Below, in pieces: positions 1-32,643 of a stretch of DNA of 32,643 nucleotides; within the stretch, counting starts at the first letter, position 1; the number at the start of each line of letters is the position of its first letter. Position numbers and translations under genes: made by a program. This stretch comes from an uncultured Desulfosoma sp. GTDB taxonomy: Bacteria; Desulfobacterota; Syntrophobacteria; Syntrophobacterales; DSM-9756. Under the pieces are notes generated by a model that was not told the DNA's origin, did not search any database, and was given only the letters and a program-made list of their open reading frames with translations. The stretch lies in contig CALGPN010000053.1 of the NCBI GenBank assembly GCA_937960435.1, forward strand, positions 1-32,643, given 5' to 3'.

Positions 1-966
1 CGTCTCCCGGGCGATGATATATGCCTGGGGAATGAGTTCGTGCTCCAGACACCATGCCGCCGCATCAAAACTCTTGGCTTCCGGGTCGGGGGTCTCGAAA
101 GGACGGAGCTTTTCCCGCAGAAGCTCGAAAAGTGGCTTCAAGGGCGCGATGTATTGTTGGTCTTCGACCTCGCTGATTTGGTCGCCGAAAGACTTGGTCT
201 CGGCGATTTTCGGCCCTCGCACCGCGGCCAGATCCAGGCACAGGGTCTCGATGCTTTGGGCCAGGTCGTTCAGCGCCGTGGCGTCGGGGTGGGTTTGTCG
301 CTTCTCTTTATCGGAAAGAATGGGCCGCAGGTCTTGAGTCACCAGCCTTTTGATTTCCTGCGGACGGCCGGCCTTTTGGAAAATGTCCACCGCTCGGGCC
401 CAGTCCAAAAGGACGTCGTAGGGGGTAAGATCAAAGACCGGGGCGATGCGTTTTTCTTCGGGCATCTTTTCCACATCCTTGATGGAGCCCAGCGTCTCGA
501 AGGCCCCGTACAGGATGCGCTCCACCCGGACGTTTTTGAGGACCTTGGCATAGTTGAGGATAACGGTTTGGAGAAGCGGCAGAGACCGGAAGGAATGGGT
601 GATGTCCAAAAAAACCCGGTCTTCGGATTGAAGGGCATCCACCAGGATCATGAAAATGTCCATGATTTCCTTTTCGTTTTGCCCTTCGGGGATCGCCACC
701 CTTTGTAGCGAAGCGGGAACGGTCAAAGCTTCGAGGCGTGTCTTCAAACCTCGGTCGAAGTTGCCGCCGTCCCGCCAATTGATTTCCCGGGCTTTTTCGG
801 TGCAGAAGATGAGCACACGATCCCTGGGGTTCCAATCTCTGCAGAAGTGGGCCACAAGGGCCTCCTGCACGAAAACGACGGGCTGAACGCTCCTTTGCCC
901 GTCGATCCTGTAATAGCAGGGAACGTATTTGTTTGTGCCCAAAGCGCTGATAAAAACCCTGGCCAT
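1..966 (-). CDS. CRISPR-associated CARF protein, TIGR02221/DxTHG (Csx1-like) family, partial
   Basis: The minus-strand frame is open from an ATG at 966 to the window edge, giving 322 residues with no stop, so the C-terminus is missing. The start follows a good ribosome site (AAGGAG, spacing about 8). The N-terminus FISALGTNKY matches the first strand and loop of CARF (Rossmann-like) domains. Residues 119-130 (FLDITHSFRSLP) are the family signature, normally written DxTHG-x-R; here Ser replaces the Gly. Residues 303-322 look like the start of the helical C-terminal part, which in relatives is a HEPN ribonuclease; its R-x4-6-H motif would lie beyond the edge. Known role: these proteins bind cyclic oligoadenylate made by type III CRISPR complexes and act as ancillary RNases. 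No cas core gene or array is visible, so the main locus is probably to the left. The gene diverges from the 1532-6033 operon. Confidence 0.88.
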   Translation of the reverse strand, partial: MARVFISALGTNKYVPCYYRIDGQRSVQPVVFVQEALVAHFCRDWNPRDRVLIFCTEKAREINWRDGGNFDRGLKTRLEALTVPASLQRVAIPEGQNEKEIMDIFMILVDALQSEDRVFLDITHSFRSLPLLQTVILNYAKVLKNVRVERILYGAFETLGSIKDVEKMPEEKRIAPVFDLTPYDVLLDWARAVDIFQKAGRPQEIKRLVTQDLRPILSDKEKRQTHPDATALNDLAQSIETLCLDLAAVRGPKIAETKSFGDQISEVEDQQYIAPLKPLFELLREKLRPFETPDPEAKSFDAAAWCLEHELIPQAYIIARET

Positions 967-1178
967 ACGCCGCTCCTTTCTGCCGTGGCTCCATCGTGGT
1001 GACACATTCTCCCCAGCCGGACACAGCTCGTGAACGCCAAAACCCAACCCAACCCACCCGATCTGTCCGTGAACTACGGCACCAACGGAGGGTTTTGCAA
1101 AAACTTTCGGCATATTTTGTAAGTTTGATCACCAACAATGGCGCCCCGAGGCCTCTCGCATCGTCGTAGGGCAATTTC

Positions 1179-1200
1179 GGGCGGGCACAAGGCCCGCCCC
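1179..1200. repeat. dispersed GC-rich palindromic repeat, copy 1
   Basis: This is a 22-base palindrome with arms GGGCGGGC and GCCCGCCC around a short ACAAG loop. An identical 22-base copy lies at 6632-6653, and a copy with one change at 32437-32458. It can form a hairpin but has no T-run, so it resembles a REP-like element rather than a terminator. Confidence 0.8.
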
Positions 1201-1421
1201 TTCGGATCGGTTCGGTTGGGTCCCCCCTGTATGTTGAAGCGTTTCCTTGCCCCGATCGAACTCCAATGGGGCCATCATTCAATGCTCAAAAGAGAAAAAC
1301 GGGAACGAACATTTTCGCAATCAGCTTCCCCGGATAACCGTCAGCGATCTTCAAGCCTTCGGCATCTGAGCGTCCGTGCAAGCCCTCAAGCTGTGGCATC
1401 AAACGTGCTCACACGCATTTT

Positions 1422-1452
1422 TTGACAAGGGATGGGATCGTCTCGGAATTAT
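1422..1452 (+). promoter_or_regulatory. possible sigma-70 promoter for the sigma-like operon
   Basis: A perfect TTGACA (1422-1427) is followed, after a long 19-base spacer, by AATTAT (1447-1452, 4 of 6 matches). A TATGAT at 1491-1496 is an alternative -10 box, preceded by TTGCCA at 1465-1470 with a 20-base gap. Spacing is poor in both cases, so the start point is uncertain. If the operon is autoregulated by its own sigma-like protein, the real promoter may not fit the sigma-70 pattern. Confidence 0.3.
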
Positions 1453-1531
1453 CACGGATTCAGGTTGCCAGCTTCATGAAAATCTGGCTTTATGATTGCC
1501 GCCTTGTTGATTGGTGCTGCGGCGTCTTCCA

Positions 1532-2620
1532 ATGAGCGGCGAATCCATGACGTGGAAAGAGTGGCTCCACACAGCCTCCTGCCTTACCGTTCTCCATCGA
1601 GCGGCGGCTAAGGTTTTCGCGAAAGCCCGCCAATATCATCTCTCTCCTTTTGGGGAATCCAACCCGATCCGTAAGGGGCTTCGCGCCGCATCGGAAGATG
1701 AGCGTTCTCCTCTCGAAGAGCTCGCCCATGATCTTTGGCTTTTTGTCTCCGGCCACGCCGAGCGCTGGGAAGAAGAGCATCCCTTCCATACCCTGTGGGC
1801 TCAGGGAACAGACCGAATCGCTCTCCACATTGCCTTCGCTTACTCTAAAACTCTCCTGGATCGCGCAAGAACCCAAGAAGGCGATCCCTTCAAAGCCTTT
1901 TATCGGCGCGTGCGACAACTCATCGCCAAAAACCCGCGGTTTCAATATCGCGCGGATCCGCACAGGACTTTTTACGCGTGCTCCGAGGCCGCGCCACCCA
2001 ATGCGCAGCTACGGGAAATTCCACCCCCACCGTCCTACGCCGACTGGCCGTCCCCGCCGGGGTCCGTCAAAGTTTCAGCTTCCTTAAATGCCTCGGAAAT
2101 TCATGATCTGGCACTGTTTTTCTGCCGAGAATATATCCATAGGGCCGGGACGGCCGTCTGGGTTCCCGTTCGTGAGCTGGTGCGATATCTCTCCCATTGG
2201 GGGGCCGTCCATGAGCGCCCGCGTTTTGTCCCCCTGGAGATGAGCCCATCGGATGAAACTGAAGAATCTTTTGAAATCCCCATCCCCGCACCTGCGCTTC
2301 AAGAAACGGCCCTTCAATGCGCGAGGGTGACCGAGCTGGCTCAGAGCTTGGCAGCCTCTTGGAGCCCCCAAGACCGCAAGGCTTTTGCGCTTTTCTACGG
2401 CGATGAAGAAACATTGGACCGCGTCGCCCGGGTTTTAGGCTACAGCGGGGCTTCCGGTGCCCGGTATAGGCTCCAAAGGCTCATCGAGGAATTCAAGGAT
2501 TTCTGTCTCCTATGGCCTGAGCTTTCCCCGCCCGATTTGGATGAGAATGTTTTTAAGGCATTTTTTACGGCCTTGATCGCCGTTTGCAAACAGGAAGACG
2601 AGGGCCGTAATGAAAGGTAA
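1532..2620 (+). CDS. sigma-factor-like protein with region-4-type helix-turn-helix
   Basis: This is a 362-residue protein that I do not recognise as a named family. The C-terminal part (about residues 275-322) has the pattern of a sigma region 4: SWSPQDRKAFALFYGDEE, then LDRVARVLGYSG as first helix and turn, then ARYRLQRLIEEF as recognition helix. The middle contains KAFYRRVRQLIAKNPRFQYR, followed by a Pro-rich linker. A clear region 2 (-10 binding) is not visible, so it is either a divergent sigma factor or an HTH regulator. Start choice is uncertain: TTG 1511, ATG 1532 and ATG 1547 are all in frame with weak ribosome sites. It is first in an operon with an anti-sigma-like zinc protein and a Lon-like protease, which supports a sigma/anti-sigma reading by inference. 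Confidence 0.75.
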   Translation: MSGESMTWKEWLHTASCLTVLHRAAAKVFAKARQYHLSPFGESNPIRKGLRAASEDERSPLEELAHDLWLFVSGHAERWEEEHPFHTLWAQGTDRIALHIAFAYSKTLLDRARTQEGDPFKAFYRRVRQLIAKNPRFQYRADPHRTFYACSEAAPPNAQLREIPPPPSYADWPSPPGSVKVSASLNASEIHDLALFFCREYIHRAGTAVWVPVRELVRYLSHWGAVHERPRFVPLEMSPSDETEESFEIPIPAPALQETALQCARVTELAQSLAASWSPQDRKAFALFYGDEETLDRVARVLGYSGASGARYRLQRLIEEFKDFCLLWPELSPPDLDENVFKAFFTALIAVCKQEDEGRNER

Positions 2621-2689
2621 AGGGAAGACGGGAATAGGTCGAGGACATGGGCCTTGGCCCTAGGCATTTTGGAGGAAAGGCGGTAGACC

Positions 2690-3895
2690 GTGACCCTGAG
2701 GCAGCTGCTCGACGGATCACAAAAGACCCGAAGCACCTTGAAACGGCGGCTGGCGCTGGAGGAAGCCTATCGGTTGAGAGGCTGCCCGCCGTCGTTTCTG
2801 CTCTTTCAGGATCCTCCCTCGGAAGCGCTTCGCCGACATTTGAAAACGTGCCCATGGTGTTGCGAAGATCGCGATTTATTGATGCCATTCGCCGCGGAAG
2901 CCCTGCATGCGGGACCGGGAGGCGATGAAAAGGGATCGAAACGCGAAAGCGCTCCCGCTGAGGTGGGCGATCTGCGGCGCATTCTCGAAACCTTCGGAGG
3001 ATGGGGCCAACGGGGCAGATATTTTAACCCGCCGCTGGTTCTTCTTGTGGAGAGGGTCAGAGGGCGTGAAGACGCCTTTCGAGCGGCCCAGGTTCACGAC
3101 TTCGAGACGCTCAAGGGACCCGGCGATATCGCGCTTTTCTCTAAAGTCTTCGCCGAATCCTGGAATATGCTCGCCGTGGGCGCCCATCACCTTGGGCCGT
3201 TGGTCCGCCGCATCGATGCCGACGCCCTGGCTCAGGTTCGTCGAAACGCCTCCCAGAGCCCCCCGCCGGTGCCTATGGTCGAACCGACGACGCTTGCAAA
3301 GGAATTGCACCCGCCGAAGGGTCAGAAAAACGACTATCGAGAAGCTTTTCGTCGCCTGGAAAAAGACACGGCCGCCTTTTTCGCAAACCGGCTGTTGCAG
3401 GATCTCGTGAACAAAGATCAACGAGGCCGCCTTCAATCTGCGTTGAGAGCACACTTTGCCGATGGGGGATCTTTGGAAGAGGCCTTCGGGTCTCGCCTCG
3501 TTTTTGGCGGAGATTCCGAACAAGACTCGTGCCTGCACCTCCTTCTCGCTTCGTGGATGCCCCGTGCCCTGCCCATGGCCGCAGCCGGCGTAAGACAAGG
3601 CGTATTCGTCAAGAGAATTCATCTGAGCCCACCGCCGCCGAGGGTGGATCCCGTCTGGGCGGAGCTCACGGTTTTTGAAGAAACCGACAAAGGCTTTCTT
3701 GTGGGTGGCAAAATTTCCGAGCCCGTACCCGAGGATGCGGAAATCCATGCGCTGTGGCGCATGCCATGGGGGCGGGCCGTGGCCTGGGAAGCCACCATCG
3801 ATCCGCGCACGGGTTTTTTCCGGCTCTTGTTCCCCGAAGTCACGAAAAGATCGGCCCTGTTGGGCAATCTGGAAATTCTTGTGGGCCGACCATGA
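2690..3895 (+). CDS. anti-sigma-like protein with zinc-binding (ZAS/zf-HC2-like) N-terminus
   Basis: This 401-residue protein starts at GTG 2690 behind a strong GGAGGAAAGG. Near the N-terminus Cys32 is followed by His50, Cys54 and Cys57 (RRHLKTCPWC), the H-x3-C-x2-C arrangement of zinc-binding anti-sigma domains (zf-HC2). The centre is helical. The last 100 residues (from about 300) look like a beta-sandwich: alternating strands with DPRTGFFRLLFPE near the end, as in Ig-like or carboxypeptidase-regulatory-like folds. No membrane segment is evident, so the protein looks cytoplasmic. It lies 69 bases after the sigma-like gene, and its stop overlaps the start of the protease gene (ATGA), implying translational coupling. 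The inferred role is sequestering the sigma-like protein, possibly as the protease substrate. Confidence 0.75.
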   Translation: MTLRQLLDGSQKTRSTLKRRLALEEAYRLRGCPPSFLLFQDPPSEALRRHLKTCPWCCEDRDLLMPFAAEALHAGPGGDEKGSKRESAPAEVGDLRRILETFGGWGQRGRYFNPPLVLLVERVRGREDAFRAAQVHDFETLKGPGDIALFSKVFAESWNMLAVGAHHLGPLVRRIDADALAQVRRNASQSPPPVPMVEPTTLAKELHPPKGQKNDYREAFRRLEKDTAAFFANRLLQDLVNKDQRGRLQSALRAHFADGGSLEEAFGSRLVFGGDSEQDSCLHLLLASWMPRALPMAAAGVRQGVFVKRIHLSPPPPRVDPVWAELTVFEETDKGFLVGGKISEPVPEDAEIHALWRMPWGRAVAWEATIDPRTGFFRLLFPEVTKRSALLGNLEILVGRP

Positions 3896-6033
3896 CCGAA
3901 CCGGCTCGGTGGTCCCTTGAAGAGCTCGTCGTGTGGCACTCATGGGGGCGTTTCCATGAAAGGTTCCCCCATGTGGCCGACCCTCGGGGCTTCGTGCCTC
4001 CCGAAGACCCCGAGACGGCGAAAGAGCAGTTGAGAATTCTCCAAGATGTTGTGGATACGGAGTCGTTCAGCTTGACGGCCGTTTCATGTCTCGCGGCCGT
4101 GCTCAGTCAAAACAACTCGGCCTTTTCGACTCTCCGGTCCGCTTTTCTTAAAACTCTTTCGGCAGTGGTCCCCGGCTTTCAGTCCCGGCAATGGGCAAGA
4201 ATCGCCGAGGCCTCTTGGACCCTCATCCCCATTTTGGTCGATACCCGGCCCAAGGCCTGTGCCGTGTGGTTTGCCGTAGGCTTGGACGAAAACGCCGGAT
4301 CTTTCCTCACACCCCGGTGGTGGGAGTCGGTCGCCGACAACGAAGCCCAAAGAGCCGCAGGGGCTGCGGCTAAGCTTGTTCACCTCCGATCCGGGTGCCG
4401 TCTTCTCGTCCTTCCCGTGCTTTTTCCTTCCGGCCGCCAGTGCCTCTTTGGGGCCTCGCTCGCTCTCCCCCTTTACCTTGCCGGGTGGGGTCTCCATGTG
4501 GCGAAGCGGTCTGAGCACATGGCCGCCACCGGGGCTTTGCAGGAGGACGGAGTCGTGGGGCCGGTTTCCGCCGTGCCGCACAAAGCGCGCGCCGCCGAGG
4601 CCGTGGGCCGGCGGGCTTTAATCTGCCCAAGTCACGGGTTCGATCCGGAAACGGCAAGGAAAACGCCGCTCACGCTTCTTCCGGTTCAAGATGTGGAAGC
4701 CGCGGAATATTTATGGGAAACGTTTCAAGATCAGAACGCATCCAAAGTCCTTTCGGATTTTGAGCGCCTTTCGAATCCCATCGAATTGGCCCACACAGTC
4801 CACCTTTTGGATCCCCGGGCCGGCGGCTGGCAGGGTTTTCCGGCCCGTTACCGCAACACGGTTATAAAGATCGCCCGGGAGCCCAGACTGGCCGAAGAGG
4901 CCCTGGATCGCTTGGCCAAAATGGTTCGCGACCCCTATGCCGACGCCGCCTGGGTCGAGCGACTTCTGGAACCCTGGGACTTCCGATGTTTTGAGGTTTT
5001 AGCGGAAGAAAACCCCATGGCGGCGTTTCAAGCCGCCCAGCTTCGTTGGGCGGCGGCCACCCGCCGCGGCGAAGTCAAAGAGGCCCATCGGTGGATGCAA
5101 CGCTGCGAGAGTGTGCAGGCTCGCGTGCTTCAGTATCCGGACGGCATTTACAAAGTCTGTGATTTCCTGAACCGGCGGATCGTGAGCGAACGGCATGCCC
5201 GTTATCGGTTCGATCCCGAACTTCCCCAAGAGGTGTGGGATACGGTCCGGCGCCTGGAGGAAGAGCGATCGGCACGAGCCCGTAACGGCCTCAAGCCCGC
5301 AGCGCCCGCGCTGGGAAAACTCTACGGCACCATCGCCCAAAACTATGGCTTTTGCGGCCCGAAGTTTGGGGATGCCGTGGGTCGATATGTTTCGGAGGCC
5401 CAAGACGCCTTCGGTTTGGGACAGCTGCCCCAATATCGGGCGGACTGGCGCCGTCAATTTCATTATCGGCTGTATGCCGAGCTGGACGCCGAAAATTGGG
5501 CTGCCGCCTCGGAAACCCTCAGAGCCTACGGGATCGCACCGGCGGCCGGTGCAGCTTTGGCGCCACGGGAAAGGCCTTTTGATAAGATGTCGCCCTATGA
5601 ACATGCGGCCCTGGCACGGTATCTGGCGGAAACGGGAAGTCCCCACGAGCCGAGTTATCTCGCATGGGCTTTGGAGCGCATGAGAAAGCCTCTGCCGGGC
5701 CACCCGTGGCCTCTTTGGCTGTGGAACATGGGCCGGATCTTCCAGAAGAAGGTGGACAAGGAACGCGCATGGCGGATGAGCATGGAACTTTCGCTCTCGT
5801 TGGGACCGACGGCCCGCCCCATGGCTCTGCTTCCGCTGGCATGGCTCCGGTGCGAGGGGCTGGAAACCGCCTCTCGAGTGGAACCCCACGTGATGCGGGT
5901 CATGGACGATCTCGCCCATGGGCCTTTGTGGCGCCCTCATTTTCGGGAGTTGCTGGACGGCGGCTCCGTCGACGATATTCTCGAAACAATCCTCCTTCGG
6001 GCTGCGGGCTTCTTCCCTTTCACCTACAGGTAA
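3892..6033 (+). CDS. Lon-like (S16) protease domain protein with long helical C-terminus
   Basis: The protein is 713 residues from the ATG that overlaps the upstream stop. Residues 167-250 align with the Lon proteolytic domain. FGAS-189 sits where Lon has its Ser nucleophile (GPSAG). ATGALQEDGVVGPVSAVPHK (212-231) matches Lon AMTGEITLRG...K without gaps, placing Lys231 as the general base. The Ser-Lys gap is 42 residues, against 43 in E. coli Lon (679/722). The usual flanking Gly residues are changed. There is no Walker A or other AAA+ motif. Residues 250-713 are mostly helical, Trp- and Arg-rich and unrecognised; this may be a sensor or a TPR-like scaffold. By inference it is an ATP-independent regulated protease acting on a partner such as the anti-sigma-like protein. 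Confidence 0.75.
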   Translation: MTEPARWSLEELVVWHSWGRFHERFPHVADPRGFVPPEDPETAKEQLRILQDVVDTESFSLTAVSCLAAVLSQNNSAFSTLRSAFLKTLSAVVPGFQSRQWARIAEASWTLIPILVDTRPKACAVWFAVGLDENAGSFLTPRWWESVADNEAQRAAGAAAKLVHLRSGCRLLVLPVLFPSGRQCLFGASLALPLYLAGWGLHVAKRSEHMAATGALQEDGVVGPVSAVPHKARAAEAVGRRALICPSHGFDPETARKTPLTLLPVQDVEAAEYLWETFQDQNASKVLSDFERLSNPIELAHTVHLLDPRAGGWQGFPARYRNTVIKIAREPRLAEEALDRLAKMVRDPYADAAWVERLLEPWDFRCFEVLAEENPMAAFQAAQLRWAAATRRGEVKEAHRWMQRCESVQARVLQYPDGIYKVCDFLNRRIVSERHARYRFDPELPQEVWDTVRRLEEERSARARNGLKPAAPALGKLYGTIAQNYGFCGPKFGDAVGRYVSEAQDAFGLGQLPQYRADWRRQFHYRLYAELDAENWAAASETLRAYGIAPAAGAALAPRERPFDKMSPYEHAALARYLAETGSPHEPSYLAWALERMRKPLPGHPWPLWLWNMGRIFQKKVDKERAWRMSMELSLSLGPTARPMALLPLAWLRCEGLETASRVEPHVMRVMDDLAHGPLWRPHFRELLDGGSVDDILETILLRAAGFFPFTYR

Positions 6034-6120
6034 ATCCGCGAACGGTTTGAGCCCGAAGATCGCCGGGGGCGTCTATGCGATGCAGCGGCTCGTCACCCTG
6101 GCGCCGTACCCATTATCGCG

Positions 6121-6324
6121 TCCCACGGTAGGGGCAGGCCTTGTGGCTGCCCGCAATTTGTAGGGGCAGGCCTTTTGCCCCGCGCAATTTGTAGGGGCAG
6201 GCCCTCTGCCTGCCCGGAATTTGTAGGGGCCATTTGTCGGAATGGGCGTTGTGCCCGCCCGCAATTTGTAGGGGCAGGCCTTGTGCCTGCCCGCAATTTG
6301 TAGGGGCAGGCCTTGTGCCTGCCC
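6121..6324. repeat. tandem array of 32-base hairpin units
   Basis: Six units start at 6121, 6153, 6184, 6216, 6261 and 6293, with lengths 32, 31, 32, 45, 32 and 32. Each consists of a spacer like GCAATTTGTAGG and a palindrome of the form GGGCAGGC-loop-GCCTGCCC (8-bp perfect stem in the best copies). The 45-base unit contains an extra CATTTGTCGG stretch that recurs at 6470-6480. Units abut with no variable spacer. Confidence 0.9.
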
Positions 6325-6415
6325 GGAATTCGTCCGCATGCGCCCTCTGTGCGCCCCACGGTCTCCGGGAATTTGTGCCCACCCGGAATTCCGTTTTGTG
6401 GGTGTGGGGGTCGGC

Positions 6416-6446
6416 GTTGGGGTTCGCTACGCTCACCCCAACCTAC
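6416..6446 (-). repeat. dispersed GGTTGGGGT palindromic repeat, inverted copy
   Basis: The reverse complement begins GTAGGTTGGGGTGAGCG and differs at one base from the copies at 6552-6584 and 32501-32533. The ends GTTGGGGT and ACCCCAAC pair to give an 8-bp hairpin around a GAGCG/AGCGA core. Confidence 0.85.
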
Positions 6447-6551
6447 GGTGCTGCCCGGAATTTGTGGGGGCGATTTGTCGGAGCAGGCCTTGTGCCCGCC
6501 CCGGCGGATTGGCGCACGTTCATGGGCCCACCCCGACAGGCCGGTAGGCCG

Positions 6552-6584
6552 GTAGGTTGGGGTGAGCGCAGCGAACCCCAACAC
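6552..6584 (+). repeat. dispersed GGTTGGGGT palindromic repeat, direct copy
   Basis: A 33-base copy, identical over its whole length to 32501-32533 and inverted relative to 6416-6446. The hairpin stem is GTTGGGGT/ACCCCAAC. Confidence 0.85.
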
Positions 6585-6631
6585 AAAAAGACATGCCCTG
6601 GCCCATGAATTGCGGGTGCCGCGAGGGATTC

Positions 6632-6653
6632 GGGCGGGCACAAGGCCCGCCCC
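6632..6653. repeat. dispersed GC-rich palindromic repeat, copy 2
   Basis: This copy is identical over 22 bases to 1179-1200 and in the same orientation. Together the two bracket the sigma/ZAS/Lon-like operon. Confidence 0.8.
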
Positions 6654-7016
6654 GACAGATTGGCGCACGCAGATCATCCCGGCCCGGCACTGTGCGGGCC
6701 CTGAATTTGTTGTAGGCTCAGCAGCGGGCACCTTCCCACGCGGGGCGCAAGGACTCGGCAATACCCGACCTGTCAACGAGTTACACAGCCACAGCGTCGA
6801 CGAGCGCTTCACGAACGATCTGCGAAGCGCATCTTCAATAACGGGCTCTTCCCAAAAGTGCCCGGCGGATCGTCAAAGTTGGGGCTTTTCGCATGGTCCA
6901 TGTGTTAAAAAAACCCTTAAGGTGATGATGCTGAAAAGACGCCGTGACGCTTGGCCCCCCGGTCATGGAACCATCCCCACGCATTGCGGCGACGAGGACC
7001 GCAAGGAGGACGAGCC

Positions 7017-8726
7017 ATGAGCCTCACTCCCAAGGAAAGGCTGATTCGGAACCTTCAGATCGGCTGCGGGAAACCCCGACCGGTGCGAGCCCCACGCGGG
7101 ACCGAACTCCATTGCCAAGGCTGGCATCAGGAAGCGGCTCTGCGCATGCTGTGCAACAATCTGGACCCCGAGACGGGAGAAAAACCGGATGAGCTCATCG
7201 TCTACGGCGGAACGGGGAAAGCCGCCCGAAACTGGGCCTGTTTCGACGCCCTCGTTCGGTGCCTTCTGGATCTGGAAAACGACGAAACCCTTTTGGTCCA
7301 ATCCGGAAAACCCGTCGGGATCGTGAAAACCTACCCCACATCCCCTCGCGTGCTCATCGCCAACGCCAACCTGGTGCCCGCATGGGCCACATGGGAGTAT
7401 TTCCACGACCTGGAAGCCAAAGGGCTCATCATGTTCGGCCAAATGACGGCCGGATCCTGGATCTACATCGGCACTCAGGGGATTCTCCAAGGGACCTACG
7501 AAACCTTCGCGGCGCTCGCGGAAAAGCATTTCGGCGGGTCCTTGGCCGGAAAGATCACGGTCACGGGCGGTTTGGGCGGCATGGGCGGGGCCCAACCTCT
7601 GGCCATCACCATGAACGAAGGGGTGGCCCTGTGCGTGGAAGTGGATCGGGCGCGAATTCAAAGGCGCCTGGACACCCGCTACCTGGACGTCATGGTGGAC
7701 GACCTCGGCCGGGCCGTCGCCATGGCCCGGGAAGCCGCCGACGCCCAAAAACCCCTCTCCATCGGCCTTTTGGGAAACTGCGCCGACATTCTTCCCAAAA
7801 TGATCGCCATGGGGTTCATCCCCCATGTGGTGACGGACCAAACCAGCGCCCACGATGAGCTGAACGGCTACGTCCCGGCGGGCGTTCCCTATGAAGAGGC
7901 TCTTCAGCTTCGAAAAACCGATCCCAAGCGTTACAGGGACATGGCTCTGGACTCCATGGCGGTTCACTGCCGAGCCATCCTCGAGATGATGCACCGCGGC
8001 GCCGTGGCCTTCGACTACGGCAACAACCTGAGGGGCCAGGCTTTGAAGCGCGGCGTCCACAACGCCTTCGATTACCCCGGTTTCGTCCCGGCTTATATTC
8101 GCCCCTTGTTCTGCGAGGGCGAAGGCCCCTTCCGATGGGTGGCCCTCTCCGGCGACCCCCAGGACATCGTCGTGACCGATCAGGCCCTCATGGAAGCCTT
8201 TCCGGAAAAGACCCGCATGGTGCGGTGGCTCCGCATGGCCGAAGCCCGTGTAGCCCACATGGGGCTTCCCGCCCGCATCTGCTGGCTCGGGTACGGCGAA
8301 CGGGACAAGGCGGGAAAAATTTTTAACGACCTCGTGCGCACCGGGGCCGTCAAAGCCCCCATCGTCATCGGCCGTGATCACCTGGACTGCGGTTCCGTGG
8401 CCTCCCCTTACCGGGAAACGGAAGCCATGAAGGACGGATCCGATGCCGTCGCCGACTGGCCCTTGCTCAACGCCATGGTGAACACGGCTTCCGGGGCCAG
8501 TTGGGTGAGCTTCCACCACGGCGGTGGGGTTGGTATCGGCTACGCGCTCCATGCCGGCCAAGTGACCGTGGCGGACGGAACCCAAGAAGGGGAGCTTCGA
8601 GTGACCACGGTGCTGCGAAACGACCCTGCCACCGGCATCATCCGCCATGCCGATGCGGGTTATGAACGCGCGATCCGGACGGCCCGGGAACGGGGCGTCA
8701 AAATCTCCATGCTCCCCAGAACATGA
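7017..8726 (+). CDS. hutU: urocanate hydratase
   Basis: Converts urocanate to 4-imidazolone-5-propionate, the second step of histidine degradation, using tightly bound NAD+ as an electrophile. The 569-residue product has the usual family length. Visible family blocks: [11 protein letters not shown] (63-73), the glycine-rich NAD segment [11 protein letters not shown] (183-193), PARICWLG with the probable active-site Cys422, and [13 protein letters not shown] with RETEAM. The start is ATG 7017 behind AAGGAGGA; an in-frame extension to 6951 lacks a ribosome site and family similarity. It is first of the hut cluster, 20 bases before the formiminotransferase gene. The product is cytoplasmic. Confidence 0.97.
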
Positions 8727-8746
8727 CACGGGGAGGGTGAAAAGAA

Positions 8747-9664
8747 ATGTCCCGAATGATCGAGTGTGTCCCCAATTTCAGTGAAGGCCGCCGCCGGGAT
8801 GTCATCGAAGCCATCGTGGAACCCTTTCGCCGAAGGCGCGGATGCGCTCTTTTGGACTATCGGGCGGACGCGGACCACAACCGGCTGGTGGTCAGCCTCG
8901 CCGGAGCCCCCGAACCCATCGAGGAGGCTCTGCTGGAAGCGGCCAAAACGGCCATCGCTCTCATCGACCTCAACCGTCACCGAGGGGCCCATCCCCGCAT
9001 CGGCGCCGTGGACGTCATCCCCTTCGTCCCCCTTCGCCACATTTCCATGGAAGACTGCGCGGCCTTGGCCCGTTCCTTTGGGGAACGCTATTTCGAAGAA
9101 ACGGGCGTTCCCGTCTATTTTTACGAAGAGGCGGCGGTTCGGCCCGAACGCCGCCGCTTGGAGACGGTGCGTCAAGGCCAATTTGAAGGCCTGAAAGAGG
9201 CGGTATCCGACCCGGAACGACACCCGGATATCGGTCCCCCGAGGCTGCATCCGACCGCGGGAGCCACCGTGATCGGCGCCCGGAAGATTTTGGTGGCTTT
9301 CAACGTCAACCTCGGCACAACGGATGGGCGCATCGCCAAAGAAATCGCCAAAGCCGTGCGCGCTTCCGGCGGCGGGCTCTGCCACGTCAAAGGCATTGGA
9401 TTGGCCTTGGAAGACCGGGGTCTGGTGCAGGTGAGCCTGAACGTGACGGACTACGAGAAAAACGCTCTGTACCGCGTGATGGAGCTCGTGCGCATGGAAG
9501 CGAGGCGCTGGGGTGTGCCCGTGGTGGAAACGGAAATCTACGGCATGGTGCCCGCCGCCGCCCTTTTGGAAAGTGCGGCATATTACCTCCAGTTGGCCGA
9601 TTTTTCTCTCGATCAGGTCATCGAATTAAAGCTTTTGGAAAAACTCGAGGGCGAACCCGAATGA
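8747..9664 (+). CDS. ftcD: glutamate formimidoyltransferase (monofunctional FtcD N-terminal type)
   Basis: Transfers the formimino group of N-formimino-L-glutamate to tetrahydrofolate, releasing glutamate. The protein is 305 residues and covers only the transferase half of the bifunctional mammalian enzyme. The family start MIECVPNFSEGR is present, and GAHPRIGAVDVIPFVP contains His82, the catalytic histidine position known from mammalian FtcD. A folate-binding-type GLCHVKGIGL segment follows. It has a GGGAGGGTG ribosome site, and its stop overlaps the hutI start (ATGA), implying coupled translation. The deaminase half is encoded separately at 11149-11787. Confidence 0.95.
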   Translation: MSRMIECVPNFSEGRRRDVIEAIVEPFRRRRGCALLDYRADADHNRLVVSLAGAPEPIEEALLEAAKTAIALIDLNRHRGAHPRIGAVDVIPFVPLRHISMEDCAALARSFGERYFEETGVPVYFYEEAAVRPERRRLETVRQGQFEGLKEAVSDPERHPDIGPPRLHPTAGATVIGARKILVAFNVNLGTTDGRIAKEIAKAVRASGGGLCHVKGIGLALEDRGLVQVSLNVTDYEKNALYRVMELVRMEARRWGVPVVETEIYGMVPAAALLESAAYYLQLADFSLDQVIELKLLEKLEGEPE

Positions 9665-10908
9665 TCACCAAACTCTTTCGAAACGCCGCCGTCTTCACGC
9701 CGGAAGACGGTGGAAAACCCAGGGCCGGGCCGGACCAAGGGCGGATCCGCGCGGTGCCCAAAGGAGCCCTTCTGTGCCGAAACGGGCGAGTCGCCGCCCT
9801 GGGTCCTGAAAAAGACGTCCTGAAAGCTCTTCACGCCGACGATGTGGACCTGGAAGTGGACCTGGAAGGGCGGTGTGTCCTCCCCGGCTTTGTGGATCCG
9901 CACACTCACTTGTGTTTCGTGGAAACACGCGAACAGGAATTTTCCCTTCGACTGCAGGGCGTGGAATATCTGGAGATTTTGCGCCGAGGTGGAGGCATCC
10001 TCTCCACAGTGCGATCGGTTCGAAAAAGCGATGAGGAAACGCTTTTCCGGGCGACCCGGGAAAGAGTTTTGCGGGCCCTGCGCTTCGGCACGACCACCCT
10101 GGAAATCAAAAGCGGCTACGGACTGGAGACGCCGACCGAACTGAAAATGCTTCGCGTAATCCGCCGCATCGGCCGGGAAACACCCCTGGATGTGGTGGCG
10201 ACTTTCATGGGCGCCCATGCCGTACCGGAAGAATACCGAAACCGAACCGACGACTACGTGGACGCGATCGTTCGGGACATGATCCCGGAAGTGGCTCGTC
10301 AAGGGATCGCTCGGTTCTGCGATGTGTTCTGCGAACAAGGGGTGTTTTCCGTCGCCCAGAGCCGAAGGATCCTCCGGGCGGCTCTGGCGGCGGGCCTCGG
10401 GGCCAAGATCCATGCCGATGAAGTTCATGACCTGGGCGGGGCGGCTCTGGCGGCCGAAATCGGCGCCCTTTCCGCCGAACACCTCCTGGCGGCTTCGGAG
10501 GCTTCCCTCAAGGCCATGGCCCAGGCGGGAACCATCGGCGTCGTGCTGCCGGCAACGGCCTACAGCCTGCGAAAACCCTTCGCCAAGGCCCGCACCATGA
10601 TCGAGCTCGGCGTGCCCGTCGCTTTGGCCACGGACGGCAACCCGGGATCTTCCTACACCGAATCCATGCCTTTCGTTTTTGGGCTGGCCGTCCTCTCGAT
10701 GGGTCTTTCCGTGGAAGAAGCCCTGACCGCCGCAACGCTCAATGCGGCCTACGCCATCGCTACGGCCGATCGCGTCGGAAGCCTGGATGTGGGCAAGCAG
10801 GCGGATTTTCTCGTTCTGGAAGGCGAAACCCCGGCGGTTGTCCCTTATCATGCCGGCGCCAACCCCGTTGCGGCCGTCTACAAGAAAGGAGAACTGTGTT
10901 TCGGGTGA
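9661..10908 (+). CDS. hutI: imidazolonepropionase
   Basis: Hydrolyses imidazolone-5-propionate to N-formimino-L-glutamate, the step between HutU and FtcD. The 415-residue protein is an amidohydrolase-fold metalloenzyme. Metal ligands are seen in FVDPHTH (His81, His83), KIHADEVHDLGG and ATDGNPGSS (Asp). The segments LRRGGGILSTVRS and GAHAVPEEYR are typical of HutI. The family usually has a DxNPGS motif; here it reads DGNPGS. The start overlaps the ftcD stop. The 240-base gap after it, before the cyclodeaminase gene, contains no gene but a small hairpin at 11023-11040. Confidence 0.96.
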   Translation: MITKLFRNAAVFTPEDGGKPRAGPDQGRIRAVPKGALLCRNGRVAALGPEKDVLKALHADDVDLEVDLEGRCVLPGFVDPHTHLCFVETREQEFSLRLQGVEYLEILRRGGGILSTVRSVRKSDEETLFRATRERVLRALRFGTTTLEIKSGYGLETPTELKMLRVIRRIGRETPLDVVATFMGAHAVPEEYRNRTDDYVDAIVRDMIPEVARQGIARFCDVFCEQGVFSVAQSRRILRAALAAGLGAKIHADEVHDLGGAALAAEIGALSAEHLLAASEASLKAMAQAGTIGVVLPATAYSLRKPFAKARTMIELGVPVALATDGNPGSSYTESMPFVFGLAVLSMGLSVEEALTAATLNAAYAIATADRVGSLDVGKQADFLVLEGETPAVVPYHAGANPVAAVYKKGELCFG

Positions 10909-11148
10909 CCGCCGTCGCAAGTTCCCCAACAAAGCCCATGCCCCCGGCGACGCCCTTCCGGCGCTTTTCTGAGGGCGGTTTGGGGGTCCGTGCTTCGAGA
11001 ACCGGAAACGGCTTTGAGGAAAGTGGAAAAAAGCTTCCACGGGGAGGGTGTGAGGCGGGCATCGGAAAGGAACGTAAGCTTTGAAACCCCAAAGGACGAA
11101 ATCTCAGGGGGAAAAGGCCGCCCGTCACGAATCAGAGAAGGAGTCCCC

Positions 11149-11787
11149 ATGACCCAACGCCTGACACGATTGCCTGTGGACGATTTTCTTCAAAGACTGG
11201 CGTCGGCCGACCCCGTTCCAGGCGGAGGCAGCACGGCGGCCTTGGCCGGGGCCATCGCCGCAGCGCTCGTGACCATGGTGGCGCGCCTGACCGTCCGCAA
11301 CGAAAAATTTCAGGATCGACGGCCCGTTTTGATCCCCGTGGAAGAACGCGCCGCCTCGCTCATTCGGGCTTTCGAAGACCTTGTGCAAAGGGATACGGAC
11401 GCATATCAGGCCGTCATCCAGACTTACCGGCTCCCTAAGGAAACCCTGGAAGAAAAATCGGTGCGGGCCGAGGCGATCCAAAAAGCCGTCAAAGAGGCCG
11501 CGCAGGTGCCCTTAGAAACTCTTTGGGCCTTGGAACGGCTTGTGTACGATGCCGCCGAAGTCCTCCGTTTCGGGAACCCCAAAGCGGCCAGCGACGCCGG
11601 AGCCGCCCTCCAGCTGATTCGATCCGCCGCCGCCATCGCCGCCTACAACGTCTGGATCAACCTTCCGGGCATTCACGACCCCGCTTTCGTCGCCGAAGCG
11701 CGATCTCATGTGGACAGGGCCCTGCGAAAAATCGAAGCCGCGGCTTCCCAAGGCCACACCGCGCTCGCGAAAGACCTCACCGCCTGA
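11149..11787 (+). CDS. fchA: formiminotetrahydrofolate cyclodeaminase
   Basis: Cyclises 5-formimino-THF to 5,10-methenyl-THF with release of ammonia, feeding the one-carbon pool. The product is 212 residues, matching the C-terminal half of bifunctional FTCD. The N-terminal PVPGGGSTAALAGAIAAAL is the family hallmark; the rest is a helical bundle with AAYNVWINLPGI near the end. ATG 11149 follows GAGAAGGAGTCCCC and is preferred to in-frame extensions up to 10990. It is probably co-transcribed with hutU-ftcD-hutI despite the 240-base gap, although a separate promoter cannot be excluded. Next comes a convergent toxin gene. Confidence 0.94.
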   Translation: MTQRLTRLPVDDFLQRLASADPVPGGGSTAALAGAIAAALVTMVARLTVRNEKFQDRRPVLIPVEERAASLIRAFEDLVQRDTDAYQAVIQTYRLPKETLEEKSVRAEAIQKAVKEAAQVPLETLWALERLVYDAAEVLRFGNPKAASDAGAALQLIRSAAAIAAYNVWINLPGIHDPAFVAEARSHVDRALRKIEAAASQGHTALAKDLTA

Positions 11788-11838
11788 GCCCACACCCCTT
11801 CCGGCACCCCTTTTCCCATTCAAGGCGGCCGCCGCCCT

Positions 11839-12504
11839 TTACGGGCTCAGCAATCGTTCATGATCGCTTCCCGCGCGAATCTCATCAATAATTCTGGGAA
11901 ATTCCGCATCGAAAGGATCGAGAAACGCAGGATCCAAAAGATCGAGACGTTCCAAAAGGTTTCTGGGGAATGTCTTTAACCGCACAATCAGGTCATCGAT
12001 GGAAAAGAAGGCCTTCTTCAAGGCCGCCTGAAGAATGTCGTTCCACGAAAAAGAATGATATTTCCATATGAGATAGATGTCGAAGACGTCCTTGGGGTCG
12101 TCCCTTCCGACAACGGCCGTAATTTTGTTGCATAGAATGTTTTCTATGTTATCGATGACATATCCGAGCGGTGTGACGATCACGTCCTTATATCTCGGGC
12201 TGTGTTCGTTGATGAAGTCCACTTGGAGTTGTTCGTTGATTCTCCATCGCGTGAAATCTTTCGATTCCACTTCGACTTTCAAAGAAAAAACATCGAGCAT
12301 TCGCCTTCTGATGGTACGCACCGCAAAAGCATATCGCGGGGACCCGTCTGCGAAAAAATCGAGATCGTCCGAATACCGCTTCGGAAAATAAAAGCGACTC
12401 AGACACGTGCCCCCTGTCAGGTAGAATAGGTTCTCGGTCTTGAAGACCACACGGAAAACCTCATCCTGCAGGGCATACATTTCTTTGTAATCTATGTGAT
12501 CCAT
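11839..12504 (-). CDS. nucleotidyltransferase toxin, AbiEii/AbiGii family
   Basis: This 221-residue protein has the DNA-polymerase-beta-like nucleotidyltransferase signature of AbiEii/MenT-type toxins: YLTGGTCLSRFYF (GG at 31-32), then RYSDDLDFF with the catalytic acid pair Asp47/Asp49, and later GRDDPKDVFDIYLIW. Family members transfer nucleotides to tRNA or other targets and are neutralised by a partner. The upstream gene (12492-12800) overlaps its start by 13 bases and is the likely antitoxin. The pair is AT-richer than its neighbours, suggesting acquisition. It is convergent with fchA. Confidence 0.88.
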   Translation of the reverse strand: MDHIDYKEMYALQDEVFRVVFKTENLFYLTGGTCLSRFYFPKRYSDDLDFFADGSPRYAFAVRTIRRRMLDVFSLKVEVESKDFTRWRINEQLQVDFINEHSPRYKDVIVTPLGYVIDNIENILCNKITAVVGRDDPKDVFDIYLIWKYHSFSWNDILQAALKKAFFSIDDLIVRLKTFPRNLLERLDLLDPAFLDPFDAEFPRIIDEIRAGSDHERLLSP

Positions 12505-12800
12505 AACAACTCATCAATCACCAAATCTTTGTCAAAGAAAAACACCTCCACCAAGTTTTTCCTCTTGGCGGCGTGCTCTCGATTAAATTGGGGAAGCTTG
12601 TAGTTTTCGACAAGTTCTTTTAAATCATCCAAATCAAATATGGATATGTCGTTAAGAAGGTGGGTGCTATTGAGCAAAATTTTCTCAAAGATGAATCTCT
12701 TCTCCTCCCTGTTTCCTGCGCGTGCCATACGGAGAATGTCTTGGGGCGTCATTGTGGTTTCCCAGAAACATTCTCTGCGGATGCGGTCCAAATCCGGCAT
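12492..12800 (-). CDS. putative antitoxin partner of AbiEii-family toxin
   Basis: This 102-residue protein reads MPDLDRIRRECFWETTMTPQ at the start and then ILRMARAGNREEKRFIFEKI. This matches the small helical proteins commonly encoded directly before AbiEii-type nucleotidyltransferases. ATG 12800 is chosen because GAGGGAAAGCG precedes it; an upstream in-frame ATG at 12875 lacks a ribosome site. The 3' end overlaps the toxin gene by 13 bases. No DNA-binding domain is evident. Bases 12601-12660 hold only 18 G/C of 60 by hand count, against 41 of 60 in a hutI line (10381-10440), consistent with horizontal transfer. Antitoxin function is inferred from context. Confidence 0.75.
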   Translation of the reverse strand: MPDLDRIRRECFWETTMTPQDILRMARAGNREEKRFIFEKILLNSTHLLNDISIFDLDDLKELVENYKLPQFNREHAAKRKNLVEVFFFDKDLVIDELLWIT

Positions 12801-12906
12801 CGCTTTCCCTCGAGGATCCAGTGGAATAATTGGGTTCCGTGTTTTCTTGGAAGGTCCAAGGCCTTCTTGTTCCATGCTTATCGGAATCCGCGGATCTTAG
12901 GAAGAT

Positions 12907-12936
12907 GAAAAAGAGGGCGCCTCACCGGATGAGGCG
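12907..12936 (-). terminator. rho-independent terminator of the ABC exporter operon
   Basis: On the minus strand a 7-bp stem CGCCTCA/TGAGGCG closes a 5-base loop and is followed by CCCTCTTTTTC. The stop codon of the permease gene (12922-12924) lies inside the stem, so the terminator overlaps the coding end. Confidence 0.8.
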
Positions 12937-13707
12937 TCGCTTCATGGCCCCAACGGCCAGGACCACGAACACGGCGGAAAAAACCCCTAGATAGGCGCCG
13001 CTGCCCGCCGTGGAAGATTCCCAGGCGTGGATCTGCACCCGGCGGCAGAGTTCCACGAGATGGTACAGAGGAAAGACTTGGGCGGCCGCCGCGGCCCACC
13101 CCGGCAGGGACGAGACGGGGAAAAAGGTCCCCGAAAAGAGAAACATGGGGGTAATCAAGAGAAAGACCGGGAGATTGAACATTTCGATGTGGGGCGTGAT
13201 CCCGGTCAACCACAATCCCAGGGCGCCGAAAGCCAGCCCCCCGACGAAGGCGATGGGAAGAACCGTCGCCACGGACCAAGGGTCCACGAAACCCAAGACG
13301 GCCAGCACAGCACTCATCAGCGCGGCGGCAACAACGGATTTGGAAGCGCTCCAGACGATCTCGCCGATCATGATTTCTTCCAAACTGAGAGGTGTGGCCA
13401 GCATGCCGTCGAAGGTCTTTTGGTAATACATGCGGACAAACGAGGCATAGGTCGTTTCGAAAAAGGCGTTATTCATGACGGCTGTAGCCACCAAGCCGGG
13501 GGCGATGAAGGTCGGGTAATCGAACTTCCGGCCCCCGTAGGCTATCTCGCCCACAAAGCCGCTCAGCCCCAAACCGAAAGCGGCCACAAAAAAAAGCGGC
13601 TCCAGAAGAGGGGTCAGGAAACTCACTTTCCATATGCGGCGATACGTCCAGAGGTTTCGCCGCCACACCTTGACGAACCGCCACGAAACAGCCCCCAGGT
13701 CCATCAT
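12922..13707 (-). CDS. ABC-2 type permease, NodJ-like
   Basis: This is a 261-residue inner-membrane protein with about six hydrophobic segments, typical of ABC-2 exporters. Family features include SFLTPLLEPLFFVAAFGLGL near the N-terminus and FSGTFFPVSSLPGW before the last membrane segments, as in the NodJ/lipooligosaccharide subgroup. The start is the ATG that overlaps the ATPase stop (ATGA); longer reading to 13773 is an out-of-context extension. It forms an exporter with the ATPase encoded upstream. The substrate is unknown: NodIJ export lipo-oligosaccharides in rhizobia, but most bacterial relatives are uncharacterised. Confidence 0.9.
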   Translation of the reverse strand: MMDLGAVSWRFVKVWRRNLWTYRRIWKVSFLTPLLEPLFFVAAFGLGLSGFVGEIAYGGRKFDYPTFIAPGLVATAVMNNAFFETTYASFVRMYYQKTFDGMLATPLSLEEIMIGEIVWSASKSVVAAALMSAVLAVLGFVDPWSVATVLPIAFVGGLAFGALGLWLTGITPHIEMFNLPVFLLITPMFLFSGTFFPVSSLPGWAAAAAQVFPLYHLVELCRRVQIHAWESSTAGSGAYLGVFSAVFVVLAVGAMKRRLIR

Positions 13708-14615
13708 TCCCGAAGCTCTCTTCCCGTCAGCCGCAGAAACACATCCTCCAGGGTGCTTCGGCGCCACGTGCACTGCCGAACGCAGAACCGAGTCCGCACG
13801 ATCTCGAGAATGGAAGACCCCTCCGGCACATAGAGGATGAGACGATCCCCCAGATCGTCATATTCCAGACGGTTTTCCGTCACATACCGCCGCAGGGCCG
13901 CATCCGGTCCGCCCACTTCCAGAACTTCGGCCCCGGCGTAACGCGCCACCAGATCTCCCGGCGCTCCTTCCACCAAGATCTTGCCGTGATCGATGATGAC
14001 CAACCGATCACAGAGCCGGGCCGCTTCTTCCATGTAATGGGTGGTCAGAAGCACCGTGAGGCCTTCCGCCTTGAGGGATTCCAGCCTCTCCCATAGGAGG
14101 TGGCGGCTTTGGGGGTCGAGGCCCGTGGTGGGTTCGTCCAAAATGAGGAGTTCCGGGCGGTTGATGAGGGCTCGGGCCAAAATCAACCGCCGGGCCATGC
14201 CCCCGGAAAGATCCGCGACTTTCGCATCTTTCTTGTGATTCAAGGCGAAAAATTCCAGAAGCTCCGAAGCCCGAACCTTGGCTTCGGCCAAAGGAATCCC
14301 GAAATAGCCCGCAAAAATCCAGAGATTTTCCTGGACGCTCAAGTCCGGATCCAGAGTGTTTTCCTGGTGGCAGACGCCGATCCGGGCCTTGACGGCCCGC
14401 CACCGGGTGCGGATGTCCATCCCGAACACCCGGACGGTGCCGGAAGTCGGGGGGGAAAAACCGTAAAGAGCCCGAATGGTCGTGCTTTTTCCGGCGCCGT
14501 TGGGTCCGAGCAGCCCGAAGAACTCGCCACGCCCCACAGTGAAGGAAACCCCGTCCACCGCCGTGAGATCGCGAAAGCGCTTGACCAGATTTTCCACCGC
14601 AACTACCGCACTCAC
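13704..14615 (-). CDS. ABC transporter ATP-binding protein, NodI-like
   Basis: This ATPase energises the permease at 12922-13707. All motifs are intact: Walker A GPNGAGKSTT, signature LSGGMARR, Walker B LLILDEPTTGLD and H-loop TTHYMEEA. A C-terminal domain of about 80 residues ends STLEDVFLRLTGREL, typical of NodI and drug-export ATPases. I favour the GTG at 14615 (VSAVVAVENLVKRF), which matches the usual family start and is preceded by GTGGGGTGG. ATGs at 14651 and 14672 are in frame and possible. The product is 303 residues with this start. Translation is coupled to the permease by a 4-base overlap. Confidence 0.9.
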   Translation of the reverse strand: MSAVVAVENLVKRFRDLTAVDGVSFTVGRGEFFGLLGPNGAGKSTTIRALYGFSPPTSGTVRVFGMDIRTRWRAVKARIGVCHQENTLDPDLSVQENLWIFAGYFGIPLAEAKVRASELLEFFALNHKKDAKVADLSGGMARRLILARALINRPELLILDEPTTGLDPQSRHLLWERLESLKAEGLTVLLTTHYMEEAARLCDRLVIIDHGKILVEGAPGDLVARYAGAEVLEVGGPDAALRRYVTENRLEYDDLGDRLILYVPEGSSILEIVRTRFCVRQCTWRRSTLEDVFLRLTGRELRE

Positions 14616-14666
14616 CAGCCCGACCACCCCACAGCCCGACCATCCGGGCATTCGGTTTGAAATTCT

Positions 14667-14710
14667 AGACAAGACAAGCCGGCGTTTCCCACGAAGATGG
14701 ACCCGCCGGC
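14667..14710 (-). terminator. candidate terminator downstream of the DUF1269 gene
   Basis: On the minus strand GCCGGCG (14710-14704) pairs with CGCCGGC (14684-14678) across a 19-base loop and is followed by TTGTCTTGTCT. The loop is long and the T-run broken, so efficiency is doubtful. The position, just after the gene ending at 14727 and before the ABC ATPase gene, fits. Confidence 0.45.
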
Positions 14711-14726
14711 CCCCGTCGAAACCTCG

Positions 14727-15647
14727 TCACTCCTCGGCTTCAGGGGAAGACAACGCGTCTCGGAGTTGCTCCTCGCCTCGGGCGCTCAAGGACGTCACCA
14801 GCACCGTGCCGCCGATTTTTTTCAACGCATCGATCATTTCCTTGATTTTTGCGCTCCGCACAATGACCACCAAAGCCCAGGTGTCCGGAAGGACCGCACA
14901 CGCGAGATGCCGAACAAATTCGTCGTCTATCCCCACATGGGACAGGGTGAACCGGGCGCTTCCGGCTGCGGCCCCGGTCATGGTGCCGAGCGCCGCGCCC
15001 AAGACGGGGTGGAAAAAGAGAGAACCGATCAAAAGCCCGGCGATGCTTCCGACGGCCGTTTCCGTGACGCCCGAATGCTGCACGGGTTTCAGGGAAAGCC
15101 GTCCCTGAGCGTCCCGATGGAGCACGACTATTCCTTCCAGTTCCAGCGCCCCTTTGCGGTGCCAGGCTACCAATTCCTCGCGCAGCCTTTGGATGACGGC
15201 TTCCGTCTTGTCCCCCACCACGAAAAGGTGGCTATGGTGAGTCCTTTGCCACAAAGCGCGGGCCAGCTTGTGGGCCAGCCATTCCCGAAAATGGTCGGCG
15301 CCCTTCCAGGATTTCCCCAAAGCATCCACGAAATGGACGCTGTCGTCCCGCATGTCCAAGGCGACGTAGACATCGACCTCTTCTTGAATCTTTTCGACGG
15401 TGCGTGTGCCTTCCATGCCGATGATCACCCATTCTTTGGGAAACTGCGGAAACATGGTCCGGAAGGATTGCGTCGTGCCCACGGCGAAGTCGGCGTTGCC
15501 GAGGCCGGGAATCCACCCCGGCTCGGACAGGGGATCCGCAGAGAGGTGTTCGTCGTAGTGGGCCAACAATCCCTCATAACAAGGAGAAATATCGACGCCC
15601 AAAGTCTGCCGGAACCTCTTGGTGAAATCACTCATGGTTCCTCTCAT
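14727..15647 (-). CDS. DUF1269 protein with possible SUKH-like N-terminal domain
   Basis: A 306-residue protein. The C-terminal half (about 165-295) fits DUF1269: GIVVLHRDAQGRLSLKP, a glycine-rich hydrophobic hairpin (GSIAGLLIGSLFFHPVLGAA and on), then ALVVIVRS and a short alpha/beta end. This half probably inserts in or lies on the membrane. The N-terminal half has LGNADFAVGTTQSF, FPKEWVIIGMEG, VYVALDMR and VHFVDALGKSW, which resembles SMI1/KNR4 (SUKH) folds; this is a pattern call only. ATG 15647 is supported by GGAGGAGGG at spacing 9; ATG 15635 is the alternative. A TTGACT at 15727-15732 on the minus strand may be a -35 box, without a clear -10. Function unknown. Confidence 0.8.
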   Translation of the reverse strand: MRGTMSDFTKRFRQTLGVDISPCYEGLLAHYDEHLSADPLSEPGWIPGLGNADFAVGTTQSFRTMFPQFPKEWVIIGMEGTRTVEKIQEEVDVYVALDMRDDSVHFVDALGKSWKGADHFREWLAHKLARALWQRTHHSHLFVVGDKTEAVIQRLREELVAWHRKGALELEGIVVLHRDAQGRLSLKPVQHSGVTETAVGSIAGLLIGSLFFHPVLGAALGTMTGAAAGSARFTLSHVGIDDEFVRHLACAVLPDTWALVVIVRSAKIKEMIDALKKIGGTVLVTSLSARGEEQLRDALSSPEAEE

Positions 15648-16082
15648 TTCCGTGTCCCTCCTCCCCCCGCCTTAAAATAGTCCGAAAAGTGATGCGCCCG
15701 ATGCTTAGTGTCCATATCCTTTTTGAAGTCAATCTAAAAGATAAGGACGATCCTGGCGGCTGGAATCACAGCCTATTCGGTCAAACGGTGCCTCGGGTGT
15801 TTGTGAGCGCTCACTCTTTGCCGGATCGCCGGTTCACCCTCAAGGCCTTCAGGGCATATGGCCCCGGCCGTATCACAACGGAAAAACACTTCCCTTTCGA
15901 AGACTCGGCGCATCTGAATTGGGAGTCCGCGGTTCATCGGTCGGGAACAAGGCTGGAAACGAGACAGACGCCCCCTGAGCTCTTTTCGGCTCATTTGGGA
16001 GCCGTTTTCTCCTGCCGGGTTTCCGGGTGTGCCTTTTCCCCAAGAGTGGCGGGAGGCTCAGACATGGGGCTCATGGACTTTC
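15648..16082. other. intergenic region between DUF1269 gene and tRNA-Arg
   Basis: I see no credible gene in these 435 bases. A plus-strand open frame from 15689 runs through the antisense of the tRNA and has no ribosome site or family motif. The region must hold the promoter of the 14727-15647 gene. Confidence 0.6.
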
Positions 16083-16158
16083 TGGCGGGCGACCCGGGGA
16101 TCGAACCCGGGACCTTTGGTTCCGGAGACCAACGCTCTCTCCACTGAGCTAGTCGCCC
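16083..16158 (-). tRNA. tRNA-Arg(CCG)
   Basis: A 76-base cloverleaf on the minus strand with encoded CCA. Acceptor GGGCGAC/GTCGCCC pairs perfectly, followed by discriminator G and CCA. The D-stem is GCTC/GAGC. The anticodon stem TTGGT/ACCAA carries loop CTCCGGA, so the anticodon is CCG, reading CGG codons. The T arm is CCGGG-TTCGATC-CCCGG. All stems are intact, with no sign of an intron or truncation. Confidence 0.96.
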
Positions 16159-16188
16159 GTGCCGGAATGGTGTTTCGGTGCCGCGCCG

Positions 16189-16217
16189 CTTGTATCACAT
16201 GGCTGGGGTCCTGTCAA
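16189..16217 (-). promoter_or_regulatory. sigma-70 promoter of tRNA-Arg
   Basis: On the minus strand TTGACA (16217-16212) is separated by exactly 17 bases from TACAAG (16194-16189, 4 of 6 matches to TATAAT). Transcription would start about 20-25 bases before the mature tRNA 5' end at 16158. Confidence 0.8.
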
Positions 16218-16440
16218 CGTCGGGTGGCGCCGGCGCGGCCCTTCCCATGGCATCCGAGACGCCGACCCAGTGTCCCGCGCGTCGTTTCGGCGTCACCCGC
16301 CATAAGGCCCGTTCTTTCCCCCGGTGGAAGAAGCGCCAATCGAGACGAAGGCTCATCGAAATGTCGAGCGTCGAAAGCCGCGACTGCGGGGCGGGTGTCC
16401 CCCTGAGGCTTCGGGCCCCCTCAGGGCCGGGCTTCACAGA

Positions 16441-16875
16441 TCAATCCTCGTCCTTGTCCTCCGCCGCGGACATCCAACTTTCCAGCTCTTCGAGCACGTA
16501 ATGGACCAGCGCGGCCGCCTCCCAAAGGCAGCCGAGAACGGAGGCGAAGGCGCTGTCCGTCACGCGGCTCTGCCCATGGGCGACGGTTTCCACCATGCAG
16601 CGGGCGTCGTTCACATAGCCCATGGCGGGTTGGAGCCTCTCTTCGAAGTCCACGATCTTTTCGGTGTAGAGCCGGCACTTATTGATTTCATGCCAGGCCT
16701 GGGCCAAATCGTCCATGAGCTGCACCGTCGAGAGGGCGCGCAGACATATCTCGTTTTGGGTGCGCTCGATGAGCCTTAAGGCTTCGTAGAGGTGTTCGAC
16801 GGCCTTTGCGAGCTCCGGGGCGCCAAGGGAAACAGGTTCCATCGGCAGCGGTGTGTACAGAAAAAACTCGTCCAT
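16441..16875 (-). CDS. hypothetical helical protein
   Basis: A 144-residue acidic protein that I do not recognise. It is almost entirely helical by pattern (LAKAVEHLYEALRLIERTQN and similar heptad-like stretches) with a charged tail SAAEDKDED. No signal peptide, membrane segment or catalytic motif is visible. ATG 16875 is preceded by GGGGGAGGGGG, a plausible ribosome site; an in-frame TTG at 16881 is less likely. It stands alone, upstream of the tRNA gene on the same strand and probably independently transcribed. Confidence 0.7.
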   Translation of the reverse strand: MDEFFLYTPLPMEPVSLGAPELAKAVEHLYEALRLIERTQNEICLRALSTVQLMDDLAQAWHEINKCRLYTEKIVDFEERLQPAMGYVNDARCMVETVAHGQSRVTDSAFASVLGCLWEAAALVHYVLEELESWMSAAEDKDED

Positions 16876-17414
16876 GGGCAACCCCCTCCCCCTCGGCCGG
16901 CCAAAACGCAGCCCGAAAGCCCGTTGCGACCGGAAAGCGAACCCGCCGCCGTTTTTTTCCCCTTAAAGCCCCCATTCTCCTTTGCGGCGGCTGAGACGAA
17001 ATGTCCTTTGGACAAAGCGGGAAGGTCAAAGCTTCGCGGCACCCTATGACCCACCCCCAAAAGAGACGGACTGCCGACGGCCATCTATGGACTCGTCCCT
17101 TTCGCTGCCTTCGACGGAGACGTTCTCATCTTCTCGCCAAGCTTTTCAAAAAACTCAAATGGAAAATGGAGAGGTCGCGTGAGCCTCCCAAACCTTCGGT
17201 TTCGCCGACCCCGACCCTGTGCCGCCGCCTCGAAAAATCGCGCCAGGGACATGGCCCCCTTCGCCCCTTCGACGCGCTCTTTTCCTGAGGTTCGGGGATG
17301 GGTTCTTTTTCTCAAGTTTTGAGCGGGTCGTGACGATTAAGACAATGATGCCTTCAACGGAGCAGAACCGGCATTCACGATTGGATCGCCAGACAGAGGT
17401 ACGGTAACCGTTTT
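16876..17414. other. intergenic region without recognisable gene
   Basis: About 540 bases separate two hypothetical genes. Several short frames on both strands (for example 17001-17288 plus and 17085-17315 minus) are Arg/Pro-rich, lack ribosome sites and contradict each other, so I call none. Confidence 0.55.
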
Positions 17415-17750
17415 ATGGGCTACGTCTTGGAGCAGACATCGCCGGTGACGGCGGAAGCCAAAGGTCGCCGGTTCTATTTTTTGACCTTCCAAGGGCGGCT
17501 TCGGCTGGATCGTTTTCGGGACATCGCCTTTGAAGCGATCTATGAACCTTTCGACGGGTGGAAAATTCATCGTGCATCCGACATGGAAGCCTTTCGAAAC
17601 GCGGTGCCCGACGGTTATTTCCAGGCCTTTTGCTTGGATGTCCTGAAAGAATGCCACATGGATTCCATGGTCCGATGGCAGTTGGAACCCAAAGACGGCA
17701 AGCTCCACATCCACAAGCACCGGGCCCTCATTTCACAAAGTCTCCCGTGA
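17415..17750 (+). CDS. hypothetical protein
   Basis: A 111-residue protein with ordinary codon use and a balanced composition (GYVLEQTSPVTAEAKGRRFY, then FLTFQGRLRLDRFRDIAFEA). It has a mixed alpha/beta pattern and no signal or membrane segment. I do not recognise the family. The ribosome site is weak (AGAGGTACGG, rather far upstream). It is convergent with the DUF1848 gene; in the gap an inverted repeat CCGGAGG/CCTCCGG (17770-17802) without a T-run might act as a shared weak terminator. Confidence 0.6.
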   Translation: MGYVLEQTSPVTAEAKGRRFYFLTFQGRLRLDRFRDIAFEAIYEPFDGWKIHRASDMEAFRNAVPDGYFQAFCLDVLKECHMDSMVRWQLEPKDGKLHIHKHRALISQSLP

Positions 17751-17849
17751 AAAGTCCAGCGGCCGATGTCCGGAGGGTCTGTTGCCGGGTCGGTGCCTCC
17801 GGCCGTGCCGGTAAACCGCGCCCCTAAACCCTGCCTGCCCGGAGCAGAC

Positions 17850-18740
17850 TCAGGCCGCCGGGTTGGCGTAACAGTAAAGGCATCGGTGCCGACAGCGATG
17901 GGCGCGGTAGGACCCCACATCCTTAGAGGTATGGCATCCGCAGCCTAAGGATCGGCGCTGGCCCGCATCGGGCCGGTGGGAAAGGCCCAGGGGACCGTAC
18001 ACGGCTTCCATCCATCGGTGCGACAGGCACGCCGACGCCTCCAACCCTTGAACCCTTCCGCCGAGCCCATCCAGCAGGGATTTTTGGCAACACAAAGCGA
18101 GGCGGATGCCTAAAGGAGAGAGTTTTTCCTGCACCCAGGCCAAGACCTCCCCCTTTTCGGAATCGGTGAGGTCCACGAATCGGCATGAGCCCCGCCCCGT
18201 CGCCCGCCGAGCGATTTTCTTGTAGATATGGGTAAAACTTGTGACACATTTTCGGATCTCCGCCCGCGCCATGGCCTCCCCGATCCTTTCCAGGTCCTGC
18301 AGGTTGTGCTGGAGCCCTCGGGTTTCCGTTTGGTAAAAACAGATGGGATCGAAGCGCCAGCAGACGGCTTCGGGAGAAACCAAGGCGGTCAGCTCCCGGA
18401 TGTGGCGTAGCCTTTCCCGCAAGGGCCGGACGTTAGGTTCCAGAAGCGGGTTTTCCGAATTCACCGTGAAGTGAAAAAGCAGCCGATATCCTTTGCGAAG
18501 GAGTGCGGGGCCGTAGTCTCCGCGGAGGAAAGGCCCATAATCCTTGGACCAGAACACAATGACCGGCGCCGATTGCGGATCGGCCGGGATGCGGCTGAGA
18601 CGGCCGTTGAAGGGGTTGGCGACGGAAAAAGCCTTCGCGCAAATGCCGTCCATGAACCAATCCATAAAAAAGGCCGGGATGTCCGTCCGTCGGGAAGCGG
18701 ATAAAACCACGGGGGAGGGGGGGTCAAAGGCATCGGCCAT
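17850..18740 (-). CDS. DUF1848 family protein with C-terminal Cys cluster
   Basis: A 296-residue protein with the DUF1848 hallmarks: LSASRRTDIPAFF at the N-terminus, VFWSKDYGPF, CWRFDPICFY, and the C-terminal CGCHTSKDVGSY followed by HRCRHRCLYCYANP. The Cys cluster probably binds an iron-sulfur or other metal centre; the family is distantly radical-SAM-like, with no known reaction. Starts at ATG 18740, GTG 18746 or GTG 18710 are possible; the last best fits the family N-terminus but lacks a ribosome site. Its 5' end meets the divergent DUF72 gene on the same CCATGG, so its promoter would lie inside that gene. Confidence 0.88.
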   Translation of the reverse strand: MADAFDPPSPVVLSASRRTDIPAFFMDWFMDGICAKAFSVANPFNGRLSRIPADPQSAPVIVFWSKDYGPFLRGDYGPALLRKGYRLLFHFTVNSENPLLEPNVRPLRERLRHIRELTALVSPEAVCWRFDPICFYQTETRGLQHNLQDLERIGEAMARAEIRKCVTSFTHIYKKIARRATGRGSCRFVDLTDSEKGEVLAWVQEKLSPLGIRLALCCQKSLLDGLGGRVQGLEASACLSHRWMEAVYGPLGLSHRPDAGQRRSLGCGCHTSKDVGSYRAHRCRHRCLYCYANPAA

Positions 18741-19497
18741 GGACACGCCTTATCGCATCGGCACATCGGGATGGAACTACGCCCACTGGCGCGGACGATT
18801 CTATCCGGAAAAACTTCCGGCTTCCAAGTGGCTTGCCCACTACGCGACCCACTTCGACACCGTCGAGTGCAACGCCACTTTCTACCGGCTCCCCTCGGAA
18901 AAAACGTTCCAGAACTGGAAAGCCTCCACCCCCAAGGGGTTTCTGTGGGCCCTCAAAGCCTCCCGCCTGATCACCCATTACCGGCGTCTGCAAGATGTTC
19001 AGGGACCGCTCGAGGAGTTCCTTTCCCGAGCCCGTCTGCTCGGCGAGAAGCTCGGGCCGGTCCTTTTTCAGCTGCCGCCAAGCCTCCATTACGACGAGGC
19101 CCTTTTCGAGGATTTCGCCTCGCTCCTGTCGCCTCTTTCGGAGGCCGCCGTGGAAGTGCGCCACCGCTCGTGGATCGACGACCGCTTTTTGCGGCAGCTT
19201 CAGGCTCATGGGCTGGCTTTCTGTCTTTCGGACACGGCCGGTCGATACCCTTTTCATGAAGCCGTGACCGCGGACTTTGTCTACATCCGGCTCCACGGCT
19301 CGCAAAAACTCTACGCCTCCAGCTATTCGGAAGCTGAACTCCACCTCTGGGCCGAAAAAATCGCCTCATGGAACCGCCCGACTTATGTCTACTTCGATAA
19401 CGACTTCGAGGCCCACGCCGTCTTCAACGCCCGGCGCCTTAGAGAAATCCTTGGGGCTTGTCTCGGGCCGCTTCCGGCGGCATCGAAGAAAGTCTAG
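18739..19497 (+). CDS. DUF72 family protein (YecE-like)
   Basis: A 252-residue TIM-barrel-type protein of unknown activity. Family blocks: YRIGTSGWNYAHWRGRFYPE at the start, FDTVECNATFYRLPSEKTF, FQLPPSLHYD, AVEVRHRSW, DFVYIRLHGS and TYVYFDNDFEAHAVFNA at the end. ATG 18739 is immediately before the conserved YRIGTSGW; the longer in-frame extension to 18544 only overlaps the DUF1848 gene. The ribosome site is poor (AAAGG, 9 bases away). It is divergent from and overlaps the DUF1848 start by two bases; DUF72 and DUF1848 pairing may be functional but is unproven. Confidence 0.9.
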   Translation: MDTPYRIGTSGWNYAHWRGRFYPEKLPASKWLAHYATHFDTVECNATFYRLPSEKTFQNWKASTPKGFLWALKASRLITHYRRLQDVQGPLEEFLSRARLLGEKLGPVLFQLPPSLHYDEALFEDFASLLSPLSEAAVEVRHRSWIDDRFLRQLQAHGLAFCLSDTAGRYPFHEAVTADFVYIRLHGSQKLYASSYSEAELHLWAEKIASWNRPTYVYFDNDFEAHAVFNARRLREILGACLGPLPAASKKV

Positions 19498-19572
19498 CGA
19501 TTTGGATGTGTCTTGTGTTAAGGGTCGTGAGGCCTCCAACGGGGCCTGATTGTTTGGTGACTGAGGTAGCCC

Positions 19573-21495
19573 ATGACCCCGCAGAATCCGGAACAGGACC
19601 TACGCCTTCAGAGAGCTTACTTTGAGGCCATTTTCCAAAACACTCCCGATGCGGTAGCCATCCTGGACGCCCAAGACCGGGTGGTCATGATCAACAAAGC
19701 CTTCACCACCCTGTTTCAGTATACTCCGGAAGAAGCCCGAGGCGTTCCCATCAACGAACTCGTTGCGCGGCGGCGCATGCGCCGCGAGGCAGAGGCCTTT
19801 TCCGCCAAGGCGCTCCAAGGTCAATCTTTTGAAGTGGAAACGGTTCGCGAACGCAAGGACGGCTCTCTGGTGGACGTGGCCATCGTGGTGGCCCCGGTCT
19901 TCATCGACGGCCGTATGGCGGCCATTTACGCCGGCTACAGAGACATTTCGAAACGCAAACAGGCGGAACGCGCTCTGCGCGAGGTGGACGAAAAGTACCG
20001 GCTCATCGTGGACCATTCCAACGACGCCATTTTCGTTGTCCAAGACGAACAGATCCGTTTCTGGAATCCCCGTTTCCGGCAATTCACCGGCTACGAGGAT
20101 GAGGAGATCCCCCATCTTCCCATCAGCACGTTCATCCACCCGGAAGACCGAAACCCCGTTTTGTCGTTGCATCGGGATCGGCTGAGCGGCAAGACCGTGC
20201 CCAACACTTACAACTTTCGGGCGCTCACCAAAGACGGAAAGGTGCACTGGATCAACATCAACGCCATCGTCGTGCAATGGGACGGAAGGCCGGCGACCAT
20301 CAATTTCGCTAGGGATTTTACCCGGGAAAAGGAATTGGAAGCCCAGCTGGCTCACGCCCAGAAGATGGAGGCCGTAGGCACTCTGGCGGGAGGGATCGCC
20401 CACGATTTCAACAATCTTCTCCAAACCATCCAAGGTTATGCGGAACTGCTGGCCAACCAGTCCGAGCGCAGCGAAACCGACCAAAGGCGACTCCAAAAGA
20501 TTTTCGACGGCGTGCAGCGCGGCCGGGAACTCACCCGAAATCTCCTCACCTTCAGCCGGAAGATGGAGCCCCACCTTCGCCCCACGGACCTCAATCAAGA
20601 GCTCCATAAAATCAAGGATATTTTGACCCGCACCCTGCCCAAGATGATTCACGTGTCCGTGGAACCGGCCCCGAATCTTCCTTTGATTCACGCAGACCCA
20701 TCCCAGGTCGCCCAGGCCGTCATGAATCTGGCCGTCAACGCCAAAGACGCCATGCCCGACGGTGGGACCCTGACCTTGAAAACATCTCACGTCGTCCTGC
20801 CCGAAGGGCATCCTTCCGGGCTCAAACCCGGTCCCTATGTGTGCTTGAGCGTAGAAGACACAGGGACGGGCATCCCCGAAGACCTGCGCGATCGCATTTT
20901 TGAACCGTTTTTTACCACAAAACGACCCGGATCGGGCACAGGGCTGGGCCTTTCCATGGTTTACGGCATTATGGCCACCCACGAAGGGGCTGTCACGTGT
21001 CGCAGCCAATTGCACCGGGGAACGCGGTTCGATTGCTTTTTCCCCGCCTTGCCTGAGGCGGTTTCGACAACGGACGACCCAATCCCCCGGGAGAACCCTC
21101 AGCCGGGGCCCGGCAAAGGTACGGTTCTTTTGGTCGACGATGAGGAAAATCTCAGAGTCTCCGGCCGGGAAATGTTGGAATTTTTCGGCTACACGGTCTT
21201 GACCGCCGCCGACGGCGAAGAAGCGGTGGCCATTTATGAACGCGAATGGCACACCATCGACGTGGTCGTTCTCGACCTCATCATGCCCGGTATGGGCGGG
21301 AAAAAGTGTTTGGAGAAGCTCCTTACCATCCAACCCGAGGCCAAGGTCATTGTGGCCAGCGGATTTTCCGCCAACGATTCCATCCAGGACATCCTGATGG
21401 CCGGGGCGTTGGATTTTCTCGCCAAGCCCTATTCCGCGGACATCCTTTTGCAAAAACTGCAAAAAGCTCTCGCCTCGGGGCCTAATGGCCCATGA
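19573..21495 (+). CDS. hybrid sensor histidine kinase, PAS-PAS-HisKA-HATPase-receiver
   Basis: A 640-residue cytoplasmic hybrid kinase without membrane segments. Domain order: PAS about 10-130, PAS about 140-260, HisKA with [10 protein letters not shown] (phospho-acceptor His277), HATPase with NAKDAMP (N box), EDTGTGIP (G1), FEPFFTTK (F) and GTGLGLSMV (G2). The C-terminal receiver has acidic Asp522/Asp523, phospho-acceptor Asp568 in [12 protein letters not shown], and Lys618. The DFNN-type H-box is typical of delta-proteobacterial kinases. No separate response regulator is adjacent, so the output partner is unknown. The start has GAGGTAG before it. The 3' end overlaps the convergent emrB gene by 14 bases. 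Confidence 0.95.
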
Positions 21496-23035
21496 CCACG
21501 CCGGCCGGCTTTCGAGGTCCGCGCATGACGAAGGTCAGCGGCACCAGAGCCGCGGTGAACCAGGCGAAAAGCCAGAACGTGTCGTTGAAAGCCATCATGG
21601 CGGCCTGCCGGATCGTTTCCTGATAGACGGCGGCCAAGGCTGCCTTGCGGTCATAAAACGAGGCCGGGTCCCCACCCGTCAAGGCCATGATCTTGTTGAC
21701 GGCCATCTGGTAGGGCTTGTCGAAGGGGGTGAGCCGGTCCACCAGCATGTTCTGGTGCCATTGGGACCGTTGAGAAAGCACCGTGGTGCTGAACGCCACA
21801 CCGAAACTACCTCCGAGGTTGCGCAGCAAATTGAAGATCCCCGTGGCGTTGCCCATGTGCTCCCGGGGAATATTCACGTAGGTGGCGGCCGCAAGGGGCA
21901 CGAAAAACAAGCCCATCCCCAGGGCCTGAACGATCCGCGGCCACGCCGCGGTAAAAAAGTCGACCTGCAGATTGAACCGGGACATGAGCGTCAGGGCCGC
22001 CGCCGCCAGCGTGAGTCCCACGGCGAGAAGACGGCTGGGCCGGACGCCGCGTTTCATGAGCATGCCTGCTACGGGCATGATCATGAGGCTGGCCAACCCG
22101 CCAGGCCCCAGGACCAGCCCGGCCCACAAGGCGGTGTAACCCATCAGATTTTGCAGGTAGAGCGGCAGCAGGACGATGCTCCCGAACAGGCAGAAATAGC
22201 CGGTAAACATGATCACGTTGCCAGCGGCGAAGGTGGAATCCCTAAAGACCCTGAGATCGACCACGGGATGGGCCGCCCGAAGCTCCACGATGATAAAGGT
22301 GGTGAGAGCCACCACGGCGATCACGGTGAGCGTGACGATGAAATGGGACTCGAACCAGTCTTCTCTTTGCCCTTTGTCGAGCACCACCTGGAGGCAGCCG
22401 AGTCCCACCGTCAGGAGTCCCAGACCCCAATGGTCGATGCGCACCGCCCGCGCCCGAATGTAGGGCGGGTCGTGGATGGTGAGCATCGCCATAAAAACGG
22501 CCAGGAATCCCATGGGCACGTTGATGTAAAAAACCCACCGCCACGACCAGTTGTCCGTGATGAACCCGCCCAGGACAGGTCCCAGGATCGGGGCGAACAC
22601 CACGCCCATCCCGAAAACGGCCATGGCCACCCCGTGTTCTCGCACGGGAAAAGTCTCCAGGAGGATGGCTTGGGACAGAGGCTGGAGCCCCCCGCCGCCC
22701 AGACCCTGGAGCACCCGCGCAAGGACCAGGACCTTCAGGGATGGAGCGGCCCCGCACAGGACCGAGCTCGCCGTGAACATCACGATGGAAAAGAGCAGGT
22801 AATTTCGCCGCCCGAAAATACTTGCCAGCCAGCCGGTAATGGGAATGATCACGGCGTTGGACACCAGGTATGAGGTGAGCACCCACGTCACTTCATCCAC
22901 CCCGGCGTTCAGGCTCCCCTGAATGTGAGGCAGGGAAACGTTCACCACGCTCGTGTCCATGACTTCGATAAACGTGGGGATGATGACGGTGAGCGCAACG
23001 GCCCACTTGCGCCCGTCCGGGTTCGCCGCGCTCAT
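21482..23035 (-). CDS. emrB: EmrB/QacA-type MFS drug efflux transporter (DHA2, 14 TM)
   Basis: A 517-residue inner-membrane proton-driven exporter with about 14 hydrophobic segments. DHA2 motifs: DTSVVNVSLPHIQGSL in TM1, WVLTSYLVSNAVIIPITGWL, GRRNYLLFS (motif A), RVLQGLGGG (motif B) and GPVLGGFI (motif C). It would form a tripartite pump with the adaptor encoded just upstream and an outer-membrane TolC protein that is not in this window. The start overlaps the emrA stop (ATGA). Exact substrates cannot be read from the sequence. Confidence 0.95.
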   Translation of the reverse strand: MSAANPDGRKWAVALTVIIPTFIEVMDTSVVNVSLPHIQGSLNAGVDEVTWVLTSYLVSNAVIIPITGWLASIFGRRNYLLFSIVMFTASSVLCGAAPSLKVLVLARVLQGLGGGGLQPLSQAILLETFPVREHGVAMAVFGMGVVFAPILGPVLGGFITDNWSWRWVFYINVPMGFLAVFMAMLTIHDPPYIRARAVRIDHWGLGLLTVGLGCLQVVLDKGQREDWFESHFIVTLTVIAVVALTTFIIVELRAAHPVVDLRVFRDSTFAAGNVIMFTGYFCLFGSIVLLPLYLQNLMGYTALWAGLVLGPGGLASLMIMPVAGMLMKRGVRPSRLLAVGLTLAAAALTLMSRFNLQVDFFTAAWPRIVQALGMGLFFVPLAAATYVNIPREHMGNATGIFNLLRNLGGSFGVAFSTTVLSQRSQWHQNMLVDRLTPFDKPYQMAVNKIMALTGGDPASFYDRKAALAAVYQETIRQAAMMAFNDTFWLFAWFTAALVPLTFVMRGPRKPAGVVMGH

Positions 23036-24306
23036 CGGGAAGCTCTCTGGGACGGCAGGCGCAACCGCGGCCCGCTCTGATCGGACGTGTCGACGGTCAC
23101 TTCCAACGAAAAACCGAGGCGCAGGGGGTATTGCGGGGTGAACGGTTCCGTGAGCCGGATTTTCACCGGCACGCGCTGGGTGATCTTGATCCAGTTGCCT
23201 GTGGCGTTTTCCGGCGGCAGCAACGAAAATGCCGCCCCGGTACCCGCTCGAATGCCTTCGACCGTCCCCGAGAAGCGCCGCCCGGGATAGCAGTCGGCTC
23301 GAATGGTCACCGGTTGGCCGAGGCGGATCTTTTCGACCTGGGTTTCCTTAAAATTGGCTTCCACGTAGACGTCCTGAAGGGGCACCACGGCCAGCAGGGG
23401 TTGTCCCGGCACGATTCTGTCTCCGACTTGGACCTTCTTTTGAGCCACGTAGCCGGAAATCGGCGCGGCGATGCGGCAGTAGGACAGGTTCAATCGGGCG
23501 CTGTCCCGGCGGGCTTCCAATTCTCTTTCATGGGCCTGCAGGGCCTTGAGGCGCCCCTGTTCCACGCGGACCTGGAGGCGCCCCGCCTGAGCCTCGGCAA
23601 GACGGGCCTCCGCCTTGGCCGCCTCTTTTTCCGCCGCGTCCAAACCGGCACGTGCGGCCCGATTCCTTGCCTCGGACGCCCCCAGGGCCGCTTCCGCTTT
23701 GGACAGAACCGTTTTCATGCGATCCCGGTCCCGCACCGACGAGGCCCCTTGGGCCGCCAGGGCATCGAATCTTTCCCAGTCGCGTTTCGCATGGTGGTAT
23801 TCGGCCAGAACCCCGTCGTGCTGCCTGGCCGTCTCTTCCACGTTTTCCTGCGCCACCCGGACCTGGGCTTGGGCAGCGTTCCAGGCCGCCTGAGCGGCGT
23901 TAACGGCGGCCAGTGTCGTCGCTTCCACGTATTCCACGGTGACCCGGGCCGATTGGACTTCGGCCTGGACCCGGGCCAAAGCCGCTTCCACTTCGTTGAG
24001 CTGCGCCTGGAAGTCGGCCGGGTCCAACTCGATGAGGGTTTGGCCTTGGGCGACCGGGTCGTCGTTTTCCACAAGGATCGCTGCAATGGTGCCGGGAACT
24101 CTTGAAGATACCGTGGCCGGATCGGCCATGACGTAGGCGTTGTCCGTGGACTCTTTCCCCCTCAGAAAAAACCACCAGTAGATTGCACCGGCCGCAAGGC
24201 CGAAGACGATGATGGCCCCGAAGAGGCGCTTGAGGTTTTGTTTGTTGTTCCGCCTCGGGGTGGCGGCACCCGGTTCCGAATGGCTCTGGGCTGAATTTTC
24301 CGCCAT
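23032..24306 (-). CDS. emrA: HlyD/EmrA-type membrane fusion protein
   Basis: A 424-residue periplasmic adaptor anchored by one membrane segment (about residues 25-45, LFGAIIVFGLAAGAIYWWFF). Features in order: TDNAYVMADPATVSSRVPG (first lipoyl half), a very long Ala/Glu-rich coiled-coil hairpin, APISGYVAQKKVQVGD (second lipoyl half) and the beta-barrel part with VEANFKETQVEKIRLGQPV. It links EmrB to an outer-membrane channel. ATG 24306 is chosen because it precedes a normal cytoplasmic tail; AGGAG lies rather far (14 bases) upstream, and longer frames to 24414 are possible. The coiled coil is larger than average for EmrA. No adjacent MarR or TetR regulator is seen. Confidence 0.93.
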   Translation of the reverse strand: MAENSAQSHSEPGAATPRRNNKQNLKRLFGAIIVFGLAAGAIYWWFFLRGKESTDNAYVMADPATVSSRVPGTIAAILVENDDPVAQGQTLIELDPADFQAQLNEVEAALARVQAEVQSARVTVEYVEATTLAAVNAAQAAWNAAQAQVRVAQENVEETARQHDGVLAEYHHAKRDWERFDALAAQGASSVRDRDRMKTVLSKAEAALGASEARNRAARAGLDAAEKEAAKAEARLAEAQAGRLQVRVEQGRLKALQAHERELEARRDSARLNLSYCRIAAPISGYVAQKKVQVGDRIVPGQPLLAVVPLQDVYVEANFKETQVEKIRLGQPVTIRADCYPGRRFSGTVEGIRAGTGAAFSLLPPENATGNWIKITQRVPVKIRLTEPFTPQYPLRLGFSLEVTVDTSDQSGPRLRLPSQRASR

Positions 24307-24449
24307 AGCCTGCGCCGTATCTCCTAGAAAAGTTTTCCCTGCCCCAAGGCTTTCTCTTCGCCGCTCCCCATGGACTTTCCCTCTCCTATGGCGCGGCGGG
24401 ATTTGGAACGTCAATGAAAAAAACGAGCGCCCCCGTTAAAGCTTTTCCC

Positions 24450-24479
24450 TTGACAGGGCTTTCTCTTGCCCATTACATG
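24450..24479 (+). promoter_or_regulatory. candidate promoter of glyQS
   Basis: A perfect TTGACA at 24450-24455 is followed after 18 bases by TACATG (24474-24479), a partial -10 box (3 of 6). The leader to glyQ would be about 105 bases. No T-box-like structure was recognised in it. Confidence 0.4.
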
Positions 24480-24589
24480 TTCAATTTTACAAGGTTTTCC
24501 GGAAGCTCAGAGGGATCTCCCGACCGAAGGGCCGTCGGAATGAAGTGTTTGTGCGGTGCAGGCCGATCCGATACAGGGAAGGAGTCGTC

Positions 24590-25474
<885 letters not shown>

Positions 25475-25536
25475 CGCTCGCCGGAGAGCTCAGGCGTTAG
25501 AACGATTTTTCCACTCAGGACGACACGAGGGATTCT

Positions 25537-27609
25537 ATGAGACAAGAATTCTACTTGGAAATCGGCAGCGAGGAAATTCCGGCGGGCTACATCGCCCCGG
25601 CCTTGGAATCCATGGCGCAACAAATGGTGCGCTTCCTCGACGATCATCGCATCGCCCACGGACAACCCTCTACCACGGGAACACCCCGCAGGCTGTGCCT
25701 GTGGATCCCCGATGTCGCGCCGAGACAGGAACCCACGGTGGTGGAAATCGTCGGGCCGCCAAAGTCGGTGGCCTTTGACGCTCAAGGCCGCCCCACCAAA
25801 GCCGCCGAAGGGTTCGCCAAGAGCCAGGGGATCGACGTCTCACAGCTCACCGTGAAGACGACACCCAAAGGCGAATACGTCTCCCTGGTGAAAGAAGAAG
25901 CGGGGGGCCCTACAAAGGAACTCCTGGAACGCATGCTCCCCGACTTCGTCGCCCATATCCCTTTTCCCAAGTCCATGCGCTGGGGCACACTTTCCGTCAC
26001 TTTCGCCCGCCCCGTCCATTGGATCGTATGCCTTTTGGGCGACGAGGTGGTGGACTTCACTTACGGCGACGTGCGCAGCGGCCGCATGTCTTTCGGGCAT
26101 CGATTCATGAGCCCCGAATGGATTGCAGTGCGAAACTTCGCCGAGCACAAGGAGGTTCTGCGCCGTCACAAAGTCATTGTGGACACCGAGGAACGCAAGC
26201 GACTGATTCTCGACGGGATCCGAGAGAAGGCGGCTTCCGTCGGCGGCCGGATTCTGGAGGACGAAGACCTTTTGGACGAAGTGGCCCACCTCGTGGAATA
26301 CCCATACCCTCTCCTCGGCTCCTTCGAAGAAAAGTATCTCGCCCTGCCGCCGGAACTACTCATCACGGTCATGAAGGAACACCAACGCTATTTCGCCGTG
26401 GTGGACGGTTCGGGAAACCTGAAGGCCCATTTCGTCACCGTGGCCAACACAGTTCCCAGGAACCCCGAAGTGGTGGCTGCGGGAAACGCCCGGGTGGTCC
26501 GAGCCCGGCTGGAGGACGCCCGGTTTTATTATGAAGAGGACCAAAAAGTCCGGCTGGAGGATCGGGTCGAAGCCCTCAAGTCCGTGGTGTTTCACGCCAA
26601 GCTGGGCACCAGTTGGGAAAAGGTGGAACGCTTCACCGAACTGGCCAAATGGCTCTGTGAAAAACTCTGCCCGCAATCCATGGATGATGTGCTCCGTGCG
26701 GCGTATCTGTGCAAAGCGGACCTGGTGAGCGGCATGGTGGGCGAGTTTCCCGAACTCCAGGGCGTGATGGGTCGGGCTTACGCCCGACTGCAGGGGGAAC
26801 CGGAACCGGTGGCCCAGGCCATTTATGAACATTATCTGCCCATCCGGGCCGGCGGCCCCGTTCCGAACGGGATGGAAGGAGCGGTCCTCAGTATCGCCGA
26901 CAAGATGGACACCATCGTGGGCTGTTTCGGCGTGGGGCTCTTGCCCACGGGAACCGCCGACCCGTTCGCCTTGAGGCGCCAGACCTTGGGCATTCTTCGC
27001 ATCATTTTGGAAAAACAGCTGCAGTTTTCCCTGGAAGAGCTCATTGATCGCGCCATTCCGCTGCTTCAGTCCAAGATGACCGAACCGCCCGAAACGGTCA
27101 AAAAAGGCGTGCTGGACTTCTTCCGCGGCAGGCTCCATCACCATTTGGTGACCCAAGAGGGCTACGCCTCGGACATCGTGGAAGCGGCCCTCGCCTCGGG
27201 CATCGCCTTCCCGACCGACGCCGTCTCCCGGGTCAAGGCCTTGGCGGCCTTTACGCAACGGGAGGACTTCGACGCTCTGGCCATGGCTTTCAAGCGGGTC
27301 GGCAACATCATCAAAGACGGGGAACCGGAACCCGTGCGGCCCGAAGCCTTTTCGGTCCCGGCCGAAAAGGAACTGTATGAGGCTTACCAAAGGGTGGAAG
27401 CGGATGTGCGGGAAAAGATCGCTCAGGGTGACTATGACGAGGCCCTGGAAAGCCTCACGGCCCTTCGACAGCCCATCGACGCTTTCTTCGAAGCCGTTTT
27501 AGTCATGGATCCCGACCCGGCGGTGCGGCGCAACCGACTGGCGCTTCTGACGGCCATCCACGGACTTTTTCATCGGATCGCTGATTTTAGAAAGATCCAA
27601 ACGGCTTAG
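25537..27609 (+). CDS. glyS: glycine--tRNA ligase beta subunit
   Basis: The 690-residue beta subunit binds tRNA-Gly and is needed for aminoacylation by the GlyQS complex. The start (EFYLEIGSEEIPAGYIAPAL) and KEHQRYFAVVDGSGNL, ARLEDARFYYEEDQ and LRRQTLGILRIILE are all typical. A C-terminal anticodon-binding-like helical region includes FAFTQREDF-type sequence and RVGNIIKDGE. Length is normal and no frameshift is seen. The ribosome site is GAGGG about 6 bases before the ATG. Downstream lies an inverted repeat (27646-27700) but no clear U-tailed terminator. Confidence 0.98.
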   Translation: MRQEFYLEIGSEEIPAGYIAPALESMAQQMVRFLDDHRIAHGQPSTTGTPRRLCLWIPDVAPRQEPTVVEIVGPPKSVAFDAQGRPTKAAEGFAKSQGIDVSQLTVKTTPKGEYVSLVKEEAGGPTKELLERMLPDFVAHIPFPKSMRWGTLSVTFARPVHWIVCLLGDEVVDFTYGDVRSGRMSFGHRFMSPEWIAVRNFAEHKEVLRRHKVIVDTEERKRLILDGIREKAASVGGRILEDEDLLDEVAHLVEYPYPLLGSFEEKYLALPPELLITVMKEHQRYFAVVDGSGNLKAHFVTVANTVPRNPEVVAAGNARVVRARLEDARFYYEEDQKVRLEDRVEALKSVVFHAKLGTSWEKVERFTELAKWLCEKLCPQSMDDVLRAAYLCKADLVSGMVGEFPELQGVMGRAYARLQGEPEPVAQAIYEHYLPIRAGGPVPNGMEGAVLSIADKMDTIVGCFGVGLLPTGTADPFALRRQTLGILRIILEKQLQFSLEELIDRAIPLLQSKMTEPPETVKKGVLDFFRGRLHHHLVTQEGYASDIVEAALASGIAFPTDAVSRVKALAAFTQREDFDALAMAFKRVGNIIKDGEPEPVRPEAFSVPAEKELYEAYQRVEADVREKIAQGDYDEALESLTALRQPIDAFFEAVLVMDPDPAVRRNRLALLTAIHGLFHRIADFRKIQTA

Positions 27610-27649
27610 TCGTCTCATTTTCTTCGAAGGTCGGTGCCCTATTCCCCGG

Positions 27650-27699
27650 ACCGCGGGCGTGTGGCCATATTTTCCGAGAACACCAAACCCGCGGTCCCG
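27650..27699. repeat. inverted repeat downstream of glyS
   Basis: GGACCGCGGG and CCCGCGGTCC form a perfect 10-bp inverted repeat across a loop of about 30 bases. It lies about 40 bases after the glyS stop. No T-run follows, so its role (weak terminator, mRNA end stabiliser or operator) is open. Confidence 0.6.
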
Positions 27700-27806
27700 G
27701 GAATGCCATACCCCCGAAGATCTCTTGAAACCCGCCCTGAGACAGTCTCACTCGGGGGTCCATCAGCGGCCGTTAGAATTCCTGAGAAAATCTCAGAGGC
27801 CTCAGA

Positions 27807-27837
27807 GCGCCCTTGTCAAGCGGATTTCTAAGGGCGC
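27807..27837 (-). terminator. hairpin at the 3' end of the MFS gene
   Basis: GCGCCCTT (27807-27814) and AAGGGCGC (27830-27837) give a perfect 8-bp stem with a 15-base loop, and the stem and loop edge include the MFS stop codon (27828-27830). A second hairpin CTGAGA/TCTCAG lies at 27782-27796. Neither has a clean T-run, so termination is only a suggestion. Confidence 0.4.
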
Positions 27838-29039
27838 ACAGACTCTCGGCCCGCGCTTTCGGGCATGTGCAGCACCCTTCGGATCCACGGCAGCAGAGCC
27901 AAGGTCGCCACAAAAACCACGGCGCCGCTGGCGACGAAAGTCCCTTGATAGCCCACAAGGGGAATCACCCAGCCGGCAGCGTAATTTCCGGCAAAGACCC
28001 CCAAAGTCCTTACGGCATACACCACGGCGGAATGGCCCCCTAATCTCCCCCGGGGAAAGAAGGCGGCCGTCATGATCCCCATGGACAGGATCACAGGGAC
28101 ATCGCCCGCCGTGTGAAGCAGCCGCACGGCGATCATCTCGGGAAGCGTGCGGGCGAAGGCCGTGAGCACCTGAAAGACGGACGAGACGATCAAGCCGAGA
28201 GCCAAAAGCCGGATGACGCTTTGGCGCACGTCGAAACCTCGGCCCGTGGCGGGAGCCATCAACGCCATCCACACCCCGACGGCGAGAAACGTCCAGCCCA
28301 CTTGAGCATTGGAAAACCCCAGGTCGTGGCGCATGAGCAAGGTGTAGGACGTTTGTTCCACACCGAAATGGGTGGCGTAGACGAGCCAGACCACAAGGAA
28401 AGCCAAGGCGCGGGGCTGTTTGAGATCCTCGCGGTACTCCACCAGGTTGAACCGGATGGGGTCGCTGTCCTCAAGGGTGAGCACCAACAAAATAAGCACG
28501 GCGGCACCGGCCAAGGCAAAGCCCAGCATGCGGACATAATCCGCGTCGCCCCAAAGGGTGCCCGCCAGAAGCGGCCCGACCCCGAAACCCAGATAACTTC
28601 CCATTTGAAACACGGCGATTTTTACGCCCCGCCGGGCCGGTGAAAGCACTTTGAGAAAAAGGGCCTGCAACACGGTTTGAAAAATGGCCCACGAAAGACC
28701 GCCCAAAACGGCCAGGAAAAGAAAAGCGGCCCCACTATGGGCGCTTCGCAGCCCCGCAAGATGGGCGAACAAAAGACACGCTCCGCCCAGAAGCACTTTT
28801 TTGGGGCTGACCCTGTCAGACAAAAGCCCCAGCGGGATCATCAAGAGCAAGGCCGAAATGGAATAGAAGCCCATGACGGTTCCCAGCATGGCGTCGGAAA
28901 GGCCTTGGGCTTTGAGATGCACCGGAAGAAAAGCGAACATCATCCACAGAACCGCCGTATAGAGGAACCCGCACAAGGGAAATGTGATGAGTCGCAAGGG
29001 GAACGGCAAAGTCACGAGCGCCGCCGCACCGGTTTTCAT
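27828..29039 (-). CDS. MFS transporter, about 12 TM
   Basis: A 403-residue inner-membrane protein with about 12 hydrophobic segments. The motif-A-like loop is GLLSDRVSPKKVLLGG between TM2 and TM3, and LGFGVGPLLAGTLWG resembles the antiporter-type TM5 region. A central cytoplasmic loop (EDSDPIRFNLVEYREDLKQP) separates the two halves. The subfamily and substrate cannot be assigned; it is not closely like EmrB. AAGGAGG lies 13 bases before ATG 29039. It is divergent from the OmpA-like gene, with a 230-base shared promoter region. Confidence 0.9.
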   Translation of the reverse strand: MKTGAAALVTLPFPLRLITFPLCGFLYTAVLWMMFAFLPVHLKAQGLSDAMLGTVMGFYSISALLLMIPLGLLSDRVSPKKVLLGGACLLFAHLAGLRSAHSGAAFLFLAVLGGLSWAIFQTVLQALFLKVLSPARRGVKIAVFQMGSYLGFGVGPLLAGTLWGDADYVRMLGFALAGAAVLILLVLTLEDSDPIRFNLVEYREDLKQPRALAFLVVWLVYATHFGVEQTSYTLLMRHDLGFSNAQVGWTFLAVGVWMALMAPATGRGFDVRQSVIRLLALGLIVSSVFQVLTAFARTLPEMIAVRLLHTAGDVPVILSMGIMTAAFFPRGRLGGHSAVVYAVRTLGVFAGNYAAGWVIPLVGYQGTFVASGAVVFVATLALLPWIRRVLHMPESAGRESVRP

Positions 29040-29140
29040 AGGCGTCGGGAAACCTCCTTAAGATGGGCCTGTGTCCGAAAAAATGCACTCTACACCATCG
29101 GCGGCATCTGACAAGCGGCATCGGCGATAACTGAAGAAAT

Positions 29141-29170
29141 TTGACACCTCCGAGGGCCTTGGGTTAGGGA
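29141..29170 (+). promoter_or_regulatory. possible promoter of the OmpA-like lipoprotein gene
   Basis: A perfect TTGACA at 29141-29146 is followed after 18 bases by TAGGGA, a poor -10. The position, about 125 bases before the ATG in the divergent intergenic region, is reasonable, but the second element is weak. Confidence 0.3.
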
Positions 29171-29269
29171 TGAAGACATGGGCAACTGAAAAACCGGCGG
29201 GGCAAAGGCGAGTCAGAGCGCGAAAGATTTTCGCCTCAATGAGGAAGTGACGAAACATGGAGGAACAAA

Positions 29270-29938
29270 ATGAAAAAACACAACCCCCTCTTCATCTGGG
29301 TTCTCGTTGCGGTCATGATCGGCGGACTCACGTCCTGCGCAGCGCCGCGGAACAAAACCGAACAAGGGGCGCTCGTCGGCACGGGAGTCGGCGCCGCCAC
29401 GGGCGCCGTCTTGGGCCAGGCCATCGGTCGAAACACCCAGTCCACCCTGATCGGTGCCGCGGCAGGGGCCCTTGTGGGCGGTATCGCCGGCGGTATGATC
29501 GGCAATTACATGGACCGCCAGGAACAGGAAATGCGCCAGGCTCTAGCGGCCAATGAAGCGGCCAGCGTGCAGCGCACTCAAGATGTCCTGGCCGTCACGT
29601 TCAAGTCCGACGTTCTTTTCGATTTCAATTCGTCGACCTTAAAGCCCGGTGCTTACAGCGAAATCGATCGCGTGGCCCAGGTACTCAATCGCTACCCCGA
29701 AACCCGCATCACGGTGGAAGGCCACACGGACGCTGTGGGTTCTCTCCAATACAACCAGAGACTTTCCGAACGGCGCGCGCAGAGCGTCAAAGACGCCCTG
29801 GTGAGTCGCGGCGTCAATCCGGCGCGCATCGACACCGTCGGTTACGGGGAAACGCGCCCCATCGCGAGCAACGACACCGAAGGTGGCCGTCAGCTGAACC
29901 GCCGAGTGACCATCCTCATCGCACCCGTCCAAGGCTAG
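29270..29938 (+). CDS. OmpA-family outer-membrane lipoprotein with glycine zipper (YiaD-like)
   Basis: A 222-residue lipoprotein. Residues 1-22 are a signal peptide ending in the lipobox LTSC, so Cys23 is the lipidated residue. A glycine-zipper hairpin follows (GALVGTGVGAATGAVLGQAI and GAAAGALVGGIAGGMIG, about 33-80). The C-terminal OmpA-like domain (about 108-220) has LFDFNSSTLKP, VEGHTDAVGSLQYNQRLSER and VGYGETRPIASN, the peptidoglycan-binding signature. It probably tethers the outer membrane to peptidoglycan. A GGAGG ribosome site is well placed. The 3' end overlaps the convergent RsmG-TrmH gene by 23 bases. Confidence 0.95.
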   Translation: MKKHNPLFIWVLVAVMIGGLTSCAAPRNKTEQGALVGTGVGAATGAVLGQAIGRNTQSTLIGAAAGALVGGIAGGMIGNYMDRQEQEMRQALAANEAASVQRTQDVLAVTFKSDVLFDFNSSTLKPGAYSEIDRVAQVLNRYPETRITVEGHTDAVGSLQYNQRLSERRAQSVKDALVSRGVNPARIDTVGYGETRPIASNDTEGGRQLNRRVTILIAPVQG

Positions 29939-31406
29939 CCTCCGCCGAGCCCGTTCGTCGGCGCCACTCATAAAGGGCGACGGCCACAGCCGTGGCGGCG
30001 TTCAAAGATTCCGTCCCGGGCGCCATGGGGATGGCCGCCGCCCTTTTCCTCCATCTTTCCGGCAGCCCTAGACCTTCCAAACCTGCCAACAAACCGAAAG
30101 ACGGCGGGAAAACCACCTTTTCCAAAGGCCGACCGTCCTGAGACAAGGCCATGAGAGGAAGGGCGGCGGGGAGATCGTCGAGAGCCGGCCCGGTGCGAAG
30201 CGGGATTCTGAAGACGGCCCCGGCGGAAGCGCGCAGAGCCTTGGGGTGGAACGGGTGGGCGGCTTCCTTCAAAAGCACCACAGATGTCACGCCAAAAGCC
30301 GCCGCGGTGCGCAGGACCGCCCCGACGTTTTCCGGATCCTGAAAAGGCACGAAAAGCGTGCAGCCGGGCTCCAACCCCTCTTCAGGGGACCACGGCGGGC
30401 ACGGCGGCACGCGGACACTCAAGAGGGGTTGGCCGGTGCCGAAAACATCCAAAACATCAAAAAGGGATTTCTCCAGTTCCAGCCACGCGACGGACGTCGG
30501 AGCCGCAGGCGGGGGAGGCGGCCCACCCCGTGCCGTCACCCATGCCTCCACCAAGCCCGAATGACGCTGAAGGACATCGGCGACCACCTTGGCTCCCGAA
30601 ACCAGGCATACCCCCTCTTTCTTGATTCCCTTGGACGTGAGCGCTCTGGAGAGTCTCTTGAATTCGGCGTTGTCGCGGCTCCCGATGACCTTGTGCCGGC
30701 CGCCTGAGACCGCCGCCCGTCGCGCTACTGCAGGCCGCTCGCTTTCTCGGACAAACACCACGAGGCGCCTTCGATGGGGAGTTCCGGGAATGATGTAAGC
30801 CCGATCCTCCACCACGGCGTAACGACCCGCAAAAAGGCGCACGGCGCGCTCCAGCTCCTCGTCGCAGTGCGGCCCCTTCATGAAAATGACGCGCCCGCCC
30901 CGTTCCAGGCACTCGTCGAGACGTTCCAGGGTCTCCGCCATGGGTTCCACAGCCCGCGTGATCACCCCTTTCAACGGCCTGTCGTAATGAGGACCGATGC
31001 GGCGCCCTTCCACGACCACATGCTCCAGGCCCAAGGCTTCACAGACCCTTTCCAGGAAAAGGACTCGGTTCCGACGGCTTTCCGCCAACACCAAATGGAG
31101 ATCCGGATGAAAGATCTTGAGCGGGATGCCCGGCATGCCGGGTCCGGTCCCAAGATCCATCAGAGGCGACGGAAGCGGAACCATAAGGCCCGGGAGCAGG
31201 GAATCCACGTAGAGCTTGCGGACCATGTTTTCAAAGTTGTGGATTCGGGTCAGGTTCAGCTCTTCGTTGTGCTTTCTCAACCATTGGTGGTATGTCCACA
31301 GTTGATGGAGTTGCTCGGCCGTTGCATGAATGCCGCTTTGTTCAAGGATGGCGGCCAAGGCCTGCGGCCCGGGAGCCGTAAAGGATTTTGAAGACTGGCG
31401 AACCAT
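29916..31406 (-). CDS. fusion of RsmG (16S rRNA m7G methyltransferase) and TrmH/SpoU-family methyltransferase
   Basis: A 496-residue protein with two methyltransferases in one frame. Residues 1-225 are RsmG-like (GidB): WNLRKHNEELNLTRI-type N-terminus, SAM motif DLGTGPGMPGIPL (84-96) and AESRRNRVLFLERV. RsmG methylates G527 of 16S rRNA. Residues 238-485 are SpoU/TrmH: substrate-binding part IGSRDNAEFKRLSRAL, motif 1 PENVGAVLRTAAAFGV (Asn360, Arg366) and motif 3 MAPGTESLNAATAVAVALYE, forming the trefoil-knot SAM site. The target of the second half, a 2'-O-ribose in rRNA or tRNA, is unknown. No stop or frame change lies between the halves. It is divergent from an RluA-family pseudouridine synthase, so the locus is devoted to RNA modification. 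Confidence 0.92.
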   Translation of the reverse strand: MVRQSSKSFTAPGPQALAAILEQSGIHATAEQLHQLWTYHQWLRKHNEELNLTRIHNFENMVRKLYVDSLLPGLMVPLPSPLMDLGTGPGMPGIPLKIFHPDLHLVLAESRRNRVLFLERVCEALGLEHVVVEGRRIGPHYDRPLKGVITRAVEPMAETLERLDECLERGGRVIFMKGPHCDEELERAVRLFAGRYAVVEDRAYIIPGTPHRRRLVVFVRESERPAVARRAAVSGGRHKVIGSRDNAEFKRLSRALTSKGIKKEGVCLVSGAKVVADVLQRHSGLVEAWVTARGGPPPPPAAPTSVAWLELEKSLFDVLDVFGTGQPLLSVRVPPCPPWSPEEGLEPGCTLFVPFQDPENVGAVLRTAAAFGVTSVVLLKEAAHPFHPKALRASAGAVFRIPLRTGPALDDLPAALPLMALSQDGRPLEKVVFPPSFGLLAGLEGLGLPERWRKRAAAIPMAPGTESLNAATAVAVALYEWRRRTGSAEASLGRVR

Positions 31407-31451
31407 CGGCCGGGGAATTTTCCTTTCTTTTCAGATTGGCGGGATCCGATC

Positions 31452-32270
31452 GTGGACGATGCGGACGGTTTGCCCTTTCCCACCGATTCAACGAACACAC
31501 CGGGTTCGGAGACGGTGCCGTTTCTTCATCCGCAATGGCCCGTCCTGTACGTCGACAACCATCTTCTCGGCGTTTATAAGCCCGCCGGCCTCTTGGTTCA
31601 AGGCGATCCCACGGGGGATCCCTGCCTCCTGGACCTGGCCAAGAAGTGGATCAAGGAGCGTTATCACAAGCCGGGAAACGTCTTTCTCGGTCTCGTGCAC
31701 CGGTTGGATCGGCCGGTTTCCGGCCTCGTGCTTTTGGCCCGCACATCCAAGGCGGCAGCCCGTCTGAGCGCCCTGTTTCGCGAAAAGCGGTTGGAAAAGA
31801 TTTATCTTGCGGTCGTGGAAGGGCGCCCGAAAAAGAAACGGGCAACGTTGATCCACGGCATCGCACGTCGGGAAGCGGGCGGCGTCACCGTCCACCCCGA
31901 AGGCACGCCGGGAACCCAGAGGGCTGTCCTGCATTACCGGACTCTTGGAGAGGCCGGGGATCGGAGCCTTCTCGCCGTGCGGCTGGAAACCGGCCGCAAG
32001 CACCAAATCCGAGCCCAGTTGGCGCATGTGGGTTGTCCCGTGGTAGGGGATACGCGTTACGGAGCCTCGGCGGGACTGGCGCACGGGGCCGTCGCCCTGC
32101 ATGCCTGGAGCATGCGGCTGGAACACCCGACGAAAAAAGTCCTCCTCGAACTTTTTTGCGCTATCCCTCTCGGCTGGCCCTGGCCACACGAAATCCCCGA
32201 TGAGGCGCAATCCGACGGCCTCCCTCGGCCCTTCTGGCACTGGCGCGATTATATGTTTGAGCCTTCCTAG
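31452..32270 (+). CDS. RluA-family pseudouridine synthase
   Basis: Isomerises specific uridines in rRNA or tRNA to pseudouridine. The 272-residue product contains the motif HRLDRPVSG with catalytic Asp86, preceded by DNHLLGVYKPAGLLVQGD and followed by EKIYLAVVEG and LETGRKHQIRAQLAHVGCPV. There is no N-terminal S4 domain, so it resembles the short RluA/TruC-type members; the exact target is not predictable. GTG 31452 is the start used here; another GTG at 31515 is also close to the family N-terminus. It is divergent from the RsmG-TrmH fusion, with 45 bases between. Confidence 0.93.
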   Translation: MDDADGLPFPTDSTNTPGSETVPFLHPQWPVLYVDNHLLGVYKPAGLLVQGDPTGDPCLLDLAKKWIKERYHKPGNVFLGLVHRLDRPVSGLVLLARTSKAAARLSALFREKRLEKIYLAVVEGRPKKKRATLIHGIARREAGGVTVHPEGTPGTQRAVLHYRTLGEAGDRSLLAVRLETGRKHQIRAQLAHVGCPVVGDTRYGASAGLAHGAVALHAWSMRLEHPTKKVLLELFCAIPLGWPWPHEIPDEAQSDGLPRPFWHWRDYMFEPS

Positions 32271-32282
32271 CCATCCTCGGGA

Positions 32283-32438
32283 GGCCATCGTCGGGGCACC
32301 CCTTGTGCGTGCCCACATCCGCCGGCTTGTCGGGGCGTACCTTGTGGATGCTTGCATCCCCCGGCTTGTCGGGGCACCCCTTATGGGTGCTTGGATCCCC
32401 CGGCTTGTAGGGGCACCCCTTGTGGGTGCCCGCATCGG
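32283..32438. repeat. four 39-base tandem hairpin units
   Basis: Units start at 32283, 32322, 32361 and 32400, exactly 39 bases each. The consensus is CCGGCTTGTCGGGGCACCCC followed by TTGTGGGTGCCCGCATCCC, with a GGGCACCC/GGGTGCCC stem. Because 39 is a multiple of three, every frame across the array stays open and yields 13-residue repeat peptides. Confidence 0.9.
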
Positions 32439-32458
32439 GCGGGCACGAGGCCCGCCCC
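32437..32458. repeat. dispersed GC-rich palindromic repeat, copy 3
   Basis: This copy matches 1179-1200 and 6632-6653 except for A to G in the loop. It abuts the end of the 39-base tandem array. Confidence 0.8.
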
Positions 32459-32500
32459 TACAAAACACGCCTTGTGCGCCCGACCCGCCGCGACACAACC

Positions 32501-32533
32501 GTAGGTTGGGGTGAGCGCAGCGAACCCCAACAC
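32501..32533 (+). repeat. dispersed GGTTGGGGT palindromic repeat, third copy
   Basis: This copy is identical over 33 bases to 6552-6584, 26 kb away. It can form the same GTTGGGGT/ACCCCAAC hairpin. Confidence 0.85.
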
Positions 32534-32643
32534 CAAATCCTCCTCGCCCCCGCGCGAACCCCAACAAAACCCGCCCATTGAATCCACCCACCCCCACCCT
32601 TGCCACCATATCCCAAGATCCAAGATGCCCCGCGATTCCCGGC

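Follow-up and report, generated by a model that had tools for sequence, protein, structure and literature searches.

Two of the closest described systems couple a protease to a sigma-related partner in type III CRISPR loci. In the CalpL/CalpT/CalpS system (CRISPR-Lon/CRISPR-T), a SAVED domain is fused to the Lon Ser/Lys protease, and cleavage is triggered by cA4. In the type III-E CASP/Craspase system (Cas7-11, Csx29, Csx30 and CASP-sigma), described from Desulfonema, a relative within the phylum, the protease is of the CHAT type, contains helical repeats and is proposed to release a sigma factor from its inhibitor. CARF-Lon proteins also use a Lon domain as a type III effector. PMC10028731 describes how a TPR-containing protease bound to Cas7-11 cleaves Csx30, and release of an ECF-like sigma factor by this protease is proposed there.

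The window analysed here is a stretch of 32,643 nucleotides from an uncultured Desulfosoma sp., and its + strand carries three genes in the order region-4 protein (1547..2620), zinc protein (2690..3895) and Lon-type protease (3892..6033). We consider it probable that together they form a Calp-like proteolytic transcription switch, accessory to type III immunity but with a different activation module. The preliminary description had given the same gene order and an ATGA overlap of the last two genes, and both are borne out, the protease start codon overlapping the zinc-gene stop by 4 bp (3892-3895). Its start of the first gene at 1532 was corrected; the reading frame opens at 1511 (TTG) or 1532 (ATG), and 1547 is the probable start, with M-x-W as in the relatives. 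On the - strand at 1..966, truncated by the contig start, lies a divergent Csx1-type CARF gene of the TM1812 family, a type III marker.

The three genes form a real, conserved cassette, beyond chance. The full-length sigma-like gene is present in exactly the 15 of 55 class genomes that have the Lon protease or its remnant, so the homologues are not scattered without co-occurrence, an outcome that the preliminary description had named as speaking against its proposal. The same gene order is kept in 13 of the 15 loci of the class, and among the sampled genomes 17 genera have the protease or its remnant. A search for phage-borne copies gave 21 pattern stretches in viral contigs and no relatives. 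No sigma-70-like promoter was found within 900-6200. In the sequence preceding the operon, 36 dyads are shared by at least 3 of 16 loci, compared with 0-1 in 10 single-base shuffles; because most of these dyads, judged by eye, fall within coding sequence of a fourth gene or in close relatives, we do not claim a shared promoter motif. A MazF-like identity of this upstream fourth gene was ruled out (hhalign 0.2%).

A link between the cassette and type III cas genes, as envisaged in the preliminary description, was found. Cas10 is present in 10 of 14 class cassette genomes, as against 11 of the remaining 41 (Fisher p 0.0043, a statistic that ignores kinship), and restriction to genomes with a completeness of at least 90% and a contamination of at most 5% gives counts of 8/11 and 9/24 (p 0.057, kinship again ignored). 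For these class counts only matches with E <1e-20, or TIGR02578 over its cut-off, were accepted, since PF22335 gives matches in the E. coli control too; G016 (E 3e-16, 562 aa) was therefore excluded. Cassette and Cas10 share one contig in 8 of the 10 Cas10-bearing cassette genomes, 6.5-30.6 kb apart, and all eight sampled cassette genomes outside the class have Cas10 (E 7.6e-15 or better). The four class cassette genomes that show no Cas10 (G028, G031, G034 and G050) are all drafts whose cassette contigs measure 5.8-11.6 kb, and Cas10 was likewise not seen in 3 of the 10 additional genomes that were reached by way of loci. CRISPR arrays were found in 4 of 16 cassette regions, and csm3/4/5 adjoin the cassette in L032. 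In the window's own genome, a csm1-type Cas10 is encoded on contig C24 within a multi-gene operon; this is a multi-subunit type III system, in contrast to the single-chain Cas7-11 of type III-E.

The product of the first gene ends in a helix-turn-helix that is sigma region 4, as had been proposed: Sigma70_r4 matches 8 of 19 family members (best E 3e-5), the window protein itself being below every cut-off, and an hhalign comparison of region 4 with 15 sigma factors from the genus gives 95.6%, while 20 column shuffles give at most 0.24%. Structures were predicted for the zinc protein and for the protease, and the region-4 protein was analysed by sequence. Its N-terminal part of about 250 residues has no convincing sigma match, and PDB sequence profiles with it returned nothing, or chance-like rows only. 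Unlike CalpS, it lacks a recognised region 2, the sole match being a weak one in 1 of 19 members (E 0.057). Because region 2 was not convincingly found, the name 'sigma factor' for this candidate CalpS counterpart is only half shown. With region 4 alone clearly detectable, the protein could be a DNA-binding regulator rather than a sigma factor, and the cassette a protease-controlled repressor or activator; we regard this as unlikely given the weak region-2 match, the ZAS-like zinc finger of its partner and the ECF sigma factors used in the Calp and type III-E parallels.

The second gene encodes a candidate anti-sigma factor and protease substrate, resembling CalpT. The zinc signature C-H-x3-C-x2-C noted previously was confirmed as C32-x17-H50-x3-C54-x2-C57 (codons 32-57, 2783..2860, + strand); among the 18 of 20 rows that cover it, C32, H50 and C54 are present in 18 and C57 in 17. 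The motif C-xn-H-x3-C-x2-C defines the family of ZAS-type anti-sigma factors. In these the motif stands in an N-terminal helical domain, and so it does here, with modelled helices at residues 11-31, 45-53 and 55-72. With zf-HC2 proteins, hhalign gave only 39-41%, a comparison made without shuffle control. PADLOC matched 0 of 20 members, and PDB sequence profiles with the zinc protein gave nothing, or chance-like rows only, with no Csx30 entry listed.

Behind the zinc finger, residues 85-194 (2942..3271, + strand) have a MazF fold in the model (Z 10.7 over about 100 residues). The sequence-level relation is weak, with hhalign at 25.6% for alignment A6 and 6.4% for A2, and Foldseek gave no MazF match at E <=0.001, the best being 6e-3. 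In a weak alignment, 13 of 18 rows have Asn and 1 has Arg at the position of the MazF arginine, while at that of the threonine 19 of 20 rows have Tyr or His. We take these positions to be the catalytic ones, and because they are replaced, nuclease activity of the MazF-fold part is disfavoured. It is accordingly improbable that the protease serves to free this part as an RNA-cutting toxin, with the region-4 protein only regulating the operon, even though the fold is that of MazF and CRISPR-T was first understood in this way in the early literature, as given in PMC9704534. The same paper describes a MazF fold for CRISPR-T/CalpT, and therefore the fold is no extra relative to CalpT. The 'extra beta-domain' of the preliminary description is thus two things: the MazF fold, which the model makes CalpT-like, and a beta region modelled at residues 304-399, to which no fold is assigned. 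The zinc finger before the fold and the beta region after it may set the protein apart from CalpT. Apart from the MazF fold as an extra, the Calp-like reading holds, with the type III linkage, the Lon dyad, the region-4 protein and the zinc protein with its MazF fold all in its favour.

The third gene encodes a Lon-type protease, as had been suggested. The window protein reaches the cut-off of none of the curated family models (the best, spore LonB, has E 0.029), but a 14-sequence profile matches PDB Lon with E 6e-12 and the model superposes on Lon with Z 20.0 (rmsd 2.4, 166 residues). Its proteolytic domain covers residues 109-279 (4216..4728, + strand), and structure comparison lists cover mainly protease residues 26-279 and zinc protein residues 85-194. 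The dyad Ser189/Lys231 is invariant in all 33 family members, the window included, with an S-K spacing of 42-46. A Cys nucleophile, considered for the GRQC of the window protease, was ruled out because the alignment sets Ser189 in the catalytic place in 33/33 members. Having a Lon fold where the CASP protease is CHAT, the protein does not fall with type III-E CASP.

According to the favoured Calp-like mechanism, the zinc/MazF-fold protein would keep the region-4 protein inactive at rest. Detection of foreign RNA by the type III complex would produce a signal, which may be a nucleotide from a Cas10 with intact cyclase motif or direct docking, and which would reach the protease through its C-terminal module. 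Cleavage of the zinc protein by Ser189/Lys231 would follow, releasing the region-4 protein to redirect transcription. If so, control of transcription through a triggered protease may have arisen in type III immunity in three forms or more: with SAVED-Lon, with CHAT plus Cas7-11, and with the present cassette.

The C-terminal module (residues 280-713; annotated as TPR-like at 4759..6030, + strand), positioned where CalpL has SAVED, is modelled as about 430 helical residues. No SAVED or CARF domain was seen in it, and beyond residue 265 the model has no strand of at least 3 residues, which sets the protease apart from both CalpL and the CARF-Lon proteins. Weak PADLOC matches of the window protease (P0003) to SAVED-Lon and CARF-Lon cover only residues 184-246, i.e. 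the Lon part, and the earlier statement that no SAVED is recognisable therefore stands. Each of two CARF-Lon models weakly matches 3 of 26 protease members. PDB sequence profiles with the module found nothing, or chance-like rows only.

The module might dock directly on the type III complex, like TPR-CHAT in type III-E, so that no nucleotide second messenger is needed. The helical C-terminus, for which three relatives give weak TPR matches and the window protein none, points that way, as do the precedent of the Cas7-11-bound protease that cuts Csx30 (PMC10028731) and the occurrence of the module on DUF3800-like proteins of type III genomes. However, GGDD is retained in 18/18 Cas10 ORFs read from 17 genomes, and Csx1-type or CARF-ADA genes stand in 7 of 16 cassette regions; for these reasons a nucleotide signal fits equally well or better, and we hold docking to be rather unlikely.

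DUF3800-like proteins encoded in type III genomes carry the module as well, so it could serve the protease as its sensor or its docking part. The DUF3800-like pair matched alignment A4 with 97.1% in hhalign; the comparison with A5 was left out, as A5 includes one of the pair and would be circular. TPR-DUF3800 proteins occur near Cas12a2, according to PMC10910872; there is a likeness to the DUF3800-like proteins with helical module here, but here the module is mainly on the Lon protease, and the Cas12a2-linked TPR may or may not be this module. Found in organisms whose Cas10 keeps the cyclase motif, the module offers a concrete candidate receptor for type III signals that belongs to neither CARF nor SAVED. 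We tentatively propose that it represents a so far unrecognised domain for sensing or docking that is swapped between effectors, one being a Lon protease directed at a sigma/anti-sigma pair and the other a DUF3800-like protein; its candidate ligand or partner site would be formed by the polar residues Q483, N484, R521 and Y525, which are invariant in the module.

The three-gene cassette of the window is probably a new variant of the CalpL/CalpT/CalpS sort of switch; in the known system a SAVED-Lon protease cuts an anti-sigma factor and frees a sigma factor. The window is a complete contig, C53, from a draft genome of 3.0 Mb, and the reading of its ORFs places on the plus strand a region-4 gene (start at 1511, 1532 or 1547, end at 2620), a zinc protein gene (2690-3895) and a protease gene (3892-6033). 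This is the order claimed in the preliminary description, and the claimed ATGA overlap of the last two genes, 4 bp long, is also present; it is shared by 9 of the 14 loci, counting the window. Divergent from the region-4 gene lies a Csx1-type CARF gene (1-966; PADLOC E 1e-85, TM1812 E 8e-27), truncated by the contig start.

The cassette is conserved. Of the 55 class genomes, 14 have a full-length protease and one more (G023) has a remnant; the 13 full-length proteases besides that of the window are 28-42% identical to it. Precisely these 15 genomes, and 0 of the remaining 40, have a full-length region-4 protein (E below 1e-100), and the co-occurrence looked for among the class genomes is thus borne out. 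When gene order was compared over 15 class regions (14 fetched and the window), the complete region-4, zinc protein and protease order was seen in 13. In L029 (genome G028), the cassette is interrupted by the contig end and the region-4 gene is on a separate contig. In L036 (G023), the protease gene retains only about 30-35 codons at its start and 89 at its end (about 9720-10083), with the dyad domain lost and the region-4 and zinc genes kept. Genome G027 carries an additional protease fragment elsewhere. A single conserved peptide pattern, run more widely against 84,980 species genomes, returned 18 loci, all labelled Deltaproteobacteria/Desulfobacterota, 6 of them apparently on contigs already in the class set. 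Of the 18, 17 have the zinc protein adjoining the protease (E 4e-4 or better) and 12 have the region-4 protein, many of the contigs being short.

All 13 other class loci whose sequence extends far enough (L023-L028 and L030-L036), and additionally L050-L053 and L116, carry a fourth gene immediately upstream of the region-4 gene. It encodes a protein of about 150 residues in which C-P-C and R-x-G-C motifs are conserved. The gene is absent from the window (967-1531), and the protein had no family or structure match in searches with PADLOC (1 member), Pfam (4), NCBIfam (7) and a PDB profile.

Linkage to type III cas genes was scored through Cas10, called by TIGR02578 over its cut-off or by a PF22335 match at E < 1e-20 and found in 21 of the 55 class genomes. 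Without correction for kinship, Cas10 is present in 10/14 full-protease genomes versus 11/41 others (Fisher p 0.0043), in 11/15 versus 10/40 when the remnant genome is added (p 0.0015), in 8/11 versus 9/24 among the 35 good-quality genomes only (p 0.057) and in 10/14 versus 9/25 within the order (p 0.036). In 8 of the 10 genomes having both, Cas10 is on the cassette's contig at a distance of 6.5-30.6 kb, for which the chance expectation is 0.3-1.8% per genome; the own genome and G022 have them on separate contigs. This positional evidence is stronger than the presence/absence association. Outside the class, Cas10 was found in 8 of 8 sampled full-protease genomes (E 7.6e-15 or better), on the same contig in 4, and in 7 of 10 further genomes reached through loci, one of these having coordinates that identify it with one of those eight. 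Of 16 regions, 7 contain Csx1-type genes and 4 contain CRISPR arrays; L032 has csm3, csm4 and csm5 close to the cassette, relatives of at least some of these three occur in L028, L030 and L035, and a CARF-adenosine deaminase gene is near the cassette in L026 (14704-16929; PADLOC E 4e-205). Contig C24 of the own genome encodes a csm1-type Cas10 that carries both HD and GGDD; the ORFs flanking it presumably correspond to cas6 and csm2-csm5. We read the Cas10 ORFs of at least 700 residues in the fetched stretches of 17 genomes, 18 in all, 2 of them incomplete because the stretch or contig ends within them, and 2 (own genome, G022) off the cassette's contig. GGDD is present in 18 of 18, so these cells probably produce a second messenger.

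For the window protease none of the curated family models passes, nor does PADLOC 'CRISPR-Lon' match it at E 0.01, a model that matches 4 of 26 scanned protease sequences (best E 2e-5). A 14-sequence profile gives E 6e-12 for Lon structures and 0.0036 for CalpL. In the AlphaFold2 model (mean pLDDT 88.8), the stretch 109-279 resembles Lon proteolytic domains in structure (8dvh, Z 20.0, rmsd 2.4 over 166 residues), and CalpL is among the Foldseek matches (E 4e-5). All 33 distinct family members, that of the window included, keep Ser189 and Lys231, at a spacing of 42-46 residues; the spacing in canonical Lon is 43.

Past residue 265 the model consists of helices, with no strand of at least 3 residues. 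Within the helical module (residues 280-713), Q483, N484, F487, R521 and Y525 are kept in 33 of 33 members, the strongest conservation outside the dyad. Its profile, A4, matches 18 of 395 phylum genomes, and two of the matches are a distinct protein that joins the same module to a DUF3800-like N-terminus with a YMDESG start (hhalign of the pair versus A4, 97.1%; Pfam DUF3800, only E 0.2). This protein is full-length in 3 of the 395 genomes, each with Cas10 (L104:169-2376, L047:4320-6500 and L127), and in pieces in a fourth. One of its genes adjoins a RAMP-like gene (match just below the Pfam cut-off), another shares its contig with Cas10 at a distance of about 5 kb, and that of L047 is about 3 kb from a Lon-type protein. 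We infer that the helical module is the activation part of the protease. TPR-DUF3800 proteins are reported near Cas12a2 in PMC10910872.

In the zinc protein, C32, H50 and C54 are present in 18 of 18 rows covering the motif and C57 in 17 of 18; the model (mean pLDDT 84.2) places these ligands in a helical N-terminal domain, followed by a predicted MazF fold (85-194) and, with no fold assigned to it, a beta region (304-399). Of the best 50 Foldseek rows, nearly all belong to the MazF family; their probabilities are 0.99-1.00, the lowest E is 6e-3 and no row is at or below 0.001. With VIA the MazF fold has Z 10.7 over about 100 residues. Against eight MazF proteins, hhalign gave 25.6% (E 7e-4) with a wide alignment and 6.4% with a narrow one, 20 column shuffles of the wide alignment giving at most 0.2%. 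Most family rows have other residues in place of the Arg and Thr presumed to be catalytic in MazF, so a binding role appears more likely than an RNase. In the literature, a 23 kDa piece of CRISPR-T resembles MazF (PMC9704534), and CalpT is an anti-sigma factor cleaved by CalpL (PMC11417357).

Sigma70_r4 matches 8 of 19 region-4 family members (best E 3e-5), Sigma70_r4_2 matches 4, and sigma region 2 only one (E 0.057). The family profile was compared with 15 sigma factors from three genomes of the genus, representing five kinds; it scored 95.6% over region 4, with at most 0.24% in 20 shuffles, and 75.8% against the three ECF sigmas alone. The profile also has 14 weak secondary matches in the class, which lie in its region-4 part (model positions 211-321); three of these overlap sigma factors detected by TIGR02937. 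The N-terminal part had no convincing match in profile searches.

By analogy, the cassette likely works like CalpL/T/S. The SAVED feature of the CalpL system was not found in its protease, and therefore the cassette is not filed as a CalpL system. In the titles, abstracts and passages searched, with many subscription papers and all of bioRxiv outside that set, no Lon protease with this helical module is described; the parts of PMC11229360 and PMC12669027 consulted mention Lon effectors and no such variant.

GC-rich short repeat units of the TTTGTAGGGGC and GTAGGTTGGGGTGAGC types separate the cassette from the next operon (6157-6307, 6421 and 6552), and similar units lie at the opposite contig end (32454 and 32501). 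Also in the window is an overlapping gene pair at 11839-12875, nucleotidyltransferase-like by eye with a small partner, which we take to be AbiE-like; its relatives adjoin the cassette in L023 (16283-17265).
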